Positions 1 to 64,000 of a DNA stretch of 64,000 bases are shown here, in pieces. The DNA comes from an alpha proteobacterium IMCC14465 (GTDB lineage: Bacteria; Pseudomonadota; Alphaproteobacteria; RS24), in the NCBI GenBank assembly GCA_000293845.2, contig ALYF01000003.1, forward strand, positions 558,001-622,000, given 5' to 3'. Both the position numbers and the translations under genes were made by a program. Numbering within the stretch: position 1 is the stretch's first letter; each line of letters begins with the position of its first letter. The notes under the pieces were generated by a model, which saw nothing but the letters and a program-made list of their open reading frames with translations, was not told the DNA's origin and searched no databases.

Positions 1-71
1 GGTGTCCCACCGCCTTCCGCAAAAGCTTCCATCATGCGGTAGATAATTTCTAATTGTGGTAATTCGGTCAT
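1..71 (-). CDS. N-terminal fragment of an unidentified protein
   Basis: An ATG on the minus strand at 71 opens a frame that runs off the left edge after 23 codons, beginning MTELPQLEIIYRMMEAFAE. It starts 14 bp after the stop of the STAS-domain gene, so the two are probably co-transcribed. Too little is visible to name a family. Its position suggests a signalling partner of the STAS protein, but that is inference only. Confidence 0.5.
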   Translation of the reverse strand, partial: MTELPQLEIIYRMMEAFAEGGGT

Positions 72-85
72 GAAACCAAACCAGT

Positions 86-667
86 CTAGAACGTGCCGGG
101 TTTAAAAAGGCCACTATTTTCGGTATTTTCGACGTCTTTGGCAGGCTCTGGTTTAGAAGGTTGTGGCGCGTCAACAAAGTTTGACGGCGTGTTATCACTT
201 TTAGGGGCTGGCTCAGCTTGTGAGGCTGTAACATCGCCGCCAAGATCAGCGAGTTCTTGTGCGATTAAATCATCATCGTTTTTATGAATATTCTGCACAA
301 TTTTCTTGTCTGCATCTCCCGCATCGGAAAATACATCCACATCAACTAAATCTGCGGGGCCGGTCATCTCATCAATGGTCAGAAGCTTATCCAGATGCGC
401 CAGCTGGATAACGCGCATCAACTCGTCACTGGCCTTACTTATTGAAAAGTCAATGTTTTTTTGCTTACAGCTTTGCATCGCGATGACCAGTATTGAGACG
501 CCGGAACTGTCAATATAATTTACGAGGCAACCGTCAATTTCAAGTTTAGAGATATCATCCAGGTTTTCTGAAAGGTCGTTTTTTACATCGGGCGTGATTT
601 CGAGATCAATATCGCCGGAAAGAGTGAGAATAAGTTCTTCAGCATTTTTCGTAAATTTATATGGCAT
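86..667 (-). CDS. STAS-domain protein (anti-sigma-factor-antagonist-like)
   Basis: A 193-residue soluble protein. Residues 1 to about 95 form a STAS domain, with the hallmark DSSG loop (YIDSSGVSILVIAMQ) whose serine is the phosphorylation site in SpoIIAA-type regulators. Residues about 100-193 are acidic and rich in Asp, Pro, Ala and Ser, probably disordered, and end in FKPGTF. Stand-alone STAS proteins act as partner-switch regulators or as adaptors in chemotaxis-like and lipid-transport systems. Neighbours are an unidentified gene 14 bp downstream and, divergently, the major prepilin gene, so a role in pilus or motility signalling is possible. The fold call is firm; the pathway is not. Confidence 0.8.
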   Translation of the reverse strand: MPYKFTKNAEELILTLSGDIDLEITPDVKNDLSENLDDISKLEIDGCLVNYIDSSGVSILVIAMQSCKQKNIDFSISKASDELMRVIQLAHLDKLLTIDEMTGPADLVDVDVFSDAGDADKKIVQNIHKNDDDLIAQELADLGGDVTASQAEPAPKSDNTPSNFVDAPQPSKPEPAKDVENTENSGLFKPGTF

Positions 668-733
668 TTTTTACAACCTTTATTGGATAAGCAACTTTAT
701 CAATACCCTCAAAAAATAATATAATATTCATTA

Positions 734-758
734 TATGGTAATTGCAAATTTTACCATA
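734..758. promoter_or_regulatory. Inverted repeat between STAS gene and prepilin gene
   Basis: TATGGTAA at 734-741 and TTACCATA at 751-758 are perfect 8-bp arms around a 9-bp AT-rich spacer. The element lies in the AT-rich divergent region between the STAS gene and the prepilin gene. It has the size and symmetry of a dimeric repressor or activator site, but no regulator is identified. Confidence 0.4.
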
Positions 759-787
759 ATATTGTTTAATCCAGTCTCGATGGGTTT

Positions 788-804
788 ATCACGCGATGCG
801 TGAT
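788..804. promoter_or_regulatory. Inverted repeat just upstream of the prepilin ribosome-binding site
   Basis: ATCACGC at 788-794 and GCGTGAT at 798-804 are perfect 7-bp arms with a 3-bp spacer. It ends 15 bp before the AAGGAG ribosome-binding site (820-825) of the prepilin gene. It could be an operator or, if transcribed, a stable 5' leader hairpin. Nothing in the sequence separates the two readings. Confidence 0.4.
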
Positions 805-832
805 GAGTAATTTAGAGTTAAGGAGTACTCAT

Positions 833-1402
833 ATGGAAATTCTTAAAAAGGATGAAAAAGGTTTCAGTCTTATTGAATTGCTCGTAGTGATTGCCATTAT
901 TGGTGTTCTTGCTGCGGTCGGTTTAACAAACTATCAAGGATTTATTGAGAGCGCGAAAAAAGATACAACAGAGGCAAGTGCTGAAGATATTCACAGAACA
1001 TTGTCTGCTTACGCTTATAAAGAAAGCTATGAAGTCAGTGACTGTAATTCAGTCACAGACGATGCGACAATGCTCTCATGCCTCCAAGGTCTGTATGCAT
1101 CAGGTGGCCCTTTCGAAAACAAAGACAACCCATATAACCAAAACAACACTGCGATCTCAGCAATTAATGTTGCGACACCGCATAGTGTTTTCCATGACCC
1201 AGATACGGCTGACAGCAATCAAGACTGTACAACTTCAGGCAATGCCGCGGGTGTAAATGGTCAGGTTGTTATTGCAAATGACACATCAGCTTCAGGTAGC
1301 TCATATGACCTATCCGTCTATTACTGTTCAGAAATGACAGTGAGTGGTTCAGGTACAGGCGCGCATTGGACAAAAACAAAGAATACAATTCAGTGGGACT
1401 AA
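833..1402 (+). CDS. Type IV major prepilin
   Basis: A 189-residue type IV prepilin. The leader MEILKKDEKG is short and basic, followed by FSLIELLVVIAIIGVLAAVG: prepilin peptidase cleaves after Gly10, Phe11 becomes the N-methylated first residue and Glu15 is the conserved E5. Residues 11-34 are the hydrophobic assembly helix. The globular domain has four cysteines (71, 83, 132, 165), enough for two disulfides, and is rich in Ser, Thr and Asn. The start at 833 is chosen because AAGGAG at 820-825 sits 7 bp upstream; an in-frame ATG at 800 lacks such a site and would give an atypical leader. A strong terminator follows, so it is monocistronic, as expected for an abundant subunit. Confidence 0.92.
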   Translation: MEILKKDEKGFSLIELLVVIAIIGVLAAVGLTNYQGFIESAKKDTTEASAEDIHRTLSAYAYKESYEVSDCNSVTDDATMLSCLQGLYASGGPFENKDNPYNQNNTAISAINVATPHSVFHDPDTADSNQDCTTSGNAAGVNGQVVIANDTSASGSSYDLSVYYCSEMTVSGSGTGAHWTKTKNTIQWD

Positions 1403-1425
1403 TCTCCTGAACTGAGTAAGATTAA

Positions 1426-1452
1426 GGGCGGCTTCGAGCCGCCCTTTTTTTA
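1426..1452 (+). terminator. Rho-independent terminator after the prepilin gene
   Basis: GGGCGGC (1426-1432) pairs with GCCGCCC (1438-1444) around a TTCGA loop, followed directly by a seven-T run. It lies 24 bp past the prepilin stop. The stem could also slow transcription arriving from pilT on the other strand, but the minus-strand U run is short. Confidence 0.9.
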
Positions 1453-1492
1453 TTATTTTTTAGGTTTTTGGATTTTTTAGATCTCAAAAAAT

Positions 1493-2503
1493 CTATTCCG
1501 GTAAATCATCAATTAAATTCTGCTTGTGCAATTCTTCGATATATTTGTCCATGGTTATCATGCCGAATTGAGCCCCTGTTTGCATGGAGGTGTTAATTTG
1601 CACAATCTTATTTTCCCTAATCAAATTCCGCACGGCAGGGACGCAGACCATCACCTCAAAAGCCCCGATACGCCCGCCGCCTTTTCTTTTCAGCAATTGC
1701 TGGGTCATTACGAGTTGCAGAGATTGCGAAAGTTGGGAGCGTGCTTGCGCCTGTTCCTCGGCAGGGAAAACGTCAATGATACGGTTAATCGTTTCCGGTG
1801 CGCCCGATGTGTGGAGCGTCCCAAAAACAAGGTGGCCGGTCTCGGCAGCCGTTAAGGCCATAGAGACGGTTTCATAATCACGCAATTCGCCGAGCAAGAT
1901 AATATCCGGGTCTTGACGCAGGGCGCCTTTTAGGGCGGCGGCAAAACTTTTTGTGTCTCGCCCGACTTCGCGTTGGGAAATAATGCTCTTAATCGGGGTG
2001 TGTACAAATTCGACCGGATCTTCAATGGTGATGATATTTTCGGCGCGTTCACGGTTAATCTTATTGATCATCGCCGCCAGTGATGTTGATTTACCTGAGC
2101 CGGTCTGACCCGTCACCAGCACGAGGCCGGATTTCTCAGTCAGGATTTTGTGAACGGCAGGGGGCAGGCCTAACTGCTCAATATTCGGGACTTCGGTGAC
2201 AATCGTTCTGAGGACCATGGCCCAGCCATGCATGGTGCGATACCCATTGGCACGGAATCTTTGTTCGCCAACCATAATTGCAAAATCAACATCATTCTTT
2301 TCGCAAAATTCTTTATACGCTTTCTCGCCAAGTTCATGACGGAAAACCTGATCGAGCATATCCTGCTCAATGACATGTTCTGGATAGGTGATGATATCGC
2401 CACTGGCACGGACGGCAAGCGCCTCGCCTGCGCGCATATGAAAATCTGAAATACGGTTTTCTTTTGTGAGTTGGTCTAGCAGACCATAAATTGGGTTTTC
2501 CAT
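1493..2503 (-). CDS. pilT: Twitching motility ATPase PilT (pilus retraction)
   Basis: A 336-residue hexameric secretion ATPase that powers pilus disassembly at the inner membrane. The N-terminal PAS-like domain (about 1-110) is followed by the RecA-like core. Walker A GQTGSGKS is at 132-139, the Asp box around IITIEDPVEFVH at 157-168, Walker B as DPDIILLGELRD at 198-209 and the His box TGHLVFGTLHT at 222-232. The C-terminal PilT signature appears as VRNLIRENK. The length fits PilT and is far shorter than PilB (about 570). It is divergent from the prepilin peptidase gene with 133 bp between. No PilB or PilU is visible here. Confidence 0.93.
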   Translation of the reverse strand: MENPIYGLLDQLTKENRISDFHMRAGEALAVRASGDIITYPEHVIEQDMLDQVFRHELGEKAYKEFCEKNDVDFAIMVGEQRFRANGYRTMHGWAMVLRTIVTEVPNIEQLGLPPAVHKILTEKSGLVLVTGQTGSGKSTSLAAMINKINRERAENIITIEDPVEFVHTPIKSIISQREVGRDTKSFAAALKGALRQDPDIILLGELRDYETVSMALTAAETGHLVFGTLHTSGAPETINRIIDVFPAEEQAQARSQLSQSLQLVMTQQLLKRKGGGRIGAFEVMVCVPAVRNLIRENKIVQINTSMQTGAQFGMITMDKYIEELHKQNLIDDLPE

Positions 2504-2636
2504 TATGTAAGCAACACCTTTACCATCAACTCTCTACGCATTAATTGTTTGAATTAGCTTTGAGAGCTCGTTAAGCGAACTGGATGACCGCAAGCTTTAT
2601 TCCTGATATTTATAAGCTCTCCTTGCATGCGGGGCA

Positions 2637-3446
2637 ATGTTGAACATGGTTGAAATTTATTGGTTTTTTCTAATATGTGCCTTTTGGGTCGGGGCGTGTT
2701 TTGGCAGTTTTATAAATGCTGCGGCGCTGCGCATTGTTAGGGGGCAGGACTGGATGTCCGCGCCGTCGCGTTGTTTCGCCTGTGATAAAAAACTCACTTG
2801 GTCCAGAAATATGCCGCTTTATGGTTGGCTAAGACATGCGGGCAAGGCGCGGTGCTGTCAGGCAAATATCCCAATACGTTATTTCTGGGTGGAGGTTGCT
2901 GCAGGTTTCATCCTTGCGGCGCATTTTGCCGTATTCGATGCGCCGGTTACCTTGGCTTTCCTGCCATTTCTGGTTTTATGCGGCATTATTTTTCTTACCG
3001 ATATGGAGGCGTTTCATATCCCTGATATTGCCTCGCTTGGCGGCACAGCAATTGGGCTTTTATGTGCGCTGGCGGAATTCCCCGGCTTGCCAAGTCTCAC
3101 AGATGCGATCATTGGCGGTGTTGTCGGTTTTGCTATGATATATGCGATTAATCTGTTTTACCGCCTATGGCGCGGCGTTGACGGCATGGGATTTGGCGAT
3201 GTGAAGCTTATGGCGATGTTTGGGGTCTGGCTCGGGCCGATGATGCTTTTGCCTATTCTGTTTGTGGCAAGCACGGTTGGCGCGGTGGCGGGTATCGGAT
3301 TTATTATTTTCAATCAAACGTCAGGAAAAAAAGCTAAAAATGGTGATATATCAACACTTGCTCTGCCATTTGGGTGTTTTCTCGTCCCAGCGGCGCTTTT
3401 TTTACATTTTTTCGATATCATATCGCTGCTTGGGCTGGCCTATTAA
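2637..3446 (+). CDS. pilD: Type IV prepilin peptidase / N-methyltransferase
   Basis: A 269-residue polytopic aspartic protease of family A24 that cleaves prepilin leaders and methylates the new N-terminus. The catalytic aspartates lie in LTDMEAFHIPD (about residue 122) and GMGFGDVKL (about residue 188). The N-terminal cytoplasmic loop carries a CFAC pair at 46-49 and a CC pair at 73-74, where the family normally has two CxxC pairs binding zinc. Several hydrophobic segments fill the rest. An ATG at 2646 is an equally good start. The gene follows pilT divergently and precedes the PopZ-like and secretin genes. Confidence 0.92.
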   Translation: MLNMVEIYWFFLICAFWVGACFGSFINAAALRIVRGQDWMSAPSRCFACDKKLTWSRNMPLYGWLRHAGKARCCQANIPIRYFWVEVAAGFILAAHFAVFDAPVTLAFLPFLVLCGIIFLTDMEAFHIPDIASLGGTAIGLLCALAEFPGLPSLTDAIIGGVVGFAMIYAINLFYRLWRGVDGMGFGDVKLMAMFGVWLGPMMLLPILFVASTVGAVAGIGFIIFNQTSGKKAKNGDISTLALPFGCFLVPAALFLHFFDIISLLGLAY

Positions 3447-3582
3447 ACACTGACGCTGGAAATAGCAGTTATGGGCGTCTATCTGGATGGAAATAGTGAG
3501 ATTTTTCTCCAAAAACACCATCAGGCCAGATATACTGAGATATGCGTGATTCGGCTTAGCTCGGGTCATTTGAGTGGGTAAC

Positions 3583-3639
3583 GGTTACATATGTAATGTA
3601 TACATATGTAATGGATACATATAATGGTTAGATATAATG
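3583..3639 (+). repeat. Four degenerate 13-16 bp tandem units ending in the PopZ-like start codon
   Basis: Units at 3583-3598, 3599-3613, 3614-3626 and 3627-3639 each end in AATG and share an (a)TACATATGTAATG or (a)TATAATG core. Two of the copies contain a perfect -10 hexamer TATAAT (3620-3625 and 3633-3638). The last AATG supplies the start codon at 3637. A promoter using the first hexamer would initiate close to the start codon and give a nearly leaderless mRNA. Confidence 0.65.
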
Positions 3640-4029
3640 GCTAACATAAGAACGTCAGAAGAGCTTCAATCGTCCATTAAGGATTTGCTGGCAGCGGCTG
3701 AACAAGCTGCTGAAAAATCCAGAGAAGAATCCGGCGACGGTGTGAATCCTCAAGATAATCTGAATATGACCGAAGATGAGGTTGCCAAGCATCTTGAAGG
3801 TCTTGATTTGCTTATAACAGAAGAGGCAACACTTGCACTGCGCGCAGAGTTTTTGCGTTTCAGCAGTGTTTTTGACACAAATGCAACACGCGAAACAATT
3901 CATAATGCAGTGGTTGAGGTCACGAAGCCTTTATTGGAAACTTGGATAAACCGTTATATGGCAGATATTGCGAAGTCTGTTGTGAAAGAAGCAATTGGTA
4001 AAATAGCTGATGTCCGTAAACCTCTCTAG
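3637..4029 (+). CDS. DUF2497 / PopZ-like protein
   Basis: A 130-residue acidic protein. The first half has an amphipathic helix (about 1-28) and a Glu/Asp-rich linker. The C-terminal 40 residues (VVEVTKPLLETWINRYMADIAKSV and following) match the pattern of the DUF2497 C-terminus of PopZ, the alphaproteobacterial polar organising protein, in which a conserved RPMLKEWLD-like stretch drives oligomerisation. The short length and weak linker differ from Caulobacter PopZ. The start at 3637 has no clear ribosome-binding site, and upstream in-frame ATGs in the repeats hit stops. It sits between prepilin peptidase and secretin, 32 bp before the latter. A role in polar placement of the pilus is inference. 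Confidence 0.55.
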   Translation: MANIRTSEELQSSIKDLLAAAEQAAEKSREESGDGVNPQDNLNMTEDEVAKHLEGLDLLITEEATLALRAEFLRFSSVFDTNATRETIHNAVVEVTKPLLETWINRYMADIAKSVVKEAIGKIADVRKPL

Positions 4030-4061
4030 AGGGAGTTCTGAATATTTTTTTATCGCGTAAC

Positions 4062-6614
4062 ATGGTATCGAAACATCGAGTAACAACGGCGTTTATACTC
4101 ACCTCACTTATGTTTGGCTGCGGGCCAAATATTGAGAGAGATTTTACGGTTGAAGGGGCAAAAGGTCTTTTCAAGGAACGTCTATATGCCGAACAGCTCA
4201 GTAATGACGAACGCCAGAAGCAAAAAATTCAAGCCAAATTACAAGAGCAGCGCACCATGCCGAACCGGCGCCAGACGTTGCAAATCCGTGTGCCTGTGGA
4301 TGAGTCGAGACTGCTGACCCCGTTTAATGCGTCTATGGTCGGAAGTGGCGATAGTCTTATGCCGGGTGCGGGCTTGTCCGGCGGCAGGACATTGGCGTCG
4401 CGGCAAAGAAATGTTGAACTCAAACAACGCCAGCTTGACCAGAAGAGCAATGACCTTAAAAGTTTTATCATTAAAATGAACCGCGAAATGGCGCTGGAAG
4501 AAGAAGGCTATCGTTTTGAGATTGAAAAAATTATTCTAGCGACGCTGATTGACCTCGATAATGAAATTGCCAGCCTTAAAGAGCAGACCGTTATTGGTTT
4601 CTCGGCGGGGAATGTGGCGGATCAATTAGCGTTTTTCGGGCGCAACCAGCTGGCGCGATATGACCAATTTGTCGACTTACAGGAAAGTTTCTTGTTTGTT
4701 GGGTCAAGCATGTCTACCGGCATGTCCGTTGCACGGCGGGATGAATTGCAAAAAGTGATTGATGGGCGTGAGATGAGTATTAATTTCTCCGGCCTATCTT
4801 TGCCTGTTGCGCTGGAGTCGCTTGCTAAATCTGCCAAAATGTCGGTGTATCTCTCACCGGCTTTAAAGGCCAGCCAGCAACCTGTTTTCCTCAATGTGCA
4901 ACGCGCTGAGACTGTCGATATTTTTGATATTCTGATTGATAATTACGACATTGCTATGGCCTATGATATTAGCATGTCGGTTGCGCGCTTCTTCACTAAG
5001 GATGAGTTTGAAGCGCATATGCGGGATGCTATTGCTGCTGCGACGGCCCATAACCGTGTTGCAAAAATCCATCGTGACAAAGCCAAAGCCGAGAAACAAA
5101 GAGCTGAATTATTCGCCTTTTATGAAAAATATTTTAAGCGTGTCGGCGAGGATGCACGGCTTGAAAGTATCGAGTCTATTCTCACCATGGACGACCAACT
5201 GACCAGTGGCATGTCGTCAACACTGTTACAAATTAAGGAAGTTGCTTTTAACAGTCAGGCAGATATTTCCGCTAAGAGAGCGGCCTATGAAGCTGATTTA
5301 AGGCGATTAGAGAATGAGATGTTTATTCTTGAAGGTCAGATGGAGGTGATTAACGCTTCTCTAAAACGTGCGGAAGCACAAATGGGCGATGATAAAATGC
5401 TGGCCTCTGCCGGTGCGCAATATAATGGGGCGGCGGGGGCTGATGCTGAAATGGCCTTATTCAACGACCCGCTTTTCTCTCAAGCGACAATTGTAAAAGA
5501 TGCGTCGCTCGGCACAACTGAGCCAGTCTATACGGATAGATTTACCATTTACTATCAGGAAGCTGATGCGATTAAGTCATCTCTCGACTCCTATTTCGAT
5601 CAGCTCTACCCGGAAGAAAATCCGGTGGTTATTCAAGCCGAAGCAGTCAGTATGTCTTCTGATGGTGGCGCGGGGACGAATAGTGCCTCTGATGCGGCGG
5701 CGCCGCTTATGGCCGAGTTAACCAAGGAGCCGGAGCTTTTGTCAGATGCTGATTTCAGGCCACCAAAAATCAGCACCGATAAGACAGCTGTTGTGTTTAC
5801 CGGTTTGAAGCCAGACTCTGATCTTGCCAAGCGTCTCATAGAGGATCTGGATATTCCTGCGAAGCAGGTTCTTGTTGAGGTCTTTATGGTGAATGTCACG
5901 CGCAATTGGCAACGTAAGCTAGAAAATAGCATTAACGCCATTCCAAATTTTTCCGGCACAAGCACGACGATGGATTTTGTCTCCAATCTGTCGCGTCAAA
6001 GCTTGAACAATTCAATAGTGCTTAATCAGCCTGAGGGTGATTTATCTGCAACGATTAATTTCATGGAAGAAAATAATATCGCCAGAACAGTCTCATCACC
6101 AACAGTGCTTGCTAAAGACAGCGTGTCGGCCTCGATTAACAGATCTGTCACGCGCTTTAGAGAAATCATACGTCAGGAACCGACGGGTGAAACCAATAGT
6201 GTGACAGGCACGCCGATTTTCACAAGTGTCACGGAATATGAGCCTGTTGAAGCGAGCCTTAATTTGACAGTCACGCCGACGATTAATGTTCTCAATGACC
6301 ATGTTACGCTTGAAATTAATTTTGAGGATAGCAGCTTCCTTGGTGAAGATGCCAATAGCCCGCAGCTTTCAAATAATATTACCACCAGCATGGATGCTGC
6401 GCCGGGTGATGTGATTGTTCTGGCGGGTCTGTATAAGGAATCTAATCAAAGTAATCGCGAGTCCTTGCCCGGTCTGAGTGGGGCGCGGTGGCTTGGGCCA
6501 ATTTTCGGCGGTTCGGAAGATGATTTATTCCAGTCCGATGAGATGGTGATATTCCTTGCGCCAACCGTCATTACCCCCAGATCCGGTGTGACACCGCCCA
6601 ATGCCGTTCGCTAA
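4062..6614 (+). CDS. Outer-membrane secretin of the type IV pilus, lipoprotein with coiled-coil insertions
   Basis: An 850-residue secretin. Residues 1-20 resemble a lipoprotein signal, with Cys20 after LMFG. Residues 238-312 form an STN/N0-like domain (MSINFSGLSLPVALESLAKSA). Long charged helices at about 110-175 and 315-445 look like coiled coils. The secretin domain spans about 600-836 and shows ARTVSSPTVLAK, SLNLTVTPTIN, APGDVIVLAGLYKES and a closing EMVIFLAPTVI strand. It forms the ring through which the pilus exits and is nearest to PilQ/MshL-type secretins. Its last codons overlap the next prepilin gene by 14 bp, indicating translational coupling. The domain is certain, the exact subfamily is not, and the coiled-coil insert is unusual. 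Confidence 0.85.
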   Translation: MVSKHRVTTAFILTSLMFGCGPNIERDFTVEGAKGLFKERLYAEQLSNDERQKQKIQAKLQEQRTMPNRRQTLQIRVPVDESRLLTPFNASMVGSGDSLMPGAGLSGGRTLASRQRNVELKQRQLDQKSNDLKSFIIKMNREMALEEEGYRFEIEKIILATLIDLDNEIASLKEQTVIGFSAGNVADQLAFFGRNQLARYDQFVDLQESFLFVGSSMSTGMSVARRDELQKVIDGREMSINFSGLSLPVALESLAKSAKMSVYLSPALKASQQPVFLNVQRAETVDIFDILIDNYDIAMAYDISMSVARFFTKDEFEAHMRDAIAAATAHNRVAKIHRDKAKAEKQRAELFAFYEKYFKRVGEDARLESIESILTMDDQLTSGMSSTLLQIKEVAFNSQADISAKRAAYEADLRRLENEMFILEGQMEVINASLKRAEAQMGDDKMLASAGAQYNGAAGADAEMALFNDPLFSQATIVKDASLGTTEPVYTDRFTIYYQEADAIKSSLDSYFDQLYPEENPVVIQAEAVSMSSDGGAGTNSASDAAAPLMAELTKEPELLSDADFRPPKISTDKTAVVFTGLKPDSDLAKRLIEDLDIPAKQVLVEVFMVNVTRNWQRKLENSINAIPNFSGTSTTMDFVSNLSRQSLNNSIVLNQPEGDLSATINFMEENNIARTVSSPTVLAKDSVSASINRSVTRFREIIRQEPTGETNSVTGTPIFTSVTEYEPVEASLNLTVTPTINVLNDHVTLEINFEDSSFLGEDANSPQLSNNITTSMDAAPGDVIVLAGLYKESNQSNRESLPGLSGARWLGPIFGGSEDDLFQSDEMVIFLAPTVITPRSGVTPPNAVR

Positions 6615-7239
6615 TCCAAAAACTGACTTAAAAATCAACGAAGCTGGTTTTTCTGTTGTCGAGGTTGCTGTCGCGCTCACCTTGATGGCGATTGCCGTTG
6701 TCGGCGCGATGTCGCTTCTGGGTGCCAGTACAACCGAATTTTATAAAAGCCAGTCGCGCAGTAAGGTTGAGATGGTCGCTAATGGTTTGCTGGAGGAGTT
6801 AACCCTCCGCCATGCTAATGGAGATACTATCGCAAGCCTAACCATTGACGACTGGTCGAGCTATCTGACAAGCAATGACCTCAGCACAACAAATGCCACA
6901 CTGAATATTGCCAATAAAACGGGTTTATCAGATTACACCATATCGGCGACCTCGTTGACGGATAATTATCTCATAGTATCCGGCAGTTCCGGCACGCCTG
7001 AAGCGGGCGATGTTTTTCTCATAGAGGATAATGTGGTGACCTGCCGTGTCGCTAGCTATGAGGTGACGGCTTTGGGTAAACAGGTCGGATTTGGCGATAG
7101 CTGTGATATTACCGGACTGACAGCTGTCGGGAAAAACCTGCTCTTTGCGGATTATAAAGCGACGGTCAACGTCACAGCACGCGGAGCCGGTACGGTTTCA
7201 AAATCAAGACAATTCTTTTCGAGCTGGCAAACAGATTAG
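6601..7239 (+). CDS. Minor prepilin (PilV-like)
   Basis: A 212-residue minor prepilin with leader MPFANPKTDLKINEAG and mature start FSVVEVAVALTLMAIAVVGAM. It has the conserved Glu5 and a hydrophobic helix at about 17-40. The long first helix then continues into a globular domain with two cysteines (about 152 and 168). The pattern FSVVEVAVAL resembles PilV/MshC-type minor pilins that prime assembly at the pilus tip. It overlaps the secretin gene by 14 bp and ends tail-to-tail with the PilX-like gene, the two stops overlapping by 4 bp. PilV is the best guess; PilE or a GspI-like subunit is possible. Confidence 0.78.
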   Translation: MPFANPKTDLKINEAGFSVVEVAVALTLMAIAVVGAMSLLGASTTEFYKSQSRSKVEMVANGLLEELTLRHANGDTIASLTIDDWSSYLTSNDLSTTNATLNIANKTGLSDYTISATSLTDNYLIVSGSSGTPEAGDVFLIEDNVVTCRVASYEVTALGKQVGFGDSCDITGLTAVGKNLLFADYKATVNVTARGAGTVSKSRQFFSSWQTD

Positions 7240-7799
7240 AAGCGTCTGGTGCGCTCTAAACTGAACGCGCCATCATCTGTGGCGTCAAATGACCATTCAG
7301 CCATGAAGCGTTTCACACGACTCCCGCGTAAGGCGCAGCCGTAAATACCAAATTTGCGCGGGGTTGAGCCAGCCGATAAATCACGGATGAAAAACCGACT
7401 GGAAATTTTATCATATGCCAAGCGCGTGCCCGCCTGATAGCTTGACGCCGTTGAGGCCTCAAAGCCCGGCACATCGTTCAGGCAGCTTGTGCGGTCAGTT
7501 GAAAGGCTGGTATCGCTGACGCCACCGGACAGTGTAAAACCTGTCTCATTGGCGTCCAGCTCATCTGTGAGCGAAAACATATGGCGCATACCAAGCTCCA
7601 GTGCTTCTCCGGCGCGGGCGGAGAGGGATTGGTCTTGTAAAGACAAAGAGCGTAATTTTGAAAATTGCGTGACGCGCGAATTGAGGGCCGTCAGGCTCAT
7701 AGTGGCCACAGCGATAAAGGCAATGGCAATCAAAGTGATATAGCCATTCTGCTCTTTGGCATGACTTTCAAATTTTTCAGATTTATGAAGGTGGGTCAT
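7236..7799 (-). CDS. Minor pilus protein (PilX-like)
   Basis: A 187-residue protein with a 19-residue hydrophilic N-terminus followed by YITLIAIAFIAVATMSLTAL. The segment has the type IV pilin position and length but lacks Glu5, as in PilX/GspK tip proteins. Three cysteines lie in the globular part. Its ATG overlaps the stop of the PilW-like gene by 4 bp, so the two are translationally coupled. PilV, PilW and PilX usually form a minor-pilin tip complex; here PilV is on the opposite strand, transcribed toward PilX. Confidence 0.72.
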   Translation of the reverse strand: MTHLHKSEKFESHAKEQNGYITLIAIAFIAVATMSLTALNSRVTQFSKLRSLSLQDQSLSARAGEALELGMRHMFSLTDELDANETGFTLSGGVSDTSLSTDRTSCLNDVPGFEASTASSYQAGTRLAYDKISSRFFIRDLSAGSTPRKFGIYGCALRGSRVKRFMAEWSFDATDDGAFSLERTRRF

Positions 7800-8458
7800 G
7801 GCGTCACCAGCAAGGCAATGAGCGGGATTTTATAGTCACGGTTCAGGCTAGCGTCATCACGACTACCGCGCACATTTTTTGAAAGTCTTAACGACAAGGT
7901 GAGCATGTTTTTTTCAGGCCCGCTATCGGTATGGGTGAAATTAATTTGCGAAAATACTGGTTCGCTGACATCACGCCACGCGACTGTGCTGTCTGATAGG
8001 CAATTTGTTTCACTGAGTTTGCGCTGTAACACGCCACCTTCGGTGGTGGTCTGTAATCTAAATTCTGTTAAGGCGCGGTCACCGTCGAGTGTTTCGCCAC
8101 AAAATTGGATATGGTTCGACTGTACGAGATTGACTGCTGAGGTTCTTGTAATGGCCGGGTCGAGGCTGTCGGCGGCGACATAACCCGCCTGTGCAGCTGA
8201 ACGACCAATGGCATCATGTGCTAAGACGGCCTGTTCATCCAGCAAGGCCTGAACGGTAATGCGTTCGACCCGGATATTCATATTATTACCCATGGAAAAT
8301 AAAGCGGTGCTGATAACGCCGATAATCACAATAACGGTCAGCAGCTCAACCAGACTAAAGCCATTGATGTTATCGAAGCCATCGAAGCCATCGAGGCTAT
8401 TGTTGCTTAGCTGTTGCCATATAGGTCTAGGCACAGGGTCGAGATTAGGCGACATCAT
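7796..8458 (-). CDS. Minor prepilin (PilW-like)
   Basis: A 220-residue prepilin with the motif GFSLVELLTVIVIIGVISTALFS starting at Gly33. Gly is followed by Phe+1 and Glu+5 is present. The 33-residue leader is unusually long and acidic (LDGFDGFDNING) rather than short and basic, and its end is built from a 9-bp repeat at 8373-8399. The globular part has two cysteines and the length and layout of PilW. It overlaps both neighbours by 4 bp in an operon of SHOCT-tailed protein, PilW-like and PilX-like. Either of two adjacent ATG codons could start it. Confidence 0.78.
   Translation of the reverse strand: MMSPNLDPVPRPIWQQLSNNSLDGFDGFDNINGFSLVELLTVIVIIGVISTALFSMGNNMNIRVERITVQALLDEQAVLAHDAIGRSAAQAGYVAADSLDPAITRTSAVNLVQSNHIQFCGETLDGDRALTEFRLQTTTEGGVLQRKLSETNCLSDSTVAWRDVSEPVFSQINFTHTDSGPEKNMLTLSLRLSKNVRGSRDDASLNRDYKIPLIALLVTP
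8373..8399 (-). repeat. 9-bp tandem repeat inside the PilW-like leader
   Basis: TCGAAGCCA occurs at 8373-8381 and 8382-8390, and as the variant TCGAGGCTA at 8391-8399. It is in frame and encodes the LDGFDGFD part of the prepilin leader, lengthening the segment just ahead of the cleavage site. Confidence 0.75.
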
Positions 8459-9114
8459 CCGAGGTCTCTTGAAAACTCTCGGCTTTTAATGAGATAAATC
8501 TCTGTCGCGATAAGGCCTGCGTCATGCAGTTCCCGCAAGGCAATAAGTTTGCGTTCAATTTCAACCAAATCATCCTCAGAAAGATTAGGTTTGGCGCCAT
8601 CACTTTCAGGTAACGCATCTGCCATAATGCTTTCGGCATTTGAGCTTGCTTGTTCAGCAGGCGTGTCTTCAACAACTGATGCTGTTTCGTTAAATAGACC
8701 CTGTTTAGGGGCTGATGTTTTAGGAACAGGTGGGACAGTTCCTAGGCGCGGAATACTGAGTTCCTCTAACAGGCTATTATCCTCATCTTGGGTAGCTCTA
8801 TCGCTTGTTGAAACTGGCGGATTCAATGTGTCATCAATGGTGAGTACAATCTCTTCCGGCTTGCTGGTGTTTGCTTGATTGTTCATAAAGCCCGGTAGCC
8901 CAGAAGTATTATCGGTATTCTCAGGCTGGGTCGCATTTAAGATTGCAGGCTGACCTTTTCTGGCGTCTTTTTTGGGCCGATTGGTAAAGATAAGACGAAA
9001 AATCAGAAACGCCATTAAGGCAATCAGGAGACAACCAACACCAATCCATAAAGGAGGATTTTTGTCGAATGCCCTGAAAAGTATTTCAAGTATTTTTTCA
9101 AAATCTAATTGCAT
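8455..9114 (-). CDS. Single-pass membrane protein with C-terminal SHOCT-like domain
   Basis: A 219-residue protein. Residues about 20-43 form one membrane segment (WIGVGCLLIALMAFLIFRLIF), preceded by a short amphipathic helix. A low-complexity, Pro/Ser/Thr/Asp-rich region follows. The last 40 residues (ERKLIALRELHDAGLIATEIY) match the SHOCT pattern, a short oligomerisation motif. It is the first gene of the minor-pilin operon and overlaps the PilW-like gene by 4 bp. It has no obvious counterpart in model pilus systems; a scaffold or localisation role is guesswork. Confidence 0.65.
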   Translation of the reverse strand: MQLDFEKILEILFRAFDKNPPLWIGVGCLLIALMAFLIFRLIFTNRPKKDARKGQPAILNATQPENTDNTSGLPGFMNNQANTSKPEEIVLTIDDTLNPPVSTSDRATQDEDNSLLEELSIPRLGTVPPVPKTSAPKQGLFNETASVVEDTPAEQASSNAESIMADALPESDGAKPNLSEDDLVEIERKLIALRELHDAGLIATEIYLIKSREFSRDLG

Positions 9115-9197
9115 ATCAGGATCGCTGACTTGATGTGTATAGTATATACGATTGCCGAGTGATTCTTAAACGCGGATTGATGGATATCAATCGAGGC

Positions 9198-10061
9198 TCA
9201 GCTCTCATTATCCAGAACAAAGAGTTGATTATCCGCCGCAACAAAAGAATTCTTGAACACAAGTTGGGCTTTTTTTTCAATTTCGTCAAGTTGGACATCC
9301 GTTCTAGAGGGGTCATGATGATAAATGGCGAGGTTTTTGACATGAGCAAGTTGCGCCAGACGAATAGCTTCCTGCCAGGTTGAGTGACCAAAGCCTTTTT
9401 TATCCTCAAATTCATTATCATCATAGGTGCAGTCATAAAGCATTAAATCGGCATTCTGACTAAAAGCGACCAATTCCGAATTTAAGTTATCCGTCTCATG
9501 TTCTGTATCGGTTGCATAGATGATATTTTTATCCGCTATTTGCACGCGGTAAGCATGTGCGCCGCCGGGATGAGGTATGGGGCAAGTGGTCAGTTTTACG
9601 TCGCCCAAATCAATTTCAGCGCCCGAGGCGTGACTGTGATACTGCACATCGGCTTCAAAAATATTCGACTCTATCGGGAAAAACGGGTCAGACATAAGCC
9701 TGTTGAGAACCGGCTCAAAACCATCCGGTGCATCTTCGGTTATCGTATGAAAATGCACGCTACAATCTGACTGAAATAAGGGGGCAAAGAAGGGAATACC
9801 CATAAGGTGATCAAGGTGAAAATGGCTGAGACATATATGATAATTCTTCTGATAATTCTGTGCTTTACGCGCCGTGAGACTTTCACCTAAGGCATAAAGC
9901 CCTGAGCCGGCGTCAATAATGACAAATTGCCCGTTTTCCCGCGATGTGCCAATTTCTACACAGCTGGTATTACCGCCATATGTGACATGATTTTTGCCGC
10001 TTACAGGCAGGGACCCACGCGTTCCCCAGAATTTAACTGTCGGTTGTTGTGTGGTCACCAC
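9198..10061 (-). CDS. Metallo-beta-lactamase-fold hydrolase
   Basis: A 287-residue MBL-fold enzyme. HFHLDH at 80-85 is the metal-binding HxHxDH motif, and further ligands are offered by the His in PHPGG, the Asp in YATDTEH and a late YHHDP. GTRGSLPVSG near the N-terminus is typical of the RNase Z/phosphodiesterase-like branch, not of antibiotic-hydrolysing enzymes. The start is a GTG with GGAG about 6 bp upstream, lying inside the end of the cyclase gene region. It follows the adenylate cyclase by 11 bp, so the two are one operon. A cyclic-nucleotide phosphodiesterase role is plausible from this pairing but unproven. Confidence 0.82.
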   Translation of the reverse strand: MVTTQQPTVKFWGTRGSLPVSGKNHVTYGGNTSCVEIGTSRENGQFVIIDAGSGLYALGESLTARKAQNYQKNYHICLSHFHLDHLMGIPFFAPLFQSDCSVHFHTITEDAPDGFEPVLNRLMSDPFFPIESNIFEADVQYHSHASGAEIDLGDVKLTTCPIPHPGGAHAYRVQIADKNIIYATDTEHETDNLNSELVAFSQNADLMLYDCTYDDNEFEDKKGFGHSTWQEAIRLAQLAHVKNLAIYHHDPSRTDVQLDEIEKKAQLVFKNSFVAADNQLFVLDNES

Positions 10062-10072
10062 CTGTTACTCCG

Positions 10073-12358
10073 TTACTTTTGAGTGGCTACGTAAACGCCG
10101 TTCCAGTTTTCACTGGGCGGGTGATGTCTGAAATTATCAATACGTGTACTGTAGATTCTGTATGTTTTCTTTAATTCTGGAAAAACAGTCTCCAGACGAT
10201 TTAACAGGCCGCGCGCGAGACCCCAATTCTGACCCTGATAGGCCTCTATCATCCGATTATGCAAGGCTTTGGCGGATATAAAATCCTCATCAAGAGCCTT
10301 CTCGTCATCTCCCATTAAGACATAGATACGCTCGGGTTCTTCTTTACCTTTTAAGGCTATCAGGTCTATCTCGAGCATTGCGAGATCACTGGCAGCGTGT
10401 GCGGTTTGCGCGCCCAGCAAAATATCAACACCATAAAATTTGGTTTGTCCTTCAAGTCGGGCGGCAACATTGACCGCATCGCCAAGCGCTGAGTAATTAA
10501 ATCTTTGATCAGAGCCAATATTCCCGACCAAAGTTTCACCTGTATTCAGACCAATGCCCATAGCGAGCTGACTGCTCCAAACGCCTTGGAGTTCAGGGTC
10601 AATTTTTAGCGATTGATTCAGCTTTTTAAGTGCTTTTTGCATATCCAGCGCCGCCAGACATGAAAGGCGTTCATGATTTTCCAAATCCGTTGGCGCGTTC
10701 CAGAACGCCATAATGCAGTCGCCAATATATTTATCGATGGTGCCTTGACGATTATAAATCAGCCCCGACATGGTTGTCAGAAACCTATTGATGAGATGGG
10801 TTAGGAGTTGAGGCGTCTCGGAAAGCCCCTCTGAAATGCTGGTGAAATCTCTAATATCCGTAAACATGACGGTCAGCGGTTTGACAACGCCACCAAGCTG
10901 AAGGTCTTTCGGGTTTTTTGCAATTGCCTCGACCAGTTCGGGTGCGAGATATTGACCAAACGCATTCCGCACGCCGCGGCGTTCTTCTTCGTTACGGATA
11001 TATCTTAATGCCCCTGCAGTGAATAGCGTTGCCCCGGTGATAAAAATCGGATTGGCCGGGTCAACCAGCATCATTTTTTCTGTATAGGACCACCAGGAGA
11101 ACCCCACGCCTCCCAGAGACGTAAAAAACCATAATATGACGGGGACAACCAGACCCATAAATTCGATAAGAATAATAATGAGAAGCCCCATAGTGAAGGC
11201 GAGGGCAATTTCTCCAAATTTCAGTAAGAGCGGGCGGGTCAGGAATTGACCGTCGACAATTTGTTGGATGGCTTGCAAATGAATTTCGACACCGGGGGTG
11301 ACGGGGTCAATTGGTGTTGCCCGATTATCAAGAAGGCCAGCGGCACTACTGCCGATAATGCCAATCTTGCCGGACATAATAAGAGGGTCAAAATCACGCG
11401 TCACCACCTTCCATGCCGGAATTCTTTTAATGTTTTCACGTTCGGCATAATAAATCCGCATCGACCCATCAGCCTCTACGGGAACGATAAACTGACCGAC
11501 TTTAAGACGCGACAGACCAGCGCCGGATGAAAACCCTGCCTCACTTTTCACGCCGGTTGTTTTCACAATCAAAGATCGCGCCCCTTGAGCAACCCGCAAT
11601 AATTCAATCGACAAAGCCGGATAGAGTTGTTGCTCGTGCCTGAGAACGGTGAAGGCAGAGCGGATTAACCCGTCGCTATCTATTTTTGCATTGATGAGGC
11701 CTACACCTGCCGCCGCATCATGAAGTGTATCAAGATTACTAATCGCCGCTGAGCTTTGAGGTACAAAAAGCAGCGGATCAACAAGCTCCAGATTGGTTTT
11801 TTGTATCGCAATGCCCGCTTTGGCTTGTGGTATAGGGCGACCGTCATCGGTGAAGGCCATGGATAAAACCGTATTGCTCCCGCGCAAAGCAGCTGCCAGA
11901 GCAGCGTCGGGGTCGGTGATTTTCTCCATAATATCTTTTTCAAGAACATCCCAGTCGAGGCTTTCCTCCCCATCCGTCATCATTTGCAGAGACTTCCAAT
12001 TTGCAAGCACCTCGGAAGGGCTGTTGCGATCGGGCTCGGCAAACATCACATCAATACCAATCGCTGCTGCGCCAGATGCCGTGGCAGAAGAAATAATGTC
12101 CGAGAAAATTTGTCGAGGCCACGGGAATTGACCGAGAAGCTCGAGGCTTTTTTCGTCAATGTCTATGATGAAGACAGGATTGTTTTCAACTGATCGTGGA
12201 TGCAAGCGGTTATATTGATCAAAGACTGCGTTTTGCAAAGCTTCAAGCGGGCGCGGGAGTCCCCAGACCAGACCGGTCATCATGACCAGAACAATAAGGG
12301 GGAGTATCCACCCAATCATTCTGGTGATTTTGAGAACACCAAGCAACCTGACAAACAT
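10073..12358 (-). CDS. CHASE2-domain adenylate cyclase (class III)
   Basis: A 761-residue membrane cyclase. After an N-terminal membrane segment (about 15-35) comes a periplasmic CHASE2 sensor (about 40-370), then about three hydrophobic segments (380-455), then a class III catalytic domain (about 490-690). The catalytic domain keeps the metal-binding Asp in VMFTDIRDFTS and IGD, the adenine-selecting Lys in TIDKYIGD and Asp in ALGDAVN, and the transition-state Asn and Arg in NVAARLEG, which predicts an active adenylate cyclase and not a guanylate cyclase. ATG at 12358 is preferred over the adjacent TTG. It should convert a periplasmic signal to cAMP. Confidence 0.9.
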   Translation of the reverse strand: MFVRLLGVLKITRMIGWILPLIVLVMMTGLVWGLPRPLEALQNAVFDQYNRLHPRSVENNPVFIIDIDEKSLELLGQFPWPRQIFSDIISSATASGAAAIGIDVMFAEPDRNSPSEVLANWKSLQMMTDGEESLDWDVLEKDIMEKITDPDAALAAALRGSNTVLSMAFTDDGRPIPQAKAGIAIQKTNLELVDPLLFVPQSSAAISNLDTLHDAAAGVGLINAKIDSDGLIRSAFTVLRHEQQLYPALSIELLRVAQGARSLIVKTTGVKSEAGFSSGAGLSRLKVGQFIVPVEADGSMRIYYAERENIKRIPAWKVVTRDFDPLIMSGKIGIIGSSAAGLLDNRATPIDPVTPGVEIHLQAIQQIVDGQFLTRPLLLKFGEIALAFTMGLLIIILIEFMGLVVPVILWFFTSLGGVGFSWWSYTEKMMLVDPANPIFITGATLFTAGALRYIRNEEERRGVRNAFGQYLAPELVEAIAKNPKDLQLGGVVKPLTVMFTDIRDFTSISEGLSETPQLLTHLINRFLTTMSGLIYNRQGTIDKYIGDCIMAFWNAPTDLENHERLSCLAALDMQKALKKLNQSLKIDPELQGVWSSQLAMGIGLNTGETLVGNIGSDQRFNYSALGDAVNVAARLEGQTKFYGVDILLGAQTAHAASDLAMLEIDLIALKGKEEPERIYVLMGDDEKALDEDFISAKALHNRMIEAYQGQNWGLARGLLNRLETVFPELKKTYRIYSTRIDNFRHHPPSENWNGVYVATQK

Positions 12359-12428
12359 CAATTAATACCTGTAAAAACAACTAGTCAGCAGTCCAATATG
12401 ACAGTCCTTTAGCAAATTTGAAAATACT

Positions 12429-13262
12429 TTATGCCCAAGGATGATGTTTTGTCGGCGGCTCTTTATCATCCTTATTTTCAGTTGTTTTTCCGGATTGTTT
12501 ACGTGGCATAGATGGTACATGTAGCCCCTTAGCCAGCTCTTTCGCTTGCACCCGATCAATTTTAAACGCCTTGGAGTGCGGTTTATCGAAAAGCGGCACA
12601 TGCGGCTGTTTGAAGAAGGGGATTAAGATGATACCGGCAATAAACCCGCCAATATGGGCAACATAAGCAACCCCGCTATCAACCTGCCCAAGATTGAGGA
12701 ATTGCAGGCCAATCCAGCCCCCCAATACCAGAAATGCCGGCACATTAATGGTACGGAAAAACACAAAAAACCCGACAAGACAAATGATATTGGCACGCGG
12801 ATGCAAAACCAGATAGGCGCCAAGCATGCCGGCAATCGCACCGCTGGCACCAATCATAGGTATCATTGAATTCGGGTCGACGAGGCTTTGCGCAAATGCC
12901 GCCGCGCTACCGCAGCAGACATAAAGAGCGATATAACGAGACTTTGAGCCGACACAATCTTCAATATTGTCACCAAAAATCCACAGATACAGCATATTGC
13001 CCAGCAAATGCATAATACCCCCATGTAGAAACATCGATGTCAGCACTGTCGTCCATGCCGGCACGAGCTGATATTCAAAAGGGAGATAGTCTTGTCCGAA
13101 CAAGACGGCTGGGGTAACACCCAGCCCGCGAATAAGCACGTCATTATAGGCGCCCTGCGAAAGTTGAACGAGAAATACAAAGATGCATAGGGCAATAATC
13201 ACCCAATTCACCCAGGGGGTGGTTGAGGTCGGATTATCGTCTCTCAGCGGGAAAAAAAACAT
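12429..13262 (-). CDS. Rhomboid-family intramembrane serine protease
   Basis: A 277-residue polytopic protein. The catalytic dyad is Ser140 in GASGAIAGMLGAY and His203 in AHIGGFIAG. The HGGIMHLLGNM stretch (80-90) supplies the oxyanion-side His and Asn. About six membrane helices occupy residues 18-215, and the last 60 residues form a charged cytoplasmic tail rich in Lys and Pro. Rhomboids cleave single-pass membrane proteins within the membrane. It is upstream of the cyclase gene on the same strand with 70 bp between; its substrate is unknown. The nearby pilus locus is the only contextual hint. Confidence 0.9.
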   Translation of the reverse strand: MFFFPLRDDNPTSTTPWVNWVIIALCIFVFLVQLSQGAYNDVLIRGLGVTPAVLFGQDYLPFEYQLVPAWTTVLTSMFLHGGIMHLLGNMLYLWIFGDNIEDCVGSKSRYIALYVCCGSAAAFAQSLVDPNSMIPMIGASGAIAGMLGAYLVLHPRANIICLVGFFVFFRTINVPAFLVLGGWIGLQFLNLGQVDSGVAYVAHIGGFIAGIILIPFFKQPHVPLFDKPHSKAFKIDRVQAKELAKGLHVPSMPRKQSGKTTENKDDKEPPTKHHPWA

Positions 13263-13392
13263 GTTATCAATCCGGGCAATGAATATGATTACCTATTGTG
13301 GTTAACATAATCACATGCCATTTGTTAGGCATATAGTTTAAAAATCTAATTAAATTCTAGCCCAATATTTTGGGTATAGACCGGAGTTAATG

Positions 13393-14157
13393 ATGAGCGA
13401 TGAAGTAATTACCCAGGTCGAAAACGGTATTATGATTATTACCCTTAATCGACCTCAAGCCAGAAATGCTATTAATCGCGCCGCATCTGAAAAAATTGGT
13501 GCCGCGATGGTTGAGCTTGATGAAAACCCGGATATCCGTGTGGGCATTCTGACAGGCGCTGGTGGCACATTTTGTTCGGGTATGGACTTAAAAGCTTTTG
13601 TCAGTGGTGAGTCTCCTTCTCTGGAAGGTAAAGGCTTTGCCGGGCTGGTTGAATCGCCACCGGAAAAGCCGCTTATCGCTGCTGTTGAGGGTTATGCTCT
13701 GGCAGGTGGATTTGAGATTGCCCTTGCCTGTGACCTGATTATTGCCTCTAAAAGCTCACAATTTGGCGTGCCGGAAGTGAAGCGTGGTCTTGTCGCCGCC
13801 GGGGGTGGTTTGCTTCGTCTGCCGACACAGACATTTCACCGTCTGGCAATGGAGCTTGCCCTGACAGGTGACTTCATAGATAGCGCGCGTGCTTACCAAA
13901 CGGGGCTGGTGAACCATGTCGTTGATGATGGTAAGGCGCTGGATGCAGCGATTGAAATGGCTGAAAAAATCTGTGCCAATGGCCCCCTTGCGGTTGCCAC
14001 GAGTAAGAAAATTGTTAATTGCGCGCGTGATTGGTCAAATGCGGAAATGTTCCAGAAGGAAAAAGTTCTCTCGAATCCAATTTTGAGAAGTGAAGATGCG
14101 ATTGAGGGGGCGACGGCATTTGCTGAAAAACGCCCGCCGCAATGGAAGGGCAAATAA
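13393..14157 (+). CDS. Enoyl-CoA hydratase/isomerase family (crotonase)
   Basis: A 254-residue crotonase. The oxyanion-hole segments AGGTFCSGMDLKAF and EGYALAGGFEIALACDLIIAS and the catalytic-face PEVKRGLVAAGGG are clear. It probably acts on an acyl-CoA in fatty-acid or related catabolism; substrate cannot be told. Two adjacent ATG codons exist, and the second (13393) is chosen because GGAG at 13383-13386 is 6 bp away. It stands alone between a divergent rhomboid gene and a convergent M16 peptidase gene. Confidence 0.85.
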   Translation: MSDEVITQVENGIMIITLNRPQARNAINRAASEKIGAAMVELDENPDIRVGILTGAGGTFCSGMDLKAFVSGESPSLEGKGFAGLVESPPEKPLIAAVEGYALAGGFEIALACDLIIASKSSQFGVPEVKRGLVAAGGGLLRLPTQTFHRLAMELALTGDFIDSARAYQTGLVNHVVDDGKALDAAIEMAEKICANGPLAVATSKKIVNCARDWSNAEMFQKEKVLSNPILRSEDAIEGATAFAEKRPPQWKGK

Positions 14158-14170
14158 AGCTCTACTCGAC

Positions 14171-14214
14171 TGGCGCTTTACTGGCGCTTTAATGGCGCTT
14201 TACTGGCACTTTAC
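14171..14214. repeat. 11-bp tandem repeat, four copies, between convergent genes
   Basis: TGGCGCTTTAC is repeated at 14171, 14182, 14193 and 14204, the second copy ending in A and the fourth having CA for CG. It fills the space between the crotonase stop and the M16 peptidase stop. It shows no hairpin potential of note. Confidence 0.9.
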
Positions 14215-14221
14215 TAAATCG

Positions 14222-15538
14222 TTACTCTTGAGATGCATCTTTTTGGCCGACTGCCGTGATAACGAGCTGGTCAGGTTGTAAAAGTCGTTGCGCGACACGT
14301 CTCACATCATCAAGCGTGATAGCGGCGATAATGTCATTACGGGTTTCAAAATGTGATGGCGGCAAATTGAGATATTGCGCGGTCAGCATTTTGCCGGCAA
14401 TTTTCCTGCCACTATCAAAGCCGAGCGCATAACTCCCAATGATGTAATTTTTGGCATTTTCCAATTCTGTTTCACTTGGCCCATTTTCTTTCATGCGTCT
14501 TAATTCAGCACGCAGAACCGTCAGGGCGTCATCAACATTTTTATGGCTTGTTGCCATACGCCCCATCCAAACTGGAAGGGTGCCGATGTCGTCCATATAG
14601 CTATAAACACTGTAAACAAGGCCGCGCTTTTCTCTGATTTCGGTCATGAGGCGCGCAGAAAAGCCACCACCACCAAGAATATGGTTGACGACAATTGCCG
14701 TATAGTAATCCGGGTCGCCAAAAGGGATGCCGACATGCCCGAAGATGATTTCGGTTTGAGGGCCGGGGAAATCGACCAATATGACATCACCCTCAGTTGG
14801 GGTGAAAGGCTTAATTTTTGGGCGCGTGCTTTGGGTTGGCAGGCCGGCAAAAACCGCGTCCAGCTGTGCGAGCAAGTCGGCTTCTTCAATATCACCCACG
14901 ACAGATATAATCAGATTGTCTTGTGCAAAAAGTTGCCGATGCGCTTGGCGTAACATATCAGCATTGATTGTCTGGGTGGCCTCCGGCGTGCCACGTTGGG
15001 GGGTGCTATATGCGTGCCCCTTAAAAGCATTTTGCCACCACGTCTCCGATGCGATTGTCCCGCCATCTGACGCGCTGCTACGATGCCCAGCCATCAAAGC
15101 CTGTCGCATTCTTTCAAGTGGTGCCGCATCAAAACGCGGTTTATTCACAGCCTGTGCAAGCAGGGAAAAGGCCTCATCCTTATGCTTTGATAATGTCCTT
15201 AATGAGCCGCTAAAGCTGTCTTTCTCGGCTGAAAAGGAGAGCTTAATACCGTAATCCTCTTTGCGGGTCTGAAATTCTAGGGCAGTGAGATCGCCTGCGC
15301 CTTCATCCAGCATGGTAGATAAATAGCGGATAAGCCCGGGCTCAAAGTTTGCTGAGCCGCCGCGCCATAAAAATCTCATCTGTATGATGGGCAAATTTGT
15401 GTCTTTTACAAACCACAGCTTTATCCCTTTGGGGGTCGTGAGCTGACGCACCTCTAATGCCTCGGCAGACGGTGCAAAAAAGCTGCAAACCAAAACAAGA
15501 CAGAAACCGGATATTAATTTGGCAAGGCGATGCTTCAT
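14222..15538 (-). CDS. M16-family peptidase subunit lacking the zinc motif
   Basis: A 438-residue M16 (pitrilysin/MPP-like) protein with a signal peptide (LISGFCLVLVCSFFAPSAEA). The place where catalytic members have HxxEH reads GLIRYLSTMLDEGAGD, so the zinc site is gone. The fold markers remain, including GGGGFSARLMTEIREKRGLVYSVYS, the substrate-binding R/Y region. Such inactive subunits pair with an active M16 partner, here the next gene upstream, whose stop codon overlaps this ATG by 4 bp. The pair likely forms a periplasmic heterodimer that degrades peptides. Confidence 0.88.
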   Translation of the reverse strand: MKHRLAKLISGFCLVLVCSFFAPSAEALEVRQLTTPKGIKLWFVKDTNLPIIQMRFLWRGGSANFEPGLIRYLSTMLDEGAGDLTALEFQTRKEDYGIKLSFSAEKDSFSGSLRTLSKHKDEAFSLLAQAVNKPRFDAAPLERMRQALMAGHRSSASDGGTIASETWWQNAFKGHAYSTPQRGTPEATQTINADMLRQAHRQLFAQDNLIISVVGDIEEADLLAQLDAVFAGLPTQSTRPKIKPFTPTEGDVILVDFPGPQTEIIFGHVGIPFGDPDYYTAIVVNHILGGGGFSARLMTEIREKRGLVYSVYSYMDDIGTLPVWMGRMATSHKNVDDALTVLRAELRRMKENGPSETELENAKNYIIGSYALGFDSGRKIAGKMLTAQYLNLPPSHFETRNDIIAAITLDDVRRVAQRLLQPDQLVITAVGQKDASQE

Positions 15539-16914
15539 GGTGTGGCTGCCTCAGAGTTTTCTGTTTGGATAGGTGGCGTCAGAATACCGGTGACACTCTG
15601 GCTGGCATCCAGATATAAGGTGGCGGCTTTTCGGATATCCGCCGCGGATACAGCTTCGATATGCTGTGTCCATCGGTTGACATCGTCAATATTCAAACCA
15701 ATGGCGAGTAATGACCCATATATTCTTGCCTGCGCAAATTGACTGTCACGCGCATAAAGTGTGTCGGCTAGGATTTTGGTTTTGGCACGCTCTAGTTCCT
15801 GCGGTGATACATTTTCTATTTTCAGTTTTGCGATTTCTGCATCAAGACGCGCCAGATTATCTTCAATAGAGGTCACGTCGCGCGGGGCTATATAAACCAC
15901 AGCCTCACCATGTGCGCGCTTCATCGTATCCGCCCAACCGCCGACGCCGACGGCAATTTTTTCATCAACAATTGACGTCTGATAAAGCCGCCCCGTTGTG
16001 CCAGATGACAGAATCTGCATCAGCAATTCTAAGGCCGCGAAGGATTTCGCATTTTCCTGCGTCCATACCGGCAGTCGATATATGCGCTGCATGACTGGCT
16101 GGCGGGTGCGGATATCCTGCATATAAATTGTCTCGGGTGCAGAGAGCGTGTCTGCTTTTATCTGTTGGTTTTTAGGCTTTTTCGCAGCTGGTATCGCACC
16201 ATAATAACGCGCCGCCAGTTCTTTGACCTCTGGCATTTCGGCATCCCCAGAGACTATCAATATAGCATTATCCGGTGCGTAAAAGCGTCGGTAGAAATCC
16301 TGTGCGTCTGCAACGGTTAGTTGTTCAATTTCATCGCGCCAACCAATAATCGGACGCGCATAAGGGTGCGGTTTATGCAGGGCATGGCGTATTTTTTCCC
16401 CCAGCAGGGCAGGTGGGTTGGAGTCAGTGCGCGATGCGCGTTCCTCCAAGACAACATCACGCTCAGAGAGTGCCTGCGTTTCGTCAAAAACCAGATTAGC
16501 CATGCGATCAGCTTCCAGCTTCATGACCGCTTCGAGCTTATCGGCGGAGATGCGCTGGAAATAAGCCGTATAGTCATGCGCTGTAAAAGCGTTTTCACGC
16601 CCACCCATCATGGCGATTTTCTCTGAAAATTCCCCGGGGGCAAGAGTTTGCGTGCCTTTAAACATTAAGTGTTCAAAATAATGCGCGATACCGGATCTGC
16701 CATCAGGATCATCTGTGGCGCCGGCCTTATACCAAACCATATGGGTAATGACAGGCGCTCTTTTGTCAGTCATCACGACAATTTCGAGGCCATTGGCAAG
16801 GCGGTCTGTAGTTATATTTTGGGGATTATCAGATGGCTGCGAACAGGCTGAAAGAGCAACACTCACAATCACAGATAGGATATATGATAGACGCCTAAGC
16901 GACCTGAACAACAT
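15535..16914 (-). CDS. M16-family zinc metallopeptidase, lipoprotein
   Basis: A 459-residue M16 peptidase. The signal ends in a lipobox ALSAC, so it is probably a lipoprotein. The inverted zinc motif HYFEH lies in RSGIAHYFEHLMFKGT with the downstream glutamate in the ALSERDVVLEE region. It overlaps the following inactive M16 gene by 4 bp, giving an active/inactive pair as in mitochondrial processing peptidase. The cluster continues upstream with a BamF-like lipoprotein and lspA, which would process both lipoproteins. A GTG at 16917 immediately precedes the chosen ATG. Confidence 0.92.
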   Translation of the reverse strand: MLFRSLRRLSYILSVIVSVALSACSQPSDNPQNITTDRLANGLEIVVMTDKRAPVITHMVWYKAGATDDPDGRSGIAHYFEHLMFKGTQTLAPGEFSEKIAMMGGRENAFTAHDYTAYFQRISADKLEAVMKLEADRMANLVFDETQALSERDVVLEERASRTDSNPPALLGEKIRHALHKPHPYARPIIGWRDEIEQLTVADAQDFYRRFYAPDNAILIVSGDAEMPEVKELAARYYGAIPAAKKPKNQQIKADTLSAPETIYMQDIRTRQPVMQRIYRLPVWTQENAKSFAALELLMQILSSGTTGRLYQTSIVDEKIAVGVGGWADTMKRAHGEAVVYIAPRDVTSIEDNLARLDAEIAKLKIENVSPQELERAKTKILADTLYARDSQFAQARIYGSLLAIGLNIDDVNRWTQHIEAVSAADIRKAATLYLDASQSVTGILTPPIQTENSEAATP

Positions 16915-16926
16915 CACAAAAGTAGC

Positions 16927-17355
16927 CTATTCCTCGGTTGAATTTAAAATAAGCTTTTCTGTGACAGCTTTATCTTTTGTGACAATATTATTGCCGTCAT
17001 TCTGCATGCTTGAGCGCACATTATTCTGACTTGGGTCTGAACCGATGCGATTGAGAATTTCTTTTTCACCATCGGAGGCAATTTCTGAAATATCAACTTC
17101 ACGTCCTGTCAAAATCTCTTCAGCCTCAACACGTGTGCTGGCGCGCGCGACTTTACTGCCAGCCTCTTTTGGTGGCTTCAAAGAATAATCGGGTGGGATA
17201 ATGAGCGGTTGTTTTTTTAAAATGGCGAATTCATCCGGCGGGTTCTTTTGATAGGAAAGGGCGTCTGATAGCCCCCCGCCACAGGCTGAGACTGTCAGTG
17301 TCAGGCATAAAAGACCGAGGATATTCTTCCCACGATTCATTTTCAAATTTGTCAT
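16927..17355 (-). CDS. DUF3035 lipoprotein, BamF-like outer-membrane assembly subunit
   Basis: A 142-residue lipoprotein. The signal peptide ends in LTVSAC. The mature part begins with the DUF3035 signature NPPDEFAILKKQPLIIPPDY, the same pattern as BamF, an alphaproteobacteria-specific accessory subunit of the beta-barrel assembly machine. The rest is polar. The start at 17355 is preferred because AAGGA lies about 8 bp upstream; the frame is open further up to 17403. It is located directly after lspA, the lipoprotein signal peptidase that would mature it. Confidence 0.8.
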   Translation of the reverse strand: MTNLKMNRGKNILGLLCLTLTVSACGGGLSDALSYQKNPPDEFAILKKQPLIIPPDYSLKPPKEAGSKVARASTRVEAEEILTGREVDISEIASDGEKEILNRIGSDPSQNNVRSSMQNDGNNIVTKDKAVTEKLILNSTEE

Positions 17356-17418
17356 GCTCGTTTTCCTTATGCGCATATTCAGCTCGTTATTTGATGCGGC
17401 CAATTATGGGTTGAGAGA

Positions 17419-17925
17419 CTAAGCCTCATCGGTTGTTTTGCCAGACAGGAAAAAACTGTCCAGTAAAATCGTTACAACACCTAAACTAATCCAAACATCG
17501 GCAAGATTAAAGACGTACCAGTAATAGTTTTCATAATGAAAACTAATGAAATCAATCACCCCGCCATAAATTACGCGGTCGATAATATTGCCTATCGCGC
17601 CGCCAATAATCAGGCAATAGCCAAGTCGCTCCCATTTGCCTGTGGCCCGTACCATTTGAACAAGCAAAAAAAGCGTTATCAGCAGACCGAGTACGGATAG
17701 GATGATACGCCCCGCCATGCCTGAGCTGTCAAACAGCCCATAGCTAATGCCAGTATTCCATATCAGTACAAAATCCAGTATCGGCAGAACAGCTATTCGG
17801 TCGATTTCTGATATCTGCATCAAAACTGTTTGCTTGGTAATCTGGTCGAGACATATGAGCAGGAAACATATGAGCAGTCCCTGCCGCGCCGGCCCTTGTT
17901 TTAAGAGTGAATTGAAGGCCGTCAT
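17419..17925 (-). CDS. lspA: Lipoprotein signal peptidase (signal peptidase II)
   Basis: A 168-residue inner-membrane aspartic protease that cleaves diacylated prolipoproteins. Four hydrophobic segments are visible. The two catalytic aspartates are in GGAIGNIIDR and FNLADVWI, and the family N-terminal helix contains LICLDQITK. ATG at 17925 lies 4 bp after the ileS stop and is preferred over an upstream TTG inside ileS. ileS-lspA is a common bacterial order, and at least two predicted lipoproteins follow in the same operon. Confidence 0.95.
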   Translation of the reverse strand: MTAFNSLLKQGPARQGLLICFLLICLDQITKQTVLMQISEIDRIAVLPILDFVLIWNTGISYGLFDSSGMAGRIILSVLGLLITLFLLVQMVRATGKWERLGYCLIIGGAIGNIIDRVIYGGVIDFISFHYENYYWYVFNLADVWISLGVVTILLDSFFLSGKTTDEA

Positions 17926-17929
17926 GAAG

Positions 17930-20779
17930 CTATCCGCGACCGTCAAATGTCGGGTCTAATGTCGGGTCTAATGCCGAGTCAAATGCCGAGACAGCTTGCG
18001 CATCACGAGGACTTAAATCTGGGTAAGCGGCATCGCTTCCGACTTCTGGTAGAATTTTCCAGCTACGGCGGCATTTTTGCCCGACTGCCAGAGCGGGAAG
18101 GACACCTACATCTTGCACATCACCCAGCGTGAAGGCCTCTGCGGGTGGCGCTTCATTGCGGATATCAATCTGCGAGGTGATGCAAATATCTGCCATGTCT
18201 AAATCTTGGGTTGTATCAAACCAATCGGCATTGGCTATGAACACGACAGGCGCAGCTTCAAGGCTGGAGCCAATGCGTTTTTCTTGCCGTTCAATTTCTA
18301 GTGCGCCCGTAACCACGCGGCGGATTTTGCGGATGATGTCCCATTTTGCTGCAAGCTCATCATTTTTATAATCTGCAGGAATTTCGGGGAATTGTTGCTC
18401 GTGGATGGAGCCACGTGTTTCCCCATAACGGCTTTGCCAGACTTCTTCGGTGGTGAAGCATAAAACTGGAGCCAGCCAATTTGCCAGGCAGTCAAAACTT
18501 ATATCCATAATGGTGCGGCATCCGCGACGCGCCAAGCTGTCATCGGGGTCACAATATAAAGCATCCTTACGAATATCGAAGTAAAACGCCGATAGCTCCA
18601 CTGTCATGAAATTGAACAATGTCTGATAGACACGTCTAAAGTCAAAATCCTCATATCCGGCGCGGACCGCGTCGTTGACTTCGCTGAGGCGGTGCAACAT
18701 ATAATTTTCAAGCTCCGGCAGCTCTTGCGGGGCACATTTTTCCGCCTCACTAAACCCTGAAAGATTACCAAGCAGAAAGCGGAAGCAATTTCGCATTTTG
18801 CGATAGGCATCCGTATTGGCTTTAATGATTTCCGGCCCGATGCGTTGGTCCTCGCTATAGTCACAGCTTGTCGTCCAGAGCCGGATAATCTCGGCACCTG
18901 ACTGGTCAATGACTTTAAGCGGATCGACAGCATTGCCCGTGGATTTGGACATTTTGCGGCCCTTTTCATCCATGGTGAAGCCGTGGGTTACGACATTCTT
19001 GTAGGGCGCTATGCCGCGCGTCGCACAGGACTCCAGCAAAGAAGAATGAAACCAGCCACGATGTTGGTCAGAGCCTTCCAAATAGACATCAGCAGGCCAA
19101 TGAAGATTATCGCGGGCTTCCAACACAAAGGCATGTGTCGTGCCGCTATCAAACCAGACATCAAGAATATCTGTGACCTGCTCATAATCTGCGGCCTGAT
19201 AGGCGTCTCCAAGAAACGCTTGCGGGTCGGTATTGAACCACGCATCCGCGCCTTGTGTTTTCACCGCATCAACAATGCGTTGATTGACAGTTTCATCGCG
19301 CAAAATCTCGCCCGTTTGACGATGCATAAAGACCGTCAATGGCACACCCCATGCCCGTTGACGCGACAGCACCCAATCGGGGCGGTTTTCAATCATGGCA
19401 TGAATTCTATTGCGCCCTGCTTTAGGGAACCAGTTGACCTCATCAATGGCTTTCAGCGCTTTGTCGCGCAGATTATCGTGTTCCATGGAGACGAACCATT
19501 GCGGGGTATTTCTAAAAATCAACGGGGCTTTTGAGCGCCAGCTATGGGGATATTGGTGGCGTAATTTCCCCTTGGCAAAAAGGGCATTGGCCTCAATCAG
19601 AGCCGTGATAACAGCACCATTGGCATCCCCGTTTTTGCCATTTTCGTCCAGCACTCTTTTGCCGGCAAAAATCGGCACATGGTCGAAATAGACACCCGCT
19701 TCATCAACCGTGAACGGGACTTCTATTTTGTGTTTCAAGCCAAGTTCAAAGTCATCCTGACCATGCCCCGGGGCAATATGTACAAGCCCCGTACCCGTTT
19801 CGGCGGTAACAAAATCTCCCGCCAATATCGGCACATCAAAATCATAGCCTTGACCGGCGAGTGGATGCGCACACATCAGGCCTTCGGGCTGAACATCTTT
19901 GAGGCGTTGGAAATCAGTTATATCGGCGGCGTTCATAGCGCGTTCAGCGAGGTCATCACACAGAATGAGTTTGTCATCTCCAATCTGATACAGCCCATAG
20001 CTAAGATTCTTCGCGCATGCCATCGCCCGATTGCCGGGAATGGTCCAGGGGGTTGTCGTCCAGATAACGGCGGAAACCCCGTCGGTTAATTCCGGGTCGG
20101 CTGCCTGTTTGACCGGAAACTTGACGAAAATAGTCGGGGAGACATGTTCCTCATATTCGACCTCAGCCTCGGCGAGGGCAGTCTTTTCAACGACTGACCA
20201 CATAACGGGTTTAGAGCCTCGATACAGCGCGCCATTCATTACAAATTTCTGGAATTCTTGAACAATGACCGCCTCGGCATCATATGCCATGGTCGTATAG
20301 GGGTTGTCCCAATCGCCGATAATGCCCAAGCGTTGAAACTGCTCGGATTGAATGGCGACCCATTTCTCAGCAAAGCTCCGGCATTCAGCGCGGAATTCTG
20401 TAGCGGGGACTTCATCCTTATTCAGCCCCTTGGCGCGATATTGCTCTTCAATTTTCCATTCAATCGGCAGACCATGGCAATCCCAGCCTGGCACATAGAC
20501 GGCGTTTTTGCCGGTCATCTGGCGGGAGCGGACAATAATGTCTTTGAGAATTTTATTCAGCGCATGTCCGATATGAATATCGCCATTGGCATAGGGAGGG
20601 CCGTCATGCAGGACAAATTTTTCTTTGTCTTTGGCGGCTTCGCGCAAACGGTCATAGAGACCGATTTTTTCCCAATAAGCCAGAATTTCCGGCTCGCGTT
20701 TAGGGAGGCCGGCTTTCATCGGAAAGTCGGTTTGGGGTAAATTCAGTGTTTCCCGATAATCTCTTTGATCTTCATCCAT
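17930..20779 (-). CDS. ileS: Isoleucyl-tRNA synthetase
   Basis: A 949-residue class I synthetase that charges tRNA-Ile. It has the HIGH motif as GDIHIGHALNKIL (near residue 65), a full editing domain, and KMSKS in GRKMSKSTGNAV. The C-terminal region, where many bacterial IleS have a four-cysteine zinc module, keeps only CRRSW; the other cysteines are Ser or absent. The final residues (ALDPTLDPTFDGRG) come from a 12-bp tandem repeat. ATG at 20779 is chosen; a TTG 15 bp upstream is possible. It lies between ribF (20 bp upstream) and lspA. Confidence 0.96.
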   Translation of the reverse strand: MDEDQRDYRETLNLPQTDFPMKAGLPKREPEILAYWEKIGLYDRLREAAKDKEKFVLHDGPPYANGDIHIGHALNKILKDIIVRSRQMTGKNAVYVPGWDCHGLPIEWKIEEQYRAKGLNKDEVPATEFRAECRSFAEKWVAIQSEQFQRLGIIGDWDNPYTTMAYDAEAVIVQEFQKFVMNGALYRGSKPVMWSVVEKTALAEAEVEYEEHVSPTIFVKFPVKQAADPELTDGVSAVIWTTTPWTIPGNRAMACAKNLSYGLYQIGDDKLILCDDLAERAMNAADITDFQRLKDVQPEGLMCAHPLAGQGYDFDVPILAGDFVTAETGTGLVHIAPGHGQDDFELGLKHKIEVPFTVDEAGVYFDHVPIFAGKRVLDENGKNGDANGAVITALIEANALFAKGKLRHQYPHSWRSKAPLIFRNTPQWFVSMEHDNLRDKALKAIDEVNWFPKAGRNRIHAMIENRPDWVLSRQRAWGVPLTVFMHRQTGEILRDETVNQRIVDAVKTQGADAWFNTDPQAFLGDAYQAADYEQVTDILDVWFDSGTTHAFVLEARDNLHWPADVYLEGSDQHRGWFHSSLLESCATRGIAPYKNVVTHGFTMDEKGRKMSKSTGNAVDPLKVIDQSGAEIIRLWTTSCDYSEDQRIGPEIIKANTDAYRKMRNCFRFLLGNLSGFSEAEKCAPQELPELENYMLHRLSEVNDAVRAGYEDFDFRRVYQTLFNFMTVELSAFYFDIRKDALYCDPDDSLARRGCRTIMDISFDCLANWLAPVLCFTTEEVWQSRYGETRGSIHEQQFPEIPADYKNDELAAKWDIIRKIRRVVTGALEIERQEKRIGSSLEAAPVVFIANADWFDTTQDLDMADICITSQIDIRNEAPPAEAFTLGDVQDVGVLPALAVGQKCRRSWKILPEVGSDAAYPDLSPRDAQAVSAFDSALDPTLDPTFDGRG
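17944..17991 (-). repeat. 12-bp tandem repeat at the 3' end of ileS
   Basis: TCGGGTCTAATG at 17950-17961 and 17962-17973 is followed by CCGAGTCAAATG at 17974-17985, with half units on both sides. Read on the minus strand it encodes the D-S-A-L-D-P-T-L-D-P-T-F-D tail of IleS. Confidence 0.9.
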
Positions 20780-20799
20780 GCGCGGTTTTACCAATGCGG

Positions 20800-21765
20800 T
20801 TAGAGGCTTGCAAGCACTTCACGGGCTGATTGAACATCCCGTGCGATTTGTGCCTTAAGTGCGTCAAGCTTGTCAAATTGTTGTTCAGGGCGGATAAAGT
20901 CAACCAGCCCAACGCTTAATGTATCGCCGTAAATATCGCCATCAAAATCAAAGATGAAAACCTCGAGCCGTGGCGCTTCAGTTTCAAAACTTGGACGGAT
21001 GCCGAGATTGGCAACACCGGTATATTTTTGCCCTGCAAATGCGCCGTCTAGCATCTCAATGGTCACAGCATAAACCCCGAATAGCGGAAGATGGTAATCC
21101 TGCAGAGACAAATTTGCCGTCGGGAAATTGATGGTGCGCCCTCTTTGGTCGCCTTGGTCTACCACAGCTTCTAGCCGCCAGTAATCGCCAAGTAGTCTGG
21201 TGGCCTGTGCGATTTCTCCGCGGGTGAGACATTCGCGTATAGCGGTCGAGGAATAGGGGCGCTCGCCAGTGTTTTCGGGCGAGACGGCGGCGATGAACAG
21301 CACTTCAAAGCCTGCTTCTTCTCCGGCGGTTTTGAGCATATCTGGCGTGCCAGCGCGATTTTTACCAAAATGAAAATCATGCCCGATACACACAGCGCGC
21401 GCCTCAAAGCTCTCACTTATGATTTTTTGAATAAAATCCTCTGCCGACATTTCTGCCATGTCCTTGTCAAAGGTCAAAGCGACGACATTGGTTGCTCCAT
21501 ATTGTTCGAGCAGGCGTGCGCGTGTTTCAAGTCGCGTGAGCCGAAGGGGTGGCGCATGAGGCGCAAAATATTGTCGTGGATGCGGGTCAAATACCAGAAC
21601 CGTGACTTCCGGCGTTGCCGTATCGCTATCTAGGGCCTGTGCTTTCTCAAGCGCACGCGAAAGCACAGCCTGATGCCCTTTATGCACGCCGTCGAAATTG
21701 CCGATAACCAGCACGCCGCCCTTGGCGGTTTCAGGTAGTTGTGAAAGGTCGCGAAACAGTCCCAT
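20800..21765 (-). CDS. ribF: Bifunctional riboflavin kinase / FAD synthetase
   Basis: A 321-residue enzyme that makes FMN and then FAD from riboflavin. The N-terminal nucleotidyltransferase shows GNFDGVHKGHQAVL (near residue 23), and the C-terminal flavokinase shows RTINFPTANLSL and PLFGVYAV. The length is normal. It lies 3 bp after the HAD hydrolase stop and 20 bp before ileS, an arrangement common in alphaproteobacteria. No FMN riboswitch is visible upstream. Confidence 0.95.
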   Translation of the reverse strand: MGLFRDLSQLPETAKGGVLVIGNFDGVHKGHQAVLSRALEKAQALDSDTATPEVTVLVFDPHPRQYFAPHAPPLRLTRLETRARLLEQYGATNVVALTFDKDMAEMSAEDFIQKIISESFEARAVCIGHDFHFGKNRAGTPDMLKTAGEEAGFEVLFIAAVSPENTGERPYSSTAIRECLTRGEIAQATRLLGDYWRLEAVVDQGDQRGRTINFPTANLSLQDYHLPLFGVYAVTIEMLDGAFAGQKYTGVANLGIRPSFETEAPRLEVFIFDFDGDIYGDTLSVGLVDFIRPEQQFDKLDALKAQIARDVQSAREVLASL

Positions 21766-21768
21766 AAG

Positions 21769-22638
21769 TCACCATATCAGATGTTTCATAAAATAATGCG
21801 CGTAAGAATCATAGTCACGCAGAATGGTTTCAACATCTTCGGGGGTTTGCGATTCCTGTGTCAGAGTTTCGCTCAACCCGCCCGTAATGAATAGCACATC
21901 TAATTCCGCCGCATTCGCACCTGGAATATCGGTCTTAAAGCCGTCGCCAATTGCTAAAATGCGCGGGGTCTCCATATTGGTCATTTTTTGAAGTCTGGTT
22001 AAACCAGTCTCATAAATCGGCAAATAGGGCTTACCGAGCCATATCACTTCACCGCCATTATTTTCGTAAATTTCCGCCAACGCGCCAGCGCAATAAATCA
22101 CCTGTTCCCCGATTTGCACAATGCGGTCAGGATTGGCACAAATAAGGGGCAGTTTAAGTTCATGCCAGCGCGCGATTTCGTCGGCATAATCTTCCAGCGT
22201 TTCTTCCATGTCATTGCTCATGCCTGTGAGCAAAATAAAATCCGCGTCTTCTGCCGGCGCAAATTCAATATCAATGCCATTCAGCACATCCACATCTTTT
22301 GACGCGCCGACAAAATAACAAACCTGCCCCTCGGCGCCGCGCTGGGTCAGCATATCGCGTGCCGCATCACCGGAAGATAAAATCCCGTCATAGGCGCTGC
22401 GTGGGCAGTCCATCCTGTCCAAGCGTCTTTGCACGGCTTCGGCAGGTCGGGGCGCATTGGTTAAGAGGAGGACGGGGCCAACATTCTCGCGCCATCCTTG
22501 CAAGGCCTCGGCAACGCCGGGAAACAGATTATAGCCATTATGAATGACCCCCCACACATCGCAGAGTAGGGCATCATAATCGGCGGCAAGCTCTTGCAGG
22601 CTTTCGATTTTTCGCGGAAGGGTTTTTTCTGCAGACAT
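21769..22638 (-). CDS. HAD-superfamily class IIA hydrolase
   Basis: A 289-residue phosphatase. Motif I is DYDALLCDVWGVIHNG with the nucleophile Asp, motif II is VLLLTNAPR, and motif IV is ILAIGDGFKTDIPGAN. The cap is of the C2 (class IIA) type, as in NagD-like enzymes, and matches a subfamily often found beside ribF. The substrate is unknown; sugar phosphates or nucleotides are possible. ATG at 22638 is favoured over a TTG at 22656. Confidence 0.85.
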   Translation of the reverse strand: MSAEKTLPRKIESLQELAADYDALLCDVWGVIHNGYNLFPGVAEALQGWRENVGPVLLLTNAPRPAEAVQRRLDRMDCPRSAYDGILSSGDAARDMLTQRGAEGQVCYFVGASKDVDVLNGIDIEFAPAEDADFILLTGMSNDMEETLEDYADEIARWHELKLPLICANPDRIVQIGEQVIYCAGALAEIYENNGGEVIWLGKPYLPIYETGLTRLQKMTNMETPRILAIGDGFKTDIPGANAAELDVLFITGGLSETLTQESQTPEDVETILRDYDSYAHYFMKHLIW

Positions 22639-22750
22639 GGCAGGAAACTGCCTCAATCACCGCGTCAGTTCAAGATGAAATTGCAGATTTTTTAAAAGCT
22701 GATACCTTACCCACAATGTTAGTTAAGCTTGAACTTTAGGGGGCAAAAAA

Positions 22751-23521
22751 GTGGAGTTATTTGATTTATCCGGCAAAACCGCCATCATTACAGGTTCATC
22801 CAGAGGTATCGGCGAAGCCATCGCTACGCGCATGGCAGAGCATGGGGCAAATGTTGTTATCTCCAGCCGTAAAGCGGATGCTTGTGACGCGGTTACGGAT
22901 GCGATTAACAGCAAATATCCGGGACGTGCCAAAACCATCGCCGCACATATTGGCGATAAAGACGCCTTGCAAAATCTCGTTGATGAAACCGAAAAAGCAT
23001 TCGGGCAGGTCGATATTCTGGTGTGCAATGCTGCGGTGAATCCCTATTACGGCCCGTCAGCCGATTGCCCCGATGACGCATTTGATCGCGTGATGGAATG
23101 TAATGTGAAATCTAATCACTGGCTGATGAATATGGTTATTCCCGGCATGAAGCAACGCAAAGACGGTGCGATTATCGTCATTTCATCTATTGCAGGGCAA
23201 ATGGGGCAGCCAACGCTTGGCGTTTACGGCCTGTCAAAGGCAGCAGATTCAGCACTGGCACGGAATATGGCGGTTGAACATGGCGTGGATAATATTCGCA
23301 CAAATGCAATCGCGCCGGGGCTGATTAAAACCTATTTTGCAAAAGCGCTATGGGATAATCCTGAAATTCTGGAAGTGGCAACATCCACCACGCCGATGAA
23401 ACGTATTGGTTCGCCAGATGAAATCGCAGGCGCGGCGGTGTTTCTGGCATCACCTGCCGGATCATATGTTAATGGACAGACCCTCACGATTGATGGTGGT
23501 CAGGTCATTAACGGATTTTAA
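22751..23521 (+). CDS. Short-chain dehydrogenase/reductase
   Basis: A 256-residue classical SDR. The cofactor motif TGSSRGIGEAIA is at about 13-24, NAA in CNAAVNPYYG, the catalytic Ser in VISSIAGQ and YxxxK in YGLSKAAD. The C-terminus ends in GSYVNGQTLTIDGGQVING, typical of family members that oxidise or reduce alcohols and ketones. The start is a GTG preceded by AGGGGG. It resembles vertebrate DHRS4-like dehydrogenases, but substrate cannot be assigned. It is monocistronic and shares a bidirectional terminator with groEL. Confidence 0.88.
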   Translation: MELFDLSGKTAIITGSSRGIGEAIATRMAEHGANVVISSRKADACDAVTDAINSKYPGRAKTIAAHIGDKDALQNLVDETEKAFGQVDILVCNAAVNPYYGPSADCPDDAFDRVMECNVKSNHWLMNMVIPGMKQRKDGAIIVISSIAGQMGQPTLGVYGLSKAADSALARNMAVEHGVDNIRTNAIAPGLIKTYFAKALWDNPEILEVATSTTPMKRIGSPDEIAGAAVFLASPAGSYVNGQTLTIDGGQVINGF

Positions 23522-23532
23522 ATACAAAAAAA

Positions 23533-23555
23533 GGGCCGCATGAAGCGGCCCTTTT
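23533..23555. terminator. Bidirectional rho-independent terminator
   Basis: GGGCCGC (23533-23539) and GCGGCCC (23545-23551) form a stem with loop ATGAA, followed by TTTT on the plus strand and preceded by a run of A residues that gives a U run on the minus strand. It serves both the SDR gene and the groESL operon. Confidence 0.92.
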
Positions 23556-23589
23556 CAAAGTCTTTCAGCAAAGTCTTTAAGCTGGGAGG

Positions 23590-25260
<1,671 letters not shown>

Positions 25261-25269
25261 TTAAACTGT

Positions 25270-25557
25270 TCAGTCAATAATGCCGAGGATGTCGGACTCT
25301 TTCATAATCAGAAGTTCTTCACCATCAATGGTGACTTCATTTCCTGACCATTTTCCAAAAAGCACCTTATCTTTGGGCTTCACATCAAGTGGTGTAATTT
25401 TACCATCTTCGGTTCTAATACCAGTACCGACAGCGACGATGACGCCTTGGGATGGTTTTTCTTGCGCGGAATCGGGAATGATAATCCCGCCCGCAGTTTT
25501 GGAATCCTCGTCCATACGACGAACCAATACGCGATCATGCATTGGGCGAAATGCCAT
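25270..25557 (-). CDS. groES: Co-chaperonin GroES (Hsp10)
   Basis: A 95-residue co-chaperonin lid of GroEL. It shows [11 protein letters not shown], the mobile loop [22 protein letters not shown] and the C-terminal [15 protein letters not shown]. The ribosome-binding site GAGGAGAAAG precedes the ATG. The promoter region upstream carries a heat-shock sigma-32 site. Confidence 0.99.
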
Positions 25558-25602
25558 TTTTCTTTCTCCTCAACTTGGAATAAAATTATATTTCTCTTGT
25601 CT

Positions 25603-25627
25603 GGACCCGCCCCTAAAAGATGGGTCC
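25603..25627 (-). promoter_or_regulatory. Hairpin near the 5' end of the groESL leader
   Basis: GGACCC (25603-25608) and GGGTCC (25622-25627) can pair across a 13-nt loop. Given the promoter at 25639-25670, this would form at the start of the roughly 75-nt leader. It may stabilise the mRNA; the ribosome-binding site is not inside the stem, so it is not a classic ROSE-type thermometer. Confidence 0.4.
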
Positions 25628-25638
25628 CTGAAACAAGT

Positions 25639-25670
25639 CAGAGATAAGAGCCTGTCCTCGGACTTTCAAG
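25639..25670 (-). promoter_or_regulatory. Heat-shock (sigma-32) promoter of groESL
   Basis: Reading the minus strand, CTTG (25670-25667; extended CTTGAAA) is followed after 18 bp by CTTATCTCTG (25648-25639). This is an exact match to the alphaproteobacterial heat-shock consensus CTTG-N17/18-CYTATNTNNG. Transcription would start a few bases downstream, before the leader hairpin. No CIRCE element was found, so control appears to be by RpoH. Confidence 0.88.
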
Positions 25671-25854
25671 AGGTAAAATCAAAAAAACTGTATTTAATTT
25701 TTATATTTCAATTTTTAAAATCGAATGATTTTGCTGATATTAACCTCATTGTTATGACCCCACCAATGCGGCACTGCTTATGTCAGTGGTTTTCAGTCAT
25801 TGAGGGGCCAAACCTATCTGCCGATTCAATGGTGCGCTCTGAAACACCATCAAG
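25671..25854. other. Intergenic stretch between groES promoter and hisG tail
   Basis: Part of a 388-bp gap between groES and hisG. The half next to the promoter is very AT-rich and could act as an UP-like element. The remainder shows no credible coding frame, tRNA or conserved RNA fold. Confidence 0.6.
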
Positions 25855-25886
25855 CCGGGATCCTTGAATAAAACAGAGGGTCCCGG
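25855..25886. terminator. Hairpin downstream of hisG, possible terminator
   Basis: CCGGGATCC (25855-25863) can pair with GGGTCCCGG (25878-25886) with one G-T pair and a 14-nt loop. It lies about 60 bp past the hisG stop. The T run follows on the plus strand, not on the minus strand where hisG is read, so its role as a terminator for the his genes is doubtful. Confidence 0.35.
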
Positions 25887-25942
25887 TTTAATTTTAGGGT
25901 TTAATTTTAAGTTTTAATTTTGAGTTTTAATATAGGGTTTAG
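25885..25942. repeat. About 13-bp AT-rich tandem repeat at the end of hisG
   Basis: Units resembling GGTTTAATTTTA begin at about 25885, 25898, 25911 and 25924, with a fifth partial copy at 25937. The copies have diverged at one to three positions. The array reaches to within a few bases of the hisG stop codon. Confidence 0.75.
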
Positions 25943-25945
25943 ATC

Positions 25946-26989
25946 TTAAACGAGCCGTCCCAGCAAATGCTCCAGCATTTCACAGCGTTGAAAATACAGA
26001 AATTCTGGTTTCGACACTTCCCCAATCGCAAAAAGCTGATTGCCTATCATCTCATCCATAAATGCTGCCTGTTGGTTGGCCGGCAATATAAAAGTATAGG
26101 AGGACCCTTGATTGGTTGCGCCGGTAAACATATCAACCAGTTTTGCGTCATATTTTTCTTTTAGCTCTGTAATTTCTTTCTGGGGCTTTAGCTTCGGAGA
26201 AAGCGTGCCAGGCCCAGGCATGCCAGGAGAAGAGCGCAGGCAGACCTTGATTTGTTTTTTAGCGGTCTGGTAGGCCTCCAGGCGTGTCAGTATGAATTTT
26301 GCCGCCGCGCGCGCTTTATCTGACCAGTCAGCCTTTAAGGATGCTGCGAGTTGCGCTTCACTTTTTAGGATAACCCCATCATCGGGAATACGCAGATTAT
26401 TGGCAGCCAGCGTCGCGCCTGTCGAGGTGATGTCAACAATCGCCTCTGCCGCGCCAGAGCCGGGGGCACCTTCTGTTGCGCCAAAACTTTGCACGAGCTC
26501 GCAATCATCTGCGCCGTGCCGCGCAAAGAAATCAGTTGTGAGATGCGTGTATTTTGTTGCCACGCGTAAGCGTCGCCCGTGTCTGGCTCTGAATTCGGCG
26601 GCGACATCGGCAAGGTCATTCATGGTTGTCACATCAACCCATCCGTCAGGTATCGCAACAACGACATCGGCCTGACCAAAACCAAGCGGACTGACCAGAT
26701 GAATGGCACTGTTGAAATCGGCGATTTCCTCGCGCAGTAAATCCTCGCCCGTAATGCCCATATGCACCGAACCCTCGGCAAGCCGTGCGGCGATGTCGCC
26801 AGCTGATACATATTCTACCCTTAAGTCATCAATGCCAGCCATTTTCCCTTGATAACCGCGTGCGCCGTCACGCATGAGGGTCAAGCCCGCTCTGGCAAAT
26901 ATCTCGGCAGACTTTTCTTCAAGGCGGCCTTTAGACGGCACAGCCAGAATAAAGGCTTGTGGGTCTTGAACTTTCACGTCAACTGACAT
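25946..26989 (-). CDS. hisG: ATP phosphoribosyltransferase, HisZ-dependent, with C-terminal extension
   Basis: A 347-residue enzyme for the first step of histidine synthesis, joining ATP and PRPP. VPSKGRLEEKSAEIF near the N-terminus and the PRPP loop EAIVDITSTGATLAANNL are conserved. The catalytic part ends at about residue 235. The remaining 110 residues (from LRSSPGMPGPG to the end) are beyond the usual short-form HisG. Presence of hisZ upstream, with a TAATG 1-bp overlap, says it is a short-type catalytic subunit needing HisZ. The extension may be regulatory; some alphaproteobacterial HisG proteins are similarly long. Confidence 0.9.
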   Translation of the reverse strand: MSVDVKVQDPQAFILAVPSKGRLEEKSAEIFARAGLTLMRDGARGYQGKMAGIDDLRVEYVSAGDIAARLAEGSVHMGITGEDLLREEIADFNSAIHLVSPLGFGQADVVVAIPDGWVDVTTMNDLADVAAEFRARHGRRLRVATKYTHLTTDFFARHGADDCELVQSFGATEGAPGSGAAEAIVDITSTGATLAANNLRIPDDGVILKSEAQLAASLKADWSDKARAAAKFILTRLEAYQTAKKQIKVCLRSSPGMPGPGTLSPKLKPQKEITELKEKYDAKLVDMFTGATNQGSSYTFILPANQQAAFMDEMIGNQLFAIGEVSKPEFLYFQRCEMLEHLLGRLV

Positions 26990-28302
26990 TATTTGGCCTC
27001 CTGCAGGCGTTCAAGCGCGATGGCGCCGCCAATGGCAGGAACGGGCTTCGTCGCGCCAAGACTATGCAGTAAATCATCATATCGCCCACCCGAAGCAATG
27101 ATGCGTTTTTCTTGCAATGCGGGGACATGAATTTCAAAAAATAGCCCCGTATAATAAGCCATTTTCTGTCCCAGATTGGGTGTGTAGACGAGTTGATTGT
27201 CACGGCAACCCAAAGCGGTGGCGGTGTCGACTAGAGGCCGTGCAAAATCTGGCAAATGCGCCTTACCTGCCGCTTGCTTCTCCAGGTCAGCGCGCATGCG
27301 GTTTAATTCTGCCAAATCAGCGGCGCTGTTGCGGCTCTCTTGTTGTTTGCGGTCAAGCCGTGCCATGATTTCAGCTCCTGAGCGTCCGATAATATTATCC
27401 GTTTCCTCAAAATTCATACGTAACGGATTTGGTGGGGGAGCTGTATTTTGTGCACGCGTCGTAAGCGTTTGTTGAATGTCTTCCAAACTATCGCTTTGCA
27501 TCAGTCGGCGTTTCAACTGGCTTTTAAAAGCCTCGGAAAAGGCATAGGTGTCGACCCTATCTGCCAGATATGACATGTCATTAAAGACGATTTGAAACCC
27601 GCTAACTCCAGCGGCCAGTATCGTTTTTAATATCTGCTCAAAAACCTCGCCTTCATTGGCTTGTTTTTGATTTAAGTTATCCATTGGTCCGCCGATAATT
27701 TCGATACCGAGTTGGGTGAACTCCTCCGGCTTGCCACTTCCGCGCGGTTGATAGCGGAACGCCGTCCCCTGATAGCAATAGCGTTTTTCCTCTTCCTGAC
27801 CGCGGTGTAAATGCTCAAGTGCTGTCGGGATTGTCAAATCCGGGCGGAGACATAATGGTTCACCCGCCGGATCCGTGAATGTAAAGAGGCGTCGCTGCAT
27901 TTCAGCGCCCATTCTGTCGATAAAGGGCGAGGAGGGCTGAAGAATGGAGAGCGTCACCGGCTCGTACCCGCTATCAATAAACCGCGAGAGCCTGCCCATC
28001 GCCCCTGTTTCTTGAGCCCTTGCCTCCTGAATCCAGGCTTCCTGAACTCCTATACGTGGCTGATTGAAGCGCGACTGTGATGGTTGTGAGGCGTCAAGGG
28101 TCTGCAAGCCGCCAAAAACAGCCTCGGCCACATCAAGCCCCCGTTGAGTGCAGGCCTGTGACAGCCTGTAATAGGCGCGTGCGGGAAAACCAAGGCGCCG
28201 ATAATTTGATACGGCAGACGCGCCGACATCCAGCAGGCGGGCGACGGCTTGCGTCCCGCCAAGGGCATCAATAACATCTGTTGCTGTTGTTAACCGGCTC
28301 AT
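26989..28302 (-). CDS. hisZ: HisZ regulatory subunit fused to an N-terminal helix-turn-helix
   Basis: A 437-residue protein. Residues about 6-40 (VIDALGGTQAVARLLDVGASAVSNYRR) read as a Cro-like helix-turn-helix of the small alphaproteobacterial type, followed to about 66 by a helical tail and then a Gln-rich linker (70-100). From about 100 on it is a class II synthetase-like HisZ: FRYQPRGSGKPEEFTQLGIEIIG, and AYYTGLFFEIH near the C-terminus. It allosterically activates HisG. ATG at 28302 is chosen; the frame extends upstream without a good start. A second start near the HisZ part would be a methionine in GAMGRLSRF, but it lacks a convincing ribosome-binding site, so a true fusion is likely. 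Confidence 0.85.
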   Translation of the reverse strand: MSRLTTATDVIDALGGTQAVARLLDVGASAVSNYRRLGFPARAYYRLSQACTQRGLDVAEAVFGGLQTLDASQPSQSRFNQPRIGVQEAWIQEARAQETGAMGRLSRFIDSGYEPVTLSILQPSSPFIDRMGAEMQRRLFTFTDPAGEPLCLRPDLTIPTALEHLHRGQEEEKRYCYQGTAFRYQPRGSGKPEEFTQLGIEIIGGPMDNLNQKQANEGEVFEQILKTILAAGVSGFQIVFNDMSYLADRVDTYAFSEAFKSQLKRRLMQSDSLEDIQQTLTTRAQNTAPPPNPLRMNFEETDNIIGRSGAEIMARLDRKQQESRNSAADLAELNRMRADLEKQAAGKAHLPDFARPLVDTATALGCRDNQLVYTPNLGQKMAYYTGLFFEIHVPALQEKRIIASGGRYDDLLHSLGATKPVPAIGGAIALERLQEAK

Positions 28303-28500
28303 AGCGCACTTATGCCAGACATTCATAAATAAATCAAGAAAAATGAATAAATTAAGCAAATACACAAAATATGAAGTTCAATAAATAGTGAGTTTATCAA
28401 ATAAGGAGATGCTTCACAGATTATTCATATTATATGAAATTAGAGGGTGTAGAGTAGGATGTGTCGACTAGAGTGTAGGGGGAGCGTGTATGGAGAGCGT

Positions 28501-29976
28501 TTAAGAGAGTATCTCTTTGATTTTCTGAGCGAGTTCGGCGCGGGGAAGCCGCGTTTGCGCGTGTTCAGAGGCGCGCCATTCTTCATTATCCTTGATGTTT
28601 TCCGCGTTTTGTTGCCCCAATTGAAGATCTTTCAAGGTCACAACGCCGGCCGCGCGTTCATCCTCGCCTTCAATGACCACCAGACGGGCATTACGGTTAT
28701 CGGCATAACGCATTTGCGCTTTCATGCCGCTATCGCCCATATACATTTCGGCGCGAATGCCGGCATTTCGGAGGGTTTTGACCAGTTCGGAGGTTTCCAC
28801 GAGACGGGTTTTATCCATCACCAGCAAGACCACCAAATCTTGCACGGATGTTGTGTCGGTTTTGCCGAGAAGGGTGAGCGCGGCGGCAAGGCGGCTCACA
28901 CCAATTGATATGCCTGTGGCGGGAATTTCTATACCTTTAAAGCGTTTCACCAGATCATCATAACGCCCGCCACCCCCGACAGAACCAAATCGAGCAATGT
29001 CGCCATTCTCATCCTCGGTTTCGAGATTAAGCTCAATCTCGAATACCGGGCCAGTGTAATAGCCAAGACCTCGCACAACGGAGGGGTTAAAGCGGATGCT
29101 GTCGCTATTTTCTTGCATCAGGGCATCCATAAGGGCGAGTTCCTCCAGCCCCGCAGTGCCGATGTCGGAATCGCCGACAATATCTGCAAGGGCCTTTAGC
29201 GTGTCCGCACGGGTATCCCGCCCGGCCTGAACAAAATCTGTCAGCTTGGCAATAGAGGCTTTATCCAAACCCGCGCCTTTTGTGAAATCCCCGCTTTCAT
29301 CCTTACGGCCTTCACCGAGCAAATCGGCAACGCCGCCAATGCCCAACCTGTCGAGCTTATCGAGCGCGCGCAGAATGGTGAGGCGGCGCATGTCATAGTC
29401 ATCTGCCTGCGCGTCAAGACCGACTTGCGCGAGAATGGCATCAAGGATTTTGCGGTTATTAATATTCACCGAAAACTGGTCGCACTTTAGCCCAAGTGTT
29501 TGCATGCAGTCAGCTGCCATCAGGCACATCTCCGCATCGGCCTGACTGCCGCCCGCGCCAACTGTATCGGCATCTATTTGTAAAAATTGCCTGAACCTGC
29601 CGGGGCCTGGTTTTTCATTGCGGAAAACCGACCCCCATTGATAGCGGCGGAAGGGTTTGGGGAGGCGGTCATAATGTTCGGCAACAAAACGCGCGAGTGG
29701 TGCTGTCAGGTCGTAGCGCATGCTCAGCCATTGCCCATCATCATCTTCAAAGGAAAACACGCCTTCATTGGGGCGGTCATCATCGGGGAGAAACTTGCCC
29801 AGCGCATCGGCATATTCAAAGGCTGATGTGTCGAGCGCGTCAAAGCCATAGCTTTCATAAACGCCTGAAATTTTTTCGAGCATGAGTTTCTGGAAAGCCA
29901 GTTCAGGCCCCTGCATATCGCGCAAGCCGCGGGGAATGCGGGCTTTGGGTTTGAATATTTTTTGTTTCTTTGCCAT
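28501..29976 (-). CDS. hisS: Histidyl-tRNA synthetase
   Basis: A 491-residue class II synthetase that charges tRNA-His. Motif 2 is YQWGSVFRNEKPGPGRFRQF, the histidine-binding loop is VVRGLGYYTGPVFEIE, and motif 3 is GISIGVSRLAAAL. A C-terminal anticodon-binding domain follows (about 395-491). It is larger than E. coli HisS (about 424), in part from an insertion around residues 205-260. It precedes hisZ by 198 bp on the same strand, so the three histidine-related genes are clustered. Confidence 0.95.
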   Translation of the reverse strand: MAKKQKIFKPKARIPRGLRDMQGPELAFQKLMLEKISGVYESYGFDALDTSAFEYADALGKFLPDDDRPNEGVFSFEDDDGQWLSMRYDLTAPLARFVAEHYDRLPKPFRRYQWGSVFRNEKPGPGRFRQFLQIDADTVGAGGSQADAEMCLMAADCMQTLGLKCDQFSVNINNRKILDAILAQVGLDAQADDYDMRRLTILRALDKLDRLGIGGVADLLGEGRKDESGDFTKGAGLDKASIAKLTDFVQAGRDTRADTLKALADIVGDSDIGTAGLEELALMDALMQENSDSIRFNPSVVRGLGYYTGPVFEIELNLETEDENGDIARFGSVGGGGRYDDLVKRFKGIEIPATGISIGVSRLAAALTLLGKTDTTSVQDLVVLLVMDKTRLVETSELVKTLRNAGIRAEMYMGDSGMKAQMRYADNRNARLVVIEGEDERAAGVVTLKDLQLGQQNAENIKDNEEWRASEHAQTRLPRAELAQKIKEILS

Positions 29977-30102
29977 GGCTTAAACTCCAGCGCGTTTCCT
30001 ATAGGCCAGCTCGTTGCCTAAAGGCCATTTCGTTTACTAAAGTAATGTTCAGGCGCGAGCAAGTTATCTCAATCAGAATTTAACAGCTTAAAAATCACCC
30101 TA

Positions 30103-31548
30103 TTAAAAGTCAAAAGGTGATAAGCCGCGAATATTATCATCCACCCGCAAGCTACGCATTAAAGGCGGCGTGGCGCGCTGGTGACAATCCAGCCTTTCAC
30201 AAAGTCGACAATTCACCCCGATAGGCATATCACTTTTGGTTTCTTCGAGATTATACTGATGCGAATAAACAAGCTTACCGGCATGAGAAATCTCGCAACC
30301 CAGCCCAATAGCGAATTGATTATCCTGCTTGTCAAAAGCTGAACGGTTGCGGCTCACTGTGCGGCTGATGGAAAAATAGCGTGTGTTGTCTTCCATACAG
30401 ATGATTTGCGTCATAACCTTACCGGGTTGCCTGAAACTGTCGTGAATATTCCAGCGCGGGCAGGTACCGCCAAATCTCGAAAAATGAAACCCGCCTGCGG
30501 CAAACCGCTTTGAGACATTGCCAGCATTATCAATACGGATAAGAAAAAACGGTACACCCTTCGCGCCCGGACGCTGCAAAGTTGTCAGGCGGTGGCAGAC
30601 TTGCTCAAAGCTGGTGCCAAAGCGGCGGCTCAGGAGTGTGATGTCGTAGCCATTATCTTCGGCCGTTTGGAGAAAAATTCCATAAGGCATTAAAATCGCT
30701 GCGGCGGCGTAATTTATCAATGCCAGTCGGGCGAGTCTTTGTGCTTCAGAATTTTCCAGATTAGAATTGCTGATAATTTCTTCAACCGCTTTGCTGTGTT
30801 CAAAATAGGCGAGTTGATAGGCAATCTGAAAGGCTCGGCTAGATTGGTTCAGCAGTTCCGACAAAAACAAGGTTTGGCGGTGGCGGTCATAACGCCTTAA
30901 ATCATCCCCCATTAAGTCGACCGGCCCAATGCGGGTCGATACGCCGTGAGCGTGTTGAAGATATTGGCGCAGCGCGAGAAACGGGTCATCATCCACCAGC
31001 CCCGCTTTTATATAAAGCTCCTCTGCATAATCATCGAGTTCGGGAAAGTGATTGGAGCGTTGATTGATAAAGTCCCTGACTTCCTCAAAGGACATGAGCG
31101 CGCTGGTGGTTTCGCCATGCGTGTTGTCGGCGAGGCGTTCGGCGAGCATGGAGGAGGTCGTGCTGGCATCACGGTAGGTTTGGAATAGGCGCGCAATGGC
31201 ATCCACGGCATTTGGGCTGGCGGCAGAAATATCTCGGATTTCCTGATCGGCGACTGGCGTGTCCTGAAATAACGGGTCAGCGAAAATTTCGCGTAATTGC
31301 GTATAGGCACGGGCTTCTTCATCTCCGGCAAGGCCGCGGGGGTCAATGTCAAAAACATCGACCATTTTAATAAGAATTTGTGCCGAAACAGGGCGCTGGT
31401 CGCGTTCAATCAGATTCAGGTAACTTGTTGAGATTCCGAGGGATTCTGCCATTACAGCTTGGGTGAGGGCAAGTTCGCGCCTTAGCCTGCGAATACGCAT
31501 GCCAGCAAACAGTTTTCTGTCCAAATTTGCACCTTCGGCCTTTTTCAT
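30103..31548 (-). CDS. XRE-family regulator with IrrE-like and DUF2083 domains (ScfR/RamB type)
   Basis: A 481-residue transcription factor. Residues about 12-70 form an XRE helix-turn-helix (LALTQAVMAESLGISTSYLNLIERD). The middle is ImmA/IrrE-like but its HExxH is lost (FQIAYQLAYFEH). The C-terminal domain carries conserved cysteines in GGTCPRW and NCRLCERLDCHQRATPP, the mark of DUF2083, which is thought to sense short-chain acyl-CoA in ScfR/RamB regulators. These control the glyoxylate cycle and acetate or propionate use. Divergent transcription from isocitrate lyase fits that role. Confidence 0.88.
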   Translation of the reverse strand: MKKAEGANLDRKLFAGMRIRRLRRELALTQAVMAESLGISTSYLNLIERDQRPVSAQILIKMVDVFDIDPRGLAGDEEARAYTQLREIFADPLFQDTPVADQEIRDISAASPNAVDAIARLFQTYRDASTTSSMLAERLADNTHGETTSALMSFEEVRDFINQRSNHFPELDDYAEELYIKAGLVDDDPFLALRQYLQHAHGVSTRIGPVDLMGDDLRRYDRHRQTLFLSELLNQSSRAFQIAYQLAYFEHSKAVEEIISNSNLENSEAQRLARLALINYAAAAILMPYGIFLQTAEDNGYDITLLSRRFGTSFEQVCHRLTTLQRPGAKGVPFFLIRIDNAGNVSKRFAAGGFHFSRFGGTCPRWNIHDSFRQPGKVMTQIICMEDNTRYFSISRTVSRNRSAFDKQDNQFAIGLGCEISHAGKLVYSHQYNLEETKSDMPIGVNCRLCERLDCHQRATPPLMRSLRVDDNIRGLSPFDF

Positions 31549-31550
31549 AA

Positions 31551-31665
31551 GTTTACAATATTTACATTATTTACAGAAATCAACAAAAACCTTGTAAATA
31601 AGTTTACCTTATTATTATCAATAGCTTAACTTATAGCTTGAGTGTTCGTGTAAATACTGTAAACA
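31551..31665. promoter_or_regulatory. Cluster of TTTACA/TGTAAA half-sites between regulator and aceA
   Basis: Half-sites on the plus strand: TTTACA at 31552-31557, 31561-31566 and 31570-31575; TGTAAA at 31593-31598; GTTTAC at 31602-31607; TGTAAA at 31649-31654; and TGTAAAC at 31659-31665. Several are spaced 9-10 bp, one helical turn. They lie between the divergent starts and are likely binding sites for the adjacent regulator. Confidence 0.7.
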
Positions 31666-31697
31666 GACCCCATATGCAAACACAAGAGAGGCAAAAC

Positions 31698-33302
31698 ATG
31701 TCAAATTATCTCGAGCAGGTTCAATCTTTAACCGATACAAAATCTTCCAACGGTGTCGCTTGGGGCGGCATTAACCCAGAATATGCTGTGCGCATGCGCC
31801 TTCAGAACCGGTTTCTGACCGGGTTGGATATTGCGCGCTATACGGCCTCTATCATGCGGGCCGATATGGAAAACTATGATGGCGATACCTCGCAATACAC
31901 CCAGTCTCTCGGGTGCTGGCACGGCTTTACCGCCCAGCAAATGCTGATGGCGATTAAGCGGCATAATCACACCACCCAGCGTAGCTATGTTTATCTTTCC
32001 GGTTGGATGGTTGCGGCGCTGCGCTCTGATTTCGGCCCTCTGCCGGATCAGTCCATGCATGAGAAAACAGCCGTGTCTGGTTTGATTGAAGAGATTTACA
32101 CATTTTTGAAACAAGCGGATGCGCGAGAGCTCAGGCATTTATTTGTTGAGCTGGATGAAGTCAAAGCTGCCGGCGGTGACGTTCATGCCGTGCTGGATAA
32201 GATTGATAATTTCCAGACTCACATCGTGCCGATTATCGCAGATATTGACGCAGGTTTCGGTAATGAAGAAGCCACTTATCTCTTGGCCAAGAAAATGATT
32301 GAAGCGGGTGCGTGCTGTATCCAGATTGAAAATCAGGTTTCCGATGCGAAGCAGTGTGGTCACCAAGACGGTAAAGTGACGGTCCCACATGAAGACTTCC
32401 TCGCCAAAATTAACGCTGTTCGCTATGCCTTTATCGAACTGGGTGTTGATGATGGGGTCATTGTTGCGCGGACGGATTCACTTGGTGCCGGTCTGACCCA
32501 AAAAATCCCTGTTTCTCAACAGCCGGGCGATTTGGCTAGCCAATATAATGCATTTTTGAAAACTGAAGCGGTTACTGATGCTTCAGCGCTGGGCGAAGGC
32601 GATATTGTCTTTAAGCAAAATGATGAGCTCGTGAAGCCGCATCGTTTGCCGAATGGCCTTTATGCTTTCCGCGATGGCTCTGGTGAAGACAGGGTTGTGC
32701 TTGATTGCGTTACCAGCCTGCAAAATGGTGCAGACTTGTTATGGATTGAAACCGAGAAGCCTAATCTCGACCAGATTGCCGGCATGGTGAACCGTATCCG
32801 CGAGGTCATTCCAAATGCCAAGCTGGTTTATAACAACTCGCCGAGCTTTAACTGGACACTGGCTTTCCGTGAGCAAGTCTATGGCGAATGGTCAGCTGCC
32901 GGTAAAGACGTATCGGCCTATCCTGATCCGGTTGAGGTGCCACGTGGTTTGATGAGCGTCGAGTTTGATGCCACCGAATTGGCGATTGAAGCCGATAGGC
33001 TGATACAGTCCTTCCAGGCTGATGCTGCCCGTGAAGCGGGCATTTTCCACCACCTCATCACACTGCCGACCTATCATGAAACGGCACTGGGAACAGATAT
33101 GCTTTCAGAAGGCTATTTCGGTGATTTGGGAATGCTTGCCTATGTGCGTGATATTCAACGTCAGGAAATCCGTCGCGGTCAGGCTTCTGTGAAGCACCAA
33201 GATCTCGCCGGATCAAACATCGGTGATGACCATAAGGAATATTTCTCAGGTGATAATGCGCTGCTGGCATCAGGTGAAGATAACACCATGAACCAGTTTT
33301 AA
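31698..33302 (+). CDS. aceA: Isocitrate lyase
   Basis: A 534-residue glyoxylate-cycle enzyme that splits isocitrate into succinate and glyoxylate. The active-site segment is DAKQCGHQDGKVTVPHED with the catalytic Cys at 220, and IVARTDSLGAG is also conserved. The motif KQCGHQDGK and the length match the 530-residue Pseudomonas-like form rather than E. coli AceA (434). ATG at 31698 is chosen because GAGAGG lies 6 bp upstream; the frame is open to 31638. It is followed immediately by the RraA-like gene. Confidence 0.96.
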   Translation: MSNYLEQVQSLTDTKSSNGVAWGGINPEYAVRMRLQNRFLTGLDIARYTASIMRADMENYDGDTSQYTQSLGCWHGFTAQQMLMAIKRHNHTTQRSYVYLSGWMVAALRSDFGPLPDQSMHEKTAVSGLIEEIYTFLKQADARELRHLFVELDEVKAAGGDVHAVLDKIDNFQTHIVPIIADIDAGFGNEEATYLLAKKMIEAGACCIQIENQVSDAKQCGHQDGKVTVPHEDFLAKINAVRYAFIELGVDDGVIVARTDSLGAGLTQKIPVSQQPGDLASQYNAFLKTEAVTDASALGEGDIVFKQNDELVKPHRLPNGLYAFRDGSGEDRVVLDCVTSLQNGADLLWIETEKPNLDQIAGMVNRIREVIPNAKLVYNNSPSFNWTLAFREQVYGEWSAAGKDVSAYPDPVEVPRGLMSVEFDATELAIEADRLIQSFQADAAREAGIFHHLITLPTYHETALGTDMLSEGYFGDLGMLAYVRDIQRQEIRRGQASVKHQDLAGSNIGDDHKEYFSGDNALLASGEDNTMNQF

Positions 33303-33303
33303 G

Positions 33304-33813
33304 ATGACTGGAATTTCTGAACACATGCCCGAGACAGCAATTTGCACAGCCGATTTGTCAGATGCTTATTCTGATATGTTGGTTTATCTCGGGCTTGCGT
33401 TTAGAGATTTCGGCAAACGCATTGCTTTTAACGGGCCAATTGTGACGCTCGATACATTCGAGGATAATGGTGCGCTGAGAGAATTGCTCGAAGGCAAGGG
33501 AGAAGGGCGCGTCATCGTCGTTGACGGTCACGCCTCTTCTAATTGTGCGTTGTTGGGGGGTAATCTGGGCGAACTTGCTGAGGCCAATGGCTGGGCAGGT
33601 ATTGTCATTAATGGCTTGGTGAGAGACACAATGGAACTGGCCGAAGCGAATATTGGGATTAAAGCGTTGGGGACGCATCCGAAAAAGAGCATCAAGCGCG
33701 GCGTGGGAAGTGTAAATGTGCCGCTACGCATTGAGGGGATTAACATCTATCCCGGCGCGTGGCTTTATGCGGATGCTGACGGCGTTATTATTGCGCCCGA
33801 AAAATTAAAATAA
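33304..33813 (+). CDS. RraA-like protein (4-hydroxy-4-methyl-2-oxoglutarate aldolase family)
   Basis: A 169-residue protein with the RraA fold: TADLSDAY at the N-terminus, LLGGNLGELAEANGWAGIVING in the middle and GIKALGTHPKKS later. The family includes RraA, an RNase E inhibitor, and aldolases or oxaloacetate decarboxylases; the Arg-Asp pair (GLVRDT) of the divalent-metal aldolase site is present. Being one base after the aceA stop suggests co-transcription and a possible metabolic role, though the RNase E role cannot be excluded. Confidence 0.85.
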   Translation: MTGISEHMPETAICTADLSDAYSDMLVYLGLAFRDFGKRIAFNGPIVTLDTFEDNGALRELLEGKGEGRVIVVDGHASSNCALLGGNLGELAEANGWAGIVINGLVRDTMELAEANIGIKALGTHPKKSIKRGVGSVNVPLRIEGINIYPGAWLYADADGVIIAPEKLK

Positions 33814-33820
33814 AAGCTTA

Positions 33821-33861
33821 GTGAAAACGTTAAGGTGAAAACGCTAAGGTGAAAACGCCAA
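33821..33861. repeat. 14-bp tandem repeat, three copies, between convergent genes
   Basis: GTGAAAACGTTAAG, GTGAAAACGCTAAG and GTGAAAACGCCAA lie at 33821, 33835 and 33849. They fill the gap between the RraA-like stop and the HupE/UreJ-like stop. No terminator hairpin was seen in this gap. Confidence 0.9.
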
Positions 33862-33864
33862 TAT

Positions 33865-35193
33865 TTAAATCAACAATCTAGAAGCAAACCAGAACATGCC
33901 GATACCACACATGGCGATGCCGCCAAGGTCTATGACGGCCCCGCGCAGGCGTTCTGAGAAGCGTGTATGCATATATCTGAAAAACCCGTACCAGATAAGC
34001 CCGACTATCAAAAGCTGACCAACCTCCACACCCATATTAAACCCGATAAGCGCGGTTAACAGCCGGTCATTTGGTAGGCCCGCCTCCACCAGAATACCAG
34101 CAAAACCAAATCCGTGAACAAGACCAAAAATCACCACCAATATAGGAAGCGTCTGCCTAACCGTATTGAGGTTTTGCGAATAAAAACCATAGGCCACTGC
34201 AAACAGCATCAGTCCTGCCCAGCCATTAATCGGCATGGGCGCCTCAAGCGTGATGGAATAGAGGCCCATGAAAAACAGTATCAGCGCAAATACGCCCCCC
34301 GCCAGCCACATCAAGTTTCGCCGTGCCATGACAGCCTCGGCGGCAACCACTAAAATAGTAAAGCCGATAAGACCTTCAACTATAGCGGATTGTGTCGAGA
34401 CAATGTTCATGACGCTGAGTGCCAGTGTGAGGCTGTGCCCGATGGTGAAGCCCGTTACCACCAGCACCACATCGCGCAAGCGATTGGTCAGAAGCAAAAG
34501 ACCAAGCAGGAAAACCAGATGGTCAAAGCCGCTTAGAATATGGGTAATCCCAATCTGGCTGTATTGGAAAAAGGTTTGAACAAGCCCGATATCCTCGGCA
34601 ATCATATTACCGTCGGTTTCGAGGCTCAACACATCTTGCCGGCGGTCATAATTAAATAAATAGCCGCGATATTGTCCGGTTTCATTTTTGAATTGAGCAA
34701 AATGAATATGAGTTTCGGCATAATCCATAAAACTTGCAATGCCGATGGTGACGGTATCGGCATCCTTATCATCATCCTTTATTTCCTCAGTCATCTCTTT
34801 ATCCGGGCAGATAAAATAATTTTCCATGCTGATGAAACCGGGACGCGCCTTGCGTGCTGTAAAGCCGGAGGCGATGCAAGGGTCTTTTGATGTAGAACTG
34901 GCTTTTGAAAGCGTTATTGTGTCGTCCAGATGTTGTCCGAGTGTGCGCTCCAGTGACGGGGCATTAGGATTAGCTGGTGGAAGAAGCGTCACTTGACGCG
35001 CGGCGACGGTGAAAATAACGGCTATACCTTTTTCAGTACTTCGCCATTTCGAGAAGGACTGACTTTTTTCATGTGCCAGTGCATCGCTATGCGTGATGAG
35101 CATACCCCCAGCCAATAAGCTCGGAACAAATGCCATGACAATTAAAGCGCTTATCAGTTTTCTGGCGCAAGTCTTCAACAGACTTTTGAGCAT
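33865..35193 (-). CDS. HupE/UreJ-like membrane protein
   Basis: A 442-residue protein. A signal peptide (about 1-40) is followed by an extracytoplasmic domain (40-205) and then 6-7 membrane helices. The core motif THILSGFDHLVFLLGLLLLTNR and FTIGHSLTLAL match the HupE/UreJ_2 family, related to nickel permeases. A second His-rich helix contains LVHGFGFAGIL. The transported ion, if any, is unknown. It is the third gene of a cluster with a parvulin-type isomerase and a DUF3604 protein and lies 12 bp after the isomerase gene. Confidence 0.85.
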   Translation of the reverse strand: MLKSLLKTCARKLISALIVMAFVPSLLAGGMLITHSDALAHEKSQSFSKWRSTEKGIAVIFTVAARQVTLLPPANPNAPSLERTLGQHLDDTITLSKASSTSKDPCIASGFTARKARPGFISMENYFICPDKEMTEEIKDDDKDADTVTIGIASFMDYAETHIHFAQFKNETGQYRGYLFNYDRRQDVLSLETDGNMIAEDIGLVQTFFQYSQIGITHILSGFDHLVFLLGLLLLTNRLRDVVLVVTGFTIGHSLTLALSVMNIVSTQSAIVEGLIGFTILVVAAEAVMARRNLMWLAGGVFALILFFMGLYSITLEAPMPINGWAGLMLFAVAYGFYSQNLNTVRQTLPILVVIFGLVHGFGFAGILVEAGLPNDRLLTALIGFNMGVEVGQLLIVGLIWYGFFRYMHTRFSERLRGAVIDLGGIAMCGIGMFWFASRLLI

Positions 35194-35205
35194 GAGCTAT
35201 CCAGT

Positions 35206-36105
35206 CTAAAAGTCGGCCGGTTGAAGTTGGGATGCGGTTTGGTCTATATCAGCGCGCTCACGAAGCCAGTCGAGATAATCGCGGAGCGCTTTTTCCTCGA
35301 GTTTCCTGAGATAGTCATTCTCGACTTGCTCTCTGATATCGTTGAATTCAGGAACAATCCCTTTGCGTTGTTGCACCAAATATAAAAAGTGCCAGCCACT
35401 CCCAACGCGAATGGCATTGGTGATTGCGCCTTCATCCAGAGAAATCACGGTCTGTGTGAGAGCCGGGCCGAGATAGGCCTGTAATTTTGTTGGTGGGAGC
35501 AAGCTGTTAGGAATTTCAGGGAAAATCTCATCACCGAGCCGTGCGGCGACGGCATCAAAATTTTCACCCTGTTGCAGGGCGGTGCGAATTTCTTGGAGCC
35601 GCTGGTCGGCATCGTCGCGCGCGCCTCTGACATAAATCCGTTTCACCCAGATTTGTTTGCTTGGGGTAAAATAATCGAGATTATTCAGAAAATGCGTGTT
35701 CAGAATCTCGTCTGTTATCTCGGCATCGCCATTTTCCGAAATAATAAATTGAATCATGGCGTTTGTGAGTGCCTTGCGAACTGAACTGTCTATACCAATC
35801 AGATTAATCTCATCAGCACGTTGAATAAGTAATTCCTCATCAATCAGTAAATCCAAAATCCGCAGTCTATCCGCATCATTAATCGGCCCGCGCTTATCCT
35901 GCTCCAGCATGGATAAAGCTCTGAGATAACCTGTTTCGGGGATAGCTACGTCATTCACAAAGGCGATGGCTGTGCCCTCATAATCGGGTTTAGGTGTGTC
36001 AAAAACCGTGCTGACCGCCACAATGAGACCGGCCAGCGCCATAAGCCCAAGTAGAAACGGCATATAGGGTAGGTTTTCCGAAGGTTTTTTTTCTAAATCT
36101 GTCAT
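35206..36105 (-). CDS. Membrane-anchored peptidyl-prolyl isomerase (parvulin type)
   Basis: A 299-residue protein. A membrane segment lies at about 14-35, followed by a SurA/PrsA-like chaperone segment and a PPIC-type domain at about 155-262 (GENFDAVAARLGDEI, VGSGWHFLYLVQQRKG). It would catalyse proline isomerisation or assist folding outside the cytoplasm. It overlaps the DUF3604 stop by 1 bp (TAATG) and precedes the HupE/UreJ-like gene by 12 bp. The DUF3604 neighbour has 20 cysteines and is a natural client; this is inference. Confidence 0.82.
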   Translation of the reverse strand: MTDLEKKPSENLPYMPFLLGLMALAGLIVAVSTVFDTPKPDYEGTAIAFVNDVAIPETGYLRALSMLEQDKRGPINDADRLRILDLLIDEELLIQRADEINLIGIDSSVRKALTNAMIQFIISENGDAEITDEILNTHFLNNLDYFTPSKQIWVKRIYVRGARDDADQRLQEIRTALQQGENFDAVAARLGDEIFPEIPNSLLPPTKLQAYLGPALTQTVISLDEGAITNAIRVGSGWHFLYLVQQRKGIVPEFNDIREQVENDYLRKLEEKALRDYLDWLRERADIDQTASQLQPADF

Positions 36106-38372
36106 TACTCAAAGCTTACATAAATCGGGGAAGACCACGCACGTTCTTCGCTTGGGTCATCGCATTGGTCGTTAACATCTTGACGGTAATCACCGTAACA
36201 CAGATTAACTTTTATGCATTGCCCTGCCTCGTCATAGTCACAACGTAACGGGTCGGCATTAATCACCTGTGTTGGGCTTTGAATGGCGCGGGCATAATAG
36301 GTTGTATCGCGCCCGTCTTTGACAAAATCCTCATCGGTAAAACTAAACTGACACCCCTCACGTGATGCATCGCATTTATGAACAAGCCACGGGTCTTCTA
36401 TTAAGTCGCTGATTTTTTCATCCGGCGTTATTTGCGGCTTAATACGGATGATTTCGATGCGGGTAATGGGTAGTCTTTCATCTGAGGGGTTGTAACATTC
36501 CCCGCCGCATAATTTCTGCACACGTTGCGCACCAAGATTATCAACCACATGGGTTGGGCATCCAGCTAGTTGGTCAAAATCGCCAACGGCTTTGACGGTA
36601 AAAGTCGGGTTGGTATCCGTTTGTGTACTGCCCCCCATGCGGATGGTTTCTTTATCAGTTTTCATATCAAACCAAAGCAGAATACGCGGGCCTGATGTGG
36701 CATAGACTTGCCGATTTTCCATGGCATTAAAAACGCTTTCGCGGTCACGGCTAGGCGTATGTACGGCGGCAAGACCACCCGTTGTCCAGTAGCTACCCTG
36801 ACGCTCAACTTCCAGCATGTTAAAGCTCAAATCTCCGCGTCTTTCTTCGAGTGTAACGAGTTCGGCCTCGGCATATTCCTCATCGGTCTGGCGCATCATA
36901 TCAATCAAAAAATCCGACTCGATACGCGCCATTTCCGTCGTGCGCAGTCTTTGGGCAGGCTTATAGCCCGTGCCGGGGCGTGCGCGGTGATTGTCACTTG
37001 CTGAGATAAAGCCCCAGTTAAACCGCTTAATGTCGTCTGGGTCGTCAAAATTGGAAATCGCCAGCCCATATTGGATGCTGGTGCCCGGACGGTGATTGAA
37101 AGAAGGTCTGAAGCAGTCTATGCACTGACCCGCATCCAACCACTCGCTGGGCTCACTGGCGCCAATAGCCAAATGCCCGGCTGTTATCATATTTACGGAA
37201 GCAAAACGGGCATATTCGGCGCGCTCTTCGCAAACTTCCTGCGTTTCACCCGAAGCCGAGCATCTTTCCATTAATATGTCACCAGCACGATGACACAGAG
37301 GTGTGAAATTTTCTGTGGGTTCTGGGCAGGCAAGCATACCGTCTTCGCCCGGAATGGCGTTCTTGTAATCCCGATATTCTTCGGAATTACCGTGACCGGA
37401 CATAATCTCGATGAGTTTGAATTTCTCAGGATACATGGCGGTTTTGAGTTGCTTATCCCAAGTTGTGCGGAACGGGGTGTAAAAACCCCAGCTAGAGCCA
37501 TGCGGGATAATCAAAGGGTTTAGGTTTTGCTGCGCGAGACGTTCAATCAGTTCGCCAGGTGTTTCAGCAATTTCAAAGCAATCCGCCGGCAGTTCATTAG
37601 ACGGGACTGTCGGATCACAAGAGGGTGCTTCGCCAATCTCCGCCAGATATTTGCGAATGTCGTAATAAACCTGACGGTTTTCAAAATCCAGAAATGCGGT
37701 TGTGCGGGGCATCATATTGGAGGACTGGTTGCGCAGCACTTCAGTCGCAAGACCGCCTGACGCAATCGGGCGCAAAGATAGCTCCTCATCGTCCAGCCCT
37801 TCAAAAATCACGTTTTTATGTCCGTAATGGGTTTCAGGCGTTGGGCCGACTTGTGACCATTCAAAGCCGAGATAACTTATCATATCGGGGTTTGCGGGGT
37901 CGCCAGCCCGCGCATTGCAATCACGCAAGGACTGCTTGGCTTGAGACCATCTCTTTTTTGTTGTGGCCTCAGCATGGTCAGTAATGGCCCAAAAATCTAT
38001 GCCGGAGCAATAGCGGGCATAGTCGCACGCATCAGCGATTGGATAAACGCCTTCGCCGCCATATAGCGGCATGGACCATAAAAACGCATCGGTTGAGAAA
38101 GTGCTGTGAACATGCAAGTCGCCGAAAAGAATTTGCGCTTCATCATTCTCATCCATTTGCCCGATTGCGGCTTGTTGTGCGTCAACACGCTGGGAAATGA
38201 TTTCCGTTGCCAGACCGTCGGCTTGAATGACGCCCGCATCACGGGTTTTGCCATAAAGATCCAGATAGACGCCGGCGACATATAAGCCAGCGAATAAGAT
38301 AATGCCAAGAAATATGCCAGAGAGAATTTTGGCAATATTTGACGAATGAGAAGATTTAATATTATCTGACAT
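36105..38372 (-). CDS. DUF3604-family predicted metal-dependent hydrolase
   Basis: A 755-residue protein. One N-terminal membrane segment (about 18-40) anchors a large periplasmic domain. Near the N-terminus FGDLHVHSTFSTDAFL and IDFWAITDHAE give histidines and acids like those of PHP phosphoesterases, as in DUF3604. Twenty cysteines, many paired, suggest disulfides. The start at 38372 follows a GGGGGTAGAG ribosome-binding site; a GTG 15 bp upstream is less likely. It leads the trio DUF3604-PPIase-HupE. Its substrate is unknown. It is divergent from mutL. Confidence 0.85.
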   Translation of the reverse strand: MSDNIKSSHSSNIAKILSGIFLGIILFAGLYVAGVYLDLYGKTRDAGVIQADGLATEIISQRVDAQQAAIGQMDENDEAQILFGDLHVHSTFSTDAFLWSMPLYGGEGVYPIADACDYARYCSGIDFWAITDHAEATTKKRWSQAKQSLRDCNARAGDPANPDMISYLGFEWSQVGPTPETHYGHKNVIFEGLDDEELSLRPIASGGLATEVLRNQSSNMMPRTTAFLDFENRQVYYDIRKYLAEIGEAPSCDPTVPSNELPADCFEIAETPGELIERLAQQNLNPLIIPHGSSWGFYTPFRTTWDKQLKTAMYPEKFKLIEIMSGHGNSEEYRDYKNAIPGEDGMLACPEPTENFTPLCHRAGDILMERCSASGETQEVCEERAEYARFASVNMITAGHLAIGASEPSEWLDAGQCIDCFRPSFNHRPGTSIQYGLAISNFDDPDDIKRFNWGFISASDNHRARPGTGYKPAQRLRTTEMARIESDFLIDMMRQTDEEYAEAELVTLEERRGDLSFNMLEVERQGSYWTTGGLAAVHTPSRDRESVFNAMENRQVYATSGPRILLWFDMKTDKETIRMGGSTQTDTNPTFTVKAVGDFDQLAGCPTHVVDNLGAQRVQKLCGGECYNPSDERLPITRIEIIRIKPQITPDEKISDLIEDPWLVHKCDASREGCQFSFTDEDFVKDGRDTTYYARAIQSPTQVINADPLRCDYDEAGQCIKVNLCYGDYRQDVNDQCDDPSEERAWSSPIYVSFE

Positions 38373-38475
38373 GAACTCTACCCCCACAATTTTATCAACA
38401 TGCTAATCGCCTCGGTGGGGCGGCGCAAGTCAGATGATTTTGTTAAAGTCAAAAAAGAATCAGTCTGGTAAATCA

Positions 38476-40380
38476 ATGAAGCTTGAAAAAAAGATACGCA
38501 AATTATCTGAGGGAACTATTAACCGCATCGCAGCAGGTGAGGTTGTCGAGCGTCCATTCAGTGTTGTGAAAGAACTGGTCGAAAACGCCATTGATGCCGA
38601 TGCTACGCGCATTGACATCACATTGGGGGCGGGGGGTAAGTCTTTAATTATCGTCAGCGATAATGGTCACGGCATGACACCGGATGACATGATGCTGGCG
38701 ATTGAGCGCCATGCGACATCCAAACTACCCGAAGGTGATGGCGGTGATCGTTTGTTCCGTGTGTCGACATTAGGGTTTCGCGGCGAGGCTTTGCCTTCTA
38801 TCGGGGCGGTGGCGAAAATGACCATCACATCCCGGCCTATTGAAAATAGTGATACGCATGAGGCACAAAAAAATGCTCCAATTTCTGCAATGCAGTTGGA
38901 TATTACGGCAGGTAAAATTGGCGATTTAAAGCCGGCATCCGGCACGCAAGGTACACGCATAGAAGTTAGAGATTTATTCTTTGCAACGCCGGCACGTCTG
39001 AAATTTCTTAAAAGCGACAGGGCTGAGACCACCGCTGTAGGCGATGTGGTGCGGCGCCTGGCTATGGCTTATCCGGGTGTAGGTTTCAGCCTGACCTCTG
39101 AAGGGCGCAGAAGTTTTGCAGTCACAACAGAACCGGATGGTTCAGATGCGTCGCGTCTCAACCGACTTGCAGCTGTGATGGGGCAGGATTTCGGGCAAAA
39201 TGCGGTGCCGGTTCTTGCCGAAAGAGAAACTGAAAAAGGACATATGCGCCTTACAGGTTTTGCCGGACTGCCGACTTTTAATCGCGCATCGGCGCAAATG
39301 CAGTATCTCTTTGTAAATGGACGCCCCGTAAAAGATCGGCTTCTCAATGGCGCGGTGCGCGGTGCTTATCAGGATTTTCTGGCGCGTAATCGGCATCCGG
39401 CGGTGGCGCTATTTATCGAGCTAGACTCGTCTGAGGTTGATGTGAATGTGCATCCGGCGAAAACCGAAGTGCGGTTTCGTGACCCCGGTTTGATAAGAAG
39501 CATGATAGTTGGCGCGCTCAGAACAGCACTTGCCGAGGCCGGGCATCGCGCCTCAACAACAGTGGCGGATACCGCGTTGAGATCTTTCTCTGTACCGTCT
39601 TATGGCCGTGGTGGCGGTGAAAAACCCTCAGCGCCGCCCATGATGAATAGCACGCAAATGCAAGATGCTGCCGATAGTTTGCAAGGCGGGTTTGCTCAAC
39701 TGAGCGGCTATGAAGCCCCGCCTCAAACGCATGAAGATCAATCTGGTGAGCCTCATATATCCTCTTTTGGGAATGAGAATATCTCCGAGAGTGTTGACGC
39801 TTATCCTTTGGGTTTGGCCCGGGCTCAGCTTCATGAGACATATGTTCTGGCTCAGACAGGTGACGGGCTGGTTATTGTCGATCAACATGCCGCGCATGAA
39901 AGGCTGGTTTATGAGCGCATGAAAGAGGATATGGCGGCTCAAGGTGTGGAACGGCAAATCTTACTCCTGCCTGAAGTGGTCGAGCTTGAGAGTGCCGAGG
40001 CGGATCGCCTTATGGGACGCAGTGCCGAACTTGCTGAGATTGGGTTTGTGCTGGAAAGTTTCGGGGAAGGCGCCGTTCTGGTGCGGGAAATCCCAACCCT
40101 GTTTAGAGGCGCTGATGTGAAACAGCTTGTGCAAGATTTAACCGATGAAATCGCAGATCTTGGGGCGGCGCTTGCCATTAAGGAAAAGCTGGAGGAAATT
40201 TGTAGCACGCTGGCCTGTCACGGCTCAGTGCGTTCAGGGCGCAGGCTCAATGGCGCAGAAATGAATGCATTATTACGGGAGATGGAAGCCACACCCCATG
40301 CCGGGCAATGCAATCATGGTCGCCCGACTTATGTGGAGCTAAAATTGGCTGATATCGAAAAACTTTTTGGACGTCGCTAG
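38476..40380 (+). CDS. mutL: DNA mismatch repair protein MutL
   Basis: A 634-residue mismatch-repair ATPase. The GHKL ATP site shows [22 protein letters not shown] and [12 protein letters not shown]. The C-terminal domain carries [12 protein letters not shown], the metal-binding motif of endonuclease-active MutL, plus CNHGRP, so it probably nicks DNA as in organisms lacking MutH. A linker rich in Pro, Gln and Ser (about 365-450) separates the halves. ATG at 38476 fits the family; an in-frame ATG at 38434 would add 14 residues. Neither has a strong ribosome-binding site. Confidence 0.95.
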
Positions 40381-40394
40381 TTTTAAGTCAGCAA

Positions 40395-41618
40395 TTAAGC
40401 TTGTGACTGATCCATATATTTTTTCATTTCAATGCGGGCAATGGCACGGTTGTGAACTTCATCAGGGCCATCAACCAAACGCATGGTCCGCGCATGTGCA
40501 TACATTTGCGCCAAATCAAAATCTTGACTGACGCCGCCGCCACCATGGGATTGAATGGCATTATCAATGATTTTAAGTGCGGTTTTAGGGCCGGCAACTT
40601 TAATCATGGCGATTTCTGCCTGCGCGACTTTATTACCAACAGTATCCATCATATGGGCAGCTTTGAGACATAAGAGACGTGTCATTTCCAAATCAGTTCT
40701 GGCTTCTGCGATGCGCTCTTCCCAAAGTGAATGTTCGAAGATTTTTTTGCCGAACACTTGGCGTGAGGCGAGACGACTGCACATTTTTTCCAATGCGCGT
40801 TCGGCCAGACCTATTGTCCGCATGCAGTGGTGAATACGCCCTGGGCCAAGACGCCCCTGCGCGATTTCAAACCCTCGGCCTTCACCCAGCAGCATATTTT
40901 CAGCCGGAACACGTACATTATCGAGTTTAACTTCCATATGGCCGTGGGGTGCATCGTCATAACCGAAAACAGTTAGAGGTCTCAACACATCAACGCCGGG
41001 CGTATCAACCGGGACGAGTATCATGGATTGTTGCTGATGACGGGGGGCATCAAAATCAGTTTTGCCCATTAGGATTGTGACTTTACATCTGGGATCACCC
41101 AGACCTGATGACCACCATTTGCGGCCATTAATGACATATTCATCACCGTCACGGGTGATAGAGGTTTTGATATTTGTGGCATCTGAAGAGGCGACATCCG
41201 GCTCAGTCATCAAAAAGGCAGACCTGATTTGACCGGCGAGAAGTGGCGTCAGCCATTTTTCCTGTTGCGCTGGTGTGCCGTAACGGACAAGCACTTCCAT
41301 ATTCCCTGTATCCGGTGCGCTGCAGTTAAACACTTCAGAAGCAAAATTGACCCGACCCATTAATTCGGCGAGAGGCGCATATTCGAGATTGGTCAGACCA
41401 GCGCCCAAATCACTCTCAGGCAAAAACAGGTTCCACAGACCAGCTTCTTGTGCTTTCGCTTTCAGATCTTCCAGAACCGGCACAACCTGCCAACGATTAT
41501 CCCCAAAATCTTTCATCTGCTGATAATAGATAGGCTCAGCTGGATAAACATGCTTATCCATAAAGCTTGCGACCTCATCAATAAGTGATTTTGTTCTATC
41601 GGAATATTCGAAATTCAT
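40395..41618 (-). CDS. Acyl-CoA dehydrogenase (ACAD10/11-like)
   Basis: A 407-residue flavin-dependent dehydrogenase. Typical blocks are [42 protein letters not shown] and [34 protein letters not shown]. The layout is that of ACAD10/11-like enzymes that act on long or 4-hydroxy acyl-CoAs. AGGGAGAG precedes the ATG. An APH-like kinase gene of the type partnered with such enzymes lies about 2.3 kb away at 43929-45005. It is convergent with mutL. Confidence 0.88.
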
Positions 41619-41677
41619 AGCATCTCTCCCTGTAAGGCGACATATTCAGATGAATGGTGATGTGATGCAAGCGATGT

Positions 41678-42154
41678 TTAACGCTTAGCGCTAAAAAATT
41701 CCCGCAAAATTGTCGCACATGCGGTTTCGTCTATTCCGCCATAAATCTCTGGGCGGTGATGACAGGATGGGTGAGAAAATAGCCTCACGCCATGTTCTGC
41801 CCCACCTGCTTTTTCATCTGCCGCGCCATAATAAAGGCGTTTGATGCGTGCCAATGAAATCGCACCAGCGCACATTGGACAAGGTTCGAGCGTTACATAG
41901 AGATTGCAATCTACAAGCCGTTCATTTTTTAAAACTTTTGTTGCCTCCCGAATGACCAGCATCTCGGCATGGGCGGTGGGGTCGGCATGTTCTATTATTC
42001 TGTTGCCATTGGCGGCAATCACCAGCCCTTTCGCATCGGTAATGACGGCGCCGACAGGCACTTCTCCGCGCGCTCTGGCGGCTTCGGCTTGCGCCAGCGC
42101 GTGTTGCATGGGTGTGGTTTGGGGTGTGGTTTGGGGTGGTTTCGGGTCGCTCAT
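41678..42154 (-). CDS. tadA: tRNA-specific adenosine deaminase
   Basis: A 158-residue zinc deaminase that makes inosine at the wobble position of tRNA-Arg. The zinc and catalytic motif is HAEMLVIREA with PCPMCAGAI. The N-terminus MSDPKPPQTTPQTTP is low complexity and encoded by a 12-bp repeat. A methionine at residue 16 (MQHALAQAEAARARG) would be the family-typical start but has no ribosome-binding site. Confidence 0.93.
   Translation of the reverse strand: MSDPKPPQTTPQTTPMQHALAQAEAARARGEVPVGAVITDAKGLVIAANGNRIIEHADPTAHAEMLVIREATKVLKNERLVDCNLYVTLEPCPMCAGAISLARIKRLYYGAADEKAGGAEHGVRLFSHPSCHHRPEIYGGIDETACATILREFFSAKR
42111..42145 (-). repeat. 12-bp tandem repeat within the 5' end of tadA
   Basis: GGTGTGGTTTGG occurs at 42111-42122 and 42123-42134, then the degenerate GGTGGTTTCGG at 42135-42145. 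It encodes the repeated Pro-Gln-Thr-Thr near the TadA N-terminus. Confidence 0.85.
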
Positions 42155-42155
42155 T

Positions 42156-42195
42156 CGCTATTCAACATTCTCAGGCGCTATTCAACATTCTCAGG
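42156..42195. repeat. Perfect 20-bp direct repeat between tadA and rluB
   Basis: CGCTATTCAACATTCTCAGG is present twice, head to tail, at 42156-42175 and 42176-42195. It directly follows the start of tadA and falls in the tadA/rluB divergent promoter region, so the duplication changes promoter spacing for one or both genes. Confidence 0.95.
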
Positions 42196-42228
42196 ACTTT
42201 CTGAAAATATAATGCTACATGGTGCATT

Positions 42229-43332
42229 ATGAATGACAAGACAAATCAGGCGATTAAAGGCGATCGCATAGCTAAAGTATTGGCGCGCTCGGGTCTGTCC
42301 TCCAGACGTGAAGCGGAGACCATTATTCAGGCCGGGCGTGTGGCTGTTAACGGCAAATCCATTAGCTCGCCTGCATTGAATGTCCTCCCATCTGATCGCA
42401 TCACGGTTGATGGTAAAGAAATTGCCCAGCCTGACCCGCCGCGCTTATGGCGTTATTACAAACCGCGTGGTCTTGTCACGACGGAACGCGACCCGCAGGA
42501 GCGCGCAACGATTTTCTCAAAATTACCGGATAATCTCCCGCGTGTGCTGTCTGTCGGGCGGCTTGATATTAATACGGAAGGTCTGTTGTTATTGACCAAT
42601 GATGGCGGGCTTAAACGTCATCTTGAACTGCCAGAAACCGGCTGGTTGCGGCGTTACCGTGTTCGCGCTTTTGGCAGACCGGATGAACGTAAATTGCTGG
42701 AGTTAAAAAAAGGCATCACGCTTGAGGAAGTGCATTATCGCGGGGTTGATGTTGAGGTGGAACGTCAACAGGGCGGGAATGTCTGGCTTACAGTTTCGCT
42801 CAGAGAGGGCAAAAACCGCGAAGTGAAAAAACTTCTCAGCTATGTGGGGCTTGAGGTTAATCGTTTGATACGGCTTTCATTTGGCCCGTTTCAATTAGGC
42901 AATTTGGAAACAGGAGCAGTTGAAGAAATTCCGCGACGTGTCTTGCGCCAGCAACTTGGTTCGACATGGTCGGATATTAATGAGGGGCGCGTACCGACGG
43001 CCAAGCCGAAAACCAGAAGCAAACAAACCGCAGACCGTATCGACAAGAAACCGGCGCGGCGCCAAAATAAACTAAGTTTTAAATCAGAAGCAAAATCAGA
43101 AGTTAAATCAGACACTAAATCTGGTACTTCCTTCAAGGCCAAAGTGCCGCAAGATAAGTCGCCTAAAAATGCGCCAGAGAAAAAGTTTAAAGAAAAAAGG
43201 GTTGAAGAGAAAAAGTTTAAAGAAAAAAATGTGACGCCTTGGAAGATGTCAGGCCAAATATCATCAAAGTCATCATCAAAGTCTTCTGCCAAAACTTCTC
43301 AAAAGAAAACATTAAAGCTTAAAAATAAATGA
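42229..43332 (+). CDS. rluB: 23S rRNA pseudouridine synthase (RluB family) with long basic tail
   Basis: A 367-residue protein. An S4 RNA-binding domain (SGLSSRREAETIIQAGRVAVNGK) at about 15-60 is followed by the RsuA/RluB-type catalytic domain, with the catalytic Asp in GRLDINTEGLLLLTNDG and REGKNREVKKLL. From about residue 245 a Lys/Ser/Glu-rich tail of 120 residues follows and contains several short duplications. Extended basic tails are common in alphaproteobacterial RluB. RluB modifies uridine 2605 in E. coli 23S rRNA; the site here is assumed. Confidence 0.88.
   Translation: MNDKTNQAIKGDRIAKVLARSGLSSRREAETIIQAGRVAVNGKSISSPALNVLPSDRITVDGKEIAQPDPPRLWRYYKPRGLVTTERDPQERATIFSKLPDNLPRVLSVGRLDINTEGLLLLTNDGGLKRHLELPETGWLRRYRVRAFGRPDERKLLELKKGITLEEVHYRGVDVEVERQQGGNVWLTVSLREGKNREVKKLLSYVGLEVNRLIRLSFGPFQLGNLETGAVEEIPRRVLRQQLGSTWSDINEGRVPTAKPKTRSKQTADRIDKKPARRQNKLSFKSEAKSEVKSDTKSGTSFKAKVPQDKSPKNAPEKKFKEKRVEEKKFKEKNVTPWKMSGQISSKSSSKSSAKTSQKKTLKLKNK
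43081..43128 (+). repeat. 12-bp tandem repeat in the rluB tail
   Basis: Four in-frame 12-bp units begin at 43081, 43093, 43105 and 43117 (AAATCAGAAGCA, AAATCAGAAGTT, AAATCAGACACT, AAATCTGGTACT). They encode K-S-E-A, K-S-E-V, K-S-D-T and K-S-G-T. Confidence 0.85.
43177..43228 (+). repeat. 22-bp direct repeat in the rluB tail
   Basis: GAGAAAAAGTTTAAAGAAAA begins at 43177 and again at 43207, a 30-bp offset that keeps frame. Both encode E-K-K-F-K-E-K. Confidence 0.85.
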
Positions 43333-43338
43333 TCTGAT

Positions 43339-43890
43339 ATGCGTATCATTGCTGGAAAATGGAAGGGGCATGCCCTTCACACGCCCAAAAATAATCTGAC
43401 ACGCCCGACATCCGACCGTATCAGAGAGGCGTTATTTTCTGCCCTTGAGAGCCGTATGTCGTTGGCGCAAGCCCATGTGCTTGATATTTTTGCCGGCACG
43501 GGTGCGTTGGGGCTGGAGGCCGTATCACGCGGCGCGGTAACATGTTGGTTTGTTGAGAAAATGAAACCGGCCTGTGGGGTTATTGATAGCAATATTCACG
43601 CTCTTGATGCTCTCAATGAAACATATGTTTTGCGGCGTGATGCGATGCGTTTAGGTGAACGCCCAGCAGAGACATCAAGGTTTAATCTTGTTTTTCTCGA
43701 CCCACCCTATGGCAAAGGGCTGGCAGAACAAACTTTGGAAGTTTTGAGGCAAGGTGACTGGTTGAGCGAAGATGCTCTGCTTGTGGTTGAGGAAGATAAG
43801 CGATCAGGTTTTGTGTCACCAACAGGTTTTGAGGAACTTGATAGGCGCGTTTACGGCGATACCGAAATCACACTGCTTATCAAGGCTTAG
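43339..43890 (+). CDS. rsmD: 16S rRNA (guanine966-N2)-methyltransferase
   Basis: A 183-residue SAM-dependent methyltransferase. MRIIAGKWKGHALHTP at the N-terminus, RPTSDRIREALFSAL, the SAM loop DIFAGTGALGLEA and the catalytic DPPYG identify RsmD, which methylates 16S rRNA during 30S assembly. It follows rluB by 6 bp, so the two rRNA-modifying enzymes are in one operon. Confidence 0.93.
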   Translation: MRIIAGKWKGHALHTPKNNLTRPTSDRIREALFSALESRMSLAQAHVLDIFAGTGALGLEAVSRGAVTCWFVEKMKPACGVIDSNIHALDALNETYVLRRDAMRLGERPAETSRFNLVFLDPPYGKGLAEQTLEVLRQGDWLSEDALLVVEEDKRSGFVSPTGFEELDRRVYGDTEITLLIKA

Positions 43891-43928
43891 AGTTAAACTC
43901 TTAATTTAATTGGGACTTTAATTGTGAC

Positions 43929-45005
43929 TTAAATTGCGCCTGCTTTTTGTGCGAACGCCCAGCCGACATCTGCCAATGGTGGAATGTTTTTTTCCATTTC
44001 TCCTGCATGTGCCGAACTTGCTGTGCCATCTCTGACACGTCCGACAATGCCCTGCAAAATTGCCGCCAGCCGGAACATATTAAAAGCCAGATAGAAATCG
44101 ATATTCTCAATACCGTCCCGCCCGACAGCTTCGCAATACATTTGGATATATTGTTCAGTTGTCGGAATACCTAATGCGCCGAGGTCTCTACCCACAAGCG
44201 ATGCCGACACCATGGTCTTAATTGAGGGCATATGCCATTGCATCAGATGATAGGTGAAATCGCCAAGTGGATGACCCAGCGTCGACAATTCCCAATCCAA
44301 TACAGCACTTACTTCCGGCTTGGTTGGATGCAAGACCATATTATCAAGCCTGAAATCTCCATGGACGATTGACGTCGCGTCATCCTGAGGGATTTGCCCC
44401 GGAAGCCAGGCCATCAGTCTGTCCATATTGTCAACTTTTTGCGTTTCAGAGGCGATATATTGTTTCGTCCAGCGTCCAATTTGGCGCTCGAAATAATTGC
44501 CTGGCTTGCCGTAATCCCCAAGGCCAATGGCTTCATAGTCAAGCGAATGCAATTGGGCAATCGTTTTGACTTGTGCTTCAAATATCGGCCATCTGTCTTC
44601 TTTGGCGTAATCGCTAAGCGTCACATCCCATAAGATGCGCCCTTCGACCATATCCATAATATAGAACATGGTTCCTATCACGCTTTCATCCTCACAAAGG
44701 CAGTAGGTGCGCGGCACAGGAAAGTCGACAGACGCCAGTGCGGTGATGACACGATATTCGCGGTCAACAGCATGGGCTGAAGGTAAAAGTTTGCCCGGCG
44801 GCTTGCGTCTTAGGACATATTTTTTGGATGGGGTGACGAGTTGATAGGTCGGGTTAGATTGCCCGCCTTTAAATTGCTTCACTTCCAGAGGGCCTTCAAA
44901 ACCGTCAACATGTGCGTGCATATAGCCTTCGAGACTTTTGACATCAAATTTAAGTGTGTCGGCAACTTCTTTAGTACCGCCAAATTTTTCCTGTCTGTCA
45001 CTCAT
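43929..45005 (-). CDS. APH-like phosphotransferase (ACAD10/LvaA-type kinase)
   Basis: A 358-residue kinase-fold protein. The APH catalytic motif is VHGDFRLDNMVLHP with the metal-binding motif VLDWELSTLGHPLGDFTYHL. A nucleotide-binding N-lobe with YVLRRKPPGKLLPSAHAVDREY precedes it. Proteins of this family include ACAD10/11 N-terminal kinases and LvaA, which phosphorylate 4-hydroxyacyl-CoA. An ACAD10/11-like dehydrogenase is encoded nearby at 40395-41618. It is unlikely to confer aminoglycoside resistance. GGGGGG before the ATG is a good ribosome-binding site. Confidence 0.85.
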   Translation of the reverse strand: MSDRQEKFGGTKEVADTLKFDVKSLEGYMHAHVDGFEGPLEVKQFKGGQSNPTYQLVTPSKKYVLRRKPPGKLLPSAHAVDREYRVITALASVDFPVPRTYCLCEDESVIGTMFYIMDMVEGRILWDVTLSDYAKEDRWPIFEAQVKTIAQLHSLDYEAIGLGDYGKPGNYFERQIGRWTKQYIASETQKVDNMDRLMAWLPGQIPQDDATSIVHGDFRLDNMVLHPTKPEVSAVLDWELSTLGHPLGDFTYHLMQWHMPSIKTMVSASLVGRDLGALGIPTTEQYIQMYCEAVGRDGIENIDFYLAFNMFRLAAILQGIVGRVRDGTASSAHAGEMEKNIPPLADVGWAFAQKAGAI

Positions 45006-45066
45006 TTATGCCCCCCTTACTTCCCTTTTTTTACGTTCCGCTTATACGCGTGTTTATTTTTTTGCG

Positions 45067-46353
45067 CTATCCTTCGTCCAAAGCGCGCCAGCCAATATCA
45101 CGGCGGTAAAACCCTTCTTGCCAGTCAATTTTATCCAATGCGGCATAGGCTTTGTCTCTCGCGGCGGGTAAACCCTTGCCTTTAGAGGTGACATTAAGCA
45201 CACGTCCGCCAACTGCAAGCGTTTTTCCATCTTCGATTTTGGTGCCGGCATGAAAGATTTGCGTGTCGGCATCTGCCTCTGCCGCGTCGAGGCCTTTAAT
45301 CTGTGTCCCTTTGGAATAGCTGCCTGGATAGCCTTGCGCCGCCATTACAACGGTCATCGCGTCTTCATCATGCCACTCAAGTTGAAGGTCGCTAATATCG
45401 CCCTGCGCTGTTGCCATGAGGGCGGGGACAAGGTCACTTTTAAGACGCAGCATCAAAACCTGACATTCCGGGTCGCCAAAACGGGCATTATATTCCACCA
45501 GTTTTGGCCCGTCTTCGGTCAGCATCAATCCGGCATAAAGCACACCGCGATAGGGTGATCCCTTATCTGCCATGGCCGTCAGGGTTGGTTGAATAATGCG
45601 CGTCATGGTTTCTTCCAACAGGGCGGGTGAAACGATTCTGGCGGGTGAATAAGCACCCATGCCGCCTGTGTTAGGGCCGGTATCGCCTTCGCCGACACGC
45701 TTATGGTCTTGCGCTGTTGCCAGTGGAAGGGCATTCACACCATCTGTCAGGACAAAAAAGCTGGCTTCTTCGCCTGTCATAAATTCTTCAATCACAAGTT
45801 CAGCCCCGGCTGCGCCGAATGCGCCATCAAAAATATCATCAACGGCAGCGCGCGCCTGCGCGTCAGTTTCGGCGATAATCACGCCCTTGCCTGCGGCGAG
45901 ACCATCAGCTTTAACGACGATAGGCGCCGGGTGCGTGTCGAGATAGGTATGAGCCTCTGCAGCGGTTTTGAACCGACCATAGGCCGCTGTCGGAATGTCA
46001 TAGGCGGCGCAAATATCTTTGGTAAACCCTTTGGATCCTTCGACTTGGGCGGCGGCTGCCACAGGCCCGAAAGCGGCGATGTTTTCAGCCATTAGTGCAT
46101 CTGCCAACCCAGCCACGAGAGGGCCTTCCGGTCCGATAACAACGAGGTCGATAGCTTGTTCTTTGGCAAATTTCACCACGGCTGGTGGCGACTCAATATC
46201 AAGGCTGACACATTCAGCGATGGTTTCAACACCGCCATTGCCGGGCGCACAATAGAGTTTTTCCAGCAAGGGACTTTGCGCTATTTTCCAGCACAGGGCG
46301 TGTTCGCGCCCGCCACTGCCAAGAACGAGAATTTTGACGCTTTTTTCTTCCAT
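45067..46353 (-). CDS. purD: Phosphoribosylamine-glycine ligase (GAR synthetase)
   Basis: A 428-residue ATP-grasp enzyme for the second step of purine synthesis. The N-terminus MEEKSVKILVLGSGGREHALCWK is followed by GPEGPLVAGLAD, VVKADGLAAGKGV and NTGGMGAYSPA, and MLTEDGPKLVEYNARFGDPECQ near the end of the ATP-grasp domain. ATG at 46353 fits the family length; a TTG at 46377 is less likely. It is divergent from xseA. Confidence 0.95.
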   Translation of the reverse strand: MEEKSVKILVLGSGGREHALCWKIAQSPLLEKLYCAPGNGGVETIAECVSLDIESPPAVVKFAKEQAIDLVVIGPEGPLVAGLADALMAENIAAFGPVAAAAQVEGSKGFTKDICAAYDIPTAAYGRFKTAAEAHTYLDTHPAPIVVKADGLAAGKGVIIAETDAQARAAVDDIFDGAFGAAGAELVIEEFMTGEEASFFVLTDGVNALPLATAQDHKRVGEGDTGPNTGGMGAYSPARIVSPALLEETMTRIIQPTLTAMADKGSPYRGVLYAGLMLTEDGPKLVEYNARFGDPECQVLMLRLKSDLVPALMATAQGDISDLQLEWHDEDAMTVVMAAQGYPGSYSKGTQIKGLDAAEADADTQIFHAGTKIEDGKTLAVGGRVLNVTSKGKGLPAARDKAYAALDKIDWQEGFYRRDIGWRALDEG

Positions 46354-46499
46354 ATAATCGACCTGTCGGGTTTTCAATCTGTTTGGGATAGTAACGTGAA
46401 TGATTTAAAGCTAAAATCAAACTATCAAATTTTGCGAGGCTTGTCTGACGCGGCGCGGTGCCCTGCCAAACAAAACAGTGGATAGCAGTAATAAATCGA

Positions 46500-46537
46500 A
46501 TGAGTCAATTTAGAGAAAATGAGTCAATTTAGAGAAA
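46500..46537 (+). repeat. 19-bp tandem duplication of the xseA start region
   Basis: ATGAGTCAATTTAGAGAAA is present at 46500-46518 and again at 46519-46537. The second copy holds the xseA start codon. The first is in another frame and, if used, would encode a 10-residue peptide ending at the TAG at 46530-46532, overlapping the xseA start. Confidence 0.95.
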
Positions 46538-48021
46538 CAGATAATCGGAATGCGAATGTGCAGGAATTTTCTGTTAGTGAAATTTCCGGACTGGTCAAGC
46601 GTCAGATTGAAGATGGATTTGCGCATATTCGTGTGCGCGCCGAACTGGGGCGTGTTTCTCGCCCGGCATCTGGGCATCTCTATCTGGATTTAAAAGACGA
46701 AAAAGCTGTGCTGTCAGGCGTCATCTGGAAGGGCGCGGCGCAGAAGCTTCCCTTACAACCAGAGCAAGGGCTTGAGGTTATTTGTACCGGCAAGCTGACA
46801 ACTTTTGCTGGTCAGTCGAAATATCAGATGATTATCGACTACATGGAACCGGCAGGTGTTGGCGCATTAATGGCTTTGCTGGAGGAACGCAAAAAGAAAC
46901 TCACAGCGGAAGGTTTATTTGAACCGGGGCGCAAAAAAACATTACCCTTTTTGCCGGAAACCATCGGCGTCGTTACCAGCCCATCTGGGGCGGTTATACG
47001 CGATATTATTCATCGTCTTGAAGACAGGTTTCCCCGTCATGTGTTGGTTTGGCCCGTGCGCGTGCAGGGCGAGAATTGTGCCGAGGAGGTCTCCCGCGCC
47101 ATTGCCGGATTTAATGCCATAAAACCGGGCGGGCAAACGCCGCGGCCTGATTTGCTTATTGTTGCGCGTGGCGGGGGCAGTTTTGAGGATCTATGGGGCT
47201 TTAATGAGGAAATTGTTGTGCGCACGGTCGCGCAGTCAGATATTCCGGTTATCTCCGCAATTGGCCATGAAACCGATACAACGCTGATAGATTTTGCCGC
47301 TGATATACGTGCGCCAACACCAACCGCCGCGGCGGAAATGGCGGTGCCGGTGCGCGCGGATTTATTGGCGGGTTTGATGGATTTATCACGGCGGTTGATG
47401 CGGAGCAGTCATGCCGTGATGACAACTCGACGTGACCGTTTATCGGGGTTATCGCGGGGCATGCCGCGCCTTGAGGATATACTCGCCATTCCGCGCCAGC
47501 AATTTGATGCCATTGCTGGTCGATTAGGACGCGCGCTGGCCGCGAATCTAACCAATCAGAAAGCTCAATTTGACCGTATGTCAGCTGGGCTGTCTTTCAG
47601 ACCAGTGCTGGGGCATATCCATCAATCGCGGCAAAATATTAAGGCGCTTCAACATCGTGCGGCGCTTGCCGAAGCAGGGAAGATGAAAGAAGCGGCGCAA
47701 AAATTAGCGGCGCTTAGCAAACAATTAGATTTGCTCAGTCATGAATCCGTTCTCGCACGCGGCTTTGCTCTTGTTCTGGATGAGACGGGCATGCCTTTAC
47801 GCCAAGCGGCGCAGGTCACAGCTGGGAGCTTGCTGGATATTCATTTGTCTAAAGGGGAGACGTTGGCTGCGCGGGTGGAGACAGCATCACCTGTCAAACA
47901 GCCCCCGAAAAAGCTGGGAAAAAGCCCAATTAAGAAAGACACTGTAAAAAAAGACACAGTAAAAAAAGACGCTGTGAAAAACGAGACAAAAACCGCGCAA
48001 CAGGGTAAATTATTCGAATGA
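46519..48021 (+). CDS. xseA: Exodeoxyribonuclease VII large subunit
   Basis: A 500-residue subunit of ExoVII, which degrades single-stranded DNA. The N-terminal OB fold contains GHLYLDLKDEKAVLSGVIWK, and the catalytic region shows GVVTSPSGAVIRDI, LLIVARGGGSFEDLWGFNEE and SAIGHETDTTLIDFAADIRAPTPTAAAE. The C-terminal 40 residues are a Lys/Asp-rich tail made of KKDTV repeats. The small subunit xseB is not in the window. The start codon lies in the second copy of a 19-bp duplication. It overlaps the DUF2093 gene by 4 bp. Confidence 0.94.
   Translation: MSQFRETDNRNANVQEFSVSEISGLVKRQIEDGFAHIRVRAELGRVSRPASGHLYLDLKDEKAVLSGVIWKGAAQKLPLQPEQGLEVICTGKLTTFAGQSKYQMIIDYMEPAGVGALMALLEERKKKLTAEGLFEPGRKKTLPFLPETIGVVTSPSGAVIRDIIHRLEDRFPRHVLVWPVRVQGENCAEEVSRAIAGFNAIKPGGQTPRPDLLIVARGGGSFEDLWGFNEEIVVRTVAQSDIPVISAIGHETDTTLIDFAADIRAPTPTAAAEMAVPVRADLLAGLMDLSRRLMRSSHAVMTTRRDRLSGLSRGMPRLEDILAIPRQQFDAIAGRLGRALAANLTNQKAQFDRMSAGLSFRPVLGHIHQSRQNIKALQHRAALAEAGKMKEAAQKLAALSKQLDLLSHESVLARGFALVLDETGMPLRQAAQVTAGSLLDIHLSKGETLAARVETASPVKQPPKKLGKSPIKKDTVKKDTVKKDAVKNETKTAQQGKLFE
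47932..47976 (+). repeat. 15-bp tandem repeat in the xseA tail
   Basis: Three in-frame 15-bp units begin at 47932, 47947 and 47962 and encode K-K-D-T-V, K-K-D-T-V and K-K-D-A-V. They extend the C-terminus of the ExoVII large subunit by a charged segment. Confidence 0.9.
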
Positions 48022-48236
48022 GTGATTTGGCAAATTTAGGCGCAGAAGCAAAAATAAAATATCTCGATGGTGATTTCATTATTGAACATCCCGGGACACA
48101 TGTGACCTGCGCCGTTACTGGCAAACCAATTTTGATGGATATGTTACGCTACTGGAGTGTCGATTTTCAGGAGCCTTATATTGATGCCGCCGCCTCGCTT
48201 CAGGCCGAGCAGCAAAGACAACAAAAAAACTCATGA
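48018..48236 (+). CDS. DUF2093 family small protein
   Basis: A 72-residue protein with the DUF2093 signature AKIKYLDGDFIIEHPGTHVTC and PILMDMLRYWSVDFQEPYIDA. Function is unknown. The ATG overlaps the xseA stop (ATGA) and the stop overlaps the M23 peptidase start, so all three are translationally coupled. This order is typical of alphaproteobacteria. Confidence 0.88.
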   Translation: MSDLANLGAEAKIKYLDGDFIIEHPGTHVTCAVTGKPILMDMLRYWSVDFQEPYIDAAASLQAEQQRQQKNS

Positions 48237-49054
48237 TATCAACGCTTCTTTTGAGTGGTCTTTTATCGCTAGCGCCGCTTGATGAGACAACTTTTCCTGA
48301 AATGCTGGTCGATTCTGCCTCAGGGCATTTTAAGCCCGGCGGGTTAGTGGCCTTACAGCTTAAACCCGGTGTTTCCGTTCAGGTGGATAATCGCCCAGTG
48401 CCCACAGATAATGGGCTTGCCGTATTTGGTTACGGGCGTGATGCTGGGACGGAATCGACTTTGAAATTTAATCTTGATGGTGAGGTCTATGCTCTCACCC
48501 AGCCATTGGAAAACAGAGATTATAATATCCAATATGTTGAGGGCGTGGCGCCAAAATATGTTTCCCCGCCCGAAACTGTCTTGCAACGCATCCGCGAGGA
48601 GGGGCGACAAAAAAAACAAGCCCGCAGTGATGGCGCGATAACAGCCCTTTTTGGTGAAAAGTTTTTTTGGCCTCTTAAAGGCAGAATTACAGGTGTCTAT
48701 GGTAGTCAGCGATATTTTAATGGGGAACCACGGCGGCCGCATTATGGTATCGACATTGCCGCGCCTGCCGGCACGCCAATAATGGCGATGACATCAGGTG
48801 TCGTGACTTTGGCAGAAGAGAATATGTATTATGAAGGTGGGCTGGTGTTTATTGACCACGGCATGGGGCTGCTCTCTGCTTATCTGCACTTATCGGAAAT
48901 TAATGTAAAAACAGGCGACAAGGTTGATGCACAACAAATTATTGGGCGTGTGGGATCAGCAGGGCGGTCGACAGGACCGCATCTGGATTGGCGGGTTTAT
49001 TGGCGCGACCAGCGGCTAGATCCGGCCTTGCTGGTGCGCGCGCGCGAAGATTAA
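48233..49054 (+). CDS. M23-family (LytM) metallopeptidase
   Basis: A 273-residue peptidoglycan peptidase or division regulator. The short N-terminal hydrophobic segment (MISTLLLSGLLSLA) is a signal sequence. The LytM domain (about 140-265) has HYGIDIAAPAGTPI with the zinc His and Asp, AYLHLSEI and GPHLDWRVYW. The zinc ligands are all present, so it may be an active endopeptidase rather than an EnvC-like activator. The N-terminal part (25-130) is unrecognised. It ends 1 bp from the convergent acyltransferase gene. Confidence 0.9.
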   Translation: MISTLLLSGLLSLAPLDETTFPEMLVDSASGHFKPGGLVALQLKPGVSVQVDNRPVPTDNGLAVFGYGRDAGTESTLKFNLDGEVYALTQPLENRDYNIQYVEGVAPKYVSPPETVLQRIREEGRQKKQARSDGAITALFGEKFFWPLKGRITGVYGSQRYFNGEPRRPHYGIDIAAPAGTPIMAMTSGVVTLAEENMYYEGGLVFIDHGMGLLSAYLHLSEINVKTGDKVDAQQIIGRVGSAGRSTGPHLDWRVYWRDQRLDPALLVRARED

Positions 49055-49927
49055 TTATTTCCAGCGATTGTGAAGCCATAGCCAATGAGCGGGCTGCTGT
49101 CTAATTGCGTCTTCCATCATATCGTTCATTTTTTGGGCTGTGTTGAGAATATCCTGCTGGGTGTTATCGCTGGTTTCAGGATAAAAGGCGGGATGAAAAA
49201 CCACATCAAAATGGCAATTTTCACGTCGTTGAATGCTGCCTAAAACCATTGGCACATTAAATTTTCTGGCAATTTTGGCGATGGCAGTTGCTGTCATGGC
49301 CGGGCGGTTAAAAAATTGAAGTTCAGCACCATCATTCATTTTTTGATCATTTAATACACAAACGGTATTGCCATTTTTTAATGTTTGGATAATTTTTTTT
49401 GCGCCTTCGGCACCTTTTGGGACAAGGTTTGTCAAGCTTGCATTGCCGCGCTTTTTTGTAATCCATTTTTCGTAAAAAGGGTTGTTGGCTCTCCGATAAA
49501 CACCGAGCACATTGCTATCGAACATAGTCGTACTCATCGCTAAGATTTCCCAGTTTCCCATATGCGCAGAAAACAATATTAAACCATTACCTTTATCCAA
49601 AACTTTCTGGGCGTCATCCCAACCAATAATATTTACCCTCTTATCGGCTTCCGCGCGTATCTTATCGAGATTACTGAACTCCCCAAAAAACATGCCAAGA
49701 TTACGCCACATCTCAATGTTCAAAACTTTAATCTCGGTATCACTTGCTTCAGGAAAAGCTGCGATTTTATTATTTATTGCAATTTTGTTCTTAGGAAAAA
49801 GGGGGCCAATTTTTGAGAATAAAGCACCAAAAAACCGACTGCTTCTCTCTAAACCTAATATCCGAGCAATTGTAATAAATGCCATGCCCAAAACAATTTC
49901 TATTATATGTCTAATCGTTTTCAGCAT
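49055..49927 (-). CDS. Lipid A biosynthesis acyltransferase (LpxL/HtrB family)
   Basis: A 290-residue inner-membrane acyltransferase that adds secondary acyl chains to Kdo-lipid A. It has an N-terminal hydrophobic anchor (about 8-25) and the catalytic HxxxxE motif LFSAHMGNWEILAMS, followed by NDQKMNDGAELQFFNRPAMT. Length is close to LpxL (306). It follows lpxK by 59 bp and ends the lipid A/Kdo operon. Which position it acylates cannot be judged. Confidence 0.88.
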   Translation of the reverse strand: MLKTIRHIIEIVLGMAFITIARILGLERSSRFFGALFSKIGPLFPKNKIAINNKIAAFPEASDTEIKVLNIEMWRNLGMFFGEFSNLDKIRAEADKRVNIIGWDDAQKVLDKGNGLILFSAHMGNWEILAMSTTMFDSNVLGVYRRANNPFYEKWITKKRGNASLTNLVPKGAEGAKKIIQTLKNGNTVCVLNDQKMNDGAELQFFNRPAMTATAIAKIARKFNVPMVLGSIQRRENCHFDVVFHPAFYPETSDNTQQDILNTAQKMNDMMEDAIRQQPAHWLWLHNRWK

Positions 49928-49986
49928 GATGATGATATTAACTATTGCTAGATTAATGACTACCGGGTGCAGCGTATCGTTTTGGT

Positions 49987-51033
49987 TTATAGCTTTGGTT
50001 CTTTGGCCTCAGCTAATCGTTTAATGACAAACTGTTCCACTTTTTTTTCTTCCCCAAACATTGCAACAACATCGAGTATTTTGCAAGTTTGGGCAAGTTT
50101 AAAACGTTTGCTGGATTTATCAAAACCTTTCAGCCTCACGGCGTCTTTCCGGGTTGTGATGAGGTAAGCATTATATTTTTGAGCCAGTGATAGCAAATCT
50201 GAAGCGTCTTGCTCGGAATAATAATAATGATCATCAAAATCCTTACTGAATTGAATGTCATATCCAAGTTGTTCTAACTGATTGTAAAATTTTGTTGGTC
50301 GCCCGATACCGCAAAAGGCGACAACTTTTTCCGCCACGGCATTGGTTGCTGTCAACTCCATCTCAAAAACCGGAATATTTAGTTTTTTGGCTTTTGATAT
50401 AACCGCGCTGACATCGTCTCTATGCGGCTCGTGAAATGGCCCGCTTATGATGAGGGCATCAATGCGAGAGAGCGCATTATCTATGGGTTCTCTCAAAGGT
50501 CCGGCCGGAAATACTGCACCATTTCCAAACCCGGCCTGACGGTCTATCACGGCAAAGGTGAGTGATTTTTGGAGGTTTGGGCTTTGCATGCCATCATCCA
50601 TTATCAGGACGCTCGGCTGTACTTGCCTATCGCTTAAGGCGAGTTTAGCTGCAGCCCGCCTATTGGGGGCAATATAAACCGGAAATTGATGCGCCATCAT
50701 AAGGGGTTCATCCCCTGTTAATTTGGCGTGATGTGTTTTGGGGTCGACTTTGAGCGCCTGTTTGTTGTCACCGCTATAGCCACGCGAAAGGATAGCGGCT
50801 TGTTCGCCCTTTGACTGAAGAAGCTCTGCAAGTTTCAGTGTAACGGGTGTCTTGCCACTTCCGCCCAGTGTGAAATTTCCTACGCAGATGACGGGCTTTC
50901 CAACATGTTCAGCATGGGAAAGCTTTAATCTTAAATTGACAATTTGACCATAGAGAGACCCGAGTGGCAGCAGTGCCGTTTTCGTGAAATCTGTTTTATT
51001 TGCGGGGAAATGCCAAAATTCAGGATTACGCAT
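49987..51033 (-). CDS. lpxK: Tetraacyldisaccharide 4'-kinase
   Basis: A 348-residue enzyme that phosphorylates the lipid A precursor to lipid IVA. The P-loop GNFTLGGSGKTPVT is near residue 50, and LIMDDGMQSPNL supplies the conserved DDG motif. An N-terminal amphipathic segment suits membrane association. It lies 8 bp after waaA in the Kdo/lipid A operon, where it supplies the acceptor for WaaA. Confidence 0.93.
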   Translation of the reverse strand: MRNPEFWHFPANKTDFTKTALLPLGSLYGQIVNLRLKLSHAEHVGKPVICVGNFTLGGSGKTPVTLKLAELLQSKGEQAAILSRGYSGDNKQALKVDPKTHHAKLTGDEPLMMAHQFPVYIAPNRRAAAKLALSDRQVQPSVLIMDDGMQSPNLQKSLTFAVIDRQAGFGNGAVFPAGPLREPIDNALSRIDALIISGPFHEPHRDDVSAVISKAKKLNIPVFEMELTATNAVAEKVVAFCGIGRPTKFYNQLEQLGYDIQFSKDFDDHYYYSEQDASDLLSLAQKYNAYLITTRKDAVRLKGFDKSSKRFKLAQTCKILDVVAMFGEEKKVEQFVIKRLAEAKEPKL

Positions 51034-51041
51034 CTATTTGC

Positions 51042-52322
51042 CTATCTTGATATCTTTTTCTCTAAAAACGGTGTAACCGCAGTCAGCGTTTCTTCTGTTG
51101 CGCCTTTATTTTTATCAATCAATTTAAGCGCATTGGTCGATAGTTTTTTTCTGAATGTGGCATCAGAAAGAAGAAGGTCAACCATATCCGTCATATCATT
51201 TTGTGTCGTGATTGCTCGCCCGGCATCCTCATCTTTCATCAGCGTAAACATTTCAGAAAAGTTTTCAGTCGAGGGGCCATAGAAAATAGCTGTATTTAAT
51301 CTTGCGGCTTCAAGAGGATTTTGCCCCCCTCTTGGGGTAAGCGTGCCGCCGATAAAGGCAATTTCACACAATCGGTATAAAAGCCCCATGTCGCCGATTG
51401 TGTCTGCGAGATAGATATCAGTATCGGCTTTAATGGTCTGATTTTCACTGCGGCGCGCGATGGTGAGATTCATTTCCGTGAGCTGCTTAACCAGACTCTC
51501 GCCTCTTTGAGGGTGGCGTGGGGCAATGATGCTCAATAAGCCGGGGTGCTTGTCTTTGAGATTTTTATGCGTCTCGGCGACAGAAACTTCCTCGGTTTCA
51601 TGGGTGCTGGCTGCGAGCCAGATAGGGCGGTTGCCAATGGCTTGGTTGAGTTTTTGCAGTTCAGTTGCTTTATATGGCAGTGGCGGGGTGTCATATTTTA
51701 AATTGCCTGCCGTTATGATGCGCTTAGCACCAAGCATCTCATAGCGCACACATGAATGACTGTCTTGTGCGAGGATAAGATTAAATTGGTTCAGTAAGTG
51801 ACGCACGCTAATTGGAAATCTCTTCCAGTTTTTAAATGAATTTTGAGACATACGGGCATTAATCAGGAACAATGGCACATTATTTTGTTCGGCTCGATGC
51901 ATGAGGTTGGGCCAAATTTCCGATTCGACAAACAGGCCGATATCGGGACGCCAATGTTTTACAAAACGCTTGGCAAATCCCGGGTGATCCATTGGCACAT
52001 ATTGATGAATAATTCTTTCATGAGGGTTGTCATTGGCAATTTTAGCCGAGGTGACCGTGCCGCTTGTGAGCAGAGCCTGCGCTTCAGGAAATTTTTCAAG
52101 TAGTTTACGGATTAAGGGGAGAACGGTGACCATTTCGCCAACACTGGCAACATGTACCCATATCAAAAGTCCTTTAGGGCGTGCCATCCCCGCAAATCCG
52201 CGTCGTTCAAATTTTCGAAACCCGTCTTCACGCCCTATTTTTTTTCGCAAGCGGAACAGAATGCTGGTGAGCGGTCCAATGAGCCAGGTCACGGCTCGAT
52301 AAATATAAAACATCAAAGGCAT
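51042..52322 (-). CDS. waaA: 3-deoxy-D-manno-octulosonic acid transferase
   Basis: A 426-residue GT30-type transferase that adds Kdo to lipid IVA. An N-terminal membrane segment is followed by LIWVHVASVGEM, containing the catalytic region. VESEIWPNLM and IAFIGGTLTPRGGQNPLEAARLN are the later family motifs. One enzyme usually adds both Kdo residues. It sits 2 bp after the DUF374 gene and 8 bp before lpxK. Confidence 0.94.
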   Translation of the reverse strand: MPLMFYIYRAVTWLIGPLTSILFRLRKKIGREDGFRKFERRGFAGMARPKGLLIWVHVASVGEMVTVLPLIRKLLEKFPEAQALLTSGTVTSAKIANDNPHERIIHQYVPMDHPGFAKRFVKHWRPDIGLFVESEIWPNLMHRAEQNNVPLFLINARMSQNSFKNWKRFPISVRHLLNQFNLILAQDSHSCVRYEMLGAKRIITAGNLKYDTPPLPYKATELQKLNQAIGNRPIWLAASTHETEEVSVAETHKNLKDKHPGLLSIIAPRHPQRGESLVKQLTEMNLTIARRSENQTIKADTDIYLADTIGDMGLLYRLCEIAFIGGTLTPRGGQNPLEAARLNTAIFYGPSTENFSEMFTLMKDEDAGRAITTQNDMTDMVDLLLSDATFRKKLSTNALKLIDKNKGATEETLTAVTPFLEKKISR

Positions 52323-52324
52323 AA

Positions 52325-53035
52325 TTAGCCTTTTAGCAGACTTTCTGCCTTTTCATGCAGTTCATTGAGATTTTTTTCTAATTTCAAGCGATAGGTCTCT
52401 ATCATCTCATCATCTGCATGACGGGGAACATGAATAGGTTCGCCATAAGCAATAACCAATTTCCCAAATGGTTTAGGGATGATGAATTTGTCCCACGCTT
52501 TTTCAACAATAATCTCGTTTTGTGTGCGAATGGCTGTGGGCATAATCGGTTTTTGACTGAAGCGTGCCAAAGCAATAATGCCTTGACCACATTCACATGA
52601 AGGGCCGGGGGGGATGTCGGCTGTCAACCAGACACATATATGATTGTTTAGATGACGTATGAGGGACCGAAAAGCTGCCGCACCATTTTTATTTTTAATG
52701 GGGCGCTTTGAGGCAGAACCTGTGCCCGAGCCAATCACCGGTGTGGCGCCCGTAAGCCGGGCATAAATGATGCCTATTTTACTGTCCGGATGATTGGAAC
52801 TCAGACTGGCGTAAGATTTTGATGATACTAGTGTCTTGGGTGCCATGAGCAGGTTTCTGTGCCACATGGTGAGAATGAATGTGTCCTTGGTGTTTTGCAT
52901 CATGTCTGCATGCGGTTGACCGACAACAATTTTACGGCATGAAAGAAAAACAAAGCCAATCCAGGTTTTGAGCAGGATGGCTGCAAAATAAAGCATTGCT
53001 TTGCTTCGTAAAACTTTTTTAATTACTGCTTTCAT
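52325..53035 (-). CDS. DUF374 lysophospholipid acyltransferase-like protein
   Basis: A 236-residue membrane protein. The MWHRNLLMAPK segment holds the HxxxxD-like acyltransferase position, and the SSNHPDSKIGIIYARLTGATPVIGSGTG region is typical of DUF374. LTADIPPGPSCECGQGIIALA follows. The family is linked to lipid A or phospholipid remodelling, but the reaction is not established. The ATG at 53035 is used; the frame is open 18 bp further. It lies between msbA and waaA. Confidence 0.82.
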   Translation of the reverse strand: MKAVIKKVLRSKAMLYFAAILLKTWIGFVFLSCRKIVVGQPHADMMQNTKDTFILTMWHRNLLMAPKTLVSSKSYASLSSNHPDSKIGIIYARLTGATPVIGSGTGSASKRPIKNKNGAAAFRSLIRHLNNHICVWLTADIPPGPSCECGQGIIALARFSQKPIMPTAIRTQNEIIVEKAWDKFIIPKPFGKLVIAYGEPIHVPRHADDEMIETYRLKLEKNLNELHEKAESLLKG

Positions 53036-53121
53036 GACGCAACTTGAACTCAAACTGATACATTACACTTAACTACTATCAAATCTTTACTGGCACTTAT
53101 ATTGACAGCTATGCGGGTTTA

Positions 53122-54894
53122 TTAATCTTCGAATTGTGCCTTATAGAGTTCGGCATATAGGCCTGGAGTATTTGACAATTCTTCATGTGTGCCGGACTGC
53201 ACGACCTTACCTTGATTGATAACATATATTTTATCGGCATTGATGATGGTCGACAATCTGTGCGCCACAACGAGCGAGGTTCTGTCACGCATTAAATATG
53301 TGAGTGCTTTTTGAACTTCTTGCTCTGCCTTATTGTCTAAGGCTGATGTGGCTTCGTCCAGCAACAGGATGGGCGCATCTTTCAGCATGGCGCGGGCAAT
53401 GGCGATGCGTTGACGTTGACCGCCGGATAATTGCATGCCGCCTTCCCCACATCTTGTTTCATAGCTTTGGGGTAAATCAGAAATAAAGTCATGTGCCGCC
53501 GCGCTTTTCGCAGCAGCTTCTATTTCGGCAGCTGTGGCATCGGGTTTTCCATAAGAAATATTGGCTGCAATTGTGTCATCAAATAAGAAAGGTTCTTGGG
53601 TCACAAGTGCCGTCGAGGCGCGCAGGCTTTCAATGGTGACATTGCTAATATTCTGTCCATCTATCTCAATCGCACCGGCAAAAGGATCGTAAAAACGTAG
53701 AACCATATTCAATAGAGTTGACTTCCCTGCACCTGAGGGGCCAACAAAAGCAACTGTCTCGCCAGGATTAATGTCTATTGAAATATCATTGAGCGCAACT
53801 ATGTCACGATTACCGTAAGCAAAAGAGACATCTTTAAATTTGATGCCACCTGCGGAAATTTTGAGGTCTTCGGCCTCTGGCTTGTTGATAATTTCAATCG
53901 GTTTGTCAATTATCTCGAAAACGCGCAAACCAGCTGAGACACCTTCTTGTAAAACCACAGGGAGGTTCGCTACGGATCTGAGAGGTTGATAAGCGATGAG
54001 CAATGCTGAGATGAAGCCCATAAATTCACCCGCAGTCAAATTTCCATCTAAGCTCTGACTGCCGCCCCAAAAGATGATACCGGCAACGGCAATACCTGCA
54101 AGGGCTTCAACTATGGGGCTGGATGCGGATCTGGCGCGCACTGAACGCATGGTGAATTCCAGCACTCGGTTAATGACATTATCGGCATTTTTGCTTTCCT
54201 GTTTCTCGCCAGCATAGGCTTTAACAACGCGGATACCTTTAATGGTTTCTGAAATCAGTCTGGAGAGGCGTCCGGTCTCTGTCAGGCCTTGATGTGAGGC
54301 TTTTCGGGTCACTTTACCGAGCCGACGCATGGAGAAAAGGCCAGCCGGCACGACAATGATGACGTAAATGCTGGCAAGTTGCCAATTGAGATTAAACATC
54401 ATGCCGATCAGGACAATGAGTGTAAATAAATGCCGGAACAAATTAATCAGCGTTTGGTTCAGCGTATTCGCCATGACCTTGGCATCATTTAAAAATATCG
54501 CAATGTAGTTGCCGGTATGGGTGTCGCTGAGGGTCTCGAGGTCAGCTTTGATGAGGTTTGCATAAATTTCCAGTTGAAGCTGAGCCGTGATTTTTTGCCC
54601 AACATAATTAAGAATAATATTCGAAGAATAGGTTGCCCCGCCCCTGACTAACGACATAATCATGACACCAAGTGGTATCAAGATGAGCATGGTTCTATCC
54701 CCGTCAATAAAGACAGTATCAATGGATTGCTGAATAAACCAAGGAAGCGCGCCCGAAGCTGCGGCGATAATCAAATTCGCTAAAATGCCAAGCAGAATCA
54801 GACCAAGAAACGGTTTGATATAAACAATAAATGTCCGCCGAATGACAGTCACCGTTTTTGACCGATGGGAAGTTTGTTGTACGTCTTTAGACAT
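53122..54894 (-). CDS. msbA: Lipid A export ABC transporter MsbA-like
   Basis: A 590-residue half-transporter with an N-terminal six-helix membrane domain (about 25-330) and a C-terminal ATPase. Walker A is GPSGAGKSTLLNM, the signature LSGGQRQRIAIARAML, and Walker B ILLLDEATSALD, with the H-loop at LVVAHRLST. It should flip lipid A-core across the inner membrane as a homodimer. It is located between cysQ and the DUF374/waaA genes, which supports the lipid A role over a drug exporter. Confidence 0.9.
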   Translation of the reverse strand: MSKDVQQTSHRSKTVTVIRRTFIVYIKPFLGLILLGILANLIIAAASGALPWFIQQSIDTVFIDGDRTMLILIPLGVMIMSLVRGGATYSSNIILNYVGQKITAQLQLEIYANLIKADLETLSDTHTGNYIAIFLNDAKVMANTLNQTLINLFRHLFTLIVLIGMMFNLNWQLASIYVIIVVPAGLFSMRRLGKVTRKASHQGLTETGRLSRLISETIKGIRVVKAYAGEKQESKNADNVINRVLEFTMRSVRARSASSPIVEALAGIAVAGIIFWGGSQSLDGNLTAGEFMGFISALLIAYQPLRSVANLPVVLQEGVSAGLRVFEIIDKPIEIINKPEAEDLKISAGGIKFKDVSFAYGNRDIVALNDISIDINPGETVAFVGPSGAGKSTLLNMVLRFYDPFAGAIEIDGQNISNVTIESLRASTALVTQEPFLFDDTIAANISYGKPDATAAEIEAAAKSAAAHDFISDLPQSYETRCGEGGMQLSGGQRQRIAIARAMLKDAPILLLDEATSALDNKAEQEVQKALTYLMRDRTSLVVAHRLSTIINADKIYVINQGKVVQSGTHEELSNTPGLYAELYKAQFED

Positions 54895-54940
54895 TTAAAT
54901 TCACGAATTGCTTCTGATTCTTCATTATATAAGTATCATA

Positions 54941-55762
54941 TCACAGATTATGTTTAATTTTTTCAACGCGCGATACAAATTCTGCCACAAGCGTGTCTGA
55001 CCCAGCCATCAGACCCCTATGAAGGGTTTTTTGATTATTATAGGTAAGTTGTTTGCCGTCTAATCCGCAAACCGTACCGCCCGCTTCAGTAACTAAAAGG
55101 TCTCCGGCAGCAATGTCCCAGTCGTTTTTGGCATTCATAATCAGGGTCGCATCAAATTGCCCACCTGCAACCAGGGCAAGACGATAGGCGACAGAATTTC
55201 TATTTTCGACAGTAAGTTGTGGCCATAAATGCGCCCAGCCATCATAGCTGAACATTTTTTCATATCCACAAATTCGGCTGTTTTCGAGGGTTTCACGCGC
55301 CGTGATACGAACGGGCTTGCCATTACATTGTGTGCCGCCCTGAAGCCCTGTCATAGCAGCGAAAAATTCTTTCTGCGCAGGATTGTAAACAACAGCGCAG
55401 ACAGGGCGATGATTTTCGACCAAGGCAACAGAAATGGTAAATTCCGGCTTGTCTTGAATAAACGCCTTGGTGCCGTCAATCGGGTCAACAACCCAGACAT
55501 GCGAACATGCCAGCCTGTGATCGGCGTCAGGGGTTTCTTCCGATAGCCAACCATAATGAGGTCTAGGGGTTTGCAACTGGTCATGTAACAGCTCATTCAC
55601 GGCGATATCGGCTTCACTGACGGGCTGGTTTTCTTCTTTTTCCCAGTGCTTTGGCGATTGCCCGAAATAGCGCATGCTCAACGCGCCAGCCTGCTGGACG
55701 GCAGCACATAACAGCGCGAAGTCTTCTTCAAGAGAAAAAATGGCTGGATTAGAGACCTGCAA
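54941..55762 (-). CDS. cysQ: 3'(2'),5'-bisphosphate nucleotidase (CysQ/IMPase family)
   Basis: A 273-residue Mg-dependent phosphatase. The IMPase-superfamily motif WVVDPIDGTKAFI is near residue 90, and NDWDIAAGDLLVTEAGG gives the second motif. It likely removes pAp formed in sulfate assimilation. The start appears to be TTG, overlapping the pmbA stop by 14 bp; the next ATG would cut into the conserved first helix. The pmbA-cysQ-msbA-waaA order is common in alphaproteobacteria. Confidence 0.88.
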   Translation of the reverse strand: MQVSNPAIFSLEEDFALLCAAVQQAGALSMRYFGQSPKHWEKEENQPVSEADIAVNELLHDQLQTPRPHYGWLSEETPDADHRLACSHVWVVDPIDGTKAFIQDKPEFTISVALVENHRPVCAVVYNPAQKEFFAAMTGLQGGTQCNGKPVRITARETLENSRICGYEKMFSYDGWAHLWPQLTVENRNSVAYRLALVAGGQFDATLIMNAKNDWDIAAGDLLVTEAGGTVCGLDGKQLTYNNQKTLHRGLMAGSDTLVAEFVSRVEKIKHNL

Positions 55763-57083
55763 GTGTCATCTCTTCCACAAGCAAGGTGGGGGCATTAATG
55801 CTGTATCTAAAACTTAAATCATTTGCGGGTGTGATGTGCTTGAACATATCCTTCAAATTGCTGGCAATGGTGATTTCACTGACAGGATAGGCCAGCTCAC
55901 CATTTTCAATCCAATAGCCCGCCGCGCCACGGCTATAATCACCGGTCACACCATTCACGCCCATACCAATCAGTTCGGTCACATAAAGTCCCTCGCCGAT
56001 CTGTTGCATTAGGGCTTCTGGTGATAAATCTCCTGCTTCAATATAGAGATTGGAAGCTGACGGTGAGGGCGGGCTACCAATACCTCGCGCCGCACGTCCA
56101 TTGCTGGGCATGTCGAGTTGTTTGCCTGTTGCGCTATCCAGTAACCAACAGGCCAGTTGCCCCGCCGATACAAGCGTGAGTTTGTCACAAGCCAGACCTT
56201 CCGCGTCAAAGGCCATGGAACGAAGACCTCTGATGCGTTTTGGGTCGTCCGTGACGGTAATGCTTTTAGCAAACACGTCTTCATTCAAGCTGTCTTTCAA
56301 AAAGCTGGTGCCACGTGCGATGGCTGTGCCGGAAATCGCCCCTGCAAAATGCCCTAATAGGCTAGCGGAAACGCGCGGGTCATAAATGACGGGCGCTTTG
56401 CGGCTTTCAAGTTTACGCGGATTGAGGCGCGCGAGCGCTCGGCTTGCGGCTTCAGCACCAATTTGTTCAGGTGTTTCCAAATCCTCGCAATGTCGGACTG
56501 TATGTCCGGCATAATCTCTTTCCATATTGTCGCCGCTACCAGCAAGAACGGCACAACTGAGCGACCATGAGGTCGCGCTATAATGTTCGGCAAAACCGTC
56601 TGACGTAACAAGACCTGTCGTGCTGCGTCCCCAGCCGGCACCAGCGCCTTCGGAATTGGTGATGCCATCCATAGCGCGGGCGGTTTCTTCTGTTGCAATC
56701 GCCATTTGGGTGAGCTTTTCCATTTCAGGCTCGTGCGCGTCTTCCAAATCGAGTTGGGGAATATCTTTCGCCAATCTCGAAGCGTCTGCCAGTCCGCAAA
56801 ACGGGTCGGCGGGTGCCATACCTGCCATGGCGACAGCGCGTTCGGCCAAGCTATCCAATTGGTCTGCATTCATGCCGGACGAGGAGACGAAAGCCTGCTG
56901 TGTCCCGATAAGGGCGCGCAGGCCAACATCAGCAGACTCCGCATGTTCAATATCTTCCATATTGCCGAGCCTTGAGGAGGCGCCGATAGAGAGACTTTCA
57001 CTGACCAGCGCATCCGCTTGATCCGCCCCATAAGCCAGCATTTTCTCAACCGCTTGTTGGGCAAAATCCATTTGTTTGGACAT
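55749..57083 (-). CDS. pmbA: TldE/PmbA subunit of the TldD/E protease
   Basis: A 444-residue PmbA family protein. It lacks the HExxxH motif seen in TldD, as is normal for the inactive partner. It has the ADQADALVSESLSIGASSR type N-terminus and the MGVNGVTGDYSRGAAGYWIENGEL block near the C-terminus. With TldD it forms a heterodimer that degrades unfolded peptides. The ATG at 57083 is preferred because GGAG lies 7 bp upstream; an ATG 15 bp earlier overlaps that site. TldD is encoded at 60566-61990. Confidence 0.93.
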   Translation of the reverse strand: MSKQMDFAQQAVEKMLAYGADQADALVSESLSIGASSRLGNMEDIEHAESADVGLRALIGTQQAFVSSSGMNADQLDSLAERAVAMAGMAPADPFCGLADASRLAKDIPQLDLEDAHEPEMEKLTQMAIATEETARAMDGITNSEGAGAGWGRSTTGLVTSDGFAEHYSATSWSLSCAVLAGSGDNMERDYAGHTVRHCEDLETPEQIGAEAASRALARLNPRKLESRKAPVIYDPRVSASLLGHFAGAISGTAIARGTSFLKDSLNEDVFAKSITVTDDPKRIRGLRSMAFDAEGLACDKLTLVSAGQLACWLLDSATGKQLDMPSNGRAARGIGSPPSPSASNLYIEAGDLSPEALMQQIGEGLYVTELIGMGVNGVTGDYSRGAAGYWIENGELAYPVSEITIASNLKDMFKHITPANDLSFRYSINAPTLLVEEMTLAGL

Positions 57084-57226
57084 TTTATTTATCTCCACAT
57101 TTATATGACGGCAAAATCGTATTCATTACGGCACAGCCTTATTTACACTACGAGTTATATAGACCCTTTATGGCATTCGTCAGCTTTTAAGACGTGACAT
57201 TCTCATCGCGTATTTCCTGCTACTCA

Positions 57227-58150
57227 CTACCAGAGAGCAGCGGCAAACGCCATCATGATGACAAAACCCAGATTTCGGTTGGATTTAAATACGGTCAGAC
57301 ATTGGTCAGCATTATGAATATCAGTTTTTAAAATTTGCCCTGCGAGATGAAGGGCAACAAGCCCAATAATGAGGTAAAACCATAAATGCGCCCCTGCTAT
57401 CCATCCAGCAACCAGAAAGCTTGTTACGCATAAACCATAAATCACCCAAAGCGCCATATGGGTTTTATCCCCCAGCTTTATGGCAGAGGATTTAAGGCCA
57501 ATCAGTGCATCATCCTCTCTGTCTTGATGGGCATAGATTGTGTCATAGCCCACCGTCCAGAATATAGCGGCGACATAAACCAGAGCAGCGGCGATGGAAA
57601 TCTCTCCCGCCAATGCGGTATAACCCATCCATACCCCCCAATTAAAGGCGATGCCCAAAAATAGCTGAGGCCACCAGGTAAAGCGTTTCATAAATGGGTA
57701 AATTGCAATAGGGGCAAGTGAGAGAACGCCAAGTGCAATGGTTGGCATATTAAACTGCAACAAAACACTCAAGCCGATGAGGCATTGCGCGATTAAAAAC
57801 GCCCATGCCTGTTTGACAGTAATTTGACCGGCAGGAAGCGGGCGGTTGCGACTGCGTTCCACCTTGCCGTCATAATCGCGATCCACAATATCATTATAGG
57901 TGCATCCAGCGCCGCGCATCACGATGGCACCAAGCGCAAACAGAACCGCCATATAAAGTGTTTGAGATAGGGGGATGCGACCGGTTTCAAGTTGAGCCAG
58001 CCAGACACCCCAGAGGCAGGGCCAGAAAAGCAACCAGCTCCCAATAGGACGATCGAGCCTGGCAAGCCGCGCATAGGGAATAAGAGGTGTTGGAAGAAAT
58101 CGGTTCACCCAGTTATCGGAGGCCGCATCTGCCGGTGATTGGTCACGCAT
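57227..58150 (-). CDS. ubiA: 4-hydroxybenzoate polyprenyltransferase
   Basis: A 307-residue polytopic prenyltransferase for ubiquinone synthesis. The first Asp-rich motif is NDIVDRDYDGKVERSRNRPLP at about 85-105, and a second, YAHQDREDDALIGLKSSAIKLG, follows. Eight or so membrane helices are visible. It attaches the polyprenyl chain to 4-hydroxybenzoate. It is divergent from rsmE; the pair is frequent in alphaproteobacteria. Confidence 0.94.
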   Translation of the reverse strand: MRDQSPADAASDNWVNRFLPTPLIPYARLARLDRPIGSWLLFWPCLWGVWLAQLETGRIPLSQTLYMAVLFALGAIVMRGAGCTYNDIVDRDYDGKVERSRNRPLPAGQITVKQAWAFLIAQCLIGLSVLLQFNMPTIALGVLSLAPIAIYPFMKRFTWWPQLFLGIAFNWGVWMGYTALAGEISIAAALVYVAAIFWTVGYDTIYAHQDREDDALIGLKSSAIKLGDKTHMALWVIYGLCVTSFLVAGWIAGAHLWFYLIIGLVALHLAGQILKTDIHNADQCLTVFKSNRNLGFVIMMAFAAALW

Positions 58151-58301
58151 ATTTTTGGTCTTTATGTTTCATTTATTATGCTTCGTTGAAGGGGCAAAAA
58201 ATAACGGGTGTTTTGATGGTATGAACAGCACTATAAATAAGCCATCTAAACCAATATGAGCTTATTATAGCGGCTCACACTATAAATGGGTAGAGAGGCA
58301 A

Positions 58302-59120
58302 ATGGCGTCAACAGATAATCATAAAATCGGCAAAATCAGGCTCTACGTATCCGAAGATCTCGCGGCGGGGCAAAACTTTGCGCTCAATAAAGACCAGCAT
58401 CATTATTTGCGCAATGTCATGCGCTGTCAGATCGATGACCCTGTTTTGATTTTTAACGGGCGTGATGGGGAGTGGCTGGCAACAATTTCTCAACTCGATA
58501 AAAAAATGGCTTTGCTGGTGGTACAATCCCAAACCCGCGTTCAAACACCAACAAAAAATTCAGCGCATATCCCATTATCAGATATTCAGGCATCTGATAT
58601 TCAAGTGTTGTTTGCTCCGGTCAAAAAAGCCCGACTTGATTATATGGTTCAAAAAGCAACCGAGATGGGGGCATCATCCTTAATGCCGGTCATGACGCAT
58701 TACACCCAAAAGGCGCGTCTCAATTATGACCGCCTTAAAGCCAATATGGTTGAGGCCGCAGAGCAATGTAATCTCTTGCACGTTCCCGCCTTACACGAGG
58801 CGATGGATTTGGAGCAGGCGCTTGAGAGCTTGTCCCAAAATACGGCGTCTCGTCATGTGGTGTTTTGTGATGAGGGCGCAGGGCCGTCACTGACACCAGA
58901 CATGCGTAAGTCTCTGGAAGATTTAAAAAATCAAGCTGTGGCAATTCTTATCGGGCCAGAAGGCGGGTTTTCACCTGAAGAAAGACGCATACTTCTTGCG
59001 CGTCCTGATACGCTGGCAATCAGCCTTGGTCCGCGTATTTTACGGGCCGATACTGCGCTGGTTGCTGCCTTGTCGCTGTGTCAAATGACGCTTGGAGATT
59101 GGGAAGCAATCGGGGAATAG
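58302..59120 (+). CDS. rsmE: 16S rRNA (uracil1498-N3)-methyltransferase
   Basis: A 272-residue SPOUT methyltransferase. The N-terminal PUA-like domain reads DQHHYLRNVMRCQIDDPV, and the C-terminal knot shows AILIGPEGGFSPEE and LGPRILRADTAL. The DSDIQ-like linker has a short 15-bp duplication (SDIQASDIQV) around 58578-58607. GAGAGG precedes the ATG. The gene precedes gshA. Confidence 0.93.
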   Translation: MASTDNHKIGKIRLYVSEDLAAGQNFALNKDQHHYLRNVMRCQIDDPVLIFNGRDGEWLATISQLDKKMALLVVQSQTRVQTPTKNSAHIPLSDIQASDIQVLFAPVKKARLDYMVQKATEMGASSLMPVMTHYTQKARLNYDRLKANMVEAAEQCNLLHVPALHEAMDLEQALESLSQNTASRHVVFCDEGAGPSLTPDMRKSLEDLKNQAVAILIGPEGGFSPEERRILLARPDTLAISLGPRILRADTALVAALSLCQMTLGDWEAIGE

Positions 59121-59191
59121 GGAAGTCTTGTGTATTTCTCGTCTTGCGCGATATGCAAAACAGGATTACATCGGCTTAAGAGACGAGTTGT

Positions 59192-60544
59192 ATGACAGAA
59201 TATCTGGAAAACAAGGCATCCCTCATTGAGTGGATTGCCGCCGGTGAAAAACCTAAAGATCAGTGGCGCATTGGAACTGAACACGAAAAGTTTGGGTATC
59301 GTCCAACTGACTTCTCCCCTTTACCTTATGACGGACCGGATGGCATTAAAGCCATGCTTGAAGGGCTTATGGACTCCGGCTGGCAGGGGAAATATGAGGG
59401 CGACACGTTAGTAGCGCTTACCCGCCCTAAAGAGCAAGGTGGCGGTTCAGTTACGCTTGAGCCGGGGGGGCAGTTGGAACTTTCAGGCGCGCCTTTAGCC
59501 AATATCCACCAAACATGTCAGGAAGTCGGGGCGCATCTTAAAGAGGTGTTGCACCTCGCCGATAAATTAGGTCAGGCCTATATGGGCATTGGCTATGCGC
59601 CGAACTGGTCGGTGGCGGATATGCCAAAAATGCCCAAAGGGCGTTATGATATTATGACGGATTATATGCCGACGCGCGGGTCGCGGGGGCTGGAGATGAT
59701 GTATCTGACAGCAACGGTGCAGGTGAATCTCGATTTTTCCTCCGAGGCCGATATGGTTGAAAAAATGCGAATTGCGCTGGCATTGCAACCGATTGCCACT
59801 GCTTTATTTGCCAATTCTCCCTTCATTAATGGGCAAAGCATGGGGCATGTGTCTGAGCGTTCACTGGTCTGGTTGGATACAGATACTGAGCGGACGGGCA
59901 ATCTGCCTTTTGTTTTTGATGATTTTGGTTATGAGCGTTATGTCGATTATGCGCTGGATGTGCCGATGTATTTTGTCATACGTGATGGGCATTTCATTGA
60001 TGCGACCGGCTTGAGTTTTAAAGATTTTATGGCAGGGAAACTCTCTGTGCTACCTGGCGAAAAGCCGACAGGGACGGATTGGGAAAATCATCTAACCACT
60101 TTGTTTCCTGAAGCGCGTCTCAAAAGATTTATCGAAATGCGCGGGGCTGACAGCGGGCCGCGGGATACGTTCTGTGCTTTACCTGCTTTCTGGGTTGGCC
60201 TGCTTTATGATGAGGCCACGCAGAAAAAAGCCCTGGATATGATTTCTGATTGGACGGCTGAAGAACGCGTCGCGCTCCGCATTGATGCGGCACGGCAAGG
60301 TCTGAAGGCGGCATTTCGCTGTGGCACTGTGCTGGATATTGCGCGTCAGGCACTCGATTTGTCACGTCAGGGGTTGGTTGCTCGCGCTGTGACAGATTAT
60401 GAAGGTGCGGATGAAACGCAATATTTAAAACCGCTGGCGGCGATTGTCGAAAGCGGATGTAGCCCCGCCGAAACATTGGTCACAAAGCTTTCAACTGACT
60501 GGGATGGTGACATCACAGCCGTCTATAAAGCTCTCACTTATTAA
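59192..60544 (+). CDS. gshA: Glutamate-cysteine ligase (alphaproteobacterial/plant type)
   Basis: A 450-residue enzyme for the first step of glutathione synthesis. The family blocks are RIGTEHEKFGYRPTD, EPGGQLELSGAPLANIHQTCQE and DYMPTRGSRGLEMMYLTATVQVN. The sequence type is that of alphaproteobacterial and plant enzymes, distinct from the E. coli GshA. It is not near gshB. A possible promoter overlaps the end of rsmE. Confidence 0.93.
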   Translation: MTEYLENKASLIEWIAAGEKPKDQWRIGTEHEKFGYRPTDFSPLPYDGPDGIKAMLEGLMDSGWQGKYEGDTLVALTRPKEQGGGSVTLEPGGQLELSGAPLANIHQTCQEVGAHLKEVLHLADKLGQAYMGIGYAPNWSVADMPKMPKGRYDIMTDYMPTRGSRGLEMMYLTATVQVNLDFSSEADMVEKMRIALALQPIATALFANSPFINGQSMGHVSERSLVWLDTDTERTGNLPFVFDDFGYERYVDYALDVPMYFVIRDGHFIDATGLSFKDFMAGKLSVLPGEKPTGTDWENHLTTLFPEARLKRFIEMRGADSGPRDTFCALPAFWVGLLYDEATQKKALDMISDWTAEERVALRIDAARQGLKAAFRCGTVLDIARQALDLSRQGLVARAVTDYEGADETQYLKPLAAIVESGCSPAETLVTKLSTDWDGDITAVYKALTY

Positions 60545-60565
60545 TCCGGAATATTTATCTAGTCT

Positions 60566-61990
60566 TTAGCTGCTACCTGTACCACCAATGGTCAGGCCTT
60601 CCAGTCTCAATGTGGGTTGCCCAACACCGACGGGAACACCTTGTCCGTCTTTCCCGCATGTACCAATGCCATCATCGAGTTTCATATCATTACCAATCAT
60701 GGAAATACGCTGCATGCTTTCAGGGCCGGTGCCGATAAGCGTTGCGCCTTTAATCGGCGCACCCAGCTTGCCGTTTTCAATCTGATAGGCTTCGGTGCAT
60801 GAGAAGACAAATTTTCCGGAGGTGATATCAACCTGCCCGCCGCCAAAACTTACCGCGTAGACACCTTTTTTGACATCAGCAAGAATTTCACCCGGGTCTT
60901 TATCGCCACCCAACATATAGGTATTAGTCATGCGTGGCATGGGCTGGCAGGCAAAGCTTTCGCGCCGACCATTACCGGTCGGTTGCATGCCCATAAGTCG
61001 GGCATTCATGCGGTCTTGCATGTAGCCGGTTAAAATGCCGTCTTCAATGAGAACAGTTTTTTCGGTTGGTGTGCCTTCATCGTCTACCGATAATGAGCCT
61101 CTTCGGTCGGGTAAAGTCCCGTCATCAATCACGGTGACGCCGGGGGAAGCAACGCGCTGACCAATTCGGTCAGAAAAAGCGGAAGTTTTCTTGCGGTTAA
61201 AGTCTCCCTCAAGGCCGTGACCGACGGCTTCATGCAATAATATGCCGGGCCAGCCTGGGCCGAGGACAACATCCATTTCACCCGCAGGTGCTGGCACAGA
61301 GTCCAGATTTACCAGTGCCGAGCGCAGGGCTTCATCGACTTGTCCCTGCCAGTTTTCTGGGGTTAGCCATTTGGCGTATCCGGCGCGACCACCGCGTCCG
61401 CAATGCCCGCTTTCTTGTCGGTCACCTTCGCCGGCAACTATTGAGACATCCATCCGAACAAGAGGGCGGACATCAAAGACGGGTTGCCCATCAGGACGAA
61501 TAATTGCCACAGCTTGCCACTCTCCTGAAAGTCCAATGGAAACCTGTCTGACGCGGTTATCCTTGGCACGGGCATAGGCATTTATCTCTTCAAGAATTTT
61601 GACTTTGTCTGAAAAGCCCTCACCATCAAGTGGGTTGGCGTTCGTATAAAGACTTGTTTCGGTTTTTGCGGGTGCGTCCGATATTGTGCCGCTGTGACCA
61701 GAAATAACGGGCGTCAGAGCCGATGCCGCGCGTTTAATGGCAGTTTCGCTTAAATCGGTGCTGTGGGCGTAGCCGGCTGTTTCGTCCTTAACGGCGCGTA
61801 GCCCAAAACCGCGTGATGTGTCAAAATTTGCGGCACGTAACCTGTTGTTATCAAATGAAAAACTCTCAGAGAGGGTGTGCTCCATGAAAAGTTCCCCGTC
61901 ATCAGCGCCGGCTAGTGCATTTTCTGTGAGGCGTTGTGCCAAGTTCTGATCGAGACCGGATGTGTCAAAAAATAAATTTTCGGGTTTCAT
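60566..61990 (-). CDS. tldD: Metalloprotease TldD
   Basis: A 474-residue zinc protease. HEAVGHGLEGD carries the HExxxH zinc motif. SFDNNRLRAANFDTSRGFGLR in the N-terminal domain and the MTNTYMLGGDKDPGE and SCTEAYQIENGKLGAPIKG blocks are typical. It partners with TldE/PmbA (55749-57083) to cleave unfolded peptides; in E. coli the pair matures microcin and degrades CcdA. It is followed at a distance by coxB on the opposite strand. Confidence 0.95.
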   Translation of the reverse strand: MKPENLFFDTSGLDQNLAQRLTENALAGADDGELFMEHTLSESFSFDNNRLRAANFDTSRGFGLRAVKDETAGYAHSTDLSETAIKRAASALTPVISGHSGTISDAPAKTETSLYTNANPLDGEGFSDKVKILEEINAYARAKDNRVRQVSIGLSGEWQAVAIIRPDGQPVFDVRPLVRMDVSIVAGEGDRQESGHCGRGGRAGYAKWLTPENWQGQVDEALRSALVNLDSVPAPAGEMDVVLGPGWPGILLHEAVGHGLEGDFNRKKTSAFSDRIGQRVASPGVTVIDDGTLPDRRGSLSVDDEGTPTEKTVLIEDGILTGYMQDRMNARLMGMQPTGNGRRESFACQPMPRMTNTYMLGGDKDPGEILADVKKGVYAVSFGGGQVDITSGKFVFSCTEAYQIENGKLGAPIKGATLIGTGPESMQRISMIGNDMKLDDGIGTCGKDGQGVPVGVGQPTLRLEGLTIGGTGSS

Positions 61991-62186
61991 ATCTCACCGT
62001 TTCTGATTAGGGGGATCCCTATTTTGAGACCCTGTTTTAAGGTAAAGCTCAAAAGATAAAGCCTGTTAGATAATATGTTGCGTCTTGTCCGCATGTCAAA
62101 AAATCAGTCTGATATGCTTTTGACATATATCTATCAAAACCTCACATTATTTATCAGACGTGTGAATTTACGCCCTCTGAAAGTCG

Positions 62187-62423
62187 TTATGAAATCTGAT
62201 ACACAGACTCAAATGATTTTAAGCGGTCAGTATTTGGCGCGGTAATTGTTTGGACACGCTTTCCCAGATGCCTTTGCAGAAGATCAATATCACCGCTATT
62301 GCCATTTTCGTTTCTAAGCTCAACTCTACGGCCGTCATCTGTGGTGATGCCAATTATAATGACAGACCCATCAGGACCTGATGCTGAAACAGAAACTAAT
62401 TCTCCAGTAATGCCTAAACCCAT
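62187..62423 (-). CDS. Small protein of unknown function
   Basis: A 78-residue soluble protein, starting MGLGITGELVSVSASGPDG. Alternating hydrophobic residues in VIIIGITTDDGRRVELRN suggest a small beta-barrel, which is only a guess. It has no signal or membrane segment. A strong AAGGAG ribosome-binding site lies 6 bp before the ATG, which argues for expression. It stands alone between tldD and coxB with no operon partner. Confidence 0.6.
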   Translation of the reverse strand: MGLGITGELVSVSASGPDGSVIIIGITTDDGRRVELRNENGNSGDIDLLQRHLGKRVQTITAPNTDRLKSFESVYQIS

Positions 62424-62490
62424 TTTATTCTCCTTATTGTTTTTATTGTTAATTATTTTGAGTGTTAGCTTGAGACGCTTTTAACAATTT

Positions 62491-62540
62491 AATACAGACT
62501 TTAAATATAGACTTTTTATACAGACTTTTTAATACAGAGT
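62491..62540. repeat. 13-14 bp tandem repeat upstream of coxB
   Basis: Units begin at 62491, 62504, 62518 and 62531, sharing an AATACAGACTTTTT-like core. They lie between the divergent 78-residue gene and coxB. Confidence 0.85.
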
Positions 62541-62714
62541 GGCGCCCCGAAAACTATCGCATGACTTATTTTCATGCGCTATAGAAAATTCATGCATTTA
62601 AAAAGCTACAAAACTGTATGAATGCGCCATATTTGGCTTATGATTTAAGGAGTGTGCGTTTTGGGCATTTGGTCGCACGGTCACATAAGGCAGTGATTTT
62701 GTGCATGGGAAGAC

Positions 62715-62720
62715 TATAAT
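62715..62720 (+). promoter_or_regulatory. Candidate -10 element of the coxB promoter
   Basis: A perfect TATAAT is followed by ATAAT and lies 39 bp before the coxB ATG. No clear -35 at standard spacing was found, so the promoter assignment is moderate. Confidence 0.45.
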
Positions 62721-62758
62721 ATAATCATAATCAATTAACCGAATTTGAAGGTAATTTC

Positions 62759-64000
<1,242 letters not shown>

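Follow-up and report, generated by a model that had tools for sequence, protein, structure and literature searches.

The HupE proteins that have been characterised bring Ni into the cytoplasm, and the motif HX5DH is the signature of the HupE/UreJ permease family. In the passages of the anglerase paper that deal with metal binding, Ang-1 is reported to bind Cu with a Kd of about 74 nM and Ni with one of about 220 nM via its N-terminal histidine and is proposed to capture metal and feed the attached permease for uptake; Asn41, a metal ligand of Ang-1, is described as poorly conserved (PMC12537917). The neighbourhood text of the same paper names DUF4198, IndA-like proteins, PfkB kinases and unknown proteins, with no mention there of DUF3604 or PPIase genes (PMC12537917). 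The secreted PHP diesterases Sb-PDE and No-PDE have, in the passages that describe them, 3E38 as their sole solved homologue and nine listed ligands of a trinuclear zinc site (PMC11656708); chaperone or HupE neighbours are not reported in the literature passages on these enzymes (PMC5460133, PMC11656708). SurA, PrsA and HP_0175 are extracytoplasmic foldases with an N-terminal helical module and a parvulin domain. At the locus described here, genes for a DUF3604 protein, a parvulin-fold protein and an anglerase-type HupE protein lie side by side.

Locus and host genome

The window, a 64,000-nt stretch of the genome of alpha proteobacterium IMCC14465 (contig ALYF01000003.1, positions 558,001 to 622,000), holds three consecutive ORFs, all on the minus strand. 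The DUF3604 gene (36105..38372, minus strand) encodes 755 aa from an ATG at 38372; a GTG start is possible at 38387 (ORF 36105-38387). It is followed by the parvulin gene (35206..36105, minus strand, 299 aa), which overlaps it by 1 bp in the junction TAATG, and after a spacing of 12 bp by the HupE gene (33865..35193, minus strand, 442 aa). The preliminary description had given three same-strand genes with 1-bp and 12-bp junctions and a first product of 755 aa with 20 cysteines, all of which is borne out by the ORFs and the sequence, and had named the families DUF3604, PPIase and HupE/UreJ, each of which scored above its Pfam cut-off. Elsewhere in the window (30103-33813) a gene for a ScfR-type short-chain acyl-CoA regulator is divergent from an isocitrate-lyase-family gene, with an RraA-like gene 1 bp after the latter.

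The host genome (1.92 Mb, 99.75% complete) has PS1-clade bacteria as its closest named relatives. Window-like DUF3604 proteins (20 Cys) and HupE proteins (with HxH) were classed as long types, and the shorter forms without these features as canonical. Three trios were found in the genome, including that of the window. The second (L084:7506-11927, contig C10) again has a DUF3604 protein of the 20-Cys type; the third (L085:9804-13774, contig C3) has the canonical type and adjoins a TonB-dependent receptor gene. A short HupE_UreJ_2 protein (235 aa; L087:6578-7588) is encoded divergently from a metal-responsive repressor of CsoR/RcnR type, with an RND efflux system close by. Urease (PF00449) and NiFe hydrogenase (PF00374) were absent from the host genome in searches with positive controls, which disfavours Ni supply to such enzymes; the corresponding search for Ni-SOD was run without a positive control.

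The DUF3604 protein

The first gene product scored 69.9 bits against Pfam DUF3604 (PF12228, gathering cut-off 20.4), in two stretches. PDB sequence searches with the single trio proteins gave no useful match, and a DUF3604 profile run against PDB sequences returned only CHCH proteins, which were judged chance matches and rejected; structure comparison was therefore used instead. The AlphaFold2 model (mean pLDDT 82.8, pTM 0.87) had the PHP protein 3e38 as its best solved match (Z 16.8, rmsd 3.4, 242 aligned residues), followed by 3o0f (Z 11.1) and other PHP proteins (Z 8-11), with unrelated rows at Z ≤4.3. As modelled, the protein has a PHP-superfamily fold.

Nine residues (H92, H94, D100, H138, E176, H190, H296, D465 and H467 in the numbering from the GTG start) were invariant in 17/17 aligned DUF3604 proteins of long and canonical types. 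They are putative PHP metal ligands, matched to the published trinuclear-zinc list by motif order only. Motif I, DLHVHSTFSTDA (38085..38120, minus strand), contributes H92, H94 and D100, which in motif order match H61/H63/D68 of Sb-PDE and are invariant in both DUF3604 types; motif IV, SDNH (36984..37001, minus strand), contributes D465 and H467, equivalent to D260/H262. The protein thus shares with Sb-PDE, No-PDE and 3E38 the modelled PHP fold, nine matching putative ligands and export, the site being a Zn site in the diesterases according to the passages on them (PMC5460133, PMC11656708). In contrast to its 755 aa, 20 Cys and membrane anchor, Sb-PDE is given in those passages as a 413-residue mature protein with two Cys (PMC5460133, PMC11656708). 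Likeness to the CehA/McbA carbamate metallohydrolases (NF038032) was partial, covering the PHP N-terminus, and at 28.5 bits the match lay below the curated cut-off of 80.

All 20 cysteines are common to the other long-type proteins aligned, SAR11 included, and absent from most canonical DUF3604 proteins. They therefore mark a subfamily and probably form disulfides rather than a metal site. The metal-binding-type enzyme proposed earlier is retained, now with a putative PHP site distinct from the 20 cysteines. The window protein begins with a hydrophobic helix that is uncleaved, and the canonical DUF3604 proteins of trios carry lipoprotein or cleavable signals; both arrangements point to the periplasm.

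The parvulin-fold protein

The second gene product matched Pfam Rotamase_2 at 32 bits (gathering cut-off 27), and a profile of 25 trio-linked parvulins matched SurA, PrsA and HP_0175 (E 1e-18 to 1e-9), with which the protein shares its domain plan. It differs from these foldases in its uncleaved membrane anchor, in the linkage of its gene to one candidate client and in the first parvulin catalytic histidine, which in the alignment with SurA is replaced by Arg (VKRIYVR against HARHILLK) and is missing in most relatives. Membership of the PPIase family stands; with this histidine lost, a holdase or foldase chaperone is more likely than the active isomerase that the name implies. A chaperone role specific to disulfides was rejected, because the same chaperone accompanies the cysteine-poor canonical DUF3604 proteins.

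The HupE protein

The third gene product scored 138.5 bits against HupE_UreJ_2 (PF13795, cut-off 24.5). Its predicted signal peptide (residues 1-40; 35074..35193, minus strand) ends in ALA, which puts His41 at the predicted N-terminus of the mature protein. A histidine directly after the signal was invariant in 28 diverse HupE sequences and present in 44/45 HupE proteins with DUF3604 and parvulin genes nearby. In 43 of these it fell in the aligned column; the 44 also include the L085 protein, where it lies just beyond that column (ASA/H). The HupE protein of the L097 trio has Asp in place of His1.

Residues 41-194 (34612..35073, minus strand) form a predicted periplasmic beta-sandwich domain of Ang-1/ZrgA type with conserved Cys106 and Cys129. 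In the AlphaFold2 model (mean pLDDT 80.9) this domain matched the zinc protein ZrgA (8f1b, Z 10.4), crystallised Ang-1 with Cu (9gce, Z 9.9, rmsd 3.1, 122 aligned residues; residue 41 falls on residue 1 of the chain) and the zinc protein PA4063 (7bgo, Z 9.5); the next row had Z 7.2, and the top three matches are periplasmic metal proteins throughout. His162 and His164 are invariant in the long type and absent from the canonical type, and this HxH may provide extra ligands for the His1 site. The membrane half carries the HX5DH motif as HILSGFDH (residues 218-225; 34519..34542, minus strand), which was found in 78/82 HupE sequences examined.

By sequence and model the protein shows the traits that define the Ang-1 anglerase class, and metal binding is predicted. 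As described in the passages on RbAng-1a (PDB 9GCE), the two have in common the signal followed by His, the beta-sandwich domain, the C-terminal HupE_UreJ_2 domain and an origin in Pseudomonadota (PMC12537917). They differ in the periplasmic domain, which is 4-7% identical, and in the two further invariant histidines of the long type.

Conservation and linkage of the trio

Genome contigs were scanned with the long DUF3604 protein, giving 45 loci; both other genes were nearby at 28, which belong to Alphaproteobacteria, SAR11 and a MAG labelled Abyssibacter. Overall, 40 loci had the three genes within 5 kb, in at least four gene orders: DUF3604, parvulin and HupE mostly colinear, HupE-parvulin divergent from DUF3604 (SAR11), parvulin-HupE upstream of DUF3604, and parvulin-HupE convergent with DUF3604. 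Chance linkage was rejected because the linkage has outlasted several such rearrangements. That the trio is kept together in many marine and soil bacteria despite a reshuffled order suggests dedicated building or feeding of an extracytoplasmic metalloenzyme. One of the carriers is a cultured strain, Maricaulis maris DSM 4734, with its trio at L052.

Among 241 sampled Alphaproteobacteria, long DUF3604 occurred in 12 genomes and long HupE in 11, all 11 within the 12 (Fisher p 4e-18, phylogeny ignored). The preliminary description had proposed measuring the co-occurrence of the three families. The two genes were linked in 8/11 of these genomes and apart on the chromosome in three (G008, G010 and G013), all of the window's own family. 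In a phylum-level sample of 120 Pseudomonadota, 6/7 canonical DUF3604 genes outside the host genome adjoined parvulin and HupE genes, and a parvulin gene stood beside HupE only where DUF3604 also adjoined (6/6 versus 0/12). Pairwise distances of the three genes were correlated (Mantel, rank r 0.76-0.86), partly owing to species phylogeny.

Canonical trios were found on plasmids of rhizobia, roseobacters and Roseibium, where each of the three proteins has its own annotation; a plasmid search with canonical DUF3604 gave 79 records, and plasmid tblastn with the long protein gave no match. The rhizobial and roseobacter plasmid trios have the same three families as the window trio and are likewise colinear, and differ from it in a DUF3604 protein of ∼600-735 aa without the 20 Cys and with a lipoprotein or cleaved signal, and in a shorter HupE without HxH. 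Non-conservation outside close relatives had been named beforehand as the refuting outcome; the trio extends through Alphaproteobacteria and SAR11 to these plasmids. At L104:5037-6023 (minus strand, genome G122) a fused remnant joins the start of a DUF3604 gene to the end of a HupE gene, as if a deletion had spanned a trio.

Gene neighbours and HupE outside the trio

A tally of trio neighbours gave no constant fourth gene. ExbB/ExbD/TonB genes adjoin the Ruegeria trio; TonB genes are not constant neighbours. Alkyl-sulfatase genes (MBL type) adjoin SAR11 trios (L066:1654-3369; L070:1698-3410), and the second PS1 trio has one alongside (L084:4576-7509) plus an arylsulfatase gene. These sulfatase neighbours are a possible hint at the DUF3604 substrate class.

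HupE genes were also found beside other partners. At L113:4854-7124 the gene that precedes HupE_UreJ_2, with 6 bp between the two, encodes a metallo-beta-lactamase-fold protein that is apparently exported; neither DUF3604 nor parvulin occurs at the locus. At L112:6252-10221 and L114:3241-7300 a DUF4331 gene is followed, after a few others, by a HupE_UreJ_2 gene (His after signal), with an ECF sigma/anti-sigma-like pair close by; this set is a candidate for another anglerase module. HupE genes elsewhere adjoin DUF4331 or DUF4198 genes, and, given these and the apparently exported metallo-beta-lactamase-fold protein, more than one kind of exported partner may be served by HupE proteins. A Comamonadaceae plasmid (L096:4108-9703) carries a parvulin-HupE pair without DUF3604, together with genes for a spermidine-synthase-like protein of 869 aa, for a 2OG oxygenase and for a copper chaperone of the PCu(A)C kind.

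Interpretation

We tentatively favour reading the trio as a module that matures an exported metallohydrolase and supplies it with metal. The DUF3604 protein would be threaded out through its N-terminal anchor and fold on the periplasmic side as a trinuclear-metal hydrolase of PHP type, with the anchored SurA/PrsA-like protein serving as a chaperone dedicated to its folding. HupE, of anglerase type, would bind a transition metal through the free His at its N-terminus and, with its HX5DH permease domain, would secure the metal that loads the hydrolase. Computed here in favour of this reading were the three families, the modelled PHP fold with its invariant putative ligands, the predicted signal-His N-terminus (His1 in 44/45), the fold match to Ang-1 and, as observed, the retention of the genes together even when unlinked. 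The parvulin tie, the linkage kept through at least four gene orders, the correlated divergence, the L113 metallo-beta-lactamase-HupE pair and the absence of urease and NiFe hydrogenase were also counted for it. Of the earlier proposal, the metalloenzyme outside the cytoplasm, a folding helper of its own and a membrane protein that handles metal are likewise supported; the transport of metal or ligand that it included is a putative step, as is its direction. We infer the pairing of chaperone with client and the delivery of metal to DUF3604; Zn would be the favoured metal, with Cu or Ni possible, and the substrate is probably a phospho- or other ester.

Against the module, Ni import into the cytoplasm by HupE would not obviously help a Sec-exported enzyme. 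DUF3604 genes stand alone in the host genome (C13 and C3:358k) and at L103, so that some DUF3604 proteins do without the module. The Asp at His1 in L097, the chaperone-HupE plasmid pair at L096 and the phylogenetic share of the Mantel correlation also count against it. A metal-insertion machine made of these three proteins and working outside the cytoplasm is unlikely, though conceivable: HupE would release rather than import metal, passing it to its own His1 domain and directly on to the PHP hydrolase, which the SurA-like chaperone would keep metal-receptive.

It is also improbable that the trio scavenges metal, with DUF3604 splitting a periplasmic organic metal complex (a metallophore or a ligand of phospho-ester type) and the anglerase-HupE capturing and importing the freed metal for general use. 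Capture and uptake are what the anglerase authors propose in the passages on Ang-1 (PMC12537917), the PHP fold is hydrolytic, and TonB-system genes lie beside L085 and the Ruegeria trio; their inconstancy as neighbours speaks against this account, which also leaves the tight tie between chaperone and DUF3604 unexplained. Equally doubtful is a catabolic role, in which a periplasmic carbamate, phospho- or aryl-ester hydrolase would feed carbon or phosphorus and HupE would move the product or be only loosely linked to metal. Secreted PHP diesterases are known, acyl-CoA dehydrogenase, SDR, alkyl-sulfatase and arylsulfatase genes lie near several trios, and there is the weak similarity to CehA/McbA; however, that score is well under its cut-off, the flanking genes differ between genomes while the trio is constant, and the metal features (His1, HX5DH, the ZrgA/Ang-1 fold) sit on HupE. 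Least credible by far is that HupE imports nickel in the ordinary way for cytoplasmic Ni enzymes and has its neighbours by coincidence: although HupE/UreJ relatives are Ni permeases and HX5DH is present, the host genome lacks urease and NiFe hydrogenase and has its separate short HupE beside a metal-responsive repressor, and the linkage is kept through rearrangements.

The preliminary description had seen no known pathway for any of the three genes. This no longer holds for HupE, which matches the Ang-1 class as set out in the passages that name it (PMC12537917), and each family was already known. In the open-access literature covered, DUF3604 appeared in one unrelated Chlamydia paper and PF12228 in none, and the anglerases appeared only in the 2025 paper. 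With DUF3604 and PPIase also missing from the anglerase neighbourhood text, the trio as a module appears to be undescribed in the open literature.

When the anglerase-HupE proteins were described in 2025, no firm partner was given for them. A large group of them, spanning SAR11, PS1, Maricaulales and rhizobia, is now tied to a specific candidate metalloenzyme and a candidate chaperone. A function hypothesis is thereby offered for two orphan families, DUF3604 and HupE_UreJ_2, and through the three-gene trio the supply of metal to exported enzymes becomes a testable question.
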